Positions 1 to 64,000 of a stretch of DNA of 64,000 bases are shown piece after piece (the stretch's first letter is position 1; each line of letters opens with the position of its first letter). The position numbers and the translations under genes are program-made. The stretch is from Cellulophaga sp. L1A9 (lineage in GTDB: Bacteria; Bacteroidota; Bacteroidia; Flavobacteriales; Flavobacteriaceae). The notes beneath the pieces are model-generated. The model saw nothing but the letters and a program-made list of their open reading frames with translations. It did no database searches and had not been told where the DNA came from. The stretch covers positions 992,001 to 1,056,000 of the forward strand of contig NZ_CP047027.1 in the NCBI RefSeq assembly GCF_009797025.1. The letters are read 5' to 3'.

Positions 1-548
1 CAGGAAATTCAGTTGTCGACGTAGGCGCAGATGAAAAAAACATAAAGACAAACTTCAATAATCGTTCTTTAAATATAACTATTCCTTTAAACCGAGAATA
101 TAAAAATGTAAATGGAACAATCGATATTTCCATAAACGAATTTGGAGAAGTATTTTTCAAAGAGTTCAAAAAAGTTGATAAAAATATAAAATTCAACTTG
201 GGCAAGATTGACCAAATTGAACTTATCAAAATAGAAAAAAATCGTGCTTATTTATTATTGCCTTCTAAACTATCGGAAGTCGAAATAATCCCTACAAATA
301 AATCAGATGAAATCTTTTCTGAAAAAACAAGGTTAACTGTTCCAAAAACAATTTATGAGTTCTCAAAAAACAAAAACTTAACAGATGAATCGATTAAAAG
401 CTTCGTGAATGATTTATCATACGCTGATGCTTACAACAATGAACAGATAGTAGTAATAGAAACTAATGGAGTGATAGAAAATCTATACGTCTTTATAAAA
501 TCTGATTCGAAAAGACTATGTAAAGAAACTATGGAAATAAAACTATAG
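1..548 (+). CDS. Hypothetical protein, 5' end outside the window
   Basis: The reading frame is open from position 3 back to the window edge, so the gene starts upstream and about 181 C-terminal codons are visible. The TTG at 198 is an internal Leu codon, not a convincing start. The visible part is Lys/Asn/Glu-rich, with alternating beta-type segments and no membrane segment, and I recognise no family. Its TAG stop (546-548) overlaps the left arm of the repeat element at 547-741, as expected if gene and element form one cassette. A true gene is likely; its function is unknown. Confidence 0.6.
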   Translation, partial: GNSVVDVGADEKNIKTNFNNRSLNITIPLNREYKNVNGTIDISINEFGEVFFKEFKKVDKNIKFNLGKIDQIELIKIEKNRAYLLLPSKLSEVEIIPTNKSDEIFSEKTRLTVPKTIYEFSKNKNLTDESIKSFVNDLSYADAYNNEQIVVIETNGVIENLYVFIKSDSKRLCKETMEIKL

Positions 549-741
549 CTAACACATCTTATAAACAATACGGGCTTCGGGCTTAATCGAATGGTTTGTG
601 TATTTTTATGATGTCCGCAAAATCTTTTGGATTTTGCTTTAAACAATAAAAGAAAAAACAAAACAAAAAGATTTTGCTATGTGCGTGGCGGAAAGTAAAC
701 GCTAGTTTACTCCCGTACTGTTCATAGCTCCATCGTTGGCA
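547..741 (+). repeat. attC-like intergenic element, copy A
   Basis: First of three diverged copies of one spacer element (the others are at 3168-3367 and 4071-4250). It begins AGCTAAC (547-553) and ends at a GTT (735-737). Inside are a perfect hairpin GCAAAATC/GATTTTGC (617-624/630-637) and a terminal palindrome GTAAAC/GTTTAC (695-700/705-710) within a longer imperfect stem in which GCTATG on the left matches the complement of CATAGC on the right. Five bases after AGCTAAC, TTATAAAC is partly complementary to GTTCATAG near the right end (6 of 8). The outer arm, short spacer, inner arm and variable tip resemble integron attC sites, although 195 bp is long for one. Confidence 0.6.
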
Positions 742-763
742 CACATAAAGCGAAAATCATAAA

Positions 764-1993
764 ATGAAATTATATATAACTCTAATAACAATGATTTTAA
801 CGACAAATTTATTTTGTCAAGAGATAAAGACGATAATTTCCATAGAAGGAGAAACATTTGACTTTGGAATTGAAGTCCAAAATGATTGGAAAAAAAGAGA
901 CCAACTATTAGAAGATTTAGCCAATGAAAAAAAGAGTTGGGATAATTTAACAGAAGAAGAAAGTGAGCTTTTTGAAAAATATGACGAAACCTATGGAAGT
1001 ATGTGGGATGTGGAAGGAGGTGGATGCAGTTGGTACTGTGGGGCTGGAGAATATAGCGTAACAACATCATCTGAATTATCTTCTAACGGAAAAATAGATT
1101 ATAAAGCGAAAAACCTAACTGATTTTAGTTACCAAACTGCTTGGGTAGAAGGGAAAAAAGGCTACGGAATAGGAGAATCTATCAATTTTAGTTTTGCTCC
1201 TACGCATCCAAGAGTAACAACAATAATCTTCGCTAACGGTTATGTGAAAAGTAAAAAGGCTTGGAAAGACAACTCAAGAGTGCATAAATTAAAAATGCTT
1301 GTTAACAATGAACCATTTGCTATAATTGAATTAAAAGATATTTATTCAAAACAAATAATTGAGCTTGAAAAACCTCTAGGAAATTTAGATAGGAAAGATT
1401 TTGACAAATTAAAGGAGAAAGATAATTGGAATATAAAATTTGAAATTCTATCTGTTTATAAAGGAGACAAATATGATGACACCGCCATTTCAGAGCTTTA
1501 CTTTGATGGTTTGGATGTTCATTGCTTGGCAAAAGGAACATTAATAACTATGGGTGATAAAACACTCAAAAAAATAGAAGATTTAAAAGTAGGAGACAAA
1601 ATACTGTCTTATAACAAAAAGACTGGTGAATATGAAAGTTCTATCATAAAAGAATTAGCAAGTCAAATTCATAAAGATCTTATCAATATCGAGTTCTCCA
1701 ATGGAATGCAATTAACCTGTACAAAAGACCATCCTTTTTTAGCGAAAAACCTTAGTTGGACTTCGATGAACCCCAACAAGACAGAAAGAGACTATGAAAT
1801 AAATGATGTAATACTACTTAAAGTAGGAACTAAAGTTAGAGATCTGAAAAGCGAATTAGAAGTTGTAAAAATTAATGAGGTTAAAGAAGAACAGATTACT
1901 TACACAATTGTTGACTTAAGCAAAAACAAGACATTTGTTGCAAACGGAATAATAACTGGGATTGAAAAATTACGTGTGCCAAAAAAGAACTGA
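764..1993 (+). CDS. Secreted protein with C-terminal Hint (intein-like) domain
   Basis: A 409-residue protein with an N-terminal signal peptide (residues 1-18, ending LFCQ). Residues about 85-250 contain a beta-rich domain around SYQTAWVEGKKGYGIGESI that resembles the discoidin-like NADase-type glycan-binding domain of other exported proteins. Residues 254-400 are a Hint domain: Cys254 in CLAKGT (block A) and TxxH at 320-323 in TCTKDHPF (block B). The last block reads FVANGIITG and lacks the usual terminal His-Asn, so Cys254 could still support an N-S shift, but normal C-terminal cleavage or splicing looks impaired. The last codons overlap GTGTGCCAA (1974-1982), the reverse complement of TTGGCACAC (736-744) just before the gene. 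Hint assignment is firm; the biological role is unknown. Confidence 0.75.
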   Translation: MKLYITLITMILTTNLFCQEIKTIISIEGETFDFGIEVQNDWKKRDQLLEDLANEKKSWDNLTEEESELFEKYDETYGSMWDVEGGGCSWYCGAGEYSVTTSSELSSNGKIDYKAKNLTDFSYQTAWVEGKKGYGIGESINFSFAPTHPRVTTIIFANGYVKSKKAWKDNSRVHKLKMLVNNEPFAIIELKDIYSKQIIELEKPLGNLDRKDFDKLKEKDNWNIKFEILSVYKGDKYDDTAISELYFDGLDVHCLAKGTLITMGDKTLKKIEDLKVGDKILSYNKKTGEYESSIIKELASQIHKDLINIEFSNGMQLTCTKDHPFLAKNLSWTSMNPNKTERDYEINDVILLKVGTKVRDLKSELEVVKINEVKEEQITYTIVDLSKNKTFVANGIITGIEKLRVPKKN

Positions 1994-2000
1994 GGTAAAA
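1984..2000 (+). repeat. 17-bp direct repeat at gene end, copy 1
   Basis: AAAGAACTGAGGTAAAA occurs identically at 1984-2000, 5797-5813 and 6699-6715, each time at or just after the end of a plus-strand gene. Here it contains the TGA stop of the Hint-domain gene. In all three places it follows a short arm resembling the left end of an attC-like site (GTGTGCCAA, GGCACAAC, TTGGAAC). It may mark a second subtype of cassette-end element. Confidence 0.7.
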
Positions 2001-2045
2001 AGCAAACAGATTCTTTGAGCTTTTTTCATTCGATTTATCCTCTAT

Positions 2046-2400
2046 TTATTTAGGCAATACAGAAATGTACCTTTCATCATAGGGTCTGCCAGATTTTGCA
2101 ATCGCAAAGGACTGTTCAATCTGTTTGTTGGCAACGGCTATCAATGCCAGTTTCTTGTGCTGCCCTTTGTTCACGATGTGCTCATGCTCTGCATTCCTTG
2201 TTATGCGTACAAGCATTGAAAGAACATAGAAACAATAGATTACGAAGCTTTCTATTACCGACCTTACTTATTCGCGCTCTACCTCTTACACTGCTCTCCA
2301 ACTCACGTATTATTGGAGTAAGACCGACATAACTACAAAGTTGTGATGCTGTTTCAAACCTATTTAAAACGTACCATTTACCGATTATATGAAATACTTT
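2046..2400 (-). pseudogene. Remnant of IS110-family transposase (C-terminal part)
   Basis: Reading the minus strand from about 2370 gives RFETASQLCSYVGLTP followed by SSVRGRARISKVGNRKLRN, the conserved C-terminal region of IS110/IS116-type transposases (Transposase_20). The frame then hits TGA near 2190, and the protein continues in another frame as HKKLALIAVANKQIEQSF and further to a TAA at 2046-2048. So it is a truncated, frameshifted fragment of about 115 residues without the N-terminal DEDD catalytic domain. It lies where the repeat element after the Hint gene would be expected, so it probably inserted into that site. Overlapping plus-strand ORFs here are shadows. Confidence 0.7.
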
Positions 2401-2560
2401 TTAGAATAATAGCTAAATAGTTACCACTAGTTTGGAAACCGAAGACAACTATAGGAAATAAAAGTTATTTTTATAATCGGTATTTCTCCCCCCACAAAAA
2501 AATAATATGGAACATGCGTGTATACGCTTGTTGTAACACATTTAACGAAACATATTGAAA

Positions 2561-3163
2561 ATGATAAAAAACCTCCTAATTATTATAGTCTTATTGTCTT
2601 TTCTAAGCTGTGGTAATACCAAATACACCTATCTTTTTGAAAAAGGAAAAAATATAGATTTCTCAAGTGGTAAGTGGATTTTAAATGAAACATATACCAA
2701 TAATACAAATGGAAGAATTCAACATATTGCAGTAAGAGAATTTAAAGATATATTGAAGGACTCACTTTTTGAATTAACAGAACTCAGAAGTGATAAATTA
2801 GTTGCTTCTAAAATACCCTTCGAACCCAAGGAATCGGACTTAAAGGATTTGAAAATAGGTACAGCCTGTGATTATTTAATAAATATAAAATCAATTATTG
2901 AGAAGGACAAAATGGGTTCATTTCCAAATACTCCAAATATTGGTAGCACAAAAAAAACTAATCAAGCTCAAATTACAATTAGAATCTATGATTTAAACAA
3001 ATTAACCCTAATATCCGAATCAACTGTAATTGGAAAAGCAGAATTAACAAAAAACTCGGATGACGGAAATTTGGATTATGTAAATACTGGGTCAACTATT
3101 TCTATGAATGGTTTATCTAAGCTAATTCGAAAATATGAAAAAAATAAAGTCATAAATAAATAA
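2561..3163 (+). CDS. Putative lipoprotein, unknown function
   Basis: A 200-residue protein starting at ATG 2561; a TTG two codons earlier is less likely. It has a short lipoprotein signal, LLSFLSCG, with the lipidated Cys at residue 17, so it is predicted to be anchored in the outer or inner membrane. The mature part has alternating strands around ACDYLINIKSI and AQITIRIYDLN, suggesting a small beta-rich fold. I recognise no family. The gene is flanked by a perfect 12-bp inverted pair, TTGTTGTAACAC at 2528-2539 and GTGTTACAACAA at 3168-3179, the latter being the left arm of the downstream element. That marks it as a self-contained cassette. Confidence 0.7.
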   Translation: MIKNLLIIIVLLSFLSCGNTKYTYLFEKGKNIDFSSGKWILNETYTNNTNGRIQHIAVREFKDILKDSLFELTELRSDKLVASKIPFEPKESDLKDLKIGTACDYLINIKSIIEKDKMGSFPNTPNIGSTKKTNQAQITIRIYDLNKLTLISESTVIGKAELTKNSDDGNLDYVNTGSTISMNGLSKLIRKYEKNKVINK

Positions 3164-3167
3164 AAAC

Positions 3168-3367
3168 GTGTTACAACAATACCTATAAGAAATGCGGAGT
3201 TTGGTGTTTAATTCAATGGCTTGTGTATATTTATTTGTTCGCAAAATCTTTCCGATTTTGCTCTGGCTAAGAAAAAATAAATCAAAACAAAAAGCTTTTG
3301 CTACATGCGTAGACGGAAACAAAAAGGTTTCCTTGCCTCCGCACTACTCATAGCTTTAACGTTAGCT
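3168..3367 (+). repeat. attC-like intergenic element, copy B
   Basis: Second copy of the spacer family. The left arm GTGTTACAAC is followed after five bases by CTATAAG, which pairs 6 of 7 with CTCATAG near the right end (about 3347-3353). It contains a perfect GCAAAATC/GATTTTGC hairpin (3241-3261) and a terminal palindrome GGAAAC/GTTTCC (3315-3320/3327-3332), and ends TTTAAC-GTTAGCT with the GTT at 3361-3363. The central text, GTGTATAT.TTATTTGTTCGC and AAAACAAAAAGCTTTTGCTA, is shared with copies A and C, while the arms and the hairpin tip differ, as in integron attC families. Confidence 0.6.
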
Positions 3368-3392
3368 CTCAGGTAAAAAAATAAAAGAATTA

Positions 3393-4055
3393 ATGAAGTC
3401 ATACCATATAATTTTCAATTCGGATTATCTTGATAAAATGAATATTGACAAGGAACACGCAACCTGTACTATAGACAATCAAAAGGACACGGAATATTTA
3501 TTTGGAGGCAGTTTAAATGACGAATCTGACAGACATTTAAATCGTTTAATAACATTATCCCCAATTCCGAGTGAAATTGAAATCTCTAACCTGTCAAAAC
3601 TTACTCTTGCAATTGACTTTGAATTATTTTTCAATAGTTTGTTATGTGATAAGTATCTATATTATCAACACGACGCTGAAGGTTACCCGACTTTATTTAC
3701 AAAAGATATTGTTGTATCAAATGAATACGACAAAAAACCAATAATTGAAACTAAAGTGAAATTAGGAGAAACTCCTCTTGAATGGTCAGATCAAGGATGG
3801 GGAGATGGGAATAATAACAAAATTGGAGGAGTTCCAACTTGGGTGCAAGAGCCTAAATATTTGAATTGTCCTTGCTGTAAAGAAAAAATGATGTTCTTAA
3901 TGCATTTAAATAGTGATTTACCAGTGAATGAACCCGAGCAATTACAAGATGGGCGAATTTACAAAGACACAATAATGTTTGGTAGTGGAGGCATTTGCTA
4001 TGTTTATTGGTGCGATAAAGACAGGATCAGCGGCTATTTATGGCAAAGTACATAA
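3393..4055 (+). CDS. DUF1963-like (YwqG-related) cytoplasmic protein
   Basis: A 220-residue protein without signal peptide or membrane segments. The second half shows a DUF1963-like pattern: KIGGVPTWVQEP (about 141-152), a CPCC cysteine cluster (about 158-161) that could bind zinc, and FGSGGICYVYWC near the end. DUF1963/YwqG proteins often occur in cassette-like and toxin-immunity settings, but their biochemical activity is not established. It is bracketed by GTTAGCTCT (3361-3369) upstream and ACAGCTAAC (4069-4077) downstream, which are complementary at 8 of 9 positions. A second DUF1963 gene lies at 9250-10125; the two are not close copies. Confidence 0.6.
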   Translation: MKSYHIIFNSDYLDKMNIDKEHATCTIDNQKDTEYLFGGSLNDESDRHLNRLITLSPIPSEIEISNLSKLTLAIDFELFFNSLLCDKYLYYQHDAEGYPTLFTKDIVVSNEYDKKPIIETKVKLGETPLEWSDQGWGDGNNNKIGGVPTWVQEPKYLNCPCCKEKMMFLMHLNSDLPVNEPEQLQDGRIYKDTIMFGSGGICYVYWCDKDRISGYLWQST

Positions 4056-4070
4056 TGTTAAAAACCCAAC

Positions 4071-4250
4071 AGCTAACACTATACATTACAAACTTGGTGC
4101 TTAGTGATTAATCAAAGGTTATTGTGTATTTTTATGAAGTCCGACAAATTTTTCGGATTTTGCTTTAAACAAAAAAAGCTTTTGCTAAGGGCTGTTGCGC
4201 AATGGGAACTGCATCCCGCTGCCCCACTACCCTTAACTCAGGCGTTGCTG
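4071..4250 (+). repeat. attC-like intergenic element, copy C
   Basis: Third copy of the family. It starts AGCTAACACT (4071) like copy A and has the shared centre GTGTATTTTTATGAAGTCCG (4124-4143) and GGATTTTGCTTTAAAC. It then carries a long imperfect palindrome: AGGGCTGTTGCGCAATGGGA (4188-4207) against TCCCGCTGCCCCACTACCCT (4214-4233), which pairs at 14 of 20 positions around the loop ACTGCA. It ends AACTCAGGC-GTTGCTG (GTT at 4244-4246), strikingly like the AACTCAAGC-GTTAGAT end of classical integron attC sites. The mismatches in the stem are also typical of attC. Confidence 0.6.
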
Positions 4251-4271
4251 TAATTAATAAAACCACCTTAA

Positions 4272-5780
4272 ATGAAATTAAAAATCCTGCTTGTAATTAT
4301 ATTCAGTCTAAATGCGGTCATTTTAAAAGCACAGAATAATTGGTTGACTAAAAAACAGGTGACTGAGGACATTAAATTTCTGACAAATACATTAAATAAA
4401 AAATCTTCCTATGTTTACTTAAATGGCTATAACTTCAATAGCGATTTTGAAAATTACCTTACTACCATAAATGATACTACACGGCTTGAAGATTTTGGCC
4501 TGTTTATTACCAAAACTTTGGCTAAAATTGGCGACAGACACTCTTCTTTGGCTACCATAAGGGGTTTTGACTTAAAGGAGACTCTTTTTTTACCCTTTAT
4601 GTACGCACCGCAAAATGAAAAAGTAGTCGTTTTAAATTTCGATCAAAATAAAGAATTTGAAATATTAATCCCAAAATTCCCTTATCTCAAAAAAATAGAC
4701 GGAATCGACATTCAAGATTTCCTTTTAAAAACACGTCCAGAAGATATAAAAGCACCTAAGGAAACTTATTTCACAATGGCGGTTAGAGATATTAGGGACA
4801 TTCAAAAAAATTACTTACTTCTTAATAAGCCATTGCCCAAAGAAGTTAAATTAACCCTTTCAGACCCTACGCTTCAAAATGATACTATTTTAGTAGTGCC
4901 GATAATTGATAAATTAAAAAGATTGCGCCCTTGGGACGAAAAATTTGAAAGAGCATATGTTCGTGTAAAAGATGAAGATTTCAATAAACCAGAAATTATT
5001 GAAAAACTCTTTAGTATAAAAGACGATATTGCCTATATCAGGCTTCCTGAAATGGTTGATAGCGATGAGGCTCCTTTTCTTTTTGACAAACTCAACTTAT
5101 TTATGCAATCCATTCAAAACAGCAGTAAAGCCATGATTATTGATGTAAGAAGTAATAGTGGTGGAACCCGTGATGTAATGTATGAGTTTGCAAAATATTT
5201 GGTGCATCCTGATTCTGTCTATGTTGTGAATGCTACTAGACAAAGAGGTCCACTTCCTTTACCAAAAGAGTATAAAAAAAGTTTGAAGAATCGGTATTTA
5301 GTTTCCTTTTCTAAATTGGATAGCAGAGAACAGAAAAAAGCAACTGCCTTTTTGGAGAATTTTGAACCTGTATATGAATTAGATGAAAAAAAATACAGTG
5401 AATATTATTTTGGATTATTGAACGGAAAGAAGTTAGCCAAACCAACTTTTTACTATGACAGGCCCGTTTATATTTTAGCCAACGAAAAGACATTTAGTGC
5501 AGCATCCGTTTTTGTTTCTGCTTTTAAGGGATTACCGAACATCAAAATTGTAGGGGTAACCACAGACGGCTCAAGTGGAAACAGCGAGTGGGTTGATTTA
5601 CCTCATTCAAAATTATTTGGAAAAATTAGCACGATGGTTTCTTTTCAAAAAGATGGACAAATTTTGGACGGTTACGGAACAGAGCCCGACATAAAAATTG
5701 AAAGAGACATTTCTCAAATTCTTTGGCAATCAGATACCCAATTAGAAAAATTAAAAGACTTCATACTGACTGAAAATTAA
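4272..5780 (+). CDS. S41 family peptidase (C-terminal processing protease type)
   Basis: A 502-residue exported protein with a signal peptide (about residues 1-21, ending KAQN). The C-terminal half is a Peptidase_S41 domain: DIAYIRLPEM, AMIIDVRSNSGGT, then TFSAAS with the nucleophile Ser409, VGVTTDGSSGNS, and DGYGTEPDI near the end. No obvious PDZ domain is seen in the N-terminal 200 residues. Such enzymes cleave exported proteins or peptides in the periplasm. The gene stands alone between element C and the hairpin-rich spacer at 5781-5955, so it looks like a single-gene cassette. A fragment of another S41 C-terminus lies at 7424-7639. Confidence 0.85.
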   Translation: MKLKILLVIIFSLNAVILKAQNNWLTKKQVTEDIKFLTNTLNKKSSYVYLNGYNFNSDFENYLTTINDTTRLEDFGLFITKTLAKIGDRHSSLATIRGFDLKETLFLPFMYAPQNEKVVVLNFDQNKEFEILIPKFPYLKKIDGIDIQDFLLKTRPEDIKAPKETYFTMAVRDIRDIQKNYLLLNKPLPKEVKLTLSDPTLQNDTILVVPIIDKLKRLRPWDEKFERAYVRVKDEDFNKPEIIEKLFSIKDDIAYIRLPEMVDSDEAPFLFDKLNLFMQSIQNSSKAMIIDVRSNSGGTRDVMYEFAKYLVHPDSVYVVNATRQRGPLPLPKEYKKSLKNRYLVSFSKLDSREQKKATAFLENFEPVYELDEKKYSEYYFGLLNGKKLAKPTFYYDRPVYILANEKTFSAASVFVSAFKGLPNIKIVGVTTDGSSGNSEWVDLPHSKLFGKISTMVSFQKDGQILDGYGTEPDIKIERDISQILWQSDTQLEKLKDFILTEN

Positions 5781-5790
5781 AAAAACTAGG

Positions 5791-5950
5791 CACAACAAAG
5801 AACTGAGGTAAAAAACATAGGGCTTTTATATTTACTTACTAAGTCTACTAAACATAAAAGCAAAATATGTACTGTTAGCTGAGTAATAAACAAGAACGAC
5901 AGTGCTTAGCTCCTGCCCTACATTTCTTATATAAGCCGGCACAAAGCATA
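5791..5950 (+). repeat. Hairpin-rich spacer with 17-bp repeat copy 2, possible divergent attC-like site
   Basis: The spacer after the S41 gene begins GGCACAAC followed by AAAGAACTGAGGTAAAA (5797-5813). AACATAGGGC (about 5813-5823) is complementary at 8 of 10 positions to GCCCTACATT about 95 bases later, and inside it AGCTGAG faces CTTAGCT. The whole can fold as one long imperfect hairpin of about 120 bases. This matches the architecture of elements A-C but not their sequence, so it is a possible divergent member. No gene is seen in it. Confidence 0.4.
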
Positions 5951-5955
5951 CTAAT

Positions 5956-6687
5956 ATGAAAAAAATTATATTCTTAATTATTTTAATTAATTCACATTGT
6001 TTTTATTCACAAGAAGATAATAGTTTAATAGGTAAAACTATCAGAGAGTTAGGAATAGATACCCATACGATTAAATTAACTCAAGCTAAAGAAAATCCAA
6101 GGAATAAGGATGAAACAATTATAGTAATTGCAGAGCGGGTAGAAGAAATTAGTATATCCTCTTATACTGTAAATTCTTATATAATTATTGTGAATAATAA
6201 AACTGGAAAAATTATTCAAAAATATTTTGAAGACTACAAAGAGAATGGTTGGCATATAGACTCAGAAGAACTTCAAAAAATAAAAATTGATACAGCTCCT
6301 TATCTATTGACCGAAAATACCAGAGCATTTGGTGTCAGGCTTGAATACGTGGGTAGTATGAAACCTAATCCATATAAAACTACATTATCATTATATGTTA
6401 GAAACCCTAATACTTTAAAAAAGGTATTAAGCAATTATATAGTTGAAGAAACCGATGGGCAATGGGATCCAGAAGATGTGCAGTTTAATTGTTCAACAGA
6501 TTATGTAGATAAACACATAATTTTAATTATGAAAACTAGCCAAAGCAATGGTTACTTTGACATACTCGCTAAAAATAAAATTAGTACAGAAACATATTAC
6601 ACTAATGAAAATAATGAATGTACCTATCAAAAAAATAGCGAATTAAAATATAACGTACTAAAGTACACAGATGGTGAATATAAATAA
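5956..6687 (+). CDS. Exported protein of unknown function
   Basis: A 243-residue protein with a hydrophobic signal peptide (residues 1-18, IIFLIILINSHCFYSQ). The mature part is predicted to be soluble and periplasmic or secreted, with strands around IIVIAERVEEISISSYTV and IIIVNNKTGKIIQKYFEDY, the latter like repeats of small beta-propeller or PepSY-like exported proteins. I do not recognise a family. It stands alone on the plus strand, and its stop is followed 11 bases later by the 17-bp repeat at 6699-6715, so it again looks like a single-gene unit. Confidence 0.7.
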   Translation: MKKIIFLIILINSHCFYSQEDNSLIGKTIRELGIDTHTIKLTQAKENPRNKDETIIVIAERVEEISISSYTVNSYIIIVNNKTGKIIQKYFEDYKENGWHIDSEELQKIKIDTAPYLLTENTRAFGVRLEYVGSMKPNPYKTTLSLYVRNPNTLKKVLSNYIVEETDGQWDPEDVQFNCSTDYVDKHIILIMKTSQSNGYFDILAKNKISTETYYTNENNECTYQKNSELKYNVLKYTDGEYK

Positions 6688-6698
6688 TGCCTTGGAAC

Positions 6699-6715
6699 AA
6701 AGAACTGAGGTAAAA
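6699..6715 (+). repeat. 17-bp direct repeat at gene end, copy 3
   Basis: Third identical copy of AAAGAACTGAGGTAAAA, preceded by TTGGAAC. The following bases close a short hairpin, GAGGT/ACCTC, across 6708-6723. No extended hairpin like that of copy 2 is evident before the next gene at 6799. Confidence 0.7.
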
Positions 6716-6798
6716 CCACCTCATAAAGTACCCCTAACGGCTACACCCCTAAAAACATAATCCTTATTTTTAGGTATCGCAAAATATTCAAAAAGTAA

Positions 6799-7389
6799 AT
6801 GAACACTGAGCTATTAAATACAAAGATTCAACTAGAAAATGCCCGCGTTCTCTTGCTCCCACTGGACGATCTAAGAAACCAAGAGTTAAAGGAAATAATA
6901 TTCGAAGAGAACATCTGGAAATTTATGGGAATGACTATGAAAAATGAAGAGGAATTTGACCGCTATTTAGCAGATACGGCTAAGGACAAAGCAAACGGAA
7001 TTTGTTACCCTTTCCTGATCATTGATAAGCAAAGTGGCCGAGTTGCAGGAAGTACCCGGTTTGGATATATAAACAAAGGGAGTAAAAAGTGTGAAATTGG
7101 ATGGACTTGGTACGGAACAGAATTTCAAGGAACCGGACTAAACAAAGCGTGTAAATATGAATTATTGAAATTCGGATTTGAAAACATTGGGTTTAGAAGA
7201 ATTCAATTTAGCGCAGACGAAGAAAATTTAAGATCGCAAAGAGCAATTCTAAAACTTGGAGCGCAAAAAGAGGGTATTTTTAGAAATAACTACATCGCTC
7301 CCAACGGAGAAAGTAGGAATGATGTTTATTTTAGTATTGTAAAAGAAGATTGGAACTCAATTAAGTCAGAAAACTTTACAGAATTTTAA
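6799..7389 (+). CDS. GNAT family N-acetyltransferase (RimJ/RimL type)
   Basis: A 196-residue cytoplasmic protein with the Acetyltransf_3 pattern: ENARVLLLPLDDLRNQEL at the N-terminus, VAGSTRFGYINKGSKKCEIG (strand pair 4-5), then GTEFQGTGLNKACKYELLKF, the acetyl-CoA binding segment corresponding to Q/RxxGxG/A, and ILKLGAQKEGIFRNNY, a hallmark of the RimJ/RimL subgroup. The substrate could be a ribosomal protein N-terminus or a small molecule and cannot be read from sequence. No operon partner is visible; it is a separate plus-strand gene at the end of the cassette-like stretch. Confidence 0.85.
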   Translation: MNTELLNTKIQLENARVLLLPLDDLRNQELKEIIFEENIWKFMGMTMKNEEEFDRYLADTAKDKANGICYPFLIIDKQSGRVAGSTRFGYINKGSKKCEIGWTWYGTEFQGTGLNKACKYELLKFGFENIGFRRIQFSADEENLRSQRAILKLGAQKEGIFRNNYIAPNGESRNDVYFSIVKEDWNSIKSENFTEF

Positions 7390-7423
7390 TTGAAACCAAA
7401 ACCATGCTGCATACATAAGATAG

Positions 7424-7639
7424 TTGCCAAAACAAGCGCTGGAGACAACCATCAAGTGTAAACTCCGTTTAAGTTTTTCAATTATAAATTTGGAGCAAGA
7501 TGTAACCCAACTACCTGGTGAAAAATTTGGTGATGGTATTATACCCGATATTAAAATAACTCAAAGCTATAGCGATCATCTTGATCATAAAGACTCGCAT
7601 ATGAATTTTGCTCTGGCATATTTTAAGAAGCAGTCCTAG
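7424..7639 (+). pseudogene. C-terminal fragment of an S41 family peptidase
   Basis: Only about 70 codons are open. FGDGIIPDIKITQ followed by a KDSHMNFALAYF tail matches the extreme C-terminus of S41 peptidases (G-x-G-I-x-P-D-I, then a D-x-x-x-x-A-L tail). The catalytic core is missing and no homologous sequence is visible upstream. It ends just before the strong terminator at 7650-7685. It is not a simple copy of the intact S41 end at 5670-5780, so it is the leftover of a different paralogue. Confidence 0.6.
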
Positions 7640-7649
7640 AAATAAAAAA

Positions 7650-7685
7650 GCATAGCGCTATTGCATAAGAACAATAGCGCTATGC
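7650..7685. terminator. Rho-independent terminator, bidirectional
   Basis: A perfect 14-bp stem, GCATAGCGCTATTG/CAATAGCGCTATGC, with an 8-base loop. On the minus strand it is followed by a run of T, so it mainly ends the polysaccharide lyase-like gene at 7726-8619. It also insulates the plus-strand fragment upstream. Confidence 0.85.
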
Positions 7686-7725
7686 TATATGCTAATCATC
7701 ATGAACTAGAACTATTTGTTACCTA

Positions 7726-8619
7726 CTACTTTCTAGGGTCTACCTTATCTAAACTGTTTGCAACAGAACCACTACGGGCTGATGAACTTACATTATCAAG
7801 ATATAAAATTCGTGTTTCATCTGGTGAATAATTAGCCGTATCAAAACAATACATACCCATTTTTACTCCAGCAACAGAAGTTTCTGCATTGTCATTTGCA
7901 TCAAAGCTGCCGAAACCAAGATTAATATTTTTCAGATCTGCTATAATTTCGCCATCCATTAGCACTGCAAGGGTTCCGTGATTAGTTCCTGAAAGTACTG
8001 CTCTAATTTGAAATGTCAATTCTTTATCCGTTTCTATAGTATCCAGAATTTTAACTACCGTTGGGCTCACACAAGCATTACGGTAGCTAAGATATAGCGC
8101 GTTACCTTGTAGTTCAAGATGCGCTGTCCAATTACTACACCCAGCCGTATTCCAATTATACAACTGCCAAATAATCGTGTTTTTGTTAAGCAAATTATTG
8201 TTTTGCCCAGAGGGAATAAAAAGATAAAATCCAGTGTAAATCTCGTCATTATTATTTACCCCTAATTTAATTTCATGGCCACGTTCCCTGCGACTGCCGT
8301 CATATTCAGATTCTTTCCAAACGAGTTTAAGCCTTTTTCCTCCAGTAAAATCTTTTTGAAAACTCATACCTTCCCCATAAATATCGGCACCTGTAAATCC
8401 TTGATCCTCTGTGAAAGGGTCTAACTGTCCGTCATTAAAATTATGTGCCTTGTACGTTTCAGAATTTACTTTTGATACAAGTGTTGCTATAGATACATCT
8501 GCCGTAGAAACGGTACTAGGTTCCTCTTCTTTTACGCAACTTGATGTAATGGTTATTATAACCGATAGCATAATACCTTTTAAAAGGGTAGATTGTTTAA
8601 TACTAAAATTGTTCGTCAT
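7726..8619 (-). CDS. Polysaccharide lyase-like lipoprotein (PF14099-like)
   Basis: A 297-residue protein with a lipoprotein signal, TITSSC, lipidated Cys at residue 28, so it is expected to be membrane-anchored facing the periplasm or surface. The mature domain resembles the jelly-roll polysaccharide lyase family that includes heparinase I and glucuronan lyase: HEIKLGVNNNDEIYTGFYLF, NTIIWQLYNWNTAGCSNWTA, LYLSYRNAC and the end motif KMGMYCFDTANYSPDETRI. Polysaccharide degradation by beta-elimination is the likely role; the substrate is not readable. It is a stand-alone gene with its own terminator and no SusC/SusD partners in view, so not a full polysaccharide utilization locus. Confidence 0.65.
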   Translation of the reverse strand: MTNNFSIKQSTLLKGIMLSVIITITSSCVKEEEPSTVSTADVSIATLVSKVNSETYKAHNFNDGQLDPFTEDQGFTGADIYGEGMSFQKDFTGGKRLKLVWKESEYDGSRRERGHEIKLGVNNNDEIYTGFYLFIPSGQNNNLLNKNTIIWQLYNWNTAGCSNWTAHLELQGNALYLSYRNACVSPTVVKILDTIETDKELTFQIRAVLSGTNHGTLAVLMDGEIIADLKNINLGFGSFDANDNAETSVAGVKMGMYCFDTANYSPDETRILYLDNVSSSARSGSVANSLDKVDPRK

Positions 8620-8974
8620 AATTAATTTTAAAATTGTTATTTATTTATTTTCATCAGAATTTTTGAATCCTGATTATCAATAGTTTAGAAAGTGTAAAAA
8701 ATATAGTACCCCCAATATTTTCTCTTTATGAAAGTATAAAAGCATAGGCTTAGAGGAACAATGAGCACTTCCTAATATCGTATTTAAGCAACAAATACAA
8801 GTGCTAATATAGAACATAATAGCATTATTTATACGAATAATCGCCTTTATATATAGATTATAACAGTTCACTATATGTAAAATGAACTTGGTGCTAACCT
8901 GAATTTGCTTACTTTTAAGGTTCATAACAAGGTTTATCCTACACCTAATTACCATCCGTATAACACAAAAATTA
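8620..8974. other. Intergenic region between divergent genes
   Basis: About 355 bp between the lyase-like gene (minus) and the truncated AraC N-terminus (plus). It presumably holds both promoters. Short ORFs read here on either strand have no recognisable similarity. I see no clear repeat or RNA gene. Confidence 0.4.
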
Positions 8975-9253
8975 ATGGAAATTATTCTGACCGTTTTTAG
9001 TGGTATCATCATCATTGGCTTCTTACTTGGCTTTTCTATACTGATGAGGCCTTCCTTTAAAAGCGATACCAATAAATATCTTGGATTTACTGTACTGGCA
9101 ATTTGTATGCTGCTAGTAAAGTTAATACTACCAGAATTTGATTATTATCATACGTATCAAAAACTAAATATCATTTACACTATTGAATGGATTCTATTAG
9201 CTCCTGTTTTTCTGTTTCTATCTAGTATAAAAAGTATACACAACAAAAAATGA
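8975..9253 (+). pseudogene. Truncated membrane N-terminus of an AraC-type regulator
   Basis: Ninety-two residues with three hydrophobic segments (about 3-22, 35-52, 68-85) and the pattern KYLGFTVLAICMLLVKLILP then IEWILLAPVFLFL, which looks like the start of the multi-pass N-terminal domain of membrane-bound AraC family regulators in Flavobacteriaceae. The rest of the membrane domain and the DNA-binding domain are absent: the frame stops at 9253 and the next gene starts inside the stop (ATGA). A genuine small membrane protein is possible, but truncation by the arrival of the DUF1963 gene is more likely. Confidence 0.5.
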
Positions 9254-10125
9254 AAGACCCTAAAAAATTAATTGAGGTAATTGAAAAGTATGTAGTTTAT
9301 CCCTATAAGGAATTATTATTAAAAGAAATTCAAGCTTCAATTCGGTTGAAGACAACTGGGAATTTATGTAGCGATTTAGGCAAAACTAAATTAGGAGGTA
9401 GTCCCGATTTACCAAAAAACAAAAACTGGCCCAGAAGTAAATATTCTAATACGCCTCTTTCTTTTCTAGGTCAAATAAATTGTAATGAAATTAAGGAACT
9501 TGATGAATTAAATGCGCTACCAAAAGAAGGACTATTGTACTTTTTCTTCAATTTAGATTCAGGTGATGATGGTAAAGTAATTTTTTCTAGAGAAGTAAAA
9601 GAATTAGAAAGAGCTATTCCTCCCCATGAATTTAAAGAACAGAAAACGTCTTTCTTAAAAAAGCTACTAACTGGGAAACCAAAAAAACGGATACTAAAAG
9701 AAAGTGAAGTTAACATTTATAAAGAGTATAATTTCCCGTCTTGGGATTCTCTTCAGGTAGCATTAATTCAAAAAGAGGCAAAAACAAATATTTCACCTAT
9801 TAACGCTTTTGAAGAAGGTTTTTTCGAGAATGATACTGATGAATCTGAAACAACATCTAATCATCATTTATTAGGGAATTATAACGGAATTCAAGACGAA
9901 TTTCACGAATTGAATTTTATTGATACTGAAGTTAAAGAGCTTGATAATTTGAGCCTTGAACAAATACAAAAGGCTTTGAAATGGAAATTGTTGTTTCAAT
10001 TTGATTCTGATAACAATCTTGAAATGAGTTGGGGCGATTGGGGAAGAATATACTTTTTTATACATGAAGATGATTTGAAAAATGAAAACTTCGATAACAT
10101 TAAAATATCAGCAGATAGTTATTGA
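9250..10125 (+). CDS. DUF1963 (YwqG-like) family protein
   Basis: A 291-residue cytoplasmic protein. DUF1963 features are KTKLGGSPDLPKNKNWP (about 45-61), LSFLGQINCNEI, LLYFFFNLDSGDD, and near the C-terminus LLFQFDSDNNLEMSWGDWGR followed by IYFFIHEDDLKNENFDN. The length is normal for the family, whose function is unestablished; members are common near contact-dependent toxin immunity genes and in mobile islands. Its ATG overlaps the stop of the truncated AraC fragment by four bases, which suggests a recombination junction at 9250. It is distinct from the shorter DUF1963-like protein at 3393-4055. Confidence 0.85.
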   Translation: MKDPKKLIEVIEKYVVYPYKELLLKEIQASIRLKTTGNLCSDLGKTKLGGSPDLPKNKNWPRSKYSNTPLSFLGQINCNEIKELDELNALPKEGLLYFFFNLDSGDDGKVIFSREVKELERAIPPHEFKEQKTSFLKKLLTGKPKKRILKESEVNIYKEYNFPSWDSLQVALIQKEAKTNISPINAFEEGFFENDTDESETTSNHHLLGNYNGIQDEFHELNFIDTEVKELDNLSLEQIQKALKWKLLFQFDSDNNLEMSWGDWGRIYFFIHEDDLKNENFDNIKISADSY

Positions 10126-10297
10126 TTACTATTAGGAGTGCTAACAATCATTGTAGCTGATATAGTCACTAAACGGAGCGCGCTATCTGATTTAATGAGA
10201 AAGAAAAACTTCTGATTTTGGTTTTAGCTTAGAATCAAAAAAAAATCTCTTCACCACAATTATCAATCTGGGCAAACGTTAACTAACAAAATACCAA

Positions 10298-10756
10298 GTG
10301 AATTACACGCTATATCTCTTTCAAAAAAACATACCCGTAAATTTAATTTTATTGCTCCTATTCATAACTAGCACTTCATTGAAGGCACAAGAAAGTGCCA
10401 TAAATTTGCCCTTTAAAGAAATTCATTATCCCATAGGAAGAGAATATAGAGGTAAACTGATTGACAGCTACAAAGAGGCCGTAAAAATTGGTTTAAGTAA
10501 GGAAAACAAGCAAGAAGAGCAATTTTACAACCATAATGCCGTCTTTTTATTTAATGTAGGAGGTGGTTGTTTTGGCGCTAGACCTAGCCAAATAGCTATT
10601 AAATTAACACACAACTTGGTAGAAATAAATTGGGATAAACCCAAACAGCCTTGTCCACGGGTTGGAGAAGCTACTGCTTTTTACGGTATGATTGTCATCT
10701 CTAAAAAAGAACATCCCAATTATAAAGAGTTAAAATTCAAATACTACTGGGAATAA
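10298..10756 (+). CDS. Exported protein of unknown function
   Basis: A 152-residue reading frame with a GTG at 10298 as the only early start. A hydrophobic stretch at residues 15-31 ending SLKAQ looks like a signal peptide with an unusually long N-region, so the true start may be later or non-standard. The mature part, about 120 residues, has a Gly/Cys stretch GGGCFGARPSQ and a WDKPKQPCPRVG segment; two Cys could form a disulphide in the periplasm. No family is recognised and no operon partner seen. Confidence 0.55.
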   Translation: MNYTLYLFQKNIPVNLILLLLFITSTSLKAQESAINLPFKEIHYPIGREYRGKLIDSYKEAVKIGLSKENKQEEQFYNHNAVFLFNVGGGCFGARPSQIAIKLTHNLVEINWDKPKQPCPRVGEATAFYGMIVISKKEHPNYKELKFKYYWE

Positions 10757-10833
10757 ATACCAAACAACTATAAGCAATCCTAAATTCTGAAGAATACTCT
10801 GAAAAATGCGTAAATTCATACTAAAAAATAATC

Positions 10834-11238
10834 ATGAACTATTCTAGCGCAGCCACTTCTATTTCTAGACAAGGTGCCACTATAAAAATTAAGCAGTCTA
10901 CAGTAGCTTTTGGTATTACAGCAGCTACCGCAACCACCTTACCCAATCCTGCCGAGTTATTTTTAGGATCACTATCTGCCTGTATGCTAAAAAATGTAGA
11001 ACGTTTTTCATTACTTATGGGGTTTACCTATACAACCGCAGAAATAACCATTGAGGCTACGCGATTAGAGAAACCGCCTCGCATGGATGAGATTCAATAT
11101 GTGTTAAAAATTCACAGCAACGAAGAACATCTAAATCTAAGCTTGCTCAAAAAAAATATTGAAAAGCATGGCACCATTTATAATACGATTAAAGAAGTGT
11201 GTAGCATTACCGGAGTTGTTGAAATTGTCCCAGAATAA
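10834..11238 (+). CDS. OsmC family peroxiredoxin-like protein
   Basis: A 134-residue cytoplasmic protein of OsmC/Ohr type. NPAELFLGSLSAC carries the first redox Cys (Cys50) and IKEVCSITG the second (Cys123), the pair that reduces organic hydroperoxides in OsmC/Ohr. The length is normal for the short OsmC-like subgroup. It stands alone, 48 bp before the HipA-like kinase gene on the same strand. Whether it acts on peroxides or belongs to one of the uncharacterised OsmC subfamilies cannot be decided here. Confidence 0.85.
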   Translation: MNYSSAATSISRQGATIKIKQSTVAFGITAATATTLPNPAELFLGSLSACMLKNVERFSLLMGFTYTTAEITIEATRLEKPPRMDEIQYVLKIHSNEEHLNLSLLKKNIEKHGTIYNTIKEVCSITGVVEIVPE

Positions 11239-11286
11239 ACAAACACAACCTCATAACCTGCAGGAACTTTTTTTATCTTCGCTCCT

Positions 11287-12066
11287 ATGAATAAGATTGA
11301 TATTCGGACGGTAAATGTGGTGCAGTACATAAAGCCACTACGCGAAGGCGGCTCTATGCCTGCTATTGTGAAAGCAGACGATGGTTTCCTCTATGTACTT
11401 AAATTTAGAGGTGCTGGCCAAGGTAAAAAAGCCTTAATTGCAGAACTCATGGGCGGCGAACTTGCCCGTACCCTTGGGTTAAAAATGCCAGAATTGGTAT
11501 TTATGCATCTAGACGATACCTTTAGTAAAACCGAACCGGATGAAGAGATTCAAGACCTCTTAAAATTTAGTGTAGGTCTTAATCTAGGGCTTCATTTTTT
11601 ATCTAGCGCCATTACTTTTGATCCTTTAGTTTCTAAAGTAGATGGATTAACGGCTTCTAAAGTAGTTTTGCTAGATAGCCTGATGAGCAATATTGACCGT
11701 ACCGCAAAAAACCCTAATCTTTTAGATTGGAATAATGAATTATGGGTTATTGATAATGGTGCTAGTTTTTATTTTCACCATAATTGGAATACCTATAAAA
11801 ATCATCTTACACGCACATTTCCGCTCATAAAAGACCACGTACTGCTAGACCGTGCCACGGAATTAAAAGAAGCGGCAGTACTCATAACAAAAGCCTTTAC
11901 AGATGAAAAGCTACAGGAGATTATTTCGCTAATTCCGGAAGAATGGTTAGAAAGCGAGAGTGATGACCTTACTCCTACCGAAATGCGAGCGGCGTATTTA
12001 GAATATTTTAAAGCTAAACTTGCCCTTATAGATTCACTAGTTAAAGAAGCTGAAGATGCAAGATAG
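11287..12066 (+). CDS. HipA-like kinase domain protein
   Basis: A 259-residue protein of the short HipA-like family (HipA_2 type), lacking the extra N-terminal domain of HipA. Visible kinase features are Lys39 in YVLKF, Glu in the following helix (AELMGGELA), the catalytic loop NIDRTAKNPN (135-144) and IDNG (155-158) in place of DFG. It overlaps the next gene (DUF3037) by 11 bases in another frame, so the two are translationally coupled. This kinase plus DUF3037 pair recurs in bacterial genomes and its role is unknown; there is no HipB-like antitoxin beside it. Confidence 0.85.
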   Translation: MNKIDIRTVNVVQYIKPLREGGSMPAIVKADDGFLYVLKFRGAGQGKKALIAELMGGELARTLGLKMPELVFMHLDDTFSKTEPDEEIQDLLKFSVGLNLGLHFLSSAITFDPLVSKVDGLTASKVVLLDSLMSNIDRTAKNPNLLDWNNELWVIDNGASFYFHHNWNTYKNHLTRTFPLIKDHVLLDRATELKEAAVLITKAFTDEKLQEIISLIPEEWLESESDDLTPTEMRAAYLEYFKAKLALIDSLVKEAEDAR

Positions 12067-12439
12067 AGCGAAGTATGAGTATGCTATTATACGCATCGTG
12101 CCCAAAGTAGAGCGCGAAGAATTTTTTAATGTAGGCGTCATTGTATTCTCTAGGCCTAAAAAGTTCTTAAAGATGAAATACCATATAGACCATAAAAAAT
12201 TAGGCAGTTTTGTGTGCGAAAAAGATTTTGAGGCTTTAAATGCGTATTTAAAAGGCTGGGATTTGGTGTGTAAAGGCGAAGCTACTGGTGGCGCTATTGG
12301 GAAATTGGATATCACAGATCGGTTCCGTTGGTTAACTGCCTCCCGAAGTACCATCATCCAAAGTTCTATTACTCACTCTGGTTTAACAGAAGATCCTGAG
12401 CAAGAATTAGAGACTATTTTTAAGGATTGTGTGCTGTAG
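12056..12439 (+). CDS. DUF3037 domain protein
   Basis: A 127-residue cytoplasmic protein with the DUF3037 pattern: YEYAIIRIVPKVEREEFFNV then GVIVFSRPKKFL at the N-terminus and RFRWLTASRSTIIQSS in the C-terminal third. It starts 11 bases before the end of the HipA-like kinase gene and is presumably its partner, perhaps a substrate or regulator. It is the last gene before the large palindromic repeat array. Function unknown. Confidence 0.85.
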   Translation: MQDRAKYEYAIIRIVPKVEREEFFNVGVIVFSRPKKFLKMKYHIDHKKLGSFVCEKDFEALNAYLKGWDLVCKGEATGGAIGKLDITDRFRWLTASRSTIIQSSITHSGLTEDPEQELETIFKDCVL

Positions 12440-12446
12440 TGATATA

Positions 12447-13778
12447 GTCCGTTCGAGTAGCGAGAACTTTTTAAAGCACAGAAAACTTCTCGATACTAAT
12501 TACTTCTCCGCTAACGCTTCAAAATAATTCACTCGAAGTGACTAGCATTTTCATAGACAACACTGCAGTGTCAGTTCGAGTGGCGATTGAGAAGTGAAAC
12601 GGAACAAGCGTTGTATCGAGAACTTTCTGAAGCACAAAAAACTTCTCGATACTAATTACTTCTCCGCTAACGCTCCGAAATAATTCACTCGAAGTGACTA
12701 GCATTTTCATAGACAACACCGATGTCAGTTCGAGTGGCGATTGTGTAGTGAAACGGAGCAAGCGTTGTATCGAGAACTTTCTGAAACACAGAAGACTTCT
12801 CGATACTAATTACTTCTCCGCCAACGCTTCGAAATAATTCACTCGAAGTGACATCCATTTTCATTAACAACACCGATGTCAGTTCGAGTGGCGATTGAGA
12901 AGAAACGGAACAAGCGTTCTATCGAGAACTTCTTGAAGCACAGAAAACTTCTTGATACTAATTATTCTCCCACTAACGCTCCAAAATAATTCACTCGAAG
13001 TGACAAGCATTTTCATAGACAACACTGCAGTGTCAGTTCGAGTGGCGATTGAGAAGTGAAACGGAGCAAGCGTTGTATCGAGAACTTTCTGAAACACAGA
13101 AGACTTCTCGATACTAATTACTTCTCCGCTAACGCTCCAAAATAATTCACTCGAAGTGACTAGCATTTTCATAGACAACACTGCAGTGTCAGTTCGAGTG
13201 GCGATTGAATAGTGCAACGGAACAAGCGTTGTATCGAGAACTTCTTGAAGCACAGAAGACTTCTCGATACTAATTACTTCTCCGCCAACGCTCCGAAATA
13301 ATTCACTCGAAGTGACTAGCATTTTCATAGACAACACCGATGTCAGTTAGAGTGGCGATTGAGAAGTGAAACGGAACAAGCGTTGTATCGAGAACTTCTT
13401 GAAGCACAGAAAACTTCCCGATACTAATTATTCTTCCGCCAACGCTTCAAAATAATTCACTCGAAGTGACATCCATTTTCATTAACAACACCGATGTCAG
13501 TTCGAGTGGCGATTGAGAAGTGAAACGGAGCAAGCGTTGTATCGAGAACTTTTTAAAACACAAAAAACTTCTCGATACTAATTACTTCTCCGCTAACGCT
13601 CCGAAATAATTCACTCGAAGTGATATCCATTTTCATTAACAACACCGATGTCAGTTCGAGTGGCGATTGAGAAGTGAAACGGAGCAAGCCTTGTATCGAG
13701 AACTTTCTGAAGCACAAAAAACTTCTCGATACTAATTACTTCTCCGCTAACGTTCCAAAATAATTCACTCGAAGTGAC
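12447..13778. repeat. Tandem array of eight 154-bp palindromic units plus one truncated unit
   Basis: GTCAGTTCGAGTG or a one-base variant starts units at 12570, 12724, 12878, 13032, 13188, 13342, 13496 and 13650, giving periods of 154, 154, 154, 156, 154, 154 and 154. Each unit is a 129-bp imperfect palindrome ending CACTCGAAGTGAC, with a perfect inner pair GTATCGAGAA/TTCTCGATAC, followed by a 25-27 bp linker of two types (TAGCATTTTCATAGACAAC or ATCCATTTTCATTAACAAC). The first unit (12447-12542) lacks about 33 bp of one arm. The array lies between the convergent ends of the DUF3037 gene and the lipoprotein gene. Minus-strand ORFs here only translate the repeat. Confidence 0.95.
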
Positions 13779-13825
13779 AAGCATTATGACAAGGACCTCA
13801 GCGGTTAGTTGCAATAAAACCCGCC

Positions 13826-14701
13826 CTACTCTACAGTCAGTTTTATTTCTGCATCTAAACTTGCATCACTATTTTTATCCCAAATAGTAACCTGAAAATT
13901 AATAGGGTTTTTCAGTACGCCATTATTCAATTCTAATTGCGCACCTATACCTCTTTTAATCTCGGCTTCACTAGTATACTTTTCTCCATACACATCTTCC
14001 ATATTAAGAATTATAGTACCATCCGCATCTGTAACTTTAATCTTTAAGCCTAGCTCCACCAATCCGTTAACTTTGGTGTACCCTGAAACATCTTGAAAAT
14101 CCATCAAGATAACTTCTTCAAAACCTATTTTCCCATCTGTTATTACAGCATTTTTAGTTAAAGAGAGTACATACCCTTCTTTAAAATCTAAGCCTTTTTT
14201 AGATACTTTTAAAGCGGGATCAGGAATAATATCAAATTTTAGACTAGAACTAAAAGTACCTTCTCCTTTTTCATCTGTAATCGTATACTTTAAAGTATAA
14301 TCTTCTCCAGAATAAATAGGTCGGGCAAGTATCATATTGCCTGTTAGCGTTTTCATAGATGCATCAAAACCTGGATTTTGTTGGAATAAATTAGCTTCAT
14401 ACATAATGGTATCCCCTGCTTTTGATACTAATACCACTTCCATTTGCGGGTGGTAGGTATTATTTTCCACAACAAATCCATCCATATTTTCAAAATTGGT
14501 ATAGATATTCTGTCCGTAATAGAATTCATTATCACTCACTTTCTCATTATTGACCGAAACATAGATTTGTTCCGCAGAGAGGCCATCTCCTTGGCTGGTA
14601 ATTCCTGTTACAAAATCTTTACGGACCGATTTATTAAAATTACATGACGTTACTCCTGCAAAAATACTACACACAAAAAGTGTCTTCTTAAATAAATTCA
14701 T
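13826..14701 (-). CDS. Putative lipoprotein, unknown function
   Basis: A 291-residue protein with a lipoprotein signal ending GVTSC (Cys20). The mature part is beta-rich, possibly two Ig-like domains: ITSQGDGLSAEQIYVSVNNE through GNMILARPIYSGEDYTLKY, then SLKFDIIPDPALKVSKKGLD to the C-terminus. It is likely anchored in the outer membrane and exposed to the periplasm or surface. No family is recognised. The gene ends 48 bp from the palindromic array, which could act as its terminator. It is separate from the broken gene upstream. Confidence 0.8.
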   Translation of the reverse strand: MNLFKKTLFVCSIFAGVTSCNFNKSVRKDFVTGITSQGDGLSAEQIYVSVNNEKVSDNEFYYGQNIYTNFENMDGFVVENNTYHPQMEVVLVSKAGDTIMYEANLFQQNPGFDASMKTLTGNMILARPIYSGEDYTLKYTITDEKGEGTFSSSLKFDIIPDPALKVSKKGLDFKEGYVLSLTKNAVITDGKIGFEEVILMDFQDVSGYTKVNGLVELGLKIKVTDADGTIILNMEDVYGEKYTSEAEIKRGIGAQLELNNGVLKNPINFQVTIWDKNSDASLDAEIKLTVE

Positions 14702-14758
14702 CTTAAGTTTTTTTTATTTTAGTTTTTCATAATAGCTTACAAACAAACCTGCCATTTT

Positions 14759-15349
14759 TTAATAATAATCCGCGTCTTTCGCAACCGTTTTAGCCTATTT
14801 TTCAAATAGCGGATACACCTCTAAGTGCTTTTCTTCTGTGGTAGTATAAGTATAAGCACCTGCTAACACCTATTGATTTGCAGCACTCATCCAATCTTCA
14901 GCATCTTCTTCTAATTCCAAGCCTTTTTCTAAATAAGGTTCAGAGATGTAATACGTACCCTTTTCATTGTATAAAAGACCTAACACCATATTTGCGCGCC
15001 CGTGGCAATCACAAATACAAATCGCATTTCTATACGCTTTCTATGCTTCATCAACGATTTTCTAACCTGCACCCGAAAGTTCTTTTTCACTTGCCGATGC
15101 CAAACCAGGTTGTAACACAATCATATGAATATGGCCATAATCAAAAACGCTATTGGTACTCTCGGCTGTTGCCAAAACAGCTTCATGTTCTGCTTCTAAC
15201 TTTTTTAATTGTGAAGCATCCATTTCATTAGCCTCTTGGGCTTCTGCAAGCCAACCCTCTAAAATTTCCTTAGCTACAGGCTCATATACTTTTTGCGTAG
15301 GTACTGCTGTACTTATCATACAAATGGAAAGTAATATATAGTTTATCAT
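14759..15349 (-). pseudogene. Exported TPR-like protein gene with four in-frame TAG codons
   Basis: From ATG at 15347-15349 one frame runs 197 codons to TAA at 14759-14761, broken only by TAG at 15062-15064, 15041-15043, 14870-14872 and 14795-14797. There is no frameshift, no TAA and no TGA inside. The product has a signal-like N-terminus (NYILLSICMISTAVP) and helical repeats (AKEILEGWLAEAQEAN, GRANMVLGLLYNEKGTYY, YLEKGLELEEDAEDWM) typical of TPR proteins. By ordinary code it makes only a 95-residue N-terminal piece. Most likely it is a recently inactivated gene hit by C-to-T or G-to-A changes at CAG/TGG codons. Confidence 0.7.
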
Positions 15350-15495
15350 AGTGCCTAATTCCTAAAATTGCCTTGAAACAAACATACTGCTTTCATTGTT
15401 TATAAAAGATCCTGTTTTTAGGGATATCATTGCTTGCTACATAACTAACGATGTAATTTAATTAAAAGTACTATAATAAAACGGAGTATAAAATA

Positions 15496-15519
15496 AACTT
15501 TCACAAATTATTGAAAGTT
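15496..15519. promoter_or_regulatory. Candidate GbsR operator 1, overlapping the operon promoter
   Basis: A perfect inverted repeat, AACTTTCA-N8-TGAAAGTT. Related sites with the same 8-bp spacing lie at 16065-16086 and 16505-16526 inside the operon. It overlaps the -33 TTG (15511-15513) of a promoter-like pair with TACCTTTA (15533-15540) 19 bp downstream, one mismatch from TAnnTTTG. Autorepression by the GbsR-type regulator is the natural reading. Confidence 0.6.
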
Positions 15520-15544
15520 TAAAAATATTAATTACCTTTACTTC

Positions 15545-16048
15545 ATGGACTATAAAGAAGCAAAGGATAAATTTATAAGTACTTGGGGTAGCCTTGGTAC
15601 GCTTTGGGGAATTAATAAGGCCATGGCGCAGATACAAGCCTTGCTTTTTATTTCTACAAAACCATTATCTACAGAAGAGATCATGGAAGAGCTTCAAATT
15701 TCTAGAGGCAATACGAGTATGAATGTACGCCAGTTGATAGATTGGGGAATTGTCACTAAAGAATTAGTTCCTGGGGAGCGTAAAGAATATTTTTCTACGG
15801 AGAAAGATGTGCAAGAATTAGCGCGTGTAATTGCAAAAGAACGGAGCCGTAGAGAAATTCAACCTGTTATAAAAACACTTAAAGAAGTTTCTACTATTAA
15901 AGATGATGGTACAGCTAAAACTAGAGAGTTAATTAAACAAACCAAAGCATTACATGATTTGGCTGATACAGCAGATAGTATGTTGAACAAATTAGTGAAT
16001 CAAAATCAAAACTGGTTGACAAAATCCGTTTTCAAATTCTTCACTTAA
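15545..16048 (+). CDS. GbsR/MarR-type transcriptional regulator
   Basis: A 167-residue winged-helix regulator of the GbsR family: STWGSLGTLWGINKAMAQ, then IQALLFISTKPLSTEEIMEE and LQISRGNTSMNVRQLIDWGI (recognition helix region, about residues 45-75), followed by a coiled C-terminal helix. GbsR-like proteins are dimeric repressors or activators that often control osmotic or membrane-related genes. It is the first gene of a plus-strand operon with two small membrane proteins, a methyltransferase and an epimerase-like protein. Three candidate operators (before genes 1, 2 and 3) suggest it controls the whole unit, including itself. Confidence 0.85.
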   Translation: MDYKEAKDKFISTWGSLGTLWGINKAMAQIQALLFISTKPLSTEEIMEELQISRGNTSMNVRQLIDWGIVTKELVPGERKEYFSTEKDVQELARVIAKERSRREIQPVIKTLKEVSTIKDDGTAKTRELIKQTKALHDLADTADSMLNKLVNQNQNWLTKSVFKFFT

Positions 16049-16064
16049 AAAAAATTTAAAATAC

Positions 16065-16086
16065 ACTTTCAGTATTTTCTGAAAAT
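16065..16086. promoter_or_regulatory. Candidate GbsR operator 2
   Basis: ACTTTCA-N8-TGAAAAT, the same layout as operator 1 with one mismatch in the right arm. It sits in the 54-bp gap between the regulator and the first membrane protein. The surrounding text (AATTTAAA upstream, TTCTAAA downstream) is shared with operator 3, so gap 2 and gap 3 probably arose by duplication. Confidence 0.5.
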
Positions 16087-16102
16087 TCTAAAGGCATAGC
16101 TT

Positions 16103-16489
16103 ATGAAAATATTACATACCATAAATACGTGGAGTTTTACCATAACAGTCCTACTATACATTACCATCTTCGGAGGATTAATAGCTCAATTTATTTTAGG
16201 GATTATACAGGTAATTATAGCCTTGTACATAACCTATCAAATGAATAAAAACGGTGTAATTCAGACCTCCATTCGCACCTATTGGTCTTATGTAATTCCT
16301 TACCTCATCCTACTCCTTATCTTCTCCAACAGCAATTTAAATCCTGACGAACTTTTAGTTTGGATCTATTTAGCTGTTATTCCTATGGCATTGGCTGGCT
16401 ACTTTGTATACATCACAAAAACGCTAAAAAATGAAATGTTTCTTTTAAACAAACCTGAAAACGAGGAAGGCATTAAAAACCATAACTAA
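16103..16489 (+). CDS. Small integral membrane protein, unknown function
   Basis: A 128-residue protein with about four hydrophobic segments (roughly residues 10-30, 32-48, 62-80 and 88-108) and a charged C-terminal tail. The central NGVIQTSIRTYWSYVIPYLI separates two membrane hairpins. No family is recognised. It is the second gene of the GbsR operon. Its neighbours suggest a role in an envelope or lipid process, which is inference only. Confidence 0.75.
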   Translation: MKILHTINTWSFTITVLLYITIFGGLIAQFILGIIQVIIALYITYQMNKNGVIQTSIRTYWSYVIPYLILLLIFSNSNLNPDELLVWIYLAVIPMALAGYFVYITKTLKNEMFLLNKPENEEGIKNHN

Positions 16490-16504
16490 AAAAATTTAAA
16501 CCAT

Positions 16505-16526
16505 ACTTTCAATATTTTCTGAAAGT
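16505..16526. promoter_or_regulatory. Candidate GbsR operator 3
   Basis: Perfect ACTTTCA-N8-TGAAAGT in the 53-bp gap before the third operon gene. Same spacing as operators 1 and 2. Confidence 0.55.
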
Positions 16527-16542
16527 TCTAAATACATAAATT

Positions 16543-16983
16543 ATGAAGTATCACGTTCCAACTTGGCTCATTATTATCGGAGGCTTAGGTCAAATATTTA
16601 CAGCATTAATTTATCCTTACATACGCCATAAAGTATTTGATTGGTATACGGATGTAAAACAATTAAAGCCGTTAAACCAAGAAATTGCTAAAACCTATGG
16701 CAGGTATATTCAAGGACTTAATTTTTCTTTTGGGTTAATTGCTATTTTATTAACCAAAGAATTACAAAACGGAAGCAAACTAGCTATTGCCATTACGGGA
16801 TTAATTGCCGCCTATTGGATTGGAAAAGTAGCGACACAAATTGCCTACTACCCCATGTATGAAATTCCTAAAAAAACACTCTTTAGAATTGGCGGGTATT
16901 TTATGAACAGTCTCTTCACACTTTTTGCTGTTGTATTTACGTGGCTGTTGGTCATAAACTGTATTCAATTTTTTAACCTTTAA
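16543..16983 (+). CDS. Integral membrane protein, unknown function
   Basis: A 146-residue protein with four likely membrane segments (about 6-24, 60-76, 80-100, 118-140). The first loop carries YPYIRHKVFDWYTDVKQLKPLN and the later part YYPMYEIPKKTLFRIGGYFM. I recognise no family. It is the third gene of the GbsR operon and lies only 10 bp before the methyltransferase gene, so the two are surely co-transcribed. Confidence 0.8.
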   Translation: MKYHVPTWLIIIGGLGQIFTALIYPYIRHKVFDWYTDVKQLKPLNQEIAKTYGRYIQGLNFSFGLIAILLTKELQNGSKLAIAITGLIAAYWIGKVATQIAYYPMYEIPKKTLFRIGGYFMNSLFTLFAVVFTWLLVINCIQFFNL

Positions 16984-16993
16984 AAGCACATCT

Positions 16994-17881
16994 ATGAAAA
17001 CTACACTACTAAATATAACAGAAATTACAGCCCCTGAGACTACACAAAACAGCATGGAAATGATCCGTTTTTACAATGGTGCAACTGCTGATTATAAATT
17101 TTGGAGTACTGATTATAACATGCATTTTGGCTATTTTGTTCCTTTTAAAACCAACCCCTTTAAAAGAGATTCCATGCTCAATGAGATGAATAATCAGGTC
17201 ATTAAAAAATTAGACCTTTCTAATTCAAAAAACACACTTGCAGATTTAGGTTGTGGTATGGGTGGTACAATGCGGTATGCCTTAAAAAGGCACCCAAAAC
17301 TAACTGCTTTTGGTGTTACGCTATCCAATTTTCAGGTCGAAAAAGGAAACAGCTTACTAAAAAAAGCAAAGGGAGTTATTCTAAAAGAAAATTACAACCA
17401 AACCTCTTTCCAGTCTAATTATTTTAATGCTGCAACCGCGATTGAAAGCTTCTGCCATTCTGGACACAGCAGCCAATCTTTTAAAGAAGCGTACCGTATA
17501 TTAAAACCAAATGGAAAGCTTGTAATTGCAGATGCCTTTTTAAAGATTAATGAAGAGGAGCTATGCCATGGAGGTAAATATGCCTACCAAAAACTTTGCA
17601 ACCATTGGAGTCTAGAAAGACTGGGAACAATAGCTACCGTTGTACAAGAATTAAAAAATCAAGGATTTTCTAAAGTAGAAGTAGAAGATGCTTCCTTTAG
17701 AGTTGCCCCTTCTGTACTTCATGTGCCTTTTGCTATTATTGGATTTACATTAAAAAGCTTATTTCAGAATAATCGCTTAAAAAAAGAAAGCTTCCATAAT
17801 CTAAAAGGTTCTTTTTACGCCATGCTTTCTGGGCTACATATGCGCAGTTTTGGCTATTATATCATCACCTGTACCAAATAA
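16994..17881 (+). CDS. Class I SAM-dependent methyltransferase
   Basis: A 295-residue Rossmann-fold methyltransferase. Motif I is LADLGCGMGGTMRYAL (about 81-96), followed by an acidic/strand region FGVTLSNFQVEKGN, and a post-motif segment ILKPNGKLVIADAF. The F-G-x-T-L-S pattern and the N-terminal segment RFYNGATADYKFW resemble the cyclopropane-fatty-acid-synthase or tocopherol methyltransferase-like group that acts on lipids or quinones. Fourth gene of the GbsR operon, eight bases before the epimerase-like gene, so the pair may modify one lipid-like substrate. Confidence 0.85.
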   Translation: MKTTLLNITEITAPETTQNSMEMIRFYNGATADYKFWSTDYNMHFGYFVPFKTNPFKRDSMLNEMNNQVIKKLDLSNSKNTLADLGCGMGGTMRYALKRHPKLTAFGVTLSNFQVEKGNSLLKKAKGVILKENYNQTSFQSNYFNAATAIESFCHSGHSSQSFKEAYRILKPNGKLVIADAFLKINEEELCHGGKYAYQKLCNHWSLERLGTIATVVQELKNQGFSKVEVEDASFRVAPSVLHVPFAIIGFTLKSLFQNNRLKKESFHNLKGSFYAMLSGLHMRSFGYYIITCTK

Positions 17882-17889
17882 TTATTCTT

Positions 17890-18798
17890 ATGAAAAAATT
17901 GATTATTGCTGGCGGTTCTGGTTTTCTAGGAAAAGCGATTGCCGCCTATTTTACTTCAAAATTTACTGATATTGTCATACTAACACGAGGTGCTACAGAA
18001 ACCAAAAATGGATTTCGCTATGTAACTTGGGATGGCAAAACCCTTGGTACTTGGCAAGAAGAATTGACATCTTGCGATGTGCTCATCAATATGGTAGGGC
18101 GCTCTGTAGATTGTAGGTATACCCCAGAAAATAAAAAACTAATTATGGATTCTCGTGTAGACGCAACCAAAATATTGGGTGAAGTAATTTCTAAAAGTAA
18201 ACACGCACCAAAAGTGTGGATCAACGCTTCTACGGCTACCATCTATAGGCACGCGCTAAACCAACAAATGACAGAGGCCACCGGAGAAATTGGCACAGGA
18301 TTTTCTGTAGCTGTTGCTAAAGCTTGGGAGGAAGTATTTTATGCTAGTACTACCCCAAACACAAGGAAAGTAGCACTGCGTACTTCTATTGTTTTAGCCA
18401 ACAATGGTGGGGCTTTAGTGCCTATTCTAAAACTAGCGAAAATGGGCTTTGGCGGAAAACAAGGAGATGGAAACCAGCAATTTAGTTGGATTCACATCAA
18501 CGATTTTCTAGAGAGCATCAACTTTATTATGGAAAATACAAGACTCCAAGGTCCTATCAATAGTGCTGCTCCTGAACCAATTACCAATTCATTTTTAATG
18601 AAAACCATCCGAAAAGAATTAAAAATTCCTTTTGGGATTCCGCTTCCTAAATTCCTGCTAGAATTTGGCGCACGCCTTATTAAAACAGAAACCGAACTTA
18701 TTTTAAAAAGTAGAAATGTCATCCCTACTAAACTAACAAATGCAGGGTTTACATTTCAATTTAGCACTATACAAAGTGCCTTGAAAGATTTAATCTAA
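17890..18798 (+). CDS. TIGR01777-type NAD-dependent epimerase/dehydratase family protein (YfcH-like)
   Basis: A 302-residue extended SDR protein. The nucleotide-binding motif GGSGFLGKAIAAYF opens the protein; CDVLINMVGRSVDCRYTPEN is the hallmark of the TIGR01777/YfcH group. VWINASTATIYRH follows, and QFSWIHINDFLESI and PINSAAPEPITNSFL are the usual later motifs. The classical YxxxK is not evident, as is common in this group. The reaction is unknown. It ends the GbsR operon and abuts the convergent rhodanese gene without a gap. Confidence 0.9.
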   Translation: MKKLIIAGGSGFLGKAIAAYFTSKFTDIVILTRGATETKNGFRYVTWDGKTLGTWQEELTSCDVLINMVGRSVDCRYTPENKKLIMDSRVDATKILGEVISKSKHAPKVWINASTATIYRHALNQQMTEATGEIGTGFSVAVAKAWEEVFYASTTPNTRKVALRTSIVLANNGGALVPILKLAKMGFGGKQGDGNQQFSWIHINDFLESINFIMENTRLQGPINSAAPEPITNSFLMKTIRKELKIPFGIPLPKFLLEFGARLIKTETELILKSRNVIPTKLTNAGFTFQFSTIQSALKDLI

Positions 18799-19155
18799 TT
18801 AATTTTGAGATTGTTTATAGGTATCATAACCTCCCTCTAGGTTCACAACCGTATATCCTAAGGCACTTAATTTATCTGCTGCCTTGGCACTACGACCACC
18901 CATTTTACAGTACACATAAATAGTTTTATCCTTAACTACATGCTGCTCTATTTGTTGCTGAAAATCGGCATCAAACCAATTAATATTTAGAGCTTCATCA
19001 AGATGACCTGCATTAAACTCTTCTGGCGTTCTCACATCTAATAAAGTGATGTTTTTAAGTTCATTTTGTGAAACTTCTGTGATAGATTTTGATTTTATTT
19101 GCGAACAACCGAAATTGATAAACGCTAAAAAAAATAGAAAAACGGAATACTTCAT
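18799..19155 (-). CDS. Rhodanese-like domain lipoprotein
   Basis: A 118-residue protein with a lipoprotein signal (INFGC, Cys at about residue 17) and one rhodanese domain: ITLLDVRTPEEFNAGHLDEA, then the active-site loop YCKMGGRSAKAADKL with the sulphur-accepting Cys, and LEGGYDTYKQ at the end. It likely handles sulfane sulphur or redox chemistry in the periplasm. It is a single gene, convergent with the GbsR operon and divergent from the ECF sigma gene. Confidence 0.9.
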   Translation of the reverse strand: MKYSVFLFFLAFINFGCSQIKSKSITEVSQNELKNITLLDVRTPEEFNAGHLDEALNINWFDADFQQQIEQHVVKDKTIYVYCKMGGRSAKAADKLSALGYTVVNLEGGYDTYKQSQN

Positions 19156-19208
19156 AATTTTTATTTCTAAAGATAAAAATACAATAATTTATTCTTAAAA
19201 AATTTAGG

Positions 19209-19216
19209 TAACTTTG
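19209..19216 (+). promoter_or_regulatory. -7 promoter element before the ECF sigma gene
   Basis: TAACTTTG matches the Bacteroidota -7 consensus TAnnTTTG and lies 18 bases before the ATG at 19235. No good -33 TTG is seen at the usual spacing, so this is tentative. Confidence 0.35.
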
Positions 19217-19234
19217 ATAACTCTAAAAAAGTAT

Positions 19235-19795
19235 ATGACTTCACATTCATTGCATCCAGATACATGGATAGATCAATACGCAGATTACCTGTTTAACTAT
19301 GCAGTAATTCGTGTTAGTGACGCCGAAATAGCCAAAGACATTGTTCAAGAAACTTTTTTAGCGGGATTAAAGTCTGCTAAAAATTTTAAGGGAGAAGCTG
19401 CTGAGCGCACTTGGCTCATCTCTATTCTTAAACGAAAAGTTATTGATCATTATAGAAAAATTAATTCGAACAAAGGCAAAGCCGAAGTACGAATGACCTA
19501 TAACTCTAGTATTGATAGTGATGGCGATTGGCTAGAAGAACAAGTGGCAGATCCGTATAGTATTTTAGAAAATGACGGTATTGAAAATGAAGAATTGGGT
19601 TCTGCAATTCATGACTGCATCAGCAAACTACCAAAAAAACAGGGTCTAGTTTTTAAAATGAAAACAATTCAAGGAATAAGTACTGAAGATATTTGTAATG
19701 AATTAGAAATTAATCCGTCAAATCTTTGGGTAATGATACATAGGTCGAGAACGGCCTTGATGGATTGCCTTAATCAAAATTGGTTTAATATATGA
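19235..19795 (+). CDS. ECF RNA polymerase sigma factor
   Basis: A 186-residue sigma-70 family protein, counted from ATG 19235; an in-frame TTG 21 bases upstream lies in the promoter-like region. Region 2 is DYLFNYAVIRVSDAEIAKDI then VQETFLAGL and RTWLISILKRKVIDHYRK; region 4 is LPKKQGLVFKMKTIQGIS then EDICNELEINPSNLWVMI. Its ATGA overlap with the small Cys-rich protein downstream, which has a ZAS-like motif, suggests a sigma/anti-sigma pair. Confidence 0.9.
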   Translation: MTSHSLHPDTWIDQYADYLFNYAVIRVSDAEIAKDIVQETFLAGLKSAKNFKGEAAERTWLISILKRKVIDHYRKINSNKGKAEVRMTYNSSIDSDGDWLEEQVADPYSILENDGIENEELGSAIHDCISKLPKKQGLVFKMKTIQGISTEDICNELEINPSNLWVMIHRSRTALMDCLNQNWFNI

Positions 19796-20019
19796 TTTCC
19801 TGCGAAAAAGCTGCACTTATTTGTGATAAAGCCCAATATGAAGAAGCTACTTTTGCTGAAAAAGTAAAGCTTAAATTTCATATTCTTATCTGTAAAGTCT
19901 GTTCAGTACACTCTAAAAAAAATGCACAGCTTACGTCTTTATGTGATAAAGCGAAGCTTAATAATTTAACTGAATCAGAAAAAGAGAAAATGAGGAATAG
20001 TTTAAAGAATAGTCTTTAA
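19792..20019 (+). CDS. Small zinc-finger-type anti-sigma factor candidate
   Basis: A 75-residue soluble protein. KFHILICKVC gives the HxxxCxxC pattern of ZAS anti-sigma domains, with an upstream Cys (CEKA or LICDK) as a possible further ligand. There is no membrane segment. It overlaps the sigma gene by four bases (ATGA), so co-translation and stoichiometric pairing are expected. Its stop overlaps by four bases the end of the convergent UbiA-like gene. Confidence 0.75.
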   Translation: MISCEKAALICDKAQYEEATFAEKVKLKFHILICKVCSVHSKKNAQLTSLCDKAKLNNLTESEKEKMRNSLKNSL

Positions 20020-20840
20020 ATCCCTATTTCCACTAAGAGGATAGAAATCCACCAGAAAATAGGAATTGCTTCTACCCAAAAAGAAGCATAATATTTGCTT
20101 TCCTCTTTTTTAGTATACAACATAATGTGTCCTAATATTAAAAAAAGAATCCCTTTTGCAATGGCATCTAGTGGAGTCAGGTCTTCTTTTAAGAAAGTAA
20201 GGCCGTAAAGAATTATAGCAGAAAAACCACCAAACACCAAGGTTTTATGCACTCCAAAGCGTTGTGGCAATGTTTTTAGAGTCGCATCATCGTATTTTAA
20301 ATCTCTAATTTCAAAAGGCACAAGCAATACCAAAACCAGCAAAATACGCTGTATGGTTTCAATGGCCACATCCCAAGGAATAACCGTTGTTTTTTCAAAA
20401 CTAGGCAACACGACTGTAATACCTGCCCAAACTAATGCGACAATAAATATTTTGAGTCCCGCTAAATTTCTTAAATTTTTTGTACGGGGTAAGAAAGGAA
20501 CAGCATACAGGCCTGTTAAAAAAAGTAAGCCCAGCATTAAATACCACTCATTTATATTTAAATAAAAAGCACTATAGCTCGCTATTACCAATGCAATTAA
20601 GCTGACAAATTGAATGTTTTTATGGTATCGGTTAGCGACCAAAATATATTTATCTGCCTCTACCCCATACTTTACAAAATTATAAGCCGTTAAGGTGCCA
20701 AAGAAAACAAAAAATTTCAAGTGGCCGTCTATTGTAATGTTTAACAATATAGCCGTAACTTCCATAAGAGCAAGCACCGCAAAAGCAACATGAATACTAG
20801 CATCTAAGTAAAAATCGAAAAGTCGCTTTGCTAACTTCAT
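20016..20840 (-). CDS. UbiA-like polytopic membrane protein
   Basis: A 274-residue protein with about eight membrane segments. It has the UbiA prenyltransferase layout, with AYNFVKYGVEADK where the first Asp-rich motif normally lies and VPFEIRDLKYDDATLKTLPQ as the second motif (DxxxD), followed by FGVHKT. The first motif lacks the usual NDxxD, so activity on a polyprenyl diphosphate is uncertain. It is a single gene transcribed away from gcvP. It is a common uncharacterised UbiA-type paralogue in Flavobacteriaceae. Confidence 0.75.
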   Translation of the reverse strand: MKLAKRLFDFYLDASIHVAFAVLALMEVTAILLNITIDGHLKFFVFFGTLTAYNFVKYGVEADKYILVANRYHKNIQFVSLIALVIASYSAFYLNINEWYLMLGLLFLTGLYAVPFLPRTKNLRNLAGLKIFIVALVWAGITVVLPSFEKTTVIPWDVAIETIQRILLVLVLLVPFEIRDLKYDDATLKTLPQRFGVHKTLVFGGFSAIILYGLTFLKEDLTPLDAIAKGILFLILGHIMLYTKKEESKYYASFWVEAIPIFWWISILLVEIGI

Positions 20841-20937
20841 TGAACAAAAATAAACAAACTGTTTATAACCTCCCTTTTTAGTTAAAAACTTTAATCACGC
20901 TAGCTCCCAAATTAACTCTTTTGAGCAAATTTATCGT

Positions 20938-20945
20938 TATTTTTG
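20938..20945 (+). promoter_or_regulatory. -7 promoter element of gcvP
   Basis: TATTTTTG fits TAnnTTTG, 33 bases before the gcvP ATG. A TTG at 20921-20923 is only 14 bp upstream, short of the usual 17-23 bp, so the -33 assignment is unclear. Confidence 0.4.
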
Positions 20946-20977
20946 TGTGACTAATTCTAAGAAAAACTGCATAATTA

Positions 20978-23827
20978 ATGAAAACAGACGTGTTTGCATC
21001 GCGCCATATCGGCATAAGAGAAGAGGACCTTCAACACATGTTTAAAACGGTTGGTGTTGAGAACCTAGAACAATTAATTTACGAGACCATTCCGAATGAT
21101 ATTCGTTTGAAAACGCCACTTGCTCTTGAAGCACCAATGAGTGAACATAAGTTTTTAGAGCACATTCAACACCTCTCTGAAAAAAACAAGGTATTTACCA
21201 CCTATATTGGATTAGGATATCACGAAAGCTTAACGCCTTCGGTGATTAAAAGAAATATTCTTGAGAATCCAGGATGGTATACGGCATACACCCCTTACCA
21301 AGCTGAAATTGCTCAAGGTAGATTAGAGGCATTGCTAAATTTCCAGACCATGATTTGTGATTTGACTGGAATGGAACTCGCAAACGCATCACTTTTAGAC
21401 GAAAGTACTGCCGCTGCCGAAGCAATGACCATGTTGTATGAAGTACGAAGTAGAGAACAGAAAAAAAGCAATGTTGTTAAGTTCTTTGTTTCCGAAGAAA
21501 TATTACCACAAACACTATCCCTTTTAAAAACAAGGGCTATTCCTTTGGATATAGAATTGGTAGTTGGTAACCATGAAACCTTTGAATTTGGTGCCGATTT
21601 CTATGGTGCTATTTTACAATACCCTGGCAAACATGGACAAGTAAATGATTATGCTAGCTTTATCGCTAAAGCAAAAGAACAAGACATAAAAGTTGCCGTT
21701 GCTGCAGATATTTTAAGCTTAGCATTGTTAACACCTCCAGGAGAATTTGGTGCTGATGTTGTTGTAGGTACTACACAACGCTTTGGTATCCCATTAGGAT
21801 ACGGCGGACCGCATGCTGCATTCTTTGCCACAAAAGATGCCTATAAAAGAAGTATCCCTGGTCGTATTATTGGTCTTACCAAAGATACGGATGGCAACCC
21901 TGCCTTACGTATGGCCTTACAAACTAGAGAGCAGCATATTAAACGCGATAAAGCGACTTCTAATATTTGTACGGCACAAGTTTTACTAGCGGTTATGGCA
22001 GGAATGTACGCAGTATATCATGGTCCCAAAGGGATCAAGTATATTGCAAAGCAAGTACACGCTTCTGCTGCAACACTAGCCGATGCTTTGGAGCAGTTAG
22101 GGCTATACCAAACGAATACTTCCTATTTTGATACCATTACAGTTAAGGCCGATGCAAGCTTGGTGAAACCAATTGCAGAGCAAAATGAAGTCAACTTTTT
22201 ATACAGCGATGACCAAACAATTTCTATTGCTTTAAATGAAGCTACTTCCCTAGAAGACCTTCAAAAGGTTGTTGCAATATTTGCAGAAGCTTTAGGTAAA
22301 GATGTTGTTGTAATTGATGCATTAAAAGCTGTTTCCGCAATAGCTCCTGCTTCTCGAAGAACTTCTCCTTTCCTAGAAAATGAAGTTTTCAATTTGTATC
22401 ATTCAGAAACTGAAATGATGCGTTATATAAAAAAATTAGAGCGCAAAGATTTATCCTTAAATCATTCTATGATTTCATTAGGGTCTTGTACCATGAAATT
22501 AAATGCTGCTTCTGAAATGCTTCCGCTAAGCTCATCACAATGGGGAAATATACACCCATTTGTTCCTATTGAACAAGCAGAAGGCTACCAAACAATGTTA
22601 AAAGCATTGGAAGCCGATTTGAATGTGATCACTGGTTTTGCAGGTACTTCATTACAACCAAATTCTGGTGCACAAGGAGAATATGCTGGGTTAATGGTGA
22701 TTCGTGCCTACCATAAATCACGCAATGAAGCGCATAGAAATATTTGTTTGATTCCTGCTTCTGCTCACGGTACAAATCCTGCTTCTGCTGTAATGGCCGG
22801 AATGAAAGTAGTCGTTACTAAAACAGATGAAAAAGGAAATATTGATGTTGCCGATTTAGAAGAAAAAGTAGCAAAACATGCTGACAATCTTGCAGCCTTA
22901 ATGGTGACTTACCCTTCTACACATGGTGTTTTTGAATCATCAATAAAACACATTACGAAACTGATTCATGACAACGGTGGACAAGTATATATGGATGGCG
23001 CCAACATGAATGCCCAAGTAGGATTAACCAATCCTGCTACAATCGGTGCAGATGTTTGCCATTTAAATTTACACAAAACATTTGCAATTCCACATGGTGG
23101 TGGCGGACCAGGAGTTGGCCCCATTTGTGTTGCAGAACAATTGGTTCCTTTTTTACCAGGAAACCCCGTAATTAAAACAGGCGGAGAAAAAGCTATTAGT
23201 GCTATTTCTGCGGCTCCTTGGGGTAGTTCTTTGGTTTGCTTAATCTCCTATGGTTATATAAAAATGCTTGGAGAGCAAGGATTAAGACACGCTACAGAAA
23301 TTGCTATCTTAAATGCAAACTATATCAAACATAGCCTAAGTGGAAATTACGAAGTTTTATACACTGGAGAAAAAGGTAGAGCTGCACACGAAATGATTTT
23401 GGATTGTAGACCCTTTAAAGAAAATGGAATTGAAGTAACTGATATCGCAAAGCGTTTAATGGATTATGGCTTTCACGCCCCTACGGTTTCATTTCCTGTT
23501 GCAGGAACAGTGATGATTGAACCAACAGAAAGTGAAGGCTTAGCAGAATTAGATCGTTTTTGTAATGCCATGATTTCGATAAGAAAAGAAATCAATGAAG
23601 CTACAGCAGGTAACACAGATAACGTACTTAAAAATGCACCACATACTTTAAAAATGGTTACTGCAGATGTATGGGATTTTCCATACAGTAGAGAGAAAGC
23701 AGCTTTCCCATTGGAGTTTGTATCTGACAACAAATTCTGGCCAACGGTTAGACGGGTTGATGACGCATATGGAGATCGTAATTTAATTTGCACTTGTGCT
23801 CCTATTGAAGCTTATATAGAAGCTTAG
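20978..23827 (+). CDS. gcvP: Glycine dehydrogenase (decarboxylating), glycine cleavage system P protein
   Basis: A 949-residue fused P-protein, full length for the single-chain type. The N-terminal half starts FASRHIGIREEDLQHMFKTV and contains YTPYQAEIAQGRLEALLNFQ; the C-terminal half carries the PLP-lysine motif HLNLHKTFAIPHGGGGPG and SHGTNPASAVMAGM-type motifs. It decarboxylates glycine using pyridoxal phosphate and passes the aminomethyl group to the lipoyl H-protein. No gcvT or gcvH is nearby, which is usual for Flavobacteriia. It is monocistronic, with a strong terminator at 23852-23879. Confidence 0.98.
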   Translation: MKTDVFASRHIGIREEDLQHMFKTVGVENLEQLIYETIPNDIRLKTPLALEAPMSEHKFLEHIQHLSEKNKVFTTYIGLGYHESLTPSVIKRNILENPGWYTAYTPYQAEIAQGRLEALLNFQTMICDLTGMELANASLLDESTAAAEAMTMLYEVRSREQKKSNVVKFFVSEEILPQTLSLLKTRAIPLDIELVVGNHETFEFGADFYGAILQYPGKHGQVNDYASFIAKAKEQDIKVAVAADILSLALLTPPGEFGADVVVGTTQRFGIPLGYGGPHAAFFATKDAYKRSIPGRIIGLTKDTDGNPALRMALQTREQHIKRDKATSNICTAQVLLAVMAGMYAVYHGPKGIKYIAKQVHASAATLADALEQLGLYQTNTSYFDTITVKADASLVKPIAEQNEVNFLYSDDQTISIALNEATSLEDLQKVVAIFAEALGKDVVVIDALKAVSAIAPASRRTSPFLENEVFNLYHSETEMMRYIKKLERKDLSLNHSMISLGSCTMKLNAASEMLPLSSSQWGNIHPFVPIEQAEGYQTMLKALEADLNVITGFAGTSLQPNSGAQGEYAGLMVIRAYHKSRNEAHRNICLIPASAHGTNPASAVMAGMKVVVTKTDEKGNIDVADLEEKVAKHADNLAALMVTYPSTHGVFESSIKHITKLIHDNGGQVYMDGANMNAQVGLTNPATIGADVCHLNLHKTFAIPHGGGGPGVGPICVAEQLVPFLPGNPVIKTGGEKAISAISAAPWGSSLVCLISYGYIKMLGEQGLRHATEIAILNANYIKHSLSGNYEVLYTGEKGRAAHEMILDCRPFKENGIEVTDIAKRLMDYGFHAPTVSFPVAGTVMIEPTESEGLAELDRFCNAMISIRKEINEATAGNTDNVLKNAPHTLKMVTADVWDFPYSREKAAFPLEFVSDNKFWPTVRRVDDAYGDRNLICTCAPIEAYIEA

Positions 23828-23851
23828 AAACCCCAATAAAATCAACACCTT

Positions 23852-23885
23852 AAGCCTCTTCCAAATCACGAAGAGGCTTTTTTTA
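23852..23885 (+). terminator. Rho-independent terminator of gcvP
   Basis: Stem AAGCCTCTT/AAGAGGCTT (23852-23860/23871-23879), followed by a T run. Confidence 0.9.
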
Positions 23886-23996
23886 TTTCTGTATCGTAAA
23901 ATAAAAACTACTTTGAACATCATTAATTTTATTATGCATGCATAGCAACCCTTGGTATTTTTTGTAACTTCGTGCAGATTTAAAGAATACCAAAAA

Positions 23997-25055
23997 ATGA
24001 AAATCGGAATTACTGGAACAGGATCATATATACCTCCTGTTTTAACAGCTAATAGCAGCTTTAACAACCATACATTTTTAAATACTGATGGAACCGCTTT
24101 TGCGCATTCCAACGAAGTAATAATAGAAAAATTCAAAGCCATTACGGGTATTGAAGAACGGCGCTATGTCACAGAAGATTTGAATACTTCTGACATTGCT
24201 TTCTTAGCAGCAGAAAAGGCAATTGCCGATGCTGGAATAGATAAAGAAACCTTAGATTATATCATATTCGCGCATAATTTTGGCGATGTAAAACACGGTA
24301 CCTCTCAAGGAGATACCCTACCAAGTTTAGCGACACGTGTTAAGCATCATTTAAAAATAAAAAACCCAAAATGTGTTGCGTATGACCTTCTTTTTGGATG
24401 TCCAGGTTGGATTGAAGGCGTAATACAAGCAAATGCATTTATTAAAAGTGGTATTGCTAAAAAATGCTTAGTGATTGGTGCAGAAACGCTTTCTAGAATC
24501 GTAGATGATTATGATCGTGATTCTATGATTTATGCCGATGGCGCTGGAGCTACAATTATTGAAGCTTCTGATAAAAACGGGGAAATTTTAACACATTCTT
24601 CTGCCACCTATGCATATGATGAATCGCATTATTTATTTTTCGGTCCTTCCTACTCAGAAAAAGAAACATCTGGAAGAAATTATATAAAGATGCATGGCCG
24701 AAAAATCTATGAGTTTGCAGTAACCAATGTCCCAAAAGCCATGAAAGATTGTTTGGATAGCAGTGGAGTAGCAATTACCGATGTTAAAAAAATATTCATT
24801 CACCAAGCGAATGAAAAAATGGATGAAGCTATCGTAAAACGCTTTTACAAATCGTACGGAATGCAAATGCCAGAAGGTATTATGCCGATGAATATTAGAG
24901 AGAATGGAAATAGCTCTGTAGCTACAATTCCAACCTTGTTTGATATGGTTAAGCATGGAAAATTAGAAAATCAGTCGATTGAAAAAGGAGATGTTGTTAT
25001 ATTTGCAAGTGTTGGCGCAGGAATGAATATCAACGCCATTGTTTACAGACACTAA
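23997..25055 (+). CDS. 3-oxoacyl-ACP synthase III family protein (FabH-like)
   Basis: A 352-residue protein counted from ATG 23997; an upstream in-frame TTG would extend it into the promoter region. It is a thiolase-fold KAS III: active Cys135 in DLLFGCPGWIEG, His in IFIHQANEKM and Asn in RENGNSSVATIP, so the Cys-His-Asn triad is complete. It condenses an acyl-CoA with malonyl-ACP or makes a related bond. The N-terminal segment differs from housekeeping FabH, so it may be a paralogue for branched or secondary lipids. It lies 14 bp before a methyltransferase gene and is probably co-transcribed with it. Confidence 0.9.
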   Translation: MKIGITGTGSYIPPVLTANSSFNNHTFLNTDGTAFAHSNEVIIEKFKAITGIEERRYVTEDLNTSDIAFLAAEKAIADAGIDKETLDYIIFAHNFGDVKHGTSQGDTLPSLATRVKHHLKIKNPKCVAYDLLFGCPGWIEGVIQANAFIKSGIAKKCLVIGAETLSRIVDDYDRDSMIYADGAGATIIEASDKNGEILTHSSATYAYDESHYLFFGPSYSEKETSGRNYIKMHGRKIYEFAVTNVPKAMKDCLDSSGVAITDVKKIFIHQANEKMDEAIVKRFYKSYGMQMPEGIMPMNIRENGNSSVATIPTLFDMVKHGKLENQSIEKGDVVIFASVGAGMNINAIVYRH

Positions 25056-25069
25056 CAGCCTTTTTTTAC

Positions 25070-25591
25070 ATGTACGAAAACACGTTTCCAAATAAGCGAT
25101 TTGAGCATACTTTAAACTTCTTAAAAAAACATGTGACCACTTCGCAGCCTATTCTGGATTTAGGTGTAGAAAACCCATTTTCGAAAATCATGACAGCACG
25201 TGGTTTTAAGGTAAAAAACACAGGCGGCGAAGATTTGGATCTCGACTTTTCCTCTGTGGTTTCTTCTGATGCAGAAGTAGTAACCGCTTTTGAAATATTT
25301 GAGCACCTTATAGCTCCATTCAATGTATTACGAGAGATAAAGGCCGATAAATTGGTTGCTAGTATTCCCATGCGATTATGGTTCTCCCCCGCCTACCAGA
25401 GTAAAACGGATAAATGGGACCGTCATTATCATGAATTTGAAGATTGGCAGTTCGATTGGCTTTTGGAAAAAGCAGGTTGGAAAATTGTAGACCGTATTAA
25501 ATTTACGAATCCCGTAAATAAAATAGGCTTCAGACCTTTGCTTCGTAAGTTTACTCCTAGATATTATATGGTTTACGCAGAACGCATATAA
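25070..25591 (+). CDS. SAM-dependent methyltransferase-like protein
   Basis: A 173-residue protein. ILDLGVENPFSKIMTARGF stands at the SAM-binding motif I position but without the usual GxGxG, and VVTAFEIFEHLIAPFNVLRE matches the FEVIEHL motif of methyltransferase families 11/23. The C-terminal WHRYHxF-like stretch (WDRHYHEFEDWQFDWLLEKA) fits the same group. The degenerate motif I makes activity less certain. It directly follows the KAS III-like gene. Confidence 0.75.
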   Translation: MYENTFPNKRFEHTLNFLKKHVTTSQPILDLGVENPFSKIMTARGFKVKNTGGEDLDLDFSSVVSSDAEVVTAFEIFEHLIAPFNVLREIKADKLVASIPMRLWFSPAYQSKTDKWDRHYHEFEDWQFDWLLEKAGWKIVDRIKFTNPVNKIGFRPLLRKFTPRYYMVYAERI

Positions 25592-25666
25592 ATACTTTTT
25601 GAGTTCAATACCTATTCATTTTTCTATTATCTTACCACCATATATTATCTTTATTTTAAAACAACC

Positions 25667-26080
25667 ATGCCAAAATTAATAGTAGAACGAATTTCTGAAT
25701 GGAACAATAAAGCCCGACAAATAGACTTCTATATTGATGGTGTACAAAAAGGAGTTCTGGATAATGGCAAAACTTTAGCCTTTGAACTTGAACCCGGAAC
25801 CCACGAAATTGTAGCTAAAATTAATAATCGAAGAAGTCAAAAAGTGCAAATCAATTTCACTAAAGACGAAACCAAAACTTTTAAACTAGCAGGTTTTAAA
25901 TACGGTAGCCTAGTAATGCCATTAATAATTGGGTCTGTATTAATCTTCCTTGCCTGCAAAGCTTTTCTTAATATTGAATTGAAGTTTTTATTAGGGCTTT
26001 CTTTGTTAGCTTTTTTATATCCTGTGTATTATATGACACTAGGCAAAAACAATTACCTATCTTTAGATGAAGTAAATTAA
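25667..26080 (+). CDS. Small membrane protein with PEGA-like N-terminal domain
   Basis: A 137-residue protein. Residues 1-75 look like a small beta domain related to PEGA: RQIDFYIDGVQKGVLDNGKT and FELEPGTHEIVAKIN. Two membrane segments follow (about 85-102 and 105-125), with a short tail. Unknown function. It is a single gene with no clear operon partner. Confidence 0.75.
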   Translation: MPKLIVERISEWNNKARQIDFYIDGVQKGVLDNGKTLAFELEPGTHEIVAKINNRRSQKVQINFTKDETKTFKLAGFKYGSLVMPLIIGSVLIFLACKAFLNIELKFLLGLSLLAFLYPVYYMTLGKNNYLSLDEVN

Positions 26081-26127
26081 AATACCTACGTTTTAATTCC
26101 CAATAACATTAAGATAAGTTAGCAATT

Positions 26128-26664
26128 TTGAAAAATGAAATACATATAATTTGGGCTGACCTTAATGAGGAGCTATTTGCATTTATGCTCTCGCAATTAA
26201 AAGATGAAGAACTTACAAAAGACCTACATCAAGAAGTTTTTATAAAAGTCCAAACAAAAATTCATCAATTAAAACACACTTCTAAACTTACGAGTTGGGT
26301 CTATCAAATTGCCAGGAATACTATTATTGATCATTTTCGTAAAACAACATCAAAAAACATCAGCTTAGAAAATTTTGACATTCCTGAAAGTGACCTTGAT
26401 AATTTTGATTATTCAAATCTAAGCGCTTGTATCAATCAAAAAATAACATCACTTTCTACGACACACAAAGAAGTGATTCTCTTAACTGCTTTTCAAAACT
26501 ACAGTCAGAAAGAACTAGCAGAACACTTGAAGCTATCGTATTCAGGAACAAAATCTAGAGTCCAAAAAGCTAGGGAAATACTTAAAAATACTATTTTAGA
26601 TTGCCCGAATCTTGAAGCCGACAGTTCTGGGAAGTTGCTAGATTTTGAAAAAAACTCAGAGTAA
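26128..26664 (+). CDS. RNA polymerase sigma factor, SigZ-like
   Basis: A 178-residue ECF-type sigma factor with a TTG start (the nearby ATG is out of frame). Region 2 is ELFAFMLSQLKDEELTKDLH then QEVFIKVQTKI and LTSWVYQIARNTIIDHFRK; region 4 is LSTTHKEVILLTAFQNYSQK then ELAEHLKLSYSGTKSRVQKA. The Cys-containing tail ILDCPN fits SigZ. No anti-sigma gene follows; the next gene, a PhzF-like enzyme, starts beyond its stop at 26723. Confidence 0.85.
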   Translation: MKNEIHIIWADLNEELFAFMLSQLKDEELTKDLHQEVFIKVQTKIHQLKHTSKLTSWVYQIARNTIIDHFRKTTSKNISLENFDIPESDLDNFDYSNLSACINQKITSLSTTHKEVILLTAFQNYSQKELAEHLKLSYSGTKSRVQKAREILKNTILDCPNLEADSSGKLLDFEKNSE

Positions 26665-26722
26665 CTACGTCTTTTTAAAACTACATACGTCCATTAAGTA
26701 TATATCCTTAAAAAACAAAAGA

Positions 26723-27610
26723 ATGGACCCATCAAAATTAATTACAGTACAAATCATTAATGCCTTTGTGGCCAATAACAAAGGAGGAAACCCCGCGGGA
26801 GTTGTTTTAAATGCAGACCATCTCTCTATAAAAAATAAGTTAGAAATAGCTCAAAAAGTGGGACTCTCCGAAACAGCATTTGTATCAAGTTCTAAAACGG
26901 AGGCTTTTAAGTTAGACTTTTTTACCCCCACAAAACAAATAGCCCATTGCGGACATGCAACCGTTGCAACCTTCTCTTACCTAAAACAGCTAGGCTTACT
27001 ACAAGGGACTCAATCCTCCAAAGAAACCATTGATGGAAGCCGAAAAATAAAAATAATAGGAGAAAATGCTTTTATGGAACAACTAGCTCCAAAATATAGC
27101 TCACTAGAAAAACACGAAGCCGCTATATTAAAATCAATAGGTCTTACTAGATCAGATCTATTGCCTAATTCTTCAATTCAGCTAGTCAACACAGGTAATT
27201 CATTTATAATTATCCCTATTAAAACCACAAAACTTCTAAAAAACTTAAAACCCAACTTAGGACTCATTAAAAAAATTAGTATAGAACTAGAGGCTATAGG
27301 GTACTATGCGTTTACACCTACCGCATCAGACCTAAACAGTGATGCAAGCACTAGAATGTTCGCACCCAGCTATGGAATTTCAGAAGAGGCAGCTACAGGA
27401 ATGGCTGCTGGGCCTTTAGCGAGCTATTTGCATGATGTTATGGCTATAGACAAAAAAATATTTAGGATTGCACAAGGGAATTTTATGGAAGTTCCTTCGC
27501 CTAGTTTAATTATTGTCGATTTGAATATTGAAAAAGGGAAAATAACACGACTGATGGCTGGCGGAAAGGGAATCGTCAAAGAAGAAATCATTGTTTCTAT
27601 AAGCAATTAA
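26723..27610 (+). CDS. PhzF family isomerase-like protein
   Basis: A 295-residue protein counted from ATG 26723. PhzF/diaminopimelate-epimerase-fold features: INAFVANNKGGNPAGVVLNA at the start, GLSETAFV with the catalytic Glu equivalent, DFFTPTKQIAHCGHATVATF, and EEAATGMAAGPLASYLHD. It is a cytoplasmic isomerase whose substrate is unknown; no other phenazine genes are near. It is convergent with hxlR and separated from it by a hairpin at 27635-27667. Confidence 0.9.
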   Translation: MDPSKLITVQIINAFVANNKGGNPAGVVLNADHLSIKNKLEIAQKVGLSETAFVSSSKTEAFKLDFFTPTKQIAHCGHATVATFSYLKQLGLLQGTQSSKETIDGSRKIKIIGENAFMEQLAPKYSSLEKHEAAILKSIGLTRSDLLPNSSIQLVNTGNSFIIIPIKTTKLLKNLKPNLGLIKKISIELEAIGYYAFTPTASDLNSDASTRMFAPSYGISEEAATGMAAGPLASYLHDVMAIDKKIFRIAQGNFMEVPSPSLIIVDLNIEKGKITRLMAGGKGIVKEEIIVSISN

Positions 27611-27634
27611 ACCACAGTTCTTTTACAACTTACA

Positions 27635-27667
27635 TATAACGGTTAGGCAGCTAACCAAACCGTTATA
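27635..27667. terminator. Bidirectional hairpin between phzF-like and hxlR-like genes
   Basis: TATAACGGTT and AACCGTTATA pair as outer arms, with an alternative inner pair GGTTAG/CTAACC. It lies between two convergent genes. Confidence 0.6.
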
Positions 27668-27690
27668 TTTATTTTTTAGCTTCGGCTCTG

Positions 27691-27996
27691 TTATTTTTTA
27701 TCGTCTAAACCCCATTGATCTAAACTTTTCAGAATAAGCTCTAAAGATTTTCCTCGAGCCGTTAAAGCATATTCTACCTTAGGCGGTACAACAGGATATA
27801 TTTTCCTTGAAAGTAATCCGTCTTTTTCCAATTCCCTAACGGTTTGCGTAAACATCTTGTTAGAAATTCCAGGAATTTTCTTCTGCAAAATTCCCGATCG
27901 TTCTGCTCCTTCTAGCAAATGAAACAATACAATTGGTTTCCATTTTGTACCAATTAAACTCATGGTATACTCTAAGGGGCAATAATTTGCATTCAT
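27691..27996 (-). CDS. HxlR family transcriptional regulator
   Basis: A 101-residue winged-helix protein: CPLEYTMSLIGTKWKPIVLF with the conserved Cys6 near the N-terminus, then GISNKMFTQTVRELEKDGLL (recognition helix and wing) and VEYALTARGKSLELIL. HxlR/YodB-type regulators often sense thiol-reactive compounds through this Cys. It is divergent from the VOC protein gene, 119 bp away, which it probably controls. Confidence 0.92.
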   Translation of the reverse strand: MNANYCPLEYTMSLIGTKWKPIVLFHLLEGAERSGILQKKIPGISNKMFTQTVRELEKDGLLSRKIYPVVPPKVEYALTARGKSLELILKSLDQWGLDDKK

Positions 27997-28040
27997 TTAA
28001 CATTGATTAAGTCACTAAAATTCAGCAAATTACTCCTTTA

Positions 28041-28099
28041 GGTAACTATCATCCTTTTTGGTAAGTTATTGCCATTAAGGCAAATATAATTTAATTTTG
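28041..28099 (+). promoter_or_regulatory. Promoter and candidate HxlR operator of the VOC gene
   Basis: TTG (28069-28071) and TAATTTTG (28092-28099) are 20 bp apart and match the Bacteroidota promoter form TTG-N19/20-TAnnTTTG. GGTAACTAT (28041) and GGTAAGTTAT (28060) are near-repeats 19 bp apart, the second touching the -33 element; they are candidate regulator sites. Confidence 0.5.
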
Positions 28100-28115
28100 A
28101 CTCAAAATTAATACT

Positions 28116-28628
28116 ATGACAACTAAAAAAGAATATCCAAAATCATTTTCCCATATTGGTATAACTGTTCCTGATATAAAAAAAGCTGTAACCTTTTATA
28201 CGGAAGTAATGGGCTGGTATATCATCATGGAACCATCAACCATTAAAAAAGAAAAAGACACAGCTATCGGACAAATGTGTATAGATGTTTTTGGTGATGA
28301 TTGGGAAACCTTTGAAATTGCCCATTTGGCCACATCAGATGGGATAGGAGTAGAATTATTTTCTTTCCCTCATGGGATAAAAGAAGCTCCTGAATTTAAC
28401 CCCTTTAATACTGGTCTATTTCATTTCTGTATTCAAGACCCAGATATTGAAGGCCTAGTTGATAAAGTTATAGCACATGGCGGAAAACAAAGAATGCCTA
28501 TCCGTGAGTATTACCCTGAAGACAAACCTTTTAAAATGTGCTATGTAGAAGATCCTTTTGGGATTGTATTTGAAATTTACACCCATAGCTACGAATTAAC
28601 CTACTCTTCTGGTGCATATACTAAATAA
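28116..28628 (+). CDS. VOC (glyoxalase/dioxygenase superfamily) protein
   Basis: A 170-residue protein with paired beta-alpha-beta-beta-beta modules: HIGITVPDIKKAVTFYTEVM with the metal-ligand His in the first strand, IEIAHL/GVELFSF-type strands with Glu, HFCIQDPDIEGLVDKVIAHG in the second module, and YVEDPFGIVFEIY at the end. The VOC metal ligands (His, Glu, His, Glu) appear present. It could detoxify an electrophile such as methylglyoxal or a quinone, which fits control by a neighbouring HxlR regulator. Substrate unknown. Confidence 0.88.
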   Translation: MTTKKEYPKSFSHIGITVPDIKKAVTFYTEVMGWYIIMEPSTIKKEKDTAIGQMCIDVFGDDWETFEIAHLATSDGIGVELFSFPHGIKEAPEFNPFNTGLFHFCIQDPDIEGLVDKVIAHGGKQRMPIREYYPEDKPFKMCYVEDPFGIVFEIYTHSYELTYSSGAYTK

Positions 28629-28676
28629 GCTATAGCTTCAAATTGAAGCGTGCTCTCATTTAAAAAAATGCTTTTC

Positions 28677-28700
28677 TGGGAAACAATGGCATGTTTCCCA
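28677..28700. terminator. Hairpin between VOC gene and response regulator gene
   Basis: TGGGAAACA/TGTTTCCCA, a perfect 9-bp stem. On the minus strand it is followed after a short spacer by a run of T, so it probably ends the response regulator transcript. Confidence 0.55.
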
Positions 28701-28734
28701 AAAAAGCAAGCACTCTGAAATTAAACTGTTTTTA

Positions 28735-29373
28735 TTAGCAAGCTTCTTTCAATTCTAGCTCTCTAAGCTTCACTAAAGCTTCAGATTTAGAATTTACATT
28801 AAGCTTCACATAAATATTTTGGATATGGAAGTTTACCGCACTAGCAGTAATAAATAATTTTTCAGCAATCATTTTATAGGTACTCCCTTGACATAAGTAT
28901 TCTATAATCTGATTTTCTCTTTTTGAAAATGAATCGTATGTTTTACTTTGAAACATAGAAATTAATTTTGAAGCAATATCATGGCTCATTGCTGCACCTT
29001 CAAATTTTATAGAATCTAAAGCATGGTGTAGCCTTGCGTTTGTAAGGGGTTTGGTTAAATAGCCATTCGCTTGATTTTTAAATGCTTTTTTAACTTGTTC
29101 AAAATCACTATCAGCACTTAACATAATAACTTTTATATCTGCTTTTAATTTTCTAAAATAATGTATCGCATCTATACCATTTAAGTCTGGAATTGCTACT
29201 TCTGATACAATAATATCGGGCATTACAGTATTAAATTCTTGTAGGGCATTATTTACCGAAGTATAAATACCTGCAAGTCTATAATCTGTATAGGTTTCAA
29301 AGAAATAACGATAACCTTCATGAAATTGTTTGTCGTTATCAATGATCATAATTTTTAGAACATTTGATTGCAT
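28735..29373 (-). CDS. LuxR-type response regulator with Glu at the phospho-site
   Basis: A 212-residue protein counted from ATG 29371-29373. The receiver domain (about 5-125) has the acidic pair in IIDNDKQFHEGY and the conserved Lys in GYLTKPLT, but the phospho-acceptor Asp of the strand PDIIVSxVAIPDLNG is Glu58. The C-terminal GerE/LuxR helix-turn-helix is FSKRENQIIEYLCQG then MIAEKLFITASAVNFHIQNI. Glu can mimic phospho-Asp, so it may be constitutively active or regulated another way. No histidine kinase is adjacent. The leader has two C-tracts shared with two other nearby minus-strand genes. An in-frame TTG start 24 bases upstream would translate that tract and is less likely. Confidence 0.85.
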   Translation of the reverse strand: MQSNVLKIMIIDNDKQFHEGYRYFFETYTDYRLAGIYTSVNNALQEFNTVMPDIIVSEVAIPDLNGIDAIHYFRKLKADIKVIMLSADSDFEQVKKAFKNQANGYLTKPLTNARLHHALDSIKFEGAAMSHDIASKLISMFQSKTYDSFSKRENQIIEYLCQGSTYKMIAEKLFITASAVNFHIQNIYVKLNVNSKSEALVKLRELELKEAC

Positions 29374-29616
29374 ATTGTGGGGGTTTTTGGGGATCAACAG
29401 CTTTCATTTTTGGGCAACGAAAGACATCAACAATTAAAATTTGTTTTAAATATTTTACTAAAAAAAGACATTAAACTACCGGAGATAATTAGGGGAAATT
29501 ATCCTTATAGCAACTATAAAACTTTAAATCTTAAATAAAAGGGGGACTATCTCAAGATTAATATCTTACAGCTAAATACCTTAAAATCAGTAATTAATAA
29601 TGTATTAAATAACAAC

Positions 29617-29754
29617 TTAGCGCCAATAGAACTGAAGTTTATCTGCTTTTGGCTGTTTAATTTCTATTAAGAAATTAATAAGACTTTCGTTAAGTTTTGA
29701 AAAAAGAGTGTACTGTCCTCTATGAGGAAACTGTAGGTTTTTATTAGTTTTCAT
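29617..29754 (-). CDS. Small ORF of 45 residues with C-tract leader
   Basis: An ATG-to-TAA frame of 45 codons, too short for most gene callers: starts MKTNKNLQFP and ends KADKLQFYWR. It is basic, with no membrane segment and no recognised family. Support comes from its leader: CCCC-AAAA-CCCCC lies six bases before the ATG, nearly identical to that of the response regulator gene and similar to that of the PorP/SprF gene. It could be a real small protein, a leader peptide, or a decayed gene that kept its leader. Confidence 0.4.
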   Translation of the reverse strand: MKTNKNLQFPHRGQYTLFSKLNESLINFLIEIKQPKADKLQFYWR

Positions 29755-30085
29755 TTGTTTGGGGGTTTTGGGGAATTGTAAAATTCTATTTTATAAGCTT
29801 TTATTTTTTTTTAATTAAACATTACTAAATTATACTTGTTACTACTATAACAACTCAAGATTAAAAACTCCTGACAATCTAGATTATCTTATCTAAATTT
29901 ATATAATTATTTTACAAACCTAGCAAAAATTAGTAATACTTTTCTTACGTTTAAATATCTTTCGATGAACAACATAGCACTTCATCGGCAACTTACTGTA
30001 TTTCAGAAAAATACCCTTTTTTAGAAAGGTGTGCATTTTGTCGAAAAGTTTAAATTGGAAGAAAATAATAGCTATTTAAACGCAA
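29755..30085. other. Intergenic region upstream of the 45-residue ORF
   Basis: Very AT-rich sequence between the small ORF and the terminator at 30086-30142. It presumably contains a promoter for the minus-strand genes. No further gene, repeat or RNA is recognised. Confidence 0.35.
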
Positions 30086-30142
30086 AAAACTATCGAAATG
30101 ACTTTGACTGAAGGTAACAGTCTTAGACATTTCGATAGTTTT
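30086..30142 (-). terminator. Terminator of the PorP/SprF gene
   Basis: A perfect 15-bp outer stem, AAAACTATCGAAATG/CATTTCGATAGTTTT, and an inner stem GACTG/CAGTC around AAGGTAA. On the minus strand a T-run follows. Confidence 0.85.
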
Positions 30143-30191
30143 ATTACTACTAACTAAATCTAACTAATTTAAAATATGCAATTTTAATTCT

Positions 30192-31985
30192 TTAATCTTC
30201 ATACATGTTTGCTGCAGTAGCAGTAGAATTCATAGTATCTACTTGCATGATCCATTTTTCATCATTGTATTTTCCGTTTAGATTAGAAACATAAGCTGTT
30301 TCTGCTTCTTGTTTTACTTCGTAATCTGCTAAGTACACATAGAATAATCCGTTTTCTTTATTAAAAAACTTCTTAGGATTTAAACCTCTATTTTGAAGGT
30401 TCTTCATGAAAGCGTTTAAATACTTCTCTGTTTTATACACATTTGCAATTACATAATATCCTGTCTTTACTCCTACTATATCTGCTTCGTTTAAAACTTT
30501 GATCGATAATTTTTCGTAATCTTTTTTAGCGTGATCATTATTGATAGCATATGTCTTTTTAATTTCAGCTTTAGTAGCTGCAATTAGTTCATTAGGATTA
30601 TTGTAGGTTGCATTAGTTGTCCCTGAAGTACTTGCTGTTTTAATTTCATTTTTTAAAACTCTAACGATATCTTCAAATCTTCTTTCAAACTCTTGATTTC
30701 TTGTAGACTCTAATGAATCTAAGCGATAGATTAATTCATCTAAGATTAAGCTGTTTTCGTAAGCTAAAGAGTTTACATCTTCTATAGCATCATTTACGGC
30801 CATTCCACTTGAACCAGCGCCTCTTTCAATTGTTTTTCTACTTTTCTTAGGAATCCCTTTTTTATTTGATTTTACCGGAACCGTATTTTCAGCGTCATCA
30901 ACAGCATTCTCTATTTCAGATTCTTTCGTTTGTTTTTCTTGAGCCGACATTAATCTAAGGATCTGCTCTTCATAGTTTCTAATAATAGCATCTACTTTGC
31001 TATCCTGAGAATTATCTACATAATCTGCTAAAGTCTTTTTATTATTCTTAAAAGTGTAGGCTACGGAAACTTCATGATTCCACCCCAAATCCGCTTCCGT
31101 GTTCGCCACATCTTTCTCCATCAAATATCCCAAAGACATTTTATCACTTAAATTAAAACCAAACCCTGCAGAAAGCCCATAATCTGCATCAAACGTTGAT
31201 TGTAACCAACCATACTTAGGCAGCTCTAAAACCATTGATCCTACATACGTAAAGCTATTATCGCTATTACGTGCAACTTGTATCATTGGTGTAAACCTCC
31301 CATTTGCAAACAACCCCCTAGTTGCGCCGATGGTGTGCGTATACTGTAACGCTGCCTTTATACTTTTATCATTAAAGTTGGTTAAAAACTCGTTTGTAGA
31401 TTGGTTGTATTTAAATAAATCTTGTGCATATACGCTAAAATCAAATTTTCCTATAGATAAAGTAACCCCTGGCTGAATCGCTATTTTACTTTCTTTCTTA
31501 GCTTGCGCTAATTCAGGATCACTTTCATCTGCTATGACACGGTTTCTATCTAAACCATCACTAAAATAAGTAATATTGGTCCCAAACGTCAAGTTACTTT
31601 TTTCCCCTAATTGCACTGACGTTGCATAATTTGCATTGAAACCAAATTCTTGAACTACCCCTGACCATTGGCTGTATACCCCTAAACCTAATGCCGTATG
31701 ATCATTAATTTTATTACTAAACCCTATAAAGTAATTTTGATTATTGTCTTCAAAAGTGCTGTATTGATTTCTGTGTAAAATGTTAACATAAGATTTGTTC
31801 TCTCTTACCAATGAAAAAGTAGGATTGATTAAAAATCTATTAAAAAACAATTGATTGTGGTATGTAGTTTTAGTACCAAAATTTGATATTGCTTCTTCTT
31901 GACCTAGTACACTTTGAAAACTGATCATTACAATGAATACAATTACCAAGGTAATTTTGTTCGATATGTTAGTTACGTTGTTCAT
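30192..31985 (-). CDS. PorP/SprF family type IX secretion membrane protein with C-terminal SPOR domain
   Basis: A 597-residue exported protein (signal peptide 1-28, ending VLGQ). Residues about 35-320 are a PorP/SprF outer membrane barrel: NHLYFNR-like start LFFNRFLINPTFSLV, then GLGVYSQWSGVVQEFGFNAN and LGYLMEKDV. A charged linker with coiled-coil tendency follows (about 330-480). The end (about 500-585) is a SPOR-like domain, GYYVIANVYKTEKYLNAFMK and GLFYVYLADYEVKQEAETAY. PorP/SprF proteins help secrete or display surface adhesins via the type IX system. The next gene upstream encodes a PD40 protein. The usual giant adhesin partner is not in the window. Confidence 0.85.
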   Translation of the reverse strand: MNNVTNISNKITLVIVFIVMISFQSVLGQEEAISNFGTKTTYHNQLFFNRFLINPTFSLVRENKSYVNILHRNQYSTFEDNNQNYFIGFSNKINDHTALGLGVYSQWSGVVQEFGFNANYATSVQLGEKSNLTFGTNITYFSDGLDRNRVIADESDPELAQAKKESKIAIQPGVTLSIGKFDFSVYAQDLFKYNQSTNEFLTNFNDKSIKAALQYTHTIGATRGLFANGRFTPMIQVARNSDNSFTYVGSMVLELPKYGWLQSTFDADYGLSAGFGFNLSDKMSLGYLMEKDVANTEADLGWNHEVSVAYTFKNNKKTLADYVDNSQDSKVDAIIRNYEEQILRLMSAQEKQTKESEIENAVDDAENTVPVKSNKKGIPKKSRKTIERGAGSSGMAVNDAIEDVNSLAYENSLILDELIYRLDSLESTRNQEFERRFEDIVRVLKNEIKTASTSGTTNATYNNPNELIAATKAEIKKTYAINNDHAKKDYEKLSIKVLNEADIVGVKTGYYVIANVYKTEKYLNAFMKNLQNRGLNPKKFFNKENGLFYVYLADYEVKQEAETAYVSNLNGKYNDEKWIMQVDTMNSTATAANMYED

Positions 31986-32065
31986 CTTTGGGGATTTTTG
32001 TGGGGTTTATTTTGTAATCGCTAATACTTGGGGAGTATTATGTATTATCTTATAAGTAGTTGGGG

Positions 32066-33298
32066 CTACTTATCTTCAAATATTGAGGTCGCATAATTAA
32101 TTTTAGACTCTGTATTCATTGCTTCTAATATGCCGTCGTCTTTAGTTTCTGGGGTAAAACTATTACTTGACTTAGAATAGCTGAATGCTACACGTTCTAC
32201 AGCGCCTTTATCTTCAACACGGTTGATTAATACATAACCAGTTCCGTTTTTATTCATAATATCTAATGAGAATTCATCTTTTGAACTATTAATGGGACTA
32301 CCAAGGTTGACTGAAGCGCCAACCCTGTTATTAGCTACTTCCACCATAAAAACATCTAGTCCCCCATAGCCTTTATGCCCGTTTGAGGCGAAAAATAGCG
32401 AAGTCCCTCCCACAATATTTGGATACAGATCATTCTCATCTGTATTGACTTTCTTTCCTAAATTTTTAACAGCACCGAACTTGCCGTTTGATTTTAAATC
32501 TGCTACATAAATATCAAACTTACCAAAGGTACCTGGCATGTCTGATGCAAAAAATAATCGTTTCCCATCTTCTGAAATTGCTGGATGCATTGAAGACGAA
32601 TTCTTAGGACCCAAGGCTACTTCTTCAACCGTTTTCCATTGTCCTGATACTTTTTCTGCTTTAAATATTTTATGTACTAATTCTTTTTTTGAAAAGACAC
32701 CGTATTCAGGTTTTACATATATTGCTTTTGTAAAGTATGCTGCAGTACCATCTGGTGTAATTGCAATTTGCAATTCTTCTTTTCTAGAATTTACTTGATT
32801 TTCTGACGTTATTGCTTGTCTCGTTTCTCTAGCAACAAATTCTTCAATTGATTTTTTGCTCGCTGTTGGATTAATATAAAAATCGTTGAATTTGGTTTCC
32901 TTTGATTCTGCTTTATAATCAGATTTTACGGAAGCAACCCAATTTCTATCCTTAGAAAATTTTGTTGCTTTCTCATTACCTGTCTTTTGCATAGCATATT
33001 GGTAACGCTCTACATAACTATCACGTACTCCAGCTCCATCACTTAACTTAAAAAGTTTCGTGTACCAGTGTAATGCGGTCTCATAGTTTTCACTTAAAAA
33101 ATTGGCATTACCCAAATCTTCATATATTTCTTTTTCTGAATATCCTAAGTTCTTTAAAGTCTTAAAATTTTCATTTCGTTTTGTGTTTTCTATTTTTTCA
33201 GATTTTGACATTCTATCAGAATCTTGTGCTTGAGTACTGTAGCATGAAAATGCAATCATTGTTGCAAAAAACACGTTGTAGGTTAAATTATTTTTCAT
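32066..33298 (-). CDS. TPR and PD40 (beta-propeller) exported protein, PorE-like without OmpA domain
   Basis: A 410-residue protein counted from ATG 33298, giving a signal peptide that ends CYSTQAQ. Residues about 40-100 are TPR-like (YSEKEIYEDLGNANFLSENY). About 190-400 hold PD40/WD40-like repeats: DGTAAYFTKA, SEDGKRLFFASDMPG, GTSLFFASNGHKGYGGLDVF. The C-terminal OmpA peptidoglycan-binding domain normal in these proteins is missing; the chain ends after the propeller. It lies 80 bp upstream of the PorP/SprF gene on the same strand, so the two probably form a surface-assembly operon. Confidence 0.85.
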   Translation of the reverse strand: MKNNLTYNVFFATMIAFSCYSTQAQDSDRMSKSEKIENTKRNENFKTLKNLGYSEKEIYEDLGNANFLSENYETALHWYTKLFKLSDGAGVRDSYVERYQYAMQKTGNEKATKFSKDRNWVASVKSDYKAESKETKFNDFYINPTASKKSIEEFVARETRQAITSENQVNSRKEELQIAITPDGTAAYFTKAIYVKPEYGVFSKKELVHKIFKAEKVSGQWKTVEEVALGPKNSSSMHPAISEDGKRLFFASDMPGTFGKFDIYVADLKSNGKFGAVKNLGKKVNTDENDLYPNIVGGTSLFFASNGHKGYGGLDVFMVEVANNRVGASVNLGSPINSSKDEFSLDIMNKNGTGYVLINRVEDKGAVERVAFSYSKSSNSFTPETKDDGILEAMNTESKINYATSIFEDK

Positions 33299-33541
33299 AA
33301 CTAATTCGATAAAGGGGTTAATATCTTCGACAAAATTCACTATTTATTCCTAGAGAATAACTAACAAAAAATCATAGGTTTTGATTAAAAACATGCATTT
33401 CATCGAAAAAATAGGTTTTTAAACCGATATTTGCCACTAAAAAAATGAAATTTTAGTGAAAAAAAATCAATTTTACCCAAATCATCTCCTTCAAAAAGCA
33501 GAATTTTAGTTAGATATTTACACTAAGCATTAATTAAATCA

Positions 33542-34393
33542 ATGAAGTATTACGTAGTTATTCCTGCTCACAATGAACAAGACTTTTTAAAAGGAACGTT
33601 ACGCTCTCTTGTAACGCAAAAACTCCTTCCTAAAAAAGTGATTATTGTCAATGATAATTCTACAGATTCTACAGAAGCGATTATCGATACTTTTAGTTCT
33701 GAATATCCTTTTATCACAAAATTGAATACCCTTTCGTCTACAGAACATATGCCAGGGAGTAAAGTAATTAATGCCTTTACTAAAGGTTTACACCTATTAG
33801 ATGATGACTATGACTTTATCGTGAAATTAGATGCAGACCTTATACTCCCTTCAAACTATTTTTCTGAAATAGCCACAGTATTTAAAACAAACAATACTGC
33901 AGGTGTTGTAGGTGGGTTTGTTTATGAAAAAAACAAACTAGGTGAATGGCAGCTTAACCACCCGATGCACAAAAAACATGTGCGTGGAGCATTTAAAGCC
34001 TATTCTAAGGCATGCTTTAAAGCCATTGGGGGTCTTAAGAACGCAATGGGATGGGATACCGTAGATGAACTTCTAGCTCAGTATCATGGTTTTGACATAA
34101 TTACCTTAGAAGGTTTAAATGTAAAACACTTACGCCCTACCGGTAATGCCTATAATAAAAAAGCAAAACAGCTTCAAGGGAAAGCTATGTATAGGATGCA
34201 TTATGGCTTTATAATTACATGTATTGCCTCCTTAAAAATGGCGTTTAAACAACAAAAACTAAATGCCTTTTTTGATAATATAAGGGGATACCTAAATGCG
34301 AAAAAGCAAAAAACCCCCTTCTTGGTAGCACCAGAAGAGGGTAAGTTTATTCGTAATTTGCGATGGCAAGGAATTAAAAAACAATTATTTTAA
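33542..34393 (+). CDS. Glycosyltransferase family 2 protein
   Basis: A 283-residue GT-A protein: YYVVIPAHNEQDFLKGTLRS opens it, KVIIVNDNSTDSTE binds the nucleotide sugar, and VKLDADLILPSNYF carries the DxD metal site. HVRGAFKAYSKACFKAIGG follows, and the Cterminal part, rich in basic residues, ends in a helix near the membrane. It probably adds a sugar to an envelope polysaccharide or glycoprotein. It overlaps the convergent pafA-like gene by nine bases. Donor and acceptor unknown. Confidence 0.9.
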   Translation: MKYYVVIPAHNEQDFLKGTLRSLVTQKLLPKKVIIVNDNSTDSTEAIIDTFSSEYPFITKLNTLSSTEHMPGSKVINAFTKGLHLLDDDYDFIVKLDADLILPSNYFSEIATVFKTNNTAGVVGGFVYEKNKLGEWQLNHPMHKKHVRGAFKAYSKACFKAIGGLKNAMGWDTVDELLAQYHGFDIITLEGLNVKHLRPTGNAYNKKAKQLQGKAMYRMHYGFIITCIASLKMAFKQQKLNAFFDNIRGYLNAKKQKTPFLVAPEEGKFIRNLRWQGIKKQLF

Positions 34394-36070
34394 AACCTCC
34401 GCAATTGGTTTACCTGTAGTTCCATTAGGGAACGCAATGCCTAACATTGCTGAAATTGTAGGTGCTATATCTGGAATTTCAGTAGGAGCTACTGTTGCTC
34501 CCTTTTTTATTCCTTTCCCAAAAAACAGTAAAGGAACATGTGTATCATAATTATATGGAGAGCCATGCGTAGATCCTGTACTCCCATATTGAATGTAATT
34601 TGGTTTCAATACCAGCATCACATCTCCTGATCTTAATGGGTTATATCCATTCTGGATAATATAAGGAATGCCATGTGTATAGTTATTTTCTAACATTTGC
34701 TCCGCAGTAAACACGCGCTCATAGATACCATACGTCATGAATTCATTCGCAATTTGTTCTTCTACCTCTCTTAGTTCTAAATCTAAATTTTTTACAATCT
34801 TGTAATCTAAAAATACTTGACCGTTAGATATGTTCTTAACAATATCTTCAGTACCATACGTATATTTTAAAAACTGCGTAAACTTATCCTTCAAAGCATT
34901 ATTATCTGTATATCCTGCAGGTATTTTTTGATCTTTTAAATAAGAAGGTACATCTACTGCTGCATGATCTGCCGTTAAGAATACTGTATATTCTCCTTCG
35001 CCAACTTTTTTATCCAAAGTATTTAATAGTCGTTCTAAATCGGCATCCAAATTGATATAAGTATCTTCTACTTCCTTAGAATTAACACCATACATATGTC
35101 CTACATAATCTGTACTTGAAAAACTTACGGCTAAAAAGTCGGTAATCGCATCTGCTCCTAAACTTTCGCCATCTAAAGCTGCAATGGCAAAATCTGCTGT
35201 TAAACTATTCCCAGAAGGCGTCGCTTTAAGAATGTCAAACTGACCATTTTCTTCCCAAAGGGCAGGAATATCATGTGGAAAAGCAGTACTCATTTCTCCT
35301 TTAAATTTCCCTTCATAGGCATTATCATCTGTACCACTTTCTAAGTACGTGTCTATACTCTTAAAAGTATTCCATGGTTTTTTATACGAAACTGCTTTCC
35401 CTGAGGCATTAAAATCTAAAACCCATTTTGGTAAATCACTTCTATAAAAACTACTTGTAATCCAGCGTCCTTCATCTTTACCATGAAACCAATACGCGGC
35501 ATTTGCAGTATGTCCTGCAGGTAAAACTGCACCTCTATCTTTAAGTGCTATTCCTATTACCTTACCTCGCATTTGTGTATGCAACCGCAATTCATCGGTT
35601 ACTGTACTCACTACATTTTGAAAAGGAGATACTTGACCAGCATCTGAAGTAGTCCCTACGGAAGTGTAATTTGCATCAGAAACACAATAAACTTCTTTAT
35701 CTAGTTCCTTATCATACCAATTATTACCAATAATTCCGTGCATGGCAGGCGTAGTACCTGTATATACTGAAGCATGACCAGGACCGGTATAGGTAGGCGC
35801 ATAATTGAAGTGGTTATTTTTACAATTAAAACCATCATTCATTAAGCGCTTAAAACCGCCATCGCCATATTGATCATAAAAACGGGTTAAATAATCGTAA
35901 CGCATTTGATCAACAACAATTCCCACAACTAATTTAGGCCTCACAAAAGGAGCCGCTATTACTGTTTTTTCTTCTTTGTCTTTTTTAGATTTGCGTTGCG
36001 CTAGCACTGTAAAACTTGTAAAGCACATAAATGCAGTAAATAAGCTTACAGCAGAATTCTTATAATTCAT
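34385..36070 (-). CDS. PafA-like alkaline phosphatase family protein
   Basis: A 561-residue exported protein (signal peptide 1-24, ending VLAQ). Alkaline phosphatase superfamily: metal ligands in VVGIVVDQMRYDYL, nucleophile Thr in NYAPTYTGPGHASVYTGTTP, and later ligands in FLTADHAAVDVP and STHGSPYNYDTHVPLLFF. The architecture and length match the Flavobacterium phosphate-irrepressible phosphatase PafA, a periplasmic phosphomonoesterase. It stands alone; no Pho-type regulatory box is recognised. Confidence 0.92.
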   Translation of the reverse strand: MNYKNSAVSLFTAFMCFTSFTVLAQRKSKKDKEEKTVIAAPFVRPKLVVGIVVDQMRYDYLTRFYDQYGDGGFKRLMNDGFNCKNNHFNYAPTYTGPGHASVYTGTTPAMHGIIGNNWYDKELDKEVYCVSDANYTSVGTTSDAGQVSPFQNVVSTVTDELRLHTQMRGKVIGIALKDRGAVLPAGHTANAAYWFHGKDEGRWITSSFYRSDLPKWVLDFNASGKAVSYKKPWNTFKSIDTYLESGTDDNAYEGKFKGEMSTAFPHDIPALWEENGQFDILKATPSGNSLTADFAIAALDGESLGADAITDFLAVSFSSTDYVGHMYGVNSKEVEDTYINLDADLERLLNTLDKKVGEGEYTVFLTADHAAVDVPSYLKDQKIPAGYTDNNALKDKFTQFLKYTYGTEDIVKNISNGQVFLDYKIVKNLDLELREVEEQIANEFMTYGIYERVFTAEQMLENNYTHGIPYIIQNGYNPLRSGDVMLVLKPNYIQYGSTGSTHGSPYNYDTHVPLLFFGKGIKKGATVAPTEIPDIAPTISAMLGIAFPNGTTGKPIAEVLK

Positions 36071-36269
36071 CAGAAATATTTTAAGGGATAAAAGTAAAGA
36101 AATAAATAATTCTATATTTGAATAAAAAGTTAAATCGAAATTAAGAAAGCCACTTTAGAGGTAACGACTAAAATTAGGTTCAAAACCAGTTCTTTTTTCT
36201 TTTCTTATAATAACAAGTTACAAACGATTTAATATTATTATTTTTACATCAACTAGATTCTATTAATTA

Positions 36270-37007
36270 ATGAACTACCTAGCATCAATTGGCAGTTATT
36301 TTATTATGATACGTGAGGTTTTTAAAAAACCTACAAAGTGGAGAATAATGAAATCGCTTATTCTTAAAGAGATAGATGAACTTATTTATGGCTCTTTAGG
36401 AATCATCATTTTTATATCGTTTTTTATTGGTGGCGTTGTTGCCATACAAACCGCCTTAAATATGACGAACCCATTAATCCCGAGAAACCTTATTGGCTTT
36501 GCTACGAGACAATCGGTTATTTTAGAATTCGCACCTACATTTACGTCTATTATTATGGCGGGTAAAGTAGGCTCATACATTACTTCTAGCATTGGTACCA
36601 TGCGCGTAACGGAACAGATAGATGCTTTGGAAGTTATGGGCGTAAACTCTTTAAATTACTTGGTATTCCCTAAAATTATCGCACTATGCCTATATCCCTT
36701 TGCGATCGCTATAGCCATGTATGTGGGTATTTTTGGCGGATGGATTGCTGGTGTATTTGGCGGATTTAGTACAAGTGCTGATTTTGTGGAAGGTATTCAA
36801 TTAGATTTTATTCCGTTCCATGTGACGTATTCCTTTATAAAAACCATAATTTTTGCATTTATCATTGCAACGATACCTTCTTTTCATGGGTATTACATGA
36901 AAGGCGGAGCTTTAGAAGTTGGTAAAGCAAGTACAACATCATTTGTATGGACGAGTGTTGTGATCATTATTGTAAATTATGTATTAACACAATTATTACT
37001 AGGATAA
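36270..37007 (+). CDS. MlaE-family ABC transporter permease
   Basis: A 245-residue protein with five to six membrane segments and the MlaE motifs GGVVAIQTALNM, FAPTFTSIIMAGKVGSYITS then IGTMRVTEQIDALEVMGVNS. It is the inner-membrane permease of a lipid transporter that keeps outer membrane asymmetry. Its TAA stop shares one base with the ATG of the ATPase gene downstream, so the two are translationally coupled. An MCE-domain MlaD-like gene, usually nearby, is not in this window. Confidence 0.95.
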   Translation: MNYLASIGSYFIMIREVFKKPTKWRIMKSLILKEIDELIYGSLGIIIFISFFIGGVVAIQTALNMTNPLIPRNLIGFATRQSVILEFAPTFTSIIMAGKVGSYITSSIGTMRVTEQIDALEVMGVNSLNYLVFPKIIALCLYPFAIAIAMYVGIFGGWIAGVFGGFSTSADFVEGIQLDFIPFHVTYSFIKTIIFAFIIATIPSFHGYYMKGGALEVGKASTTSFVWTSVVIIIVNYVLTQLLLG

Positions 37008-37774
37008 TGATAGAAGTAAATGACATACACAAATCATTCGGAGAATCTGAAATCTTAAAAGGAGTTACTACGCAATTTGAGAAGGGTAAAACCAATTTAA
37101 TCATTGGCCAAAGTGGCTCGGGTAAAACGGTCTTTTTAAAATGTCTTTTGGGACTTTTTGAGCCTGAAGAGGGGTCTATCTGTTATGATGGACGAACCTA
37201 TTCTAGTCTGTCAGGAAACGAGAAAAGAGATTTACGTCAAGAAATGGGAATGGTCTTCCAAGGAAGTGCCTTATTTGATTCTATGACTGTAGAAGGAAAT
37301 GTAACCTTCCCCCTAGAGATGTTTACCAAGCAATCTAAGTCTGAAATGCAAGATAGAGTTGATGCCGTTTTAAAACGAGTGAACCTCATTGATGCACACC
37401 ATAAATATCCTTCAGAAATTTCTGGAGGGATGCAAAAAAGAGTTGCTATTGCTAGGGCAATTGTAATGAACCCTAAATATTTGTTTTGTGATGAACCCAA
37501 TTCTGGATTAGATCCTAAAACAGCCATTCTTATTGATAACCTTATTCAAGAGATTACAGAAGAGTATGATATTACTACAGTAATTAATACACATGATATG
37601 AATTCTGTAATGGAAATAGGCCAAAAAATTCTTTTTCTAAAAAATGGATTGAAAGAATGGGAAGGCACAAATAAAGAGATATTTAAAACCGATAACGCTG
37701 CCGTTACCGATTTTGTATATTCTTCTGAGTTATTTAAAAAAGTACGTCAAATGTATATTGAAGAACGTAATTAG
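37007..37774 (+). CDS. MlaF-type ABC transporter ATP-binding protein
   Basis: A 255-residue ATPase counted from ATG 37007 (MIEVNDIHKS). Walker A is GQSGSGKT, the signature SGGMQKRVAIAR, Walker B YLFCDEPNSGLDP, and the H-loop NTHDM. It is the partner of the MlaE-type permease directly upstream. Its stop overlaps by four bases the end of the convergent DUF389 gene. Confidence 0.95.
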   Translation: MIEVNDIHKSFGESEILKGVTTQFEKGKTNLIIGQSGSGKTVFLKCLLGLFEPEEGSICYDGRTYSSLSGNEKRDLRQEMGMVFQGSALFDSMTVEGNVTFPLEMFTKQSKSEMQDRVDAVLKRVNLIDAHHKYPSEISGGMQKRVAIARAIVMNPKYLFCDEPNSGLDPKTAILIDNLIQEITEEYDITTVINTHDMNSVMEIGQKILFLKNGLKEWEGTNKEIFKTDNAAVTDFVYSSELFKKVRQMYIEERN

Positions 37775-39285
37775 TCTACTTTTTCTCTTACTTCTATTTT
37801 AGCATTCTTTAAACGAAGTTTTAACCATTCCGTTATCTTTTGAGTTTCAGCTTCAGCTTGTGCTTTCTTAATATTTTTTTGCCAATGCACTTCAAAAATA
37901 GGGATCGTATCTAATTTTTTAAAATCTGTTTCTATCGTATAAGAATAACTCAATGATTCTAACTCTTTATAATTCACTTTCGCTTCTGCACTAATGTCTT
38001 CAAAAGGTATTTGAGAATTTTTAAGCTTATTTAACTTAGTTAAATCTTCCTCCAATATCTTAATTCGCTCGTCTTTTGTCAGCACTTCTGCCTTTTTAGA
38101 CTCATAGAGTTCGTTTACATATTTAAACTGATCTATAGCTTCATTTTTAGAACCTTGAATAATCTTTAGATCGGTATCCTTAAGTTCTCGGTAATCTTCA
38201 TTTTTAATAGACCTCCAACTTGCAATGATATTATCAGGAACAAGTTCTTCTCCCATAAACATAACCTCAATAGAAGATTTTTTACTTTCCGTTTTACTTC
38301 CAAAAAGAAAATCAAAAAAAGTTTTATCACTACCATGATACTCAATATTGGTAAAATTCCCTAAGAACATTCCATTCCCAGAGAATTGATATTTTGCTAC
38401 ATTATTAGCTATAAATTTTTGCGCTTCACTTTTAAATTTTGATTCTTTCCATGCTTGGAAAAAAGTAAAACTAGCAGGAATCATCACTAAAATAGCCACT
38501 AATGAGGCTAATCTGGCGATTGTTCTTCTGCGTTGAGAATTGGCATAACGCACCATTGGAAACCCTAAAATCTTGATGACAATAAATGTTGCCAAACCAA
38601 TAAAAATGGTATTGATTGTAAATAAATACATGGCACCACTAGCATAATCCCAATTGCCTATTGCGAGCCCAAAACCAACCGTACATAAAGGTGGCATTAA
38701 GGCAGTTGCAATTGCAACCCCAAAAATAACACTGGCAATGGTTCCTTTTTTTGCCCGTGCAATAACTAGTGCTAAACCACCAAAAAATGCAATTAAAACA
38801 TCTCGAATATCTGGTGCAGTTCGCGCCAAAAGCTCAGAAGACTCATCCCGTAAAGGAAAAAATTTAAAGAATAAAAAAGCGGTGAGAATACTCAACACGA
38901 CCATAACTCCAAAATTCTTTAAAGACCTGCGTAACGTATCAACATCATTAATCGCTAGTGATAGCCCCATTCCTAAGATTGGACCCATTAACGGCGAAAT
39001 TAACATTGCTCCAATCACTACGGCTGTAGAGTTTGCATTCAAACCAATAGACGCGATAAATATAGAGCATATCAAAATCCATGAAGTATGCCCCTTAAAA
39101 GGAATATCGGCTACAATAGAATCTCTAGTTGCTTCTTGGTCTGTATTTTTCCTAATATCTAATAACTCAGATAAAAATTCTTTTGTAGACCCTAGTAAAC
39201 CCTGAAAATCTTTTTTAACCTCGTCGCCTTTTGCTTCTTCATTACTATTAGGCGCAACATGGTCTTTATTTAAATCGTCTTGCAT
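37771..39285 (-). CDS. DUF389 / TIGR00341 family membrane protein
   Basis: A 504-residue protein. Residues about 70-270 hold the DUF389 membrane domain with six segments and the motifs STAVVIGAMLISPLMGPILG, RAKKGTIASVIFGVAIATAL and MPPLCTVGFGLA. The N-terminal 60 residues are charged and cytoplasmic. The C-terminal 220 residues are charged with coiled-coil stretches (TKDERIKILEEDLTKLNKLK). The function of the family is unknown. It is just downstream of manC on the same strand (3 bp gap), so it shares its transcript. Confidence 0.9.
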   Translation of the reverse strand: MQDDLNKDHVAPNSNEEAKGDEVKKDFQGLLGSTKEFLSELLDIRKNTDQEATRDSIVADIPFKGHTSWILICSIFIASIGLNANSTAVVIGAMLISPLMGPILGMGLSLAINDVDTLRRSLKNFGVMVVLSILTAFLFFKFFPLRDESSELLARTAPDIRDVLIAFFGGLALVIARAKKGTIASVIFGVAIATALMPPLCTVGFGLAIGNWDYASGAMYLFTINTIFIGLATFIVIKILGFPMVRYANSQRRRTIARLASLVAILVMIPASFTFFQAWKESKFKSEAQKFIANNVAKYQFSGNGMFLGNFTNIEYHGSDKTFFDFLFGSKTESKKSSIEVMFMGEELVPDNIIASWRSIKNEDYRELKDTDLKIIQGSKNEAIDQFKYVNELYESKKAEVLTKDERIKILEEDLTKLNKLKNSQIPFEDISAEAKVNYKELESLSYSYTIETDFKKLDTIPIFEVHWQKNIKKAQAEAETQKITEWLKLRLKNAKIEVREKVD

Positions 39286-39288
39286 ATA

Positions 39289-40368
39289 TTAGGTATACTG
39301 CTTACCAAACTTATCTTTCACCTTGGTAAGTACTTGTTTGATATCTTGTTCTTTAGATTTCGGATAGATTAATAAAACATCTTCCTTATCTACGATAATA
39401 TAATCATTTAAGCCATCAACAACAACAACTTTGCCTTTTGGAGATCTAATCATATTTCCTTTGGCATCCTGACTTAAAACTTGGCTATTGACTACCGCGT
39501 TATTGTCTTCGTCTTTGTCTAACTTGTCATAAAGAGAACCCCAAGTACCTAAATCATTCCAATCAAAAGTTGCAGGTTTTACATAGATACTTTTCGATTG
39601 CTCCAAAATAGCATAATCAATAGAAATATTCTCGGCTTTAGGATAGTTCTCATTAATAAATTCTTGCTCAGTAGACGTATTATAAACACTCATGCCTTTT
39701 TCAAATAATGCATATTGTGTTGGTTGATAGTTTTTAAAAGCATTAACAATTGTTTTAACACTCCACATAAAAATACCAGCATTCCAAAGAAAATTACCTT
39801 GTGCTAAAAATTCCTTAGCCGTATCATAATCAGGTTTTTCTCTAAACTGATTTACTTTCTTTAATCCTTCGGTACTTCCTTTTTCAAATTCTATATACCC
39901 AAATCCTGTATTAGGAAATGTAGGTTTGATCCCTAGAGTACAAAGAACATCTTCCTTTTCACATTTATCAAAACAAGCTTCTACATCTTTTGCAAATGCC
40001 GACTCATCTTCAATCCAATGATCACTTGGTGCCACAATCATAACGGCATCTGGATTCTGTTTTTGAATTTTTAAGGCTGCATATAAAATACAAGGAGCCG
40101 TATTACGCATTGCTGGCTCTAAAACAACCTGTTCTTGTTTTACTAATGGCAACTGTTCCAATACTAAATCATTATACCTTTCATTGGTCAAGATTAGAAT
40201 ATTCTCTTTAGGAACAAACTTATTTAATCGTTTAAAAGTCTTTTGAATTAACGTATCTCCAGTACCCAACATATCATGGAACTGCTTAGGGTTTTCAGAT
40301 GTACTTATTGGCCAAAACCTTGATCCTACTCCACCTGCCATTAAAACGGCGTAATAATTTTTATTCAT
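39289..40368 (-). CDS. manC: Mannose-1-phosphate guanylyltransferase
   Basis: A 359-residue nucleotidyltransferase: YAVLMAGGVGSRFWPIS is the pyrophosphorylase signature, then MIVAPSDHWIED, and FREKPDYDTAKEF with GNFLWNAGIFMW are the conserved sugar-binding segments. It makes GDP-mannose from GTP and mannose-1-phosphate for polysaccharide synthesis. It is the short monofunctional form, without a phosphomannose isomerase domain. It lies four bases after the SprT-like gene and three before DUF389, giving a sprT-manC-DUF389 operon. Confidence 0.93.
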   Translation of the reverse strand: MNKNYYAVLMAGGVGSRFWPISTSENPKQFHDMLGTGDTLIQKTFKRLNKFVPKENILILTNERYNDLVLEQLPLVKQEQVVLEPAMRNTAPCILYAALKIQKQNPDAVMIVAPSDHWIEDESAFAKDVEACFDKCEKEDVLCTLGIKPTFPNTGFGYIEFEKGSTEGLKKVNQFREKPDYDTAKEFLAQGNFLWNAGIFMWSVKTIVNAFKNYQPTQYALFEKGMSVYNTSTEQEFINENYPKAENISIDYAILEQSKSIYVKPATFDWNDLGTWGSLYDKLDKDEDNNAVVNSQVLSQDAKGNMIRSPKGKVVVVDGLNDYIIVDKEDVLLIYPKSKEQDIKQVLTKVKDKFGKQYT

Positions 40369-40372
40369 TTTA

Positions 40373-40975
40373 TTAGTCTTTTATTAGTTCTACTTCTGCA
40401 TTTGGCTGAAATAAATACATTTTACCTGTAGCCATTTCAATGCATTCATATCGTTTTACTTTTCTGTTCCCTTTTTTAAAAATGCGCCCATTATGTATTC
40501 TAAAAATACTTCCAATAGGTATTTCAAAAACGTACGAATTTTCCTTTAATTGTTCGTCATATTGTTTTAACGCCAATGACAACCGCGCATCTGTATCACT
40601 GCTCGCACTTGGATTTTTAAAATGATTAGCGATCAATGGCAATACTTTATTAGGAAATACCTCTGGGTGAATAAATGGCAACATGAGCCCTTGAAATGTT
40701 CGTTTCCACTCTAAACCATGAGGCTTTATTTGACGACCAAACTTTTCAAAGGCCACCAAGTGTGCAATTTCGTGCACTAATGTTATTAAAAAGCGGTACT
40801 TATTTAAAGATGCATTGACGGTAATCTTATGAGAACCATCTGTTAACTTACGGTAATCTCCATGACGCGTTACACGTTGATTAACAATTTTTAAATTTAC
40901 ACTATTATCCTTAATCAATGTGATGCATAACGCAACAGCACGTTCAGGGATATATTTTTCTAGTGTTTTACGCAT
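40373..40975 (-). CDS. SprT-like zinc metalloprotease domain protein
   Basis: A 200-residue protein counted from ATG 40975; a TTG one codon earlier is possible. The SprT-like core has the zinc site VHEIAHLVAFEKFG followed by HGLEWKRTFQGLM (the third His), and a C-terminal beta part with GSIFRIHNGRIFKKGNRKVK. The eukaryotic relative Spartan degrades DNA-protein crosslinks; bacterial SprT function is not well defined. It is the first gene of the sprT-manC-DUF389 group. Confidence 0.88.
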   Translation of the reverse strand: MRKTLEKYIPERAVALCITLIKDNSVNLKIVNQRVTRHGDYRKLTDGSHKITVNASLNKYRFLITLVHEIAHLVAFEKFGRQIKPHGLEWKRTFQGLMLPFIHPEVFPNKVLPLIANHFKNPSASSDTDARLSLALKQYDEQLKENSYVFEIPIGSIFRIHNGRIFKKGNRKVKRYECIEMATGKMYLFQPNAEVELIKD

Positions 40976-41251
40976 CAAACAAAAATAAGATAAAAATCAA
41001 AAAAAAGTATTTGTACGTGCAATTTATGGAAGAAATAATACAATCTTAATCTACGACTATAGAAAATAATTAAAAATAGTTGTGAGCCACATCTTTCTGA
41101 CGTATCTGTAACGATTACCCTTTAAAAAGCAATAAAACAAAAAGTCTTTTGAAATTTTTAGAAATGAAATACCCCCTTAATCGCGTTGGCAAGGTAAAAG
41201 AACAAGTAATCCTGATGTAGCTCTGAGTAAAAAGGCATAAGAACACAAATA
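40976..41251. other. Intergenic region, no gene seen
   Basis: About 275 bp between two minus-strand operons. AT-rich, with no recognisable RNA gene, repeat or ORF. Confidence 0.4.
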
Positions 41252-41932
41252 CTAAGGAGTACTGCTGCTCACCTGAATAAGTTTTCCGTTAAACAATTTA
41301 TTTCCAGTTAGTGAAAATTCTTTGATATAAGATGCCATTTCTAAAGCTGTATTTGGTGCCTGATAGCCTGGAAAAGCCTCTTCTAACATTTCTGTTTGTA
41401 CGGCTCCTAAAGCGAGTACATTAAATGACGGCCCATTTTCTTTAAACTCCTCGGCCCATAACTCTGTTAACGTAATTACAGCTGCTTTACTAGAACTATA
41501 CGCAGCTAAACCGGGAAATTTTAAACTTCCTTGCACGCCACCCATAGAACTTATGGTTACCACATGACCTGACTTATGCATTCGGGGCAAAACAGCCTGA
41601 GTAATACTTGCTACGCCAAAAACATTTACGCGATACACCGCTTCAAATTCTTCTTGAGACGTTTCAAGAAAGGGTTTATTTAACAACATTCCTGCATTAT
41701 TAATAAGAACATCAACTTGCTCCCAAGTGGAATTAATAAAATCATGCAGAATTTCTAAATCTTTAGAGGAAGATAGGTCGAAAGGAAACGTAGTAATATT
41801 TGGATGATTTAACGCCAAAATTGGTTTGTCATTTCTAGACAACGCCAATACTTGATGACCATCATCTGCAAATAATTTAGCCATTTCAAAACCAATACCT
41901 CTACTAGATCCCGTTATTATAATATTTGCCAT
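41252..41932 (-). CDS. Short-chain dehydrogenase/reductase (SDR)
   Basis: A 226-residue classical SDR: IIITGSSRGIGFEMAKLF (TGxxxGIG cofactor loop), LINNAGMLLNKPF (NNAG), VVTISSMGGVQG with the catalytic Ser, and YSSSKAAVITLTELWAEEF (YxxxK). All catalytic motifs are present. The basic residue pattern after strand 2 (SRNDK) suggests NADP. The substrate is unknown. It follows the M28 peptidase gene by three bases, so the two are co-transcribed. Confidence 0.92.
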   Translation of the reverse strand: MANIIITGSSRGIGFEMAKLFADDGHQVLALSRNDKPILALNHPNITTFPFDLSSSKDLEILHDFINSTWEQVDVLINNAGMLLNKPFLETSQEEFEAVYRVNVFGVASITQAVLPRMHKSGHVVTISSMGGVQGSLKFPGLAAYSSSKAAVITLTELWAEEFKENGPSFNVLALGAVQTEMLEEAFPGYQAPNTALEMASYIKEFSLTGNKLFNGKLIQVSSSTP

Positions 41933-41935
41933 CCT

Positions 41936-42985
41936 TTAATTGTATTTTATTTCTTTGGTAGGTGCATTAATAATACCGGTTACCATTGGAATTGATTTAT
42001 TAACAACAAGAGCCATGTGATCAAAATCCATCAGTTCAGCTTCGTCATCAACGCCATGATAATGATCAAAGTTTGTAAAGTCAAACGTGCAAAACGTTTG
42101 AGAAGGAACATTAAATTCGGTATGAAACGCATAATTATCTGAACGCTTAAACAAATTCATTTTCTGTGCAGATGGCAAAAATCCAATAAGATTTTCTCCT
42201 GAATAATCATTAGCAATTTCTGCCAAATTAGTACTTTCATACCCTGTTACATACATAAAATAATCCTTGTCCTGCAATGCTACACCAACCATCTCAAAAT
42301 TAAGCATGGTATATAAATCTATATTTTTCTCCTTTAAGCGTTTCGCTAAATCTTTAGAACCTAAAAGCCCTTTTTCTTCTGCTGTAAATAAAGCAAAAAT
42401 AACGGTGCGCTTATTCAGCTTATTCGACGCAAAATAACGTGCTAGCTCTAACACTGTTGTCGTGCCAGATGCATTATCATTCGCCCCGTTTGCTATTTCA
42501 TCTCCGTTTTTAGGAGAAATTAAACCAATATGATCATAATGTGCACCAATAACTACTACTTCATTTTTTAAATTAGGATCATTGCCTTCCAGCACTCCTA
42601 CAACATTATATGCCGGCTTACTAAAATTTGATATGGTGTCTTTATAGCTATTAAAAAATGGTTTTATCCCATTGTCTTCAAATATCTTCTCAATATAGTT
42701 TGCTGCTTTTTCAATTCCCTCACTACCCGCTTCTCTTCCTTTTAATTCATCAGAAGCCAAAAAAGTAATAATAGCACCTACATCTTTAGAGCTGCTAAAA
42801 TCAGTAAACGGGATAACCGTTCTAGACGAAACAGGAGCAACACCATCTGTTGTTGTTTGACTTCCTCCAAAAAGGCCACCTTCTGTGGCTATAGGTTTTA
42901 TATTTTCAGGATCTGTTTCTTTCATTTTGACAGCCCCACATGCTACTAATAATAAAACTAAAGAAAAACAAGCTATTGATTTCAT
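41936..42985 (-). CDS. M28 family zinc peptidase lipoprotein
   Basis: A 349-residue protein with a lipoprotein signal, LLLVACGAVK, Cys16. The M28 aminopeptidase domain has the zinc ligands in VVIGAHYDHIG, NGANDNASGTTTVLELAR and FTAEEKGLLGS (catalytic Glu pair), with later ligands in LNFEMVG and FDHYHGVDDE. It probably removes N-terminal residues from peptides at the periplasmic face of the membrane. It is first in a two-gene unit with the SDR gene. Confidence 0.92.
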   Translation of the reverse strand: MKSIACFSLVLLLVACGAVKMKETDPENIKPIATEGGLFGGSQTTTDGVAPVSSRTVIPFTDFSSSKDVGAIITFLASDELKGREAGSEGIEKAANYIEKIFEDNGIKPFFNSYKDTISNFSKPAYNVVGVLEGNDPNLKNEVVVIGAHYDHIGLISPKNGDEIANGANDNASGTTTVLELARYFASNKLNKRTVIFALFTAEEKGLLGSKDLAKRLKEKNIDLYTMLNFEMVGVALQDKDYFMYVTGYESTNLAEIANDYSGENLIGFLPSAQKMNLFKRSDNYAFHTEFNVPSQTFCTFDFTNFDHYHGVDDEAELMDFDHMALVVNKSIPMVTGIINAPTKEIKYN

Positions 42986-43013
42986 ATTGCACTATTTAGA
43001 TTTTAAAGATAAA

Positions 43014-43043
43014 AAAAGCATCCTAATTACTTAGGATGCTTTT
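43014..43043 (-). terminator. Terminator of the pdhA-pdhC operon
   Basis: Stem AAAAGCATCCTA/TAGGATGCTTTT with a 6-base loop, just after the pdhC stop on the minus strand, followed by a T run. Confidence 0.88.
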
Positions 43044-43068
43044 AAATTATATTATACTTTTATTTTTA

Positions 43069-44709
43069 TTAAGCTAACATGGTCACTGGATTCTCAATAA
43101 ATGAACGTAACGTTTGTAAAAACTGAGCTCCTGTTGCGCCATCTACCGTTCTATGATCACAAGCAAGTGTTAATTTCATAGTATTACCCACAACAATCTG
43201 TCCGTCTTTAACAACTGGTTTTTCAACAATTGCGCCTACAGATAAGATCGCTGAATTAGGCTGGTTGATTATTGACGTAAAACTTTCAACACCAAACATT
43301 CCTAAGTTAGAAACTGTAAAAGTACTACCTTCCATTTCGGCAGGTGTCAATTTCTTATTTCTAGCTTTTCCGGCTAAATCTTTTACAGAAGCACCAATTT
43401 GAGATAATCCCATTTGATCTGTGAATTTCAATACAGGAACTACTAAACCATCTTCGACAGCAACTGCAACACCAACATGTATATGTTTATTATAGCGTGT
43501 AGTATCTCCATTCCAAGAAGTATTTACTTGTGGATGCTTTCTAAGCGCCATAGCACATGCCTTAACAACTAAATCGTTAAATGACACTTTAGTTTCTGGT
43601 AGGCTATTGATGTAAACTCTTGAAGCTTTTGCATTGTCCATATCTACCTCTATATTAAGGTAGTAATGTGGTGCAGTAAACTTAGATTCTCCCAAACGTT
43701 TAGCGATAACTTTACGCATTTGGTTGTTCTTCACATCTTCAACACTTTCTTCACCTACTGGTAACGTGAATGCTGCACTTGCACTAGAAGCTTTCGCCCC
43801 TGATGAAGCTGGAGTTGCTGCCGCTTTTTGAGCAGGAACAAAATTCTCTACATCTTTCTTTACAATTCTTCCGTTGTCTCCAGAGCCCGTAACCTCATTT
43901 AAGTTTACACCCTTTTCCGAAGCAATTTTCTTAGCAAGTGGCGATACAAAAATTCTTTGTCCGTCTTTAGCAACAATTTCTTGAGTTTCTGCAGGAGCAC
44001 TAGGTGCCGCCTTCGTTTCAGTTTTAGCAACTTCTTTTGGAGTTGCTGTTGCTGCTTTACTTTTAGCTGCTGAAGGCTGTGAATTCAAAATAGGATTTAT
44101 ATCAGTACCCTCTGGGCCTATTATTGCTAAAATAACATCAACAGGAGAAGATTCTCCTTCTTGAGTTCCTATATACAATAATGTTCCAGAATAGAAAGAC
44201 TCAAACTCCATTGTAGCCTTGTCTGTTTCTATCTCTGCAAGAATATCTCCTTCTTCAACCTTATCACCCACTTTTTTCAACCAAGAAGCTACAGTACCTT
44301 CTTCCATGGTATCACTTAAACGTGGCATGTTTATGACTTCAACCCCTTCAGGAATTTCAACAGCTTCTGCCGCAGCATCACTAGTTTCTAGTTCTGCAGT
44401 TGCTTCTTCTTTCTCTTCAGCTTTTACTTCTGGAGCCGAAGCACCTTTCAATAAACCTGAAACATCTTCTCCTTCATCACCAATAATAGCTAGTAAAGTA
44501 TCTACTGGAGCACTATCTCCTTCTTGAATTCCAATATGAAGTAATGTTCCTTCATTAAAAGATTCAAATTCCATAGTTGCTTTGTCAGTTTCTATTTCTG
44601 CTAAAATATCACCTTCTTCAACTTTATCACCTACTTTTTTTAACCACTTAGCTACAGTACCTTCTTCCATGGTATCGCTAAGTCTCGGCATATTTATTAC
44701 TATTGCCAT
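43069..44709 (-). CDS. pdhC: Pyruvate dehydrogenase E2, dihydrolipoamide acetyltransferase
   Basis: A 546-residue E2 with two lipoyl domains (about 1-78 and 128-205), each with the lipoylated Lys in ETDKATMEFES. A peripheral-subunit binding domain follows (VSPLAKKIASEKGVNLNEVT then GSGDNGRIVKKDV, about 258-295), and a catalytic core ending with HRTVDGATGAQFLQT. Ala/Pro-rich linkers join the domains. It transfers the acetyl group from E1 to CoA. The two lipoyl domains are close repeats, which suggests recent duplication or gene conversion. Four bases downstream of pdhA; E1 is the fused-beta-less alpha subunit, so pdhB lies elsewhere. Confidence 0.96.
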   Translation of the reverse strand: MAIVINMPRLSDTMEEGTVAKWLKKVGDKVEEGDILAEIETDKATMEFESFNEGTLLHIGIQEGDSAPVDTLLAIIGDEGEDVSGLLKGASAPEVKAEEKEEATAELETSDAAAEAVEIPEGVEVINMPRLSDTMEEGTVASWLKKVGDKVEEGDILAEIETDKATMEFESFYSGTLLYIGTQEGESSPVDVILAIIGPEGTDINPILNSQPSAAKSKAATATPKEVAKTETKAAPSAPAETQEIVAKDGQRIFVSPLAKKIASEKGVNLNEVTGSGDNGRIVKKDVENFVPAQKAAATPASSGAKASSASAAFTLPVGEESVEDVKNNQMRKVIAKRLGESKFTAPHYYLNIEVDMDNAKASRVYINSLPETKVSFNDLVVKACAMALRKHPQVNTSWNGDTTRYNKHIHVGVAVAVEDGLVVPVLKFTDQMGLSQIGASVKDLAGKARNKKLTPAEMEGSTFTVSNLGMFGVESFTSIINQPNSAILSVGAIVEKPVVKDGQIVVGNTMKLTLACDHRTVDGATGAQFLQTLRSFIENPVTMLA

Positions 44710-44713
44710 CTAA

Positions 44714-45712
44714 CTATAATTTATGTTGTAAAAATGGATAATCTTCTTGTTCGTAAACCATATCATACATTTGGCTTATTGGTGGGAAATCTGACTCTTC
44801 AGCAAATTTCTCACATTCTGCTACTAACCCTTTAATTTTTTTGCCTATAGCATTAATCTCGTCGTCAGTTGCATATTTCTTATCCTTAATCACCTCTAGA
44901 ACTTGTGTGATAGGATCTATTTTTTTATACTCTTCAACCTCAGCTTTTGTTCTATAATGCTGAGCATCGGACATAGAGTGACCTCTATATCTGTACGTTT
45001 TCATTTCTAAGAAAGTTGGTCCTCCTCCAGAACGTGCTCTTTCAATGGCTTTACTCATTTCTTTAGCAACAGTAACAGGATCCATACCATCTACAGGTCC
45101 GCATGGCATTTCATAACCTAGACCTAATTTCCAGATGTCTGTTGAATAAGAAGTTCTAGCCACCGATGTTCCCATTGCGTACCCATTATTCTCACAAACA
45201 AAAACTACTGGCAATTGCCAAAGCATTGCTAAATTAAAAGTCTCATGCAATGAACCTTGTCTTACAGCACCGTCTCCCATATAACATAAGGTTACAGCAT
45301 TGTTCTTTTTATATTTATCAGCAAAAGCCAAACCAGCACCTAATGGAATTTGACCTCCAACGATACCATGCCCACCATAAAAACGGTGTTCTTTTGAGAA
45401 AATATGCATTGAACCTCCCATACCTTGCGAAGTACCAGTAACTTTACCGAATAATTCAGCCATTACCCTTCGTGGATCAACACCCATACCAATTGGCTGC
45501 ACGTGATTTCTATATGCAGTAATCATCTTATCTTTTGAAAGATCCATAGCATGAAGAGCTCCTGCCAAAACAGCTTCTTGTCCGTTATAAAGGTGTAAAA
45601 ACCCTCTAACTTTCTGTTGAATATAAACAGCTGCTAATTTATCCTCGAATTTTCTCCAGAACAACATGTCTTCATACCATTTAAGGTAGACCTCTTTTGT
45701 GATTTTTTCCAT
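44714..45712 (-). CDS. pdhA: Pyruvate dehydrogenase E1 component, alpha subunit
   Basis: A 332-residue thiamine-diphosphate enzyme subunit: the TPP motif GDGAVRQGSLHETFNLAMLW then VFVCENNGYAMGT, and the regulatory-loop region TYRYRGHSMSDAQHYRT. With the beta subunit it decarboxylates pyruvate and acetylates the E2 lipoyl group. The beta subunit gene is not in the window. It is co-transcribed with pdhC. Confidence 0.96.
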   Translation of the reverse strand: MEKITKEVYLKWYEDMLFWRKFEDKLAAVYIQQKVRGFLHLYNGQEAVLAGALHAMDLSKDKMITAYRNHVQPIGMGVDPRRVMAELFGKVTGTSQGMGGSMHIFSKEHRFYGGHGIVGGQIPLGAGLAFADKYKKNNAVTLCYMGDGAVRQGSLHETFNLAMLWQLPVVFVCENNGYAMGTSVARTSYSTDIWKLGLGYEMPCGPVDGMDPVTVAKEMSKAIERARSGGGPTFLEMKTYRYRGHSMSDAQHYRTKAEVEEYKKIDPITQVLEVIKDKKYATDDEINAIGKKIKGLVAECEKFAEESDFPPISQMYDMVYEQEDYPFLQHKL

Positions 45713-45902
45713 TTAAATATGAATTTATAGAACTTATTCACTTCTATCCACTTTAGAAGTAAAAATTGAAAAGCAAAAATACACATATAAATCAATAGGG
45801 GAAAAAATTTATAGAAAAAGCGCATGGTCTGCTAAAAATAAAACGAATACTTCTTTAAAAGTGAGAATTTCGTAAAAAAAAATAAAGCTTAGTAAGATTC
45901 TT

Positions 45903-46385
45903 CTATTCTAAAAAGAAACTACTGAAAGCTAAGGGCAATATATCGGATAGCGAATTTATTTTTATAACCTCTCCTTTTTCACCCATTAACAAAATACTAA
46001 TAGGTTGTTTTTGTTTTTGCTCATACTCAATCATCGCTTGCCTACAGTTTCCACAGGGTGCAGCTGGTTCTTCTACAGCGTAATTTTTTGAAGTTGCCGT
46101 TATCGCTACAGATTTGATAATGACTCCAGGGAATTTTGCTCCAGCCTGAAAAATAGCCACACGCTCTGCACATAACCCTGAAGGGTATGAGGCATTTTCC
46201 TGATTGTTGCCAATTACGACTTCTCCGTTTTCCAACAAAACAGCAGCGCCAACATAAAAATTAGAATAAGGCGCATAAGCATTAGCTCTTGCTCCTACTG
46301 CCTGCTTCATGAGCTGCACATCTTCTTTTTCCAATTGATCTATTGACGGGTATACTTCGTACTCTATTGTTATTTGTTTCTTCAA
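45903..46385 (-). CDS. cdd: Cytidine deaminase
   Basis: A 160-residue tetrameric-type deaminase: ANAYAPYSNFYVGAAVLLEN, zinc ligand Cys and the proton-shuttle Glu in GLCAERVAIFQAG, and the second zinc motif PCGNCRQAMIEYEQ. It deaminates cytidine and deoxycytidine for pyrimidine salvage. The only in-frame start that keeps the N-terminus is TTG at 46383-46385, right after an in-frame TAG, so translation from TTG is likely. It is a single gene between the pdh operon and porV. Confidence 0.93.
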   Translation of the reverse strand: MKKQITIEYEVYPSIDQLEKEDVQLMKQAVGARANAYAPYSNFYVGAAVLLENGEVVIGNNQENASYPSGLCAERVAIFQAGAKFPGVIIKSVAITATSKNYAVEEPAAPCGNCRQAMIEYEQKQKQPISILLMGEKGEVIKINSLSDILPLAFSSFFLE

Positions 46386-46440
46386 GGCTATTTTTTTTTG
46401 AAAGGTAGTAATTTTCGATATTATTTGATTCTAAAATAAA

Positions 46441-46480
46441 AAAATCCAAATTCGAAACTTAAATTTCGAATTTGGATTTT
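46441..46480 (-). terminator. Terminator of porV
   Basis: A perfect 17-bp stem, AAAATCCAAATTCGAAA/TTTCGAATTTGGATTTT, with a 6-base loop and T runs on both sides, between porV and cdd. Confidence 0.9.
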
Positions 46481-46501
46481 TATTTTATGACTATGGTATA
46501 C

Positions 46502-47650
46502 TTAATCGTTGATAAACTCTTCTCCTAAATTAAAGGTTAAAGAAAAACGCAATGTATTCTCTAAAGGGTTTTGTATTTTAGATGATGAAAACAAATACGA
46601 TAAATCTACTTGAGCCGCTTTAAATTTAAATCCTGCTCCTAGTGAGAAAAACTTTCTTGATCCTTTTTCTTCGCTTTCATTAAAGTACCCTGTACGTAAC
46701 ATAAACGCATCCTGATAGCTATACTCTGCACCAAGTGCCCATGTAAATTCTTTCAGTTCTTCCGAAAAACCATCAGGAGCATCATTAAATGATTTAAAGA
46801 CACCACTTAAAAACCCTATTTCTTGGTATTCCGTATTATCGACACTATCAATATCCCCATCCTCATCAAAATCTTGAGGGGTTGGTACTAATAATTTATT
46901 AAATTCTGTGGATAAGGCTAACTTATTATCTGCATCGAAAATAAAATCAAAACCAGTTCCAAATTTTAAATTTGTTGGTAAGAAATTTTCTTGCCCGCCT
47001 TCGTCATAAGAAATCTTATTTCCTAAGTTTGAAAGGTTAAAACCTAATCTCCAGCGCCCATCAAAATTATCATAAGCGATTTCTCTTGAACGGTAAAAAC
47101 CAGCAATATCTACTGCAAAAGCACTAGCCGCCTGGGTATCTGCTGAACCTGCTTGATCAGGAAATTTTAAATTGGAGCTAATAAAACGCGCTCCCACAGC
47201 CATAGCAAAAGTCTCGCTAAGCTTTAATGAATAGGAACCATCAATAGCAAATTCATTTGGTTTTGTTGTTGTTCCCGGATCATTTGCAAATTGTCTAAGT
47301 TCAATTTCTCCTAAGGTAAAATAGCGAATACTCGCAGCAAAAGCGCTACCGTCGTCAATTTTATTATAAAAACTAGCATTTAGTAATGCGATGTCTGTTA
47401 TAATACTCTCTAAATATGGTGTATAACTTATTCCTATTCCCATTTTCTGTTCTGCAAAAGCAAATTTCGCTGGGTTCCATTGCTGTGAATAAGCATCAAC
47501 TGATGTTGCTATACCAATATCTCCCATACCAGAAGCACGAGCATCTGCAGAAATTGTTAAAAAAGGAACTCCGGTTGTAATAACACGCTCGTTTTGAGCG
47601 GATACTTTAGACAAACCTATAATTAAGGCAACTACTAATAATTTTTTCAT
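46502..47650 (-). CDS. porV: Type IX secretion system outer membrane protein PorV
   Basis: A 382-residue outer membrane barrel with a signal peptide (1-18, ending KVSAQ). The PorV pattern is GVPFLTISADARASGMGDIG then VATSVDAYSQQWNPAKFAF near the N-terminus and LGAGFKFKAAQVDLSYLFSS near the C-terminus. PorV is the shuttle of the type IX system that moves cargo with a C-terminal domain to the cell surface attachment complex. It is divergent from gldJ, which belongs to the linked gliding machinery; in many relatives porV is next to porU, which is absent here. It is monocistronic, with its own terminator. Confidence 0.92.
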   Translation of the reverse strand: MKKLLVVALIIGLSKVSAQNERVITTGVPFLTISADARASGMGDIGIATSVDAYSQQWNPAKFAFAEQKMGIGISYTPYLESIITDIALLNASFYNKIDDGSAFAASIRYFTLGEIELRQFANDPGTTTKPNEFAIDGSYSLKLSETFAMAVGARFISSNLKFPDQAGSADTQAASAFAVDIAGFYRSREIAYDNFDGRWRLGFNLSNLGNKISYDEGGQENFLPTNLKFGTGFDFIFDADNKLALSTEFNKLLVPTPQDFDEDGDIDSVDNTEYQEIGFLSGVFKSFNDAPDGFSEELKEFTWALGAEYSYQDAFMLRTGYFNESEEKGSRKFFSLGAGFKFKAAQVDLSYLFSSSKIQNPLENTLRFSLTFNLGEEFIND

Positions 47651-48076
47651 CTCTCGTTTTCTATACTTAAAATTTACTTGGTATACAGGTTCTTATTATG
47701 TGTTCTAAATAAAAAGTTATATCGATAACATAACAGTAACGTTAGATTTCAAAAAAACTTATTCAAAAGGAAAAAAAAGCAAAAATAATTTTTCTGTCCT
47801 ATATAGTATAGTGAGAGAATTTAGAGATCATGTCGAATAAAAATCCCTATTTCATAAAAAAGAAAAAAAGAAAATACTAATACGATTATTACTGCGTTAT
47901 TAATCTGTAAATACTATTTGGCTTACAAAATTAAAAAACTATAAATATTTTAGATTTGAATAAAATATTCTTTAGAAAACACCGTTCTTTAAGCCGAAAG
48001 CAGTAATTGCAAACCAAAATATAATGATTTACCTAACTACATAAAGTAGTTATTTTATTGAACTCAAGTCCTAATT
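47651..48076. other. Divergent promoter region between porV and gldJ
   Basis: 426 bp without a convincing gene. TAGATTTG at 47951-47958 fits the -7 form TAnnTTTG for the gldJ direction, but no TTG lies at the usual -33 spacing. No repeat is recognised. Confidence 0.4.
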
Positions 48077-49738
48077 ATGAAAAAACAATTCATCAAAGTT
48101 GTACTCTCTTGCGCCGTTATTGCAGGTGGTTTTAGTAGTTGTAAAAATTCTTCTTCTTCAAAAAACACTTCAAGAGCTACAGGTTGGAAAATAAATGCAA
48201 AGGAAGGTGGTTTTCAACACAACACAGATTACAAAGAGCAAGAGACTGCTCCTGGTTTGGTTTTTGTTGAAGGCGGTACCTTTACAAAAGGTAAAGTACA
48301 AGACGATGTGATGCATGATTGGAATAACACTCCTACATCACAACACGTAATGTCTTTCTACATGGATGAAACGGAAGTTACCAACTCTATGTACTTAGAG
48401 TATTTAGATTATTTAAAGAGTGTTTACCCTCCTGAAGATCCAAGATATGTAAATATCTACACAGGTGCTTTACCGGATACTTTAGTATGGAGAAACCGTT
48501 TAGGTTTTAATGAAACCATGACAAATAACTACTTACGTCACCCAGCATATGCAGAATATCCTGTAGTAGGTGTAAATTGGGTCCAAGCAGTACAATTTGC
48601 TGAATGGAGAACAGATAGAGTAAATGAAATTATGCTAGAAAGAGAAGGGTACCTTTCTGAAGAAGCAAAATATAAAGTTGTGAATGGTGATATTGAAGGT
48701 ACTTTTAGTACTGAGGCTTATTTAAACAGACCTGAGTCTGTTTATAATGGGCAAATAGATTCTTTACAAGGAAAAATGAAAAAAGATTCTGTATCTAACT
48801 TCGCATCAAGAAGTACAGGTATTATTTTACCTGAATACAGATTACCTACGGAAACAGAGTGGGAATATGCTGCTGCTGCTCAAGTAGGATCAAGAGAATA
48901 CAACAACCAAAGAGGTAGAAAAAAATATCCTTGGGAAGGTGATTACACGAGAAACGGACAACGTCTTGGTCGTGGTGATCAATTAGCCAACTTTAAACAA
49001 GGTAAAGGTGATTACGGTGGAATCGCTGGATGGTCTGATGATGGTGCTGATATTACAGCTCAAGTTAAATCATACAAACCAAATGATCTTGGATTATATG
49101 AAATGGCAGGTAACGTTGCAGAATGGGTTGCTGATGTTTACAGACCTATCGTTGATGATGAAGTAAGTGATTTTAACTACTACCGTGGAAATATCTATAT
49201 GAAAACGGCAATTGGTGAAGATGGAAAAGTAAATGTAATTAGAGATTCTATTGTTTACGATACGCTACCAAACGGAAAAGTAGTTGCTGTTAATTTACCT
49301 GGTGAATTAAAAATGGTTCCAGTAGATGAAAACGAAACATACTTAAGAACAAACTTCTCTTCTAGTGATAACAGAGGATATAGAGATGGTGAACCAGGAT
49401 CTTCAAGATTCTACGACAGATTCAGTGATGATGAAGACGGTGATGAAAAGAAGAAAATGTACAACTCGCCTAAACATAAAGTACAACGTGATTCTTTAGG
49501 AGATGTAACTCGTAATTATGACAAGTCTAATTATAGAACGACATTGATAAATGATGAAGTTAGAGTTTACAAAGGTGGTTCTTGGAGAGATAGAGCGTAC
49601 TGGTTAGATCCAGCACAACGAAGATTCTTACCTCAATATATGGCTACTGATTACATCGGGTTTAGATGTGCTATGTCTAGAGTAGGTTCTAAGTCTAAAA
49701 CAAAGAACAAAACGGTTAGAAGTAAAAAAGTGAAATAA
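48077..49738 (+). CDS. gldJ: Gliding motility lipoprotein GldJ
   Basis: A 553-residue lipoprotein (GGFSSCKN, Cys22). It carries a formylglycine-generating-enzyme/sulfatase-modifying fold typical of GldJ: FVEGGTFTKGKVQDDV, MDETEVTNSMYLEYLDYLKS, VVGVNWVQAVQFAEWRTDRV, RLPTETEWEYAAAA, LYEMAGNVAEWVADVYRP, and YKGGSWRDRAYWLDPAQRR at the end. GldJ is needed for gliding and for stability of other Gld proteins of the type IX motor. Codon use is unusually even, as for a highly expressed gene. Long basic tail, KSKTKNKTVRSKKVK. Confidence 0.97.
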   Translation: MKKQFIKVVLSCAVIAGGFSSCKNSSSSKNTSRATGWKINAKEGGFQHNTDYKEQETAPGLVFVEGGTFTKGKVQDDVMHDWNNTPTSQHVMSFYMDETEVTNSMYLEYLDYLKSVYPPEDPRYVNIYTGALPDTLVWRNRLGFNETMTNNYLRHPAYAEYPVVGVNWVQAVQFAEWRTDRVNEIMLEREGYLSEEAKYKVVNGDIEGTFSTEAYLNRPESVYNGQIDSLQGKMKKDSVSNFASRSTGIILPEYRLPTETEWEYAAAAQVGSREYNNQRGRKKYPWEGDYTRNGQRLGRGDQLANFKQGKGDYGGIAGWSDDGADITAQVKSYKPNDLGLYEMAGNVAEWVADVYRPIVDDEVSDFNYYRGNIYMKTAIGEDGKVNVIRDSIVYDTLPNGKVVAVNLPGELKMVPVDENETYLRTNFSSSDNRGYRDGEPGSSRFYDRFSDDEDGDEKKKMYNSPKHKVQRDSLGDVTRNYDKSNYRTTLINDEVRVYKGGSWRDRAYWLDPAQRRFLPQYMATDYIGFRCAMSRVGSKSKTKNKTVRSKKVK

Positions 49739-49758
49739 TATTTTTTATAAAAAATAGT

Positions 49759-49793
49759 AAAAGTCCCGATGAAACCATCGGGACTTTTTTTAT
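49759..49793. terminator. Terminator after gldJ
   Basis: Stem AAAAGTCCCGATG/CATCGGGACTTTT with a 4-base loop and a following T run. Confidence 0.92.
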
Positions 49794-49804
49794 ACATTAG
49801 TTTT

Positions 49805-51085
49805 ATGAAAATAGAAAAGCTACACGAACTTTTTTTGAAGTTCTCAACGATAAGTACCGATACTCGGAAAATCACTAAAGATTGCATCTTCTTTGCATTA
49901 AAGGGTGAGAATTTTGACGGTAATACTTACGCTAAGAAAGCACTAGAAAGCGGTGCCAAATACGCCATAATAGATGACGATAGGTTTATGGAGGGTGACA
50001 ATGATGCGACTATTTTGGTTCCAGATGTTTTAACCTGCCTACAAGAGCTAGCTAACTTTCACAGAAATTTCTATAAAACTAAGGTCATCGCACTTACCGG
50101 GAGTAATGGCAAAACAACCACCAAGGAACTTATAAATTCCGTTTTAAGTACAACGTATAAAACCATTGCCACGGTCGGGAATTTTAACAATCATATAGGC
50201 GTGCCTTTAACGCTACTCGCGATAAAAGAAGATACAGAAATTGCGATTATTGAAATGGGTGCTAACCATCAAAAAGAAATTGAATTTCTTTGCAACATAG
50301 CCGAACCCGATTTTGGGTATATCACGAATTTTGGAAAAGCGCACTTAGAAGGTTTTGGTGGGTTTGAGGGGGTTATCAAAGGAAAAAGTGAGCTTTACGA
50401 GTACCTTCAAAAAGATGACAAGCCTATTTTCTTTAATGCAGATGATGAAATTCAATCTACAAAACTAATACCTTATATCAACAAATTTGGTTTTAGCGAA
50501 ACAGACTCAAAATACTATACTATCCAATTAAAAAAAGTAGATCCTTTTGTTTGTATCCGTTTTGAAGACCAAGAAGTAAACTCCAATTTAATTGGTACTT
50601 ACAATTTTATAAATTGTTGTGCCGCCATAATAATAGGCAAATACTTTACGGTTACTTCTGAACAAATAAAACTGGGAATAGAGCGCTACATCCCTGCTAA
50701 TAATCGTTCGCAAATACTTGAACAAAATAGCAATAAAATAATATTAGACGCTTACAATGCCAATCCAAGTAGCATGAAAGCTGCCTTAGAGAATTTTAGT
50801 AAATTAAAGGCTTCCAAAAAAATGGTTTTTTTAGGAGATATGTTCGAATTAGGGAGTGCTGCCCCAGAAGAACATCAAAATATTGCCGAATTAACTTCTG
50901 CCCTTAATTTTGATGAAGCTTTTTTAATAGGAGAAAATTTTGATCAGACGACTTCAAAATTAAAAACATTCAAATCTTTTGATGAACTGGCTGCATTTTT
51001 AAAAACAAATACATTTGAAAACGCCTCTATCTTAATTAAAGGCTCAAGAGGAATGGCTTTGGAAAGAATGTTGGATTTAATATAA
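49805..51085 (+). CDS. murF: UDP-N-acetylmuramoyl-tripeptide--D-alanyl-D-alanine ligase
   Basis: A 426-residue Mur ligase counted from ATG 49805; an upstream in-frame ATG lies within the gldJ terminator. Domain 1 has STDTRKITKDCIFFALKGEN, domain 2 the P-loop ALTGSNGKTTTKELI and EMGANHQKEIEFL, and domain 3 DAYNANPSSMKAAL, the MurF signature. It adds D-Ala-D-Ala to the peptidoglycan precursor. It follows gldJ, an order common in Flavobacteriia. Confidence 0.96.
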   Translation: MKIEKLHELFLKFSTISTDTRKITKDCIFFALKGENFDGNTYAKKALESGAKYAIIDDDRFMEGDNDATILVPDVLTCLQELANFHRNFYKTKVIALTGSNGKTTTKELINSVLSTTYKTIATVGNFNNHIGVPLTLLAIKEDTEIAIIEMGANHQKEIEFLCNIAEPDFGYITNFGKAHLEGFGGFEGVIKGKSELYEYLQKDDKPIFFNADDEIQSTKLIPYINKFGFSETDSKYYTIQLKKVDPFVCIRFEDQEVNSNLIGTYNFINCCAAIIIGKYFTVTSEQIKLGIERYIPANNRSQILEQNSNKIILDAYNANPSSMKAALENFSKLKASKKMVFLGDMFELGSAAPEEHQNIAELTSALNFDEAFLIGENFDQTTSKLKTFKSFDELAAFLKTNTFENASILIKGSRGMALERMLDLI

Positions 51086-51087
51086 AA

Positions 51088-51130
51088 AATAAGATGAACA
51101 CCTTAGGGAGGTATTCATCTTATTTTCTTT
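51088..51130. terminator. Bidirectional terminator between murF and the glpD-like gene
   Basis: AATAAGATGA/TCATCTTATT arms with a partly paired centre (ACACCT against AGGTAT), between two convergent genes; T run after it on the plus strand. Confidence 0.8.
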
Positions 51131-51145
51131 TTTTTTAAAAGCCTA

Positions 51146-52795
51146 TTAGAATACTGAATGTGATTTTATTAAAGCATCTAATTCCGTATTATATGTTGCC
51201 ATTGTTTCTTCACTTAGATTAAAGGTTTCCTTAAAAACTGCAAAAACTTTTTCCCTATACTCTTTTACACTATCTATATTAAAATATAGTCTTCCTGTTC
51301 TTCGTATAAAAAAGTCTAATGGCGTCACCACCATTTCATTGTGCATACAAAAATCTAACTCGGCCATGATTAAATTCTCCTTAGGATCAGTCCCTGTATT
51401 TGAAGCATAAATTTTCAATATCGCTTCCGTTTGTTTCCCATACGTGGTGACCAAGTACCAAGCTTCGTTTTTCTCAAAATTATCCTTTTTAAGGATTTCT
51501 CTAATTGTCTTAATGTATTTTTTTACTTCCTTATATTTTTTCCACGGACCGCCTTTTAAAGGAATTTCATCCGTGTAACAGTCTCTAAATTCTAAACTAG
51601 ATTGCTTTTCAAGTCTCTTTTGAAATTTATCTACCACTCTCTCTGCCATCTTTCGATACCCAGTTAACTTACCCCCTGCGATACTCAATAACCCAGAATC
51701 AGAACTAAATATCTCATCTTTTCTAGATAATTCTGAAGGCGATTTTCCTTCTTCGTGAATTAATGGCCTTAAACCCGCCCAAGAAGACACAATATCCTTA
51801 CGTTCTAAATGAACGCTTGGAAACATGTTATTGATAGCGTTTAATAAATAATCTGCATCTTCAGTAGTTGCGACTACCTTATCCTTAGATAGTATATAAT
51901 TAGTATCTGTTGTACCGGCATAAGTAACATTCCCTCTAGGAATAGCAAACATCATGCGACCATCAGGAATATCAAAATACACCGACTGTTTTAAGGGTAA
52001 TTTTTCTTTCTCAAAAACCAAATGTACCCCTTTAGTAAGGTGCAACTGCTTACCTTGCTTAGAATGATTAACCTCCCTTAATTCGTCTACCCAAGGGCCC
52101 GCGGCATTAATTACGAATTTAGAATTAATTTGATAAGTTTCTCCGCTGAGCTCATCAGATACCTGAACACCTGAAATTTGATCGCCGTCATACACAAAGT
52201 CATTAACCTTAATATAGTTAATAGCTGTTCCTCCATAATCTAATGCCGTTTTAATATTCTCTAAAGTCAACCTAGCATCATCCGTTCTATACTCGGCATA
52301 ATACCCTGAACCTTTCAAAATACCTTCTGGCAATAACGGCTCCAATGCTAAAGTTTCTTCTTTATTCATCATTTTTCGCCTGTCCTCACCCTCTACATCC
52401 GCTAGGATGTCGTAAACCTTTAATCCGAAGGATGTCATCCACTCTCCATAAGAACCATCTTCTATGAGCGGTAACAACATTTTTTCAGGAATAACTAAAT
52501 GCGGAGCAAGTTTATGAACAATCGCGCGTTCTGTACCTACTTCTTTTACAAGAATAAGTTCAAATTGCTTTAAATAACGAAGACCTCCATGAATTAATTT
52601 AGAAGACTTGCTACTGGTTCCTGAAGCAAAATCACCTTTTTCTATCAAAGCAACTTTCATACCTCTAGAGGACGCATCTAATAAAATACCTGCTCCTGTA
52701 ATTCCTCCACCAATAACTACTAAATCATAAGTATCTTCCTTTAACTTCTGAACAAGTTCGTTTCTTTTTAAGTAGGTAAAATTTTCTTTTTTCAT
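51146..52795 (-). CDS. glpD: Glycerol-3-phosphate dehydrogenase, FAD-dependent
   Basis: A 549-residue flavoprotein: the FAD Rossmann motif VVIGGGITGAGILLDASSRG, then FASGTSSKSSKLIHGGLRYL, AAGPWVDELR and SIAGGKLTGYRKMAERVVDK, with the DAO C-terminal domain in the last 130 residues. It oxidises glycerol-3-phosphate to dihydroxyacetone phosphate and passes electrons to quinone at the membrane. No glpK or glpF is beside it. It is a single gene convergent with murF. Confidence 0.93.
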   Translation of the reverse strand: MKKENFTYLKRNELVQKLKEDTYDLVVIGGGITGAGILLDASSRGMKVALIEKGDFASGTSSKSSKLIHGGLRYLKQFELILVKEVGTERAIVHKLAPHLVIPEKMLLPLIEDGSYGEWMTSFGLKVYDILADVEGEDRRKMMNKEETLALEPLLPEGILKGSGYYAEYRTDDARLTLENIKTALDYGGTAINYIKVNDFVYDGDQISGVQVSDELSGETYQINSKFVINAAGPWVDELREVNHSKQGKQLHLTKGVHLVFEKEKLPLKQSVYFDIPDGRMMFAIPRGNVTYAGTTDTNYILSKDKVVATTEDADYLLNAINNMFPSVHLERKDIVSSWAGLRPLIHEEGKSPSELSRKDEIFSSDSGLLSIAGGKLTGYRKMAERVVDKFQKRLEKQSSLEFRDCYTDEIPLKGGPWKKYKEVKKYIKTIREILKKDNFEKNEAWYLVTTYGKQTEAILKIYASNTGTDPKENLIMAELDFCMHNEMVVTPLDFFIRRTGRLYFNIDSVKEYREKVFAVFKETFNLSEETMATYNTELDALIKSHSVF

Positions 52796-52916
52796 TTGCT
52801 GAGATCACACTCTCAGAAGAGAGTTAATTAAGAGGTTTTCGATATACAATTAACAGAACTAAAGTTATTAAATATAAATGCAACTAAACACTGAACAGGA
52901 AAGAATATAAAAAAAG

Positions 52917-52944
52917 AAAACCCATCAATTTCTTGATGGGTTTT
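52917..52944 (-). terminator. Terminator after tRNA-Val
   Basis: Perfect stem AAAACCCATCAA/TTGATGGGTTTT with loop TTTC, ten bases downstream of the tRNA on the minus strand, with T run. Confidence 0.9.
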
Positions 52945-52953
52945 TAATTACTG

Positions 52954-53028
52954 TGGGCCCTGTAGGATTCGAACCTACGACCCCCTGCTTGTAAGGCAGG
53001 TGCTCTAAACCAACTGAGCTAAGAGCCC
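52954..53028 (-). tRNA. tRNA-Val (anticodon TAC)
   Basis: A 75-nt cloverleaf on the minus strand. The acceptor GGGCTCT pairs with AGGGCCC (one G-T), the D arm is GAGCTCAGTTGGTTTAGAGC-like, the anticodon arm CTGCCTTACAAGCAG gives anticodon TAC, and the T arm is GTAGGTTCGAATCCTAC. Discriminator base A; CCA is not encoded. It stands alone between the glpD-like gene and folC. Confidence 0.97.
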
Positions 53029-53107
53029 GATTTGCTAAACTTGTTTCGTTAAGCGAGTGCAAATATATAATAGTTTTTCAATTCTCAAAAGAAAAAAATG
53101 ATTTTTT

Positions 53108-54319
53108 TTATAAAATTTCTGCCACAACAAAGGTACTACCGCCCACATAGACAAAATCTCGCTTAGATGCCGCCGTTAAAGCACTTTCAAGTGCCTTATT
53201 TACAGAAGAATAAGATTCCCCGATCAATTTATGAGCTTCCGCAGTATTTTTTAAAATAATTTCATCTAAACCTCTATTTATTTTTGGAGCACAAAAATAA
53301 TACCTAGCATCTTTTGGAAAAAGTGGTAAAATTAATGCCAAGTCTTTATCTTTTACAAAACCTAAAACTACATGCAACTGATCATACTCTTGTTTTAATA
53401 GTTGTTGTATCACTATTTTCAAACCATCCGTATTATGTGCTGTATCGCAAACTACTCTTGGATGTTCTGATAGTGTTTGCCACCTTCCTAAAAGACCTGT
53501 ATTAACAACCACATTTAACAAGCCTTTTTTAATAGCTTCTCTTGAAACCTTAAACGCCTTAAGCTTATTGATAACCTCAAGGACACCTTTCATGTTTTTC
53601 TCTTGATAGGATCCTAATAAGCTAGTCTGATAGACATCCTCTACGATTTGATCAGCAAACGTAATTTCAGCGTCCTTAGATTTCGCAATGGCCTTAAAAA
53701 CTTCTTGGGTTTCTAGTTGTGTTTCACTTACTACCACAGGCACATCTTTCTTTATAATCCCCGCTTTCTCCGCTGCAATTTTAGCGAGCGTGTCACCAAG
53801 GAGATCTACATGATCTAAACCAATATTTGTAATCAAAGAAACTTCTGGATGAATAATATTTGTAGAATCTAACCTTCCTCCTAGCCCAACTTCAATTACA
53901 GCAATATCAACATTCTGATTTACAAAATAATCAAATGCCATACCCACCGTCATTTCAAAAAATGAAAGTCGGTTCTCTTCTAAATAGTCAAAATTAGTTT
54001 CTATAAAATTAACCACCTCTTTTTCTGAAATAGAGGTTCCATTAATTTTTATCCGTTCCCTAAAATCTTTTAAATGAGGGGAAGTATACAATCCTACCTT
54101 GTAGCCCGCTTCCTGTAATATTGAAGCAAGCATATGACTACTAGAACCTTTACCATTAGTTCCAGCAACATGTATACTTTTAAATTTATCTTCTGGATTA
54201 TTTAAATGAGAAGAAAAATTTATAATTCCCTCTAATTTTCCTGAATGAGCACTTACCCCTTTTTGCTGATACATTGGAAGTTGCGCAAACATCCAATCTA
54301 ACACCTCTTGATAAGTCAT
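53108..54319 (-). CDS. folC: Bifunctional folylpolyglutamate/dihydrofolate synthase
   Basis: A 403-residue Mur-ligase-type enzyme: P-loop VAGTNGKGSSSHMLASIL, then LYTSPHLKDFRERIKING, VIEVGLGGRLDSTNII with ALITNIG-type following motif, and CDTAHNTDGL. It adds glutamate to dihydropteroate or folates. It lies three bases after the TonB-like gene and closes the exbB-exbD-tonB-folC operon, an order often seen in Flavobacteriaceae. Confidence 0.95.
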   Translation of the reverse strand: MTYQEVLDWMFAQLPMYQQKGVSAHSGKLEGIINFSSHLNNPEDKFKSIHVAGTNGKGSSSHMLASILQEAGYKVGLYTSPHLKDFRERIKINGTSISEKEVVNFIETNFDYLEENRLSFFEMTVGMAFDYFVNQNVDIAVIEVGLGGRLDSTNIIHPEVSLITNIGLDHVDLLGDTLAKIAAEKAGIIKKDVPVVVSETQLETQEVFKAIAKSKDAEITFADQIVEDVYQTSLLGSYQEKNMKGVLEVINKLKAFKVSREAIKKGLLNVVVNTGLLGRWQTLSEHPRVVCDTAHNTDGLKIVIQQLLKQEYDQLHVVLGFVKDKDLALILPLFPKDARYYFCAPKINRGLDEIILKNTAEAHKLIGESYSSVNKALESALTAASKRDFVYVGGSTFVVAEIL

Positions 54320-54322
54320 GCT

Positions 54323-55210
54323 TTAGTCTCTCAATTTGAAATTCACTACCACAAAACCAACTTGTTGGTTTGGCGCATTGGGATCTGGCTTCCAAGTATG
54401 TGCTTTTGCCGTTAATTCTGCTGGTTTCATTAAACAAGGGTTCGTATTGGTTGTCCCTTTTACTCCTGGAGTAGCACTAATCACACGACCATTTCTATCC
54501 ACCACAATTTTAACGACAACCCTACCTTCTTCATTACAGTCTTGTTTTACAGAACTACTGCCCGCTAATGATCTACCGTTTAATCCGTAGCCACCACCGC
54601 CGCTTCCAGAACCAGGAGATCCATAATAACTTGTAGCGTAAGGGTTTCCATTTGGATTTCCTTTGTCACCAGCCTTGGTATCATTCCCTTCACCACCTGA
54701 TGCCGATCCGTCTGATTTATTCAGACCTCCCATCATTTCATCAAGCTTTTTCTTTTTAGCATCTTGCTCACGTTGGGCTTTTTCTTTAGCCTCTTGTTTT
54801 TCACGCGCAACACGATCTGCTTGAGTTTTTGCAGCTTTTTCTGCCGCATCAGCCTTTCGCTTAGCTTCTTTTTGCTGTTTTATTACCAAAGATTCCTCAC
54901 TATCTTGAGTAACCACTTTTTCTGCAGGCTGCTCGCTAGATGACGCTTCCTCCGGAACTACTTCCTCTACTTTTTCTTGCTGAGAAGGTGGCACTATTGG
55001 CTTATCTAAAGGTTCTGATTTAATCTTTTCTTTAGGCTGAACAGTTCCACTACCAAAATCTGTCGTTCCAAAATTTACAGAAATTCCATTTTCTTCAGGA
55101 GGATCTAAATAAGTTAGTCCCACATAAAAAAGCACCAACAACAGTAAACTTAAAAGTACTGTTGTTAGTGTAAAAGATTTTTTCTTGTGTCTCGTGTCTA
55201 GTAATGACAT
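54323..55210 (-). CDS. TonB-like energy transducer
   Basis: A 295-residue protein: one N-terminal membrane segment (about 14-33), a Pro/Glu/Lys-rich periplasmic stretch, a Lys/Ala-rich coiled coil (about 108-155), a Gly-rich hinge (GSPGSGSGGGGYGLNG) and a C-terminal TonB-type beta region with GRVVVKIVVDRNGRVISATP. It transmits the proton-motive force to TonB-dependent outer membrane receptors or a related Tol/Tab process. Its start shares one base with the stop of the ExbD gene, so they are co-translated. Confidence 0.9.
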   Translation of the reverse strand: MSLLDTRHKKKSFTLTTVLLSLLLLVLFYVGLTYLDPPEENGISVNFGTTDFGSGTVQPKEKIKSEPLDKPIVPPSQQEKVEEVVPEEASSSEQPAEKVVTQDSEESLVIKQQKEAKRKADAAEKAAKTQADRVAREKQEAKEKAQREQDAKKKKLDEMMGGLNKSDGSASGGEGNDTKAGDKGNPNGNPYATSYYGSPGSGSGGGGYGLNGRSLAGSSSVKQDCNEEGRVVVKIVVDRNGRVISATPGVKGTTNTNPCLMKPAELTAKAHTWKPDPNAPNQQVGFVVVNFKLRD

Positions 55211-55596
55211 TATTTTGGTCGCACCGCCAATATCACCTTATACTTATTCTTATTTGCAATATCCATAACGTAAACCGCCTCTTTAATGGCGACGCTTTCT
55301 TCTGCTCTTAGAATAATTGTAGGGTTCTCTTGTCCTTCTAGTGCTTTTTTTAGTTCAATTTCAATATACTCTCCGTTAATTCTCTCGCTATTAACGAAAT
55401 ACTCTAAATCTTTATTAATACTTACAGAAACATTCTGAGTACTTGTAGATTTTCCTTTTGCTTTTGGCAATAATAGATCTAATGCATTTGGCGAGTTAGA
55501 GGTTAACATAAAAAACACCAATAACAAGAATACAATATCTGTCATTGAAGACATACTGAAGTCTGGACTAACTTTATTTCTACCTTTTAGTTTCAT
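55210..55596 (-). CDS. exbD: ExbD/TolR family biopolymer transport protein
   Basis: A 128-residue protein with one N-terminal membrane segment (about 20-38) that carries the conserved Asp in MSSMTDIVFLLLVFFMLT, and a periplasmic domain ending KYKVILAVRPK. It forms the proton channel with ExbB. It lies between the exbB and tonB-like genes. Confidence 0.95.
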   Translation of the reverse strand: MKLKGRNKVSPDFSMSSMTDIVFLLLVFFMLTSNSPNALDLLLPKAKGKSTSTQNVSVSINKDLEYFVNSERINGEYIEIELKKALEGQENPTIILRAEESVAIKEAVYVMDIANKNKYKVILAVRPK

Positions 55597-55605
55597 AACT
55601 AGAAA

Positions 55606-56298
55606 TTAAAGAGGTTCGTTTAATAAGTCTAAGAAATCAACTGCATTTGCTTCCATACTATGAACAACCTTATCTGTTCTGTTTACCAAATGGTTATAAC
55701 CAATATAAGCTATAATACCTACAATTAAACCAGCAACTGTGGTTGTCATTGCCGTGTAAATACCAGATGCCAATGAACCCATTTCGGCCTGACCTCCACT
55801 TGAAGCCATTTCATGGAATGCTAATATCATACCTATTACCGTACCTAAAAACCCAATCATTGGGGCAGCACCAGCAACAGTCGCCAATATACTAACGTTC
55901 TTTTCTAATTTATACACTTCTAATGTACCCGCATTTTCAATCGCTTTATTAATATCCTCTAAGGGCTTCCCGATTCGAGATATCCCCTTTTCAGTTAATC
56001 TCGCAACTGGAGAATCTGTTTGAGCACAAAGCAATTTAGCTGCTTCTAATTTTCCGTTTGAAACATGATCACGGATTTGATTCATGAAATTTTTATCAAT
56101 TTTTGATGCTGCCTTTATCGCAAATATTCTTTCGAAATAAATGTATAACGCAACAAAAAGCATAACAAACAACACGGAGATAATAATGATACTACCTGCG
56201 CCACCACCAACAATCAAATCGATTATCGAAAGTGTTTTTTCTTCAGGCAAAGCCTCTCCTATTTGAGCCTCTTCAATAAGGTCTTGAAACAATAACAT
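55606..56298 (-). CDS. exbB: ExbB/TolQ/MotA family proton channel protein
   Basis: A 230-residue protein with three membrane segments (about 33-53, 125-150 and 175-198). MIGFLGTVIGMILAFHEMAS and IYTAMTTTVAGLIVGIIAYI are the conserved channel segments. It is the proton-channel subunit energising the TonB-like protein. First gene of the exbB-exbD-tonB-folC operon, 48 bp after nhaD. Confidence 0.95.
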   Translation of the reverse strand: MLLFQDLIEEAQIGEALPEEKTLSIIDLIVGGGAGSIIIISVLFVMLFVALYIYFERIFAIKAASKIDKNFMNQIRDHVSNGKLEAAKLLCAQTDSPVARLTEKGISRIGKPLEDINKAIENAGTLEVYKLEKNVSILATVAGAAPMIGFLGTVIGMILAFHEMASSGGQAEMGSLASGIYTAMTTTVAGLIVGIIAYIGYNHLVNRTDKVVHSMEANAVDFLDLLNEPL

Positions 56299-56346
56299 AT
56301 AAATATTCTATTAAGTTGCAGTTATAACGGTATTATAGCGATAAAA

Positions 56347-57714
56347 TTATACGTTTAAAATAAAATTTCTCATCAAGACAAAAACAACCGCTCCAGACAA
56401 AAATCCAATCATGGCCAACCAAGATATTTTCTTGAAATACCAGAAGAAATCTATTTTTTCCATTCCCATAGCAACAACACCTGCCGCAGAACCAATAATT
56501 AACATACTACCTCCTGTACCTGCAGAGTATGCAATGAAATGCCAAGCTGGCTCATCTAATCCTATTTGGAACATCCCTATACTTGCCGCAACTAAAGGCA
56601 CGTTATCAATCACAGCAGATCCTACTCCTAAGATTAACACAACCAAATCTGATACTGCCGTTGAATGTAATTCTGTCCCTAAACCTGGTACAGACGCATT
56701 TAAACCTTCTGCAAAGTGAAATAACATTCCTAAAGATTCTAATGCCGCAACGGCTAATAAAATACCTAAGAAGAATAAAATACTTGGTAATTCAATTTTA
56801 GATAATGAGCTATGTACAGGACTATGATGACCAGCAGCTTCTCCTTCTCCACCATCTATTGTTGTAATATTAAATTTAGAACTACTATAGATTTCTGCAA
56901 AAGCTGCTACGAAAGCTAAAGATAACATCATCCCTACATATGGAGGCAAATGCGTTACTGATTTAAAAATAGGTACAAAAATAATTGCTCCTAGACCTAA
57001 ATAAAACATGATTCCGCCATATTTAGATTTTGGCATATCGTTATCAGAACCGTCATCCTCAATACTCCCTTTAAACACACTCATACGAGATGCTATAAAT
57101 GTAGGCACTACAAAACAAAAGATTGATGGAATCAAAACATGCTCTACTAACACACTAGCCGTCACCTTATTAGCTATCCACAACATGGTTGTAGTAACAT
57201 CTCCAATCGGAGACCAAGCACCACCAGCATTTGCTGCAATAATAATTAAACCTGCAAACCACAGTCTTAAATCGCGCTCTTTTATTAATTTTTGAAGAAT
57301 TGTAATCAATACAATTGTCGCTGTAAGGTTATCTATAATTGCAGATAAAACAAACGCCAAAGAAGAAACGATCCACAAAAGCTTACTTTTCTTTTTTGTT
57401 TTTATAAAACTTTTTATCGTGGCAAAACCATCAAAATAATCTATAATTTCAACAATGGTCATTGCCCCCAAAAGGAACACTAAAATTTCTGCCGTTTTAC
57501 CCAAATGGTGCAGCAGTATCCCTTCCATAGACCCTTGCTCCAATTCTTTTAAATCCATATTTACCTCAAAAACAGGCAATCCTGTTAACGCTATAATAGC
57601 CCACAAGATGGACATCATCCCTAACGCAGGAATTAGCTTGTCTATTTTTAAGTTATGCTCTAGAGTAATGGCTAAATAACCTAGTACAAATACAATTACA
57701 ATAATGGTTTCCAT
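56347..57714 (-). CDS. nhaD: NhaD-family sodium:proton antiporter
   Basis: A 455-residue polytopic protein with about 12 membrane segments. The NhaD/ion transporter superfamily motifs are SSLAFVLSAIIDNLTATIVL, IIAANAGGAWSPIGDVTTTM and VGSAVIDNVPLVAASIGMFQ, with acidic residues in the membrane. It extrudes sodium in exchange for protons, which fits a marine organism. It follows the glutamate dehydrogenase gene by 13 bp and precedes exbB, all on the minus strand. Confidence 0.92.
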   Translation of the reverse strand: METIIVIVFVLGYLAITLEHNLKIDKLIPALGMMSILWAIIALTGLPVFEVNMDLKELEQGSMEGILLHHLGKTAEILVFLLGAMTIVEIIDYFDGFATIKSFIKTKKKSKLLWIVSSLAFVLSAIIDNLTATIVLITILQKLIKERDLRLWFAGLIIIAANAGGAWSPIGDVTTTMLWIANKVTASVLVEHVLIPSIFCFVVPTFIASRMSVFKGSIEDDGSDNDMPKSKYGGIMFYLGLGAIIFVPIFKSVTHLPPYVGMMLSLAFVAAFAEIYSSSKFNITTIDGGEGEAAGHHSPVHSSLSKIELPSILFFLGILLAVAALESLGMLFHFAEGLNASVPGLGTELHSTAVSDLVVLILGVGSAVIDNVPLVAASIGMFQIGLDEPAWHFIAYSAGTGGSMLIIGSAAGVVAMGMEKIDFFWYFKKISWLAMIGFLSGAVVFVLMRNFILNV

Positions 57715-57727
57715 AAAATTAGTTAGT

Positions 57728-58954
57728 TTAAATTAATTGTTTTAATGCGATTTCAAAAGCTGTTTTACTAATGTTCGTTTTTGTTGAATTCTGATCAAAT
57801 ATATTTAAAATTGCGTTTCTAATCGTTGTCGAGGTATCAGTAAATATTAATTCATCATCCATTGACACTCTTCCTTCCATAAAAAAAGCAAAAACTCGTG
57901 CCATTCCGCAGTTAGAAATAAAATCAGGTATCAAACTTACTCTTTCGTCTGTAAATTCCATAATCGGACCAAAGAAAATTTCTTTATCTGCGAAAGGAAC
58001 GTTGGCTCCGCAGGAAATTACTTCCAATCCCGTGTCAATCATCTTACTTATTTGATCTTTCTTAACTAATCTTGATGCAGCACATGGCGCAAAAATTTCA
58101 GCTTTTATATTCCAAATACGCTCATTGATCTCTTCAAATGGAATCATATGATCAGAAACAAGGGTATTACCGTCTTTATTTTTATACAGCGTTACAATTT
58201 CTTCAAACGTAAATCCTTCTTCATTTATAACACCACCTACCCTGTCTATGATACCCACTACTTTAGCGCCCATTTTTGCCAAGTAAAATGCTGCAGCAGC
58301 TCCTACATTACCGAAACCTTGCACGATTGCTCTTTTATCTTTTACAGTACCTCCAGAAATATCATAATAATGTTTTACCGCTTCAGCAACACCAAAACCA
58401 GTAATCATATCTGCAACAGTATATTTTCGAGAAACGTCAGGCGAATAATTATCACCTTCTAAAACTTTGATTACCCCAAGTCTTAACTGCCCTATTCTAT
58501 TAATCTTATCTGCTTCCGTAGGTTTAAAATGCCCATTAAACACTCCTTCCTGAGGATGCCATACTCCTGCATCTTCAGTTATAGGAATAACCTCATGTAT
58601 TTCATCAACATTTAAATCTCCTCCTGTACCGTAATAGCTTTTTAATAATGGAGCTACTGCATGATACCATCGTTCTAGGACTCCTTTTTTTCTTGGGTCA
58701 TTAGGGTTAAAATTTATCCCAGATTTAGCACCACCAATCGGAGGGCCAGAAACCGTAAATTTAACTTCCATGGTTTTTGCCAAAGACAAAACTTCATTAA
58801 TATCAAGACCTTCTCTCATTCGCGTACCACCTCCGGCAGCACCACCTCTTAATGAATTAATAACAGTCCAACCTTCTGCTTCTGTTTCCGGATCTTTCCA
58901 ATGGAACACAATTTCTGGTTGTTTATTCTCGTATATAGCTAGCAAATCTTTCAT
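57728..58954 (-). CDS. Glu/Leu/Phe/Val family amino acid dehydrogenase
   Basis: A 408-residue protein: catalytic region GPPIGGAKSGINFNPNDPRK, TGGDLNVDEIHEVI, and the dinucleotide-binding segment AIVQGFGNVGAAAAFYLAKM (GxGxxG). ISCGANVPFADKEI and ISNCGMARVFAFFM follow. It interconverts an amino acid and its 2-oxo acid; glutamate is most likely, but the sequence alone does not exclude a leucine or phenylalanine enzyme. Directly upstream of nhaD. Confidence 0.92.
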   Translation of the reverse strand: MKDLLAIYENKQPEIVFHWKDPETEAEGWTVINSLRGGAAGGGTRMREGLDINEVLSLAKTMEVKFTVSGPPIGGAKSGINFNPNDPRKKGVLERWYHAVAPLLKSYYGTGGDLNVDEIHEVIPITEDAGVWHPQEGVFNGHFKPTEADKINRIGQLRLGVIKVLEGDNYSPDVSRKYTVADMITGFGVAEAVKHYYDISGGTVKDKRAIVQGFGNVGAAAAFYLAKMGAKVVGIIDRVGGVINEEGFTFEEIVTLYKNKDGNTLVSDHMIPFEEINERIWNIKAEIFAPCAASRLVKKDQISKMIDTGLEVISCGANVPFADKEIFFGPIMEFTDERVSLIPDFISNCGMARVFAFFMEGRVSMDDELIFTDTSTTIRNAILNIFDQNSTKTNISKTAFEIALKQLI

Positions 58955-59278
58955 GCGTATGATCTTTTTAAAAAAATTAATGTGACTTTTATTAGTTACT
59001 TGTAAAACATTCTCCGAAAAACTAAGTTAATATCCCCAAAAGGGGTTACTGCTGTCTCATAATTTTTTTATTAAAAAATCTACCAATACCATAGATGTAG
59101 CAAATATAAAAATAATGAAACGCAATAAAAGCTTTTAACATAAACAAAACACGATTTTTTGAGTATCCCAAAGGCTTCAACCCTTGGTTATGAAATTCCT
59201 TGATTTCTAAGGTTTTTCTTAATCATATAACAATAATCAATTATATTTGTAGTAGTTTTTTAATTATATCGTAATTAT
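58955..59278. promoter_or_regulatory. Divergent promoter region with -7 element of the acyl-CoA dehydrogenase gene
   Basis: 324 bp between two divergent genes. TATATTTG at 59242-59249 fits the -7 form TAnnTTTG, 29 bases before the plus-strand ATG; no TTG sits at the usual -33 distance. No gene or repeat is seen. Confidence 0.4.
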
Positions 59279-60421
59279 ATGGATTTTACATTATCAGAAG
59301 AACAATTAATGATTCAGCAAGCAGCTAGAGATTTTGCTCAAAACGAATTACTGCCTGGAGTTATAGAAAGAGATGAAGAGCAAAAATTCCCAAAAGAACA
59401 AATTAAAAAACTAGGCGAGCTTGGGTTTTTAGGAATGATGGTTGATCCAAAATATGGAGGAAGTGGACTTGACACCTTATCATATGCTATTGCCATGGAA
59501 GAGTTATCAAAAATCGATGCTTCTTCTTCTGTTGTAGTTTCTGTAAATAATTCCTTAGTATGCTGGGGTTTAGAGATGTTTGCAAGTGAAGAACAAAAAC
59601 AAAAATACTTAACAAAATTAGCCTCTGGCGAAATGATTGGCGCTTTTTGCCTTTCTGAACCTGAAGCGGGCAGTGATGCAACTTCACAAAAAACTACCGC
59701 AATAGACAAAGGAGATCATTACCTATTAAACGGAACAAAAAACTGGATTACAAACGGTGGTACCGCTGGCGTATATTTAGTCATTGCACAGACAGACGTT
59801 GAAAAAGGTCATAAAGGTATCAACGCACTAATTGTAGAAAAAGGCACTCCAGGATTTGAAATTGGTCCAAAAGAAAATAAATTAGGCATTAGAGGAAGTG
59901 ACACCCACTCTTTAATGTTTAACGACGTAAAAGTACCTAAGGAAAATAGAATTGGTGAAGATGGATTTGGCTTTAAATTTGCCATGAAAACCTTAAGCGG
60001 CGGAAGGATCGGTATTGCGGCACAAGCATTAGGTATTGCTGCAGGAGCTTATGAACTTGCCCTTAAATACTCAAAAGAACGCAAATCATTCGGTACAGAA
60101 ATATGCAACCACCAAGCTATTGCTTTCAAATTAGCCGACATGCACACTGAAATAGAAGCTGCTCGTTTATTAGTCTACAAAGCAGCATTAGATAAAGATA
60201 ATGGCAGAAACTATGATCTTTCTAGTGCTATGGCTAAATTATACGCATCAAAAGTTGCCATGGACACCACGGTTGAAGCTGTACAAATTCACGGAGGGAA
60301 TGGCTTTGTAAAAGACTATCATGTAGAGCGATTAATGAGAGATGCCAAAATCACTCAAATCTACGAAGGAACATCAGAAATTCAAAAAATTGTGATTTCT
60401 AGAAGCATTATTGGTAAGTAA
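59279..60421 (+). CDS. Acyl-CoA dehydrogenase
   Basis: A 380-residue flavoprotein of normal length. FAD and substrate motifs are GAFCLSEPEAGSDATSQKTT and YLLNGTKNWITNGGTAGVYL, and the C-terminal domain has AIQIHGGNGFVKDYHVERLM-type text and YEGTSEIQKIVISRSI, with the catalytic Glu in the last motif. It oxidises short- to medium-chain acyl-CoA, in fatty acid or branched amino acid breakdown. It is a single gene with its own terminator. Confidence 0.95.
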   Translation: MDFTLSEEQLMIQQAARDFAQNELLPGVIERDEEQKFPKEQIKKLGELGFLGMMVDPKYGGSGLDTLSYAIAMEELSKIDASSSVVVSVNNSLVCWGLEMFASEEQKQKYLTKLASGEMIGAFCLSEPEAGSDATSQKTTAIDKGDHYLLNGTKNWITNGGTAGVYLVIAQTDVEKGHKGINALIVEKGTPGFEIGPKENKLGIRGSDTHSLMFNDVKVPKENRIGEDGFGFKFAMKTLSGGRIGIAAQALGIAAGAYELALKYSKERKSFGTEICNHQAIAFKLADMHTEIEAARLLVYKAALDKDNGRNYDLSSAMAKLYASKVAMDTTVEAVQIHGGNGFVKDYHVERLMRDAKITQIYEGTSEIQKIVISRSIIGK

Positions 60422-60437
60422 AAAACAACTTTTACAC

Positions 60438-60467
60438 AAATCACCCCTAAAAAAATAGGGGTGATTT
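60438..60467 (+). terminator. Terminator after the acyl-CoA dehydrogenase gene
   Basis: Stem AAATCACCCCT/AGGGGTGATTT with an A-rich loop, followed by TATTTTT. Confidence 0.9.
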
Positions 60468-60714
60468 TATTTTTAACCATAATTACCAGCTATTACCCCT
60501 TAATAAATTGCAATCACCTTCTAATACTTATGCTTTTAAAGTATTAACCCCCTTAAAACAAAGGGTACACCACTCCACAACTTGTCAAATTATCATAATC
60601 TTAAATTAACATTATCTTAAGGTTGATATTGATCATATTTTAATGTTTTATTCCAAACGATGTTTTTTTTGTTACATAACACAATAAGAGGTGTGAATAA
60701 TTCAATAAAATTGA

Positions 60715-60722
60715 TATTTTTG
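60715..60722 (+). promoter_or_regulatory. -7 promoter element of gltB
   Basis: TATTTTTG matches TAnnTTTG and lies 17 bases before the gltB ATG. The -33 element is not clear. Confidence 0.4.
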
Positions 60723-60739
60723 AAGAAATACAATAATTT

Positions 60740-63700
60740 ATGGCGTTGAAAAAGCAAGGGTTATACCTACCGGAATTTGAGCATGATAACTGTGGTGCAG
60801 GATTTATATGTAGTCTTAAAGGAAAGAAGTCTAATGATATTATCCATAAAGCACTTGAAATCCTAGAAAAACTAGAGCACCGTGGTGCTGTTAGTTCTGA
60901 CGGAAAAACAGGTGATGGTGCAGGTATATTGATTGATATACCACATAACTTTTTCCAAGAAGTTTGTAGTTTTGAACTACCAGCTGCGGGAGAATATGCT
61001 ACCGGAAATATTTTTCTACCCCAAAAAGACAATCAAAGAGATTTTTGTATTTCAGTTTTTGAAGAAAATATAAAAAAACAAGGCTTAAAACTTTTAGGCT
61101 GGAGAGATGTTCCTGTAAACAAATCTGTTCCTGGACGAATTGCTATGGAAACAGAGCCGTTTGTAAAACAAATATTTGTAGCCAAAGAAAATCCAGAACA
61201 AACTTTTTTCGATTTTAATTTAAAACTGTACATCGCCAGAAAAACTACAGAACACACTATAATTGACTCTAAGTTATCAGAAAGCAAATTTTTCTATGTA
61301 CCTAGTTTATCAACAAAAATCATCATATTTAAAGGCTTATTAATGCCTGAAGACATCAGCCTTTACTACAAAGATTTGATGGATCCACGAGTAGTAACAA
61401 GGCTTGCCTTAGTACACCAACGTTTTTCAACAAACACATTCCCTACCTGGGATTTAGCACAACCTTTTAGATACATGTGTCACAATGGTGAGATAAATAC
61501 CCTAAGAGGTAACGTTACACGCATGCGTTCTCGTGAAGAATTACTGAAAAGTGATTTCTTTGGTGATGAAATAAAAAACATTATCCCAATTATTCTTCCT
61601 GGAAAGTCAGATTCTGCAACTATGGATATGGTTGTTGAATTATTATTAATGACAGGACGCTCATTACCGGAAGTAATGATGATTTTAGTTCCAGAAGCTT
61701 GGGAGAAAAACCCTGAGATGTCTGAAGCTAAAAGAGCCTTCTATGAATACAATTCTTGTTTATCTGAACCATGGGATGGTCCTGCTTCAATTCCGTTTAC
61801 CGATGGAAACTATATTGGAGCTGTTTTAGATAGAAACGGACTTAGACCTTCTCGATATACAGTAACTAAAGATGGTAACGTTATCATGTCTTCTGAAACT
61901 GGTGTTGTAGATATTGAACCAGAAAACATTGAATTACATGGTCGTTTAGAACCAGGTAAGATGTTTTTAGTTAATATGGAGGAAGGCCGTATTGTAAATG
62001 ACGAAGAGATAAAAGAAGAAATTGCCAACAGACATCCTTATAAAAAATGGTTGGACAAGAATTTAGTCCACCTTAAGGATATTCCTTATAATGATTGTCC
62101 TTTATTTTTAAATGAAGCTTCCTTAACGAAAAGAAAAGAAACTTTTGGATATACCATAGAAGATATCAATACGATTATACTTCCCATGGGAAAAACGGCA
62201 AAAGAACCTCTTGGTTCTATGGGTAGTGATACTCCTATTGCCATATTATCTGAACGCCCACAATTAATATACAACTACTTTAAGCAATTGTTTGCTCAAG
62301 TGACCAACCCACCCCTAGATGGTATTCGGGAAGAGTTAATTACAGACATAAGTTTAACGCTTGGTAGTGATCATAACATTTTTGACTTCACCGAACTTCA
62401 TTGTCGTAAATTAAAAATTCAAAATCCCGTTATCTCTAAAGAGGATTTAGATAAAATTAAAAACTACGATGCAAGTCCTGATTACAAAGTAACTTCAATT
62501 CCTATTCTATACGAAGTAAGTAAAGGAAATAACGGTCTTGAAGATGCACTTCAAGATATGCTTAACCAAGCTAGTAAAGCTATTGATGAAGGAACAAATA
62601 TTATTATACTATCAGATAGAAATGTTAGCGAGCAATTTGCCCCAATTCCTGCTCTTTTAGCCTGCTCTTTTGTAAATAGTGGTTTACAAAAACTTAAAAA
62701 GCGTTCTAAATTAAGTGTAATTATTGAATCTGCAGAACCAAGAGAAGTACATCACTTTGCTTTATTATTTGGTTTTGGAGCCAGTGCAATTAACCCTTAC
62801 TTGGTTAATGAAATTATTGCGGAACAAATAGAAGAACACGACATTACGGAATTCACGAAAGAAGAAGCTATTAAAAATTACAATAAAGCTGTTGGAAAAG
62901 GCATCTTGAAAGTAATGAACAAAATAGGAATCTCTACATTGAACTCCTATAGAGGCTCTCAATTATTTGAATGTATCGGAATTAATACAAAAATTGTTGA
63001 GAAATATTTTCCGAATACTGCAACAAGAATTCAGGGAATTGGACTTTACGAAATTGAAAAAGAAATAGCTAAACGTCACCAAAGAGCATTTAACACCAAG
63101 AATATTGCTGGTAATTTAGACCTAGAAATGGGTGGGGAATATAGATGGAGAAGAGACGGAGAGAAACATATGTTTAATCCGCTATCTATTGCTAAATTGC
63201 AACAATCTGTTCGTAATAATGAACCAGAATCTTACAAGGAATTTGCTAAATTAGTCAATGATCAATCTAAAAGTCTAATGACCATTAGAGGATTATTTGA
63301 ATTTTCTAATTACGACCCTATTCCTTTAGATGAAGTTGAACCTTGGACAGAAATTGTAAAACGTTTTAAAACAGGTGCAATGTCTTATGGCTCTATTAGT
63401 AAAGAAGCCCATGAGAACTTAGCAATTGCCATGAATAGAATTGGCGGAAAAAGTAACTCTGGAGAAGGCGGAGAAGATGCTGAACGTTTTTACAAAAATT
63501 CTACAGGAGACTGGAAAAACAGTGCGATAAAACAAGTAGCATCAGGTAGATTTGGAGTAACCTCTAACTACTTAGCAAATGCTAAAGAAATACAAATAAA
63601 AATGGCACAAGGTGCCAAACCTGGTGAAGGAGGCCAATTGCCAGGTGCTAAAGTAAATCCTTCTATAGCCAAGACTAGAAATTCTACGCCTTATGTTGGA

Positions 63701-64000
63701 TTAATTTCACCTCCACCTCACCATGATATCTATTCTATTGAAGATTTATCACAATTAATTTTCGATTTAAAATCTGCTAATAGAGAAGCACGTATCAATG
63801 TAAAATTAGTTTCTGAAGTTGGTGTAGGAACGGTTGCTGCGGGTGTTTCTAAAGCAAAAGCTGATGTTATATTAATCTCTGGTTTTGATGGTGGTACAGG
63901 AGCATCTCCTTTAACCTCTTTAAAACATTGTGGTTTGCCTTGGGAACTTGGAATAGCAGAAGCGCAACAAACCTTAGTCATGAACGATCTTAGAAATAGA
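60740..64000 (+). CDS. gltB: Glutamate synthase large subunit, 3' end outside the window
   Basis: Open from ATG 60740 to the window edge, 1087 codons of an expected 1500. After a short propeptide the glutamine amidotransferase nucleophile Cys appears in [12 protein letters not shown], with [16 protein letters not shown] and [17 protein letters not shown] [20 protein letters not shown]. The central domain spans about 450-800, and the FMN domain includes [34 protein letters not shown] and, near the edge, [20 protein letters not shown]. It makes glutamate from 2-oxoglutarate and glutamine. The Fe-S cysteines, FMN site end and the small subunit gene lie beyond the window. Confidence 0.97.

Follow-up and report, generated by a model that had tools for sequence, protein, structure and literature searches.

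Introduction

Integrons are the textbook gene-capture system. Passages of the literature on them locate an additional domain of the IntI recombinase around patch III (PMC9668308), propose that the IntI ancestor gained an I2 helix (PMC4792948) and describe two or three extrahelical bases in the L stem of attC sites (PMC2727003). Bacteroidota appear among the integron-bearing phyla in portions of two reviews (PMC8618304, PMC9668308), and Salinibacter ruber M1 is the single complete Bacteroidetes case named in an excerpt of the IntegronFinder 2.0 survey (PMC9024848).

Here we analyse a 64,000-nt stretch of the Cellulophaga sp. L1A9 chromosome (the window), for which a preliminary description had proposed a cassette array with attC-like hairpins and a distant integrase. 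As part of our joint best explanation, the window very probably carries a mobile gene cassette cluster distant from its recombinase, CALIN-like in integron terms.

Results

Sites and cassettes of the window

The three hairpin copies originally claimed are all present as diverged members of one site family. Table 1 gives their exact limits, each site being taken to open with the left-box AAC and to close with the right-box GTT. As had been described, each follows a stop codon (gene ends at 548, 3163 and 4055) and precedes a co-directional gene. The arms of site 1, TATAAACAATACG and CGTACTGTTCATA, show A.C mismatches on the top strand, and its crossover would fall between G735 and T736. The hairpin layout attributed to all three copies holds for the site family but not for copy 3, which is decayed and shows no pairing between its two arms. 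The count of three was also too low, since a fourth, degenerate site and a split site occur in the same array. The former appears to belong to a shorter subfamily and to have lost its GTT. The latter is interrupted by an insertion remnant and retains its GTT at 2530-2532; the remnant is named IS110-type because two ORFs in its sister copies match PF02371. The ends of cassette II form a 10-nt complement followed by A/C at position 11.

Table 1. Coordinates of attC-like sites, cassettes and genes in the window
Feature	Position	Strand	Details
attC-like site 1	551..737	+	nhmmer E 3.4e-61; AAC 551-553, GTT 735-737
Cassette I body	736..1978	+	start TTGGCACACA; own 3' site interrupted
Cassette I gene	764-1993	+	NADase_transloc and Hint-type module
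Split attC-like site	about 1979..2532	+	left arm resembles 5793-5817
IS110-type remnant	about 2004-2529		interrupts the split site
Cassette II	2530..3177	+	start GTTGTAACAC A TTT; end AAA C GTGTTACAAC
Cassette II gene	2555-3163	+	lipoprotein-like by eye; no Pfam match
attC-like site 2	3175..3363	+	nhmmer E 1e-42; AAC 3175-3177, GTT 3361-3363
Cassette III	3361..4077	+	start GTTAGCT, end AGCTAAC (7-nt complement)
Cassette III gene	3393-4055	+	no Pfam match
attC-like site 3 (copy 3)	4075..4246	+	nhmmer E 5.5e-17, model positions 20-187
Cassette IV	4245..5796	+	gene 4272-5780 with S41 peptidase domain
attC-like site 4, shorter subfamily, degenerate (candidate)	about 5794..5938	+	left arm similar to 1980-2004

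Complementary cassette ends and the site family in the genome

With copy 1 as query, the L1A9 genome yields at least 38 matches at E <= 0.01, far above chance; this is a lower bound because 40 of the 97 first-look candidates were scored, and a few of the matches are fragments of one site. With dnaA at base 111, the 15 plus-strand matches are confined to positions under 1.85 Mb and the 23 minus-strand ones to positions over 3.64 Mb, so that 38/38 run with replication. Near-identical cassettes recur at two to four places in the genome with homology that stops at the GTT, in line with the suggestion that single gene-plus-element units are mobile.

The GTT and the next 7 nt at the start of a cassette are the complement of the ...AAC end of the same cassette, as integration of a circle at G|TT predicts; the single-gene units thus read GTTRNNNNNN at the start and a complementary ...AAC at the end. 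Across 31 pairs of adjacent sites, the mean complementary run past the GTT is 5.03 nt, against 1.34 for shuffled ends (highest of 2000: 2.32) and 0.91 for the two ends of the same site (n = 57). The run is shorter than 6 in 10 of the 31 pairs, seven of them at 0-1. Some short-run pairs enclose a weaker site, for example array A 47053-47215, and others lack an explanation. Among the clean pairs (23/33), positions 1-9 are paired in 23/23 and position 11 is a top-strand A.C in 23/23. A unit finder that is independent of subfamily returned 200 units on the array strand and 3 on the opposite strand in 30 stretches, a few of the 200 being counted twice since stretches G014 and G014c share 4.3 kb. 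At position 11 the letter pair A/G occurs in 200 cases and every other pair in 0-6. The median length of 196 units is 686 bp, and the + strand holds the longest ORF in 181 of them. On this sequence evidence, the site family marks the ends of putatively mobile single-gene cassettes.

A dispersed hairpin repeat of the REP/BIME or MITE kind, lying between genes, would share with this family the intergenic hairpins, the high copy number and the scattered arrays. Such a repeat predicts neither the complementary ends of the gene units, here well above shuffled ends, nor the duplication of whole genes with breaks at the GTT, nor array starts at a recombinase (see below), and the uniform replication direction of the matches speaks against it as well. 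We regard it as extremely improbable.

Site architecture and strand asymmetry

The sites have complementary R boxes, a GTT triplet, an unpaired spacer and paired L boxes, so that the proposed attC-like layout (R'', L'', variable tip, L', R') is indeed found, with a probable crossover at the GTT as judged from the breakpoints of duplicate cassettes. Among 104 sites, three length classes are seen: about 52 nt (n = 2), 110-129 nt (n = 39) and 180-199 nt (n = 63). The long form of 180-200 bp first noticed is therefore real and accounts for 63 of the 104 sites, but is one of several classes.

The bottom strand pairs better than the top, owing to three G.T wobbles whose positions are fixed (R11, L10 and L15); the corresponding A.C is present at L10 in 91/104 sites and at L15 in 92/104. 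Counted site by site (n = 103), the wobbles favour the bottom strand in 92 cases and the top strand in 1, with 10 ties. The stem is more stable on the bottom strand in 61/61 sites and the whole core in just 49/61. In 74/104 sites the L stem is an ungapped 16-bp helix devoid of extrahelical bases, in which all bottom-strand positions pair if G.T counts as a pair, the register being the best of 144 for each site; in the remaining 30, 10-15 of the 16 positions are paired.

The recombinase and its attI site

A tyrosine recombinase gene lies at 3.903 Mb on the same chromosome, and the largest array starts 40 nt downstream of it. The window array (array D, about 1.0 Mb) is more than 2 Mb away in both directions around the 5.07-Mb contig, which bears out the expectation of a distant recombinase. 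The L1A9 gene is split into two frames, which may have left the system frozen unless the frame shift is a sequence error. The gene is intact in 14/14 relatives read, and its product in the close relative G013 is identical to a protein of Cellulophaga algicola. A close recombinase is found in 16 relatives, of which 14 were examined, and sites or units follow it in 14/14 (13 by nhmmer, 12 by the unit finder).

Some tens of bases separate the recombinase from the arrays downstream, which begin at a conserved dyad. The attI site can be defined here because the sequences of related species match as far as the G and then diverge, the attI-proximal cassettes differing between species. With one genome per species, three related sets (10 pairs) show identities of 0.84-1.00 up to the G and 0.38-0.62 past the GTT, and a more distant fourth set (6 pairs) shows 0.57-0.86 and 0.41-0.62, respectively, the random control having a mean of 0.38 and a maximum of 0.62.

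Arrays thus adjoin a tyrosine recombinase in relatives, as anticipated, but the IntI type assigned to it in the preliminary description fails. The IntI-specific domain is missing from the enzyme, which groups in a clade of its own. An alternative would be a canonical integron whose IntI has merely diverged. However, the intact relative protein P0001 scores 188.8 bits with TIGR02249, under the curated cut-off of 265; of the rows shown, the 3 from IntI have both IntI-specific insertions and the 8 of the Bacteroidia array type have neither; and IntI forms one clade on a long branch (support 100/99). The sites point the same way, as beside true IntI genes just 2 of the 48 ten-bp pairs have the position-11 A.C, and most sites have the L stem without extrahelical bases described above. 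A diverged IntI is accordingly very improbable.

The recombinase core has XerA (4a8e) as its best PDB sequence match, and many Bacteroidia array recombinases are extended at the N terminus by a further domain of about 100 aa. This core and the attI dyad are what one would expect of Xer/dif-like modules, in which chromosomal XerCD moves modules bounded by short double-stranded sites, dif itself being a dyad. Yet the sites are 52-192-nt hairpins with one-sided wobbles, a dedicated recombinase adjoins the arrays, and no units occur beside two recombinases of about 300 aa (L127, L128) provisionally taken as the genome's own Xer. We consider Xer/dif-like modules highly improbable and strongly favour an integron-like cassette system with the non-IntI tyrosine recombinase at 3.903 Mb, whose activity we infer from sequence.

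Distribution in Bacteroidia

Of the 198 Bacteroidia genomes sampled, 101 have a member of the recombinase family. Cassettes occur at 10 of the 20 class-level loci examined; no unit was found at the other 10, of which six stretches are below 5.1 kb and four are 14-20 kb. True IntI above the cut-off is found in 84 of 296 Bacteroidota genomes, just one of the 84 being in class Bacteroidia. The site pattern is narrow and its link to the recombinase is not one to one, because matches occur in genomes without a close recombinase (for example 16 in G017, 9 in G007 and 7 in G018) and are absent from G022 and G049, which have one. In G017, a second recombinase lineage precedes the units. It is worth noting that three listed matches near 1.74 Mb in G014 are oriented against the fork.

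Discussion

We propose a mechanism in which the recombinase would bind the bottom strand of the site, folded as single-stranded DNA, through the R and L boxes and cut beside the GTT. The cassette circle would then be joined to attI, and replication would resolve the joined product. The G.T wobbles at R11, L10 and L15 could tell bottom from top strand, as extrahelical bases do in integrons. Arrays distant from the recombinase, such as that of the window, may stem from off-target insertion or rearrangement. More broadly, we think it likely that a second kind of integron is widespread in Bacteroidia, in which recombinases free of the IntI domain read hairpins via three fixed G.T wobbles and not extrahelical bases. 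The lineage may be an IntI sister that preserves a stage at which neither the I2 helix nor extrahelical bases had arisen, or a separate invention.

If true, a dominant group of marine and other bacteria has a parallel gene-capture system that was overlooked, possibly through the reliance of detection on IntI and standard attC models. In marine flavobacteria and other Bacteroidia, single genes appear to be exchanged as mobile cassettes, a large reservoir of unknown genes, with an enzyme and sites unlike those of known integrons. The old question of how a recombinase came to use folded single strands would also become testable: this lineage seems to do the job of IntI with no I2 helix and, for the most part, no extrahelical bases.

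Among described systems, the IS1111-attC insertion sequences are a candidate parallel to the IS110/IS1111-type remnants that lie within our sites. XerA/XerC-like tyrosine recombinases share the core and a dyad at attI, but the Bacteroidia enzymes head cassette arrays and many have the extra N-terminal domain. Like a CALIN, a cluster of attC sites lacking an integrase, the window array has no recombinase nearby, although its sites are of a new attC type. Sedentary chromosomal integrons (IntI/attI/attC) likewise have a recombinase adjoining attI followed by single-gene cassettes in one orientation, attC sites of the same box order with a GTT crossover (here deduced), complementary cassette ends and a distinguishable bottom strand. 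They differ in having the IntI additional domain, a heptamer as R box where ours is 10 bp plus a wobble, extrahelical bases where the L stem here mostly has G.T wobbles at fixed places, and attC sites of 57-142 nt in a passage of PMC2727003, against the three length classes found here. In our system, moreover, the recombinase is co-directional with the cassettes and attI holds a dyad. The system is integron-like in working and not an IntI integron in the strict sense, because the IntI domain is absent, the recombinase forms its own clade and most sites lack an extrahelical base.

Results

Sites and arrays in the genome

The three diverged hairpin copies named in the preliminary description are present in the window, G000:C1:992001-1056000, the third of them as a decayed site. 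Searched against its own genome (5.07 Mb, single contig), copy 1 gives 38 matches at E <= 0.01 (40 of 97 candidates scored), which group in four arrays, A to D (see table), together with some scattered sites. Fifteen of the matches lie on the + strand below 1.85 Mb and 23 on the - strand above 3.64 Mb; with dnaA at 111-1502 and the terminus assumed opposite to it, all 38 follow the direction of the replication fork. In a relative, G014, three of the listed pattern matches, all near 1.74 Mb, oppose the fork. A nucleotide profile (nhmmer) built from 21 own-genome copies retrieved 61 full sites, spread over 14 of the 18 stretches, with a terminal GTT in 61/61 and an initial AAC in 57/61, both letter sets being also present in the seed.

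Cassette ends pair with each other

In integrons, the letters that follow the G|TT crossover move together with the downstream cassette, so complementarity is expected between the start and the end of one cassette, but not between the two ends of one site. Among 31 adjacent site pairs, the mean complementary run beyond GTT is 5.03, vs 1.34 for shuffled partners (2000 shuffles, highest 2.32) and 0.91 for the two ends of one site; the run reaches 6-7 in 21 pairs and is lower in 10, seven of which have 0-1. The 23 clean pairs out of 33 (read from AAC to GTT, with a slightly different choice of sites from the 31-pair set) are paired at positions 1-9 in every case and at positions 10, 12 and 13 in 22/23 each, and position 11 combines a start-side A with an end-side C in 23/23.

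This pattern was turned into a unit finder, which takes GTT plus 7 nt and the complement ending in AAC at 250-3000 nt, with A/C at position 11 and pairing at position 12, position 13 or both. In 30 stretches it returned 200 units on the array strand vs 3 on the opposite strand (a few of the 200 are counted twice, two G014 stretches sharing 4.3 kb), and other letters at position 11 yielded 0-6 units in the same stretches. The 196 units left after removal of repeated starts have a median length of 686 bp and a median coding fraction of 0.92; 181 have their longest ORF on the + strand, and in 110 the next unit begins after 47-187 nt. On the designated strand, no unit was found in any of 12 control stretches (six at other own tyrosine recombinases, six arbitrary), and their opposite strand gave one unit, in L132. 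Six further own stretches with scattered matches hold 4 units, in three of the six. Beside true IntI (14 stretches, seven genomes), only 2 of 48 ten-bp pairs have the position-11 A.C.

Near-identical units also occur at different places within the single genome. A 487-bp unit is present in A, in B and twice in C (pairwise about 96-100% identical), followed after GTT by a different cassette each time and preceded by three different sites, B and one C copy having the same one. A 777-bp unit is identical in A and C, its two upstream sites belonging to different subfamilies; another is 99.8% identical over 580 bp between A and B, and yet another has two copies in A and one in B (97.9-99.7%). The right edge of homology falls 0-5 nt beyond the next GTT in nine copy comparisons, and the left edge coincides with the G in all cases of differing upstream sites, with the exception of B 5389, where a doubled GTT shifts the start.

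Tyrosine recombinases head array A and arrays in relatives

Array A starts 40 nt past the stop codon of a co-directional, non-IntI tyrosine recombinase gene, which here is broken into two reading frames and may be dead. With its N-terminal half as query, some match at E <= 1e-8 was obtained in 44 of 80 genomes, own included, and a close match in 16 relatives (38-95% identity over most of the query); that of G013, classed in the same genus as the own genome, is identical to a Cellulophaga algicola DSM 14237 protein, which makes the own genome a probable Cellulophaga. The neighbourhood was read in 14 of these 16 relatives. All 14 have an intact gene with sites or units behind it, as detected by nhmmer in 13 (G026 missed) and by the unit finder in 12 (missing G016 and G034, whose contigs stop soon after the recombinase). 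Residues 1-105 of the intact version from a relative (P0001) form an N-terminal domain of unknown family, with weak fold resemblance to the N-terminal part of XPB and to the HARP domain of SMARCAL1, which act on forked DNA.

A dyad, taken as part of a putative attI, lies between the recombinase stop codon and the first cassette, e.g. AATAACCGTATGTATACGGTTATCCTTACG|TT. In three sets of related species (10 pairs), put together for their similar recombinases and dyads, identity is 84-100% over the 37 nt ending at the G and 38-62% over the 37 nt that follow GTT; a more distant fourth set (6 pairs) shows 57-86% and 41-62%, the random-pair baseline having a mean of 38% and a maximum of 62%.

Wider-family recombinases also head arrays in ten more stretches from other lineages (2-16 units each), the first unit beginning 47-136 nt past the stop in four and farther in others. 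At class level, a relative at E <= 1e-70 is found in 101 of 198 genomes, own included. Among 20 loci hand-picked from these relatives, 10 carry units (28 on the array strand, 0 opposite), and the finder detected none at the other 10, six being stretches under 5.1 kb and four of 14-20 kb. Several genomes have site-pattern matches without a close recombinase (e.g. G017 16, G007 9, G018 7), and in G017 a second recombinase lineage precedes units; G022 and G049 have a close recombinase and no match to the site pattern.

Insertion sequences and cargo

IS110-type transposase remnants lie inside attC-like sites in the window, in stretches L046 and L200 (eight more copies, array D) and in array C; both remnant ORFs tested matched PF02371. 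The window remnant has 14 other matches, of which 9 end at GTT or at most 34 nt past it and 5 before it (A, B, C, G010, G017). The attC-like sites may be targeted by an insertion sequence. In several different cassettes, the opening 10-13 nt run straight into one and the same IS end (TTGACCCGTCCTGAA...), which looks like repeated insertion at a point just within the R' box. A tandem repeat in the window, with a period of about 154 bp, has related copies about 36 kb upstream as well as in relatives.

Features of the arrays and their surroundings
Feature	Location	Position	Remark
Array A	own genome	3.85-3.90 Mb	
Array B	own genome	3.78-3.80 Mb	
Array C	own genome	0.22-0.24 Mb	
Array D	own genome	0.98-1.00 Mb	contains window sites
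Array-A recombinase gene	G000:C1	3902750-3903873	outside window
Cassette protein	window	764-1990	NADase_transloc domain, then Hint-type module
IS110-type remnant	window	2004-2529	
Unit	window	2530-3177	full unit rule
Unit	window	3361-4077	ends pair over 7 nt
Tandem repeat	window	12457-13735	
IS3-like ORFs	L039	8998-10249	named by eye
Cassette start with TTGACCCGTCCTGAA IS end	A	8722	
Cassette start with TTGACCCGTCCTGAA IS end	A	15803	
Cassette start with TTGACCCGTCCTGAA IS end	G010	6832	
Cassette start with TTGACCCGTCCTGAA IS end	G014	4507	
Another IS end, same placement	C	16846	
Another IS end, same placement	G005	16629	

Strand asymmetry of the sites

Site structure was analyzed in 104 different sites, each flanked by two verified units, with lengths of about 52 nt (2), 110-129 nt (39) and 180-199 nt (63). 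On the top strand, L stem mismatches are A.C 240 times vs G.T 46 times, and of the 103 sites with a scored stem, 92 favour the bottom strand and 1 the top (tie 10). The A.C pairs stand at fixed distances from AAC: 91/104 sites have one at 10 nt, and 92/104 have one at 15 nt. On the bottom strand, the L stem has all 16 pairs (G.T counted) and no bulge in 74/104 sites, each scored in the best of its 144 registers. Folding favours the bottom strand in 61/61 sites for the stem only and in 49/61 for the whole core. Wobbles of this kind, together with a CTTCGGG-type tip, are also present in the minimal 52-nt sites of L088 (G009) and L111 (G002).

Discussion

The literature covered, with preprints and most subscription papers outside its scope, yielded no earlier description of such a system. 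According to PMC2727003, extrahelical bases are the main director of strand choice in integrons, and PMC4792948 describes a helix of IntI through which the enzyme contacts attC. We propose that G.T wobbles would take the strand-choice role held in integrons by extrahelical bases; wobbles as the strand signal would fit the absence of the attC-contacting IntI helix (PMC4792948).
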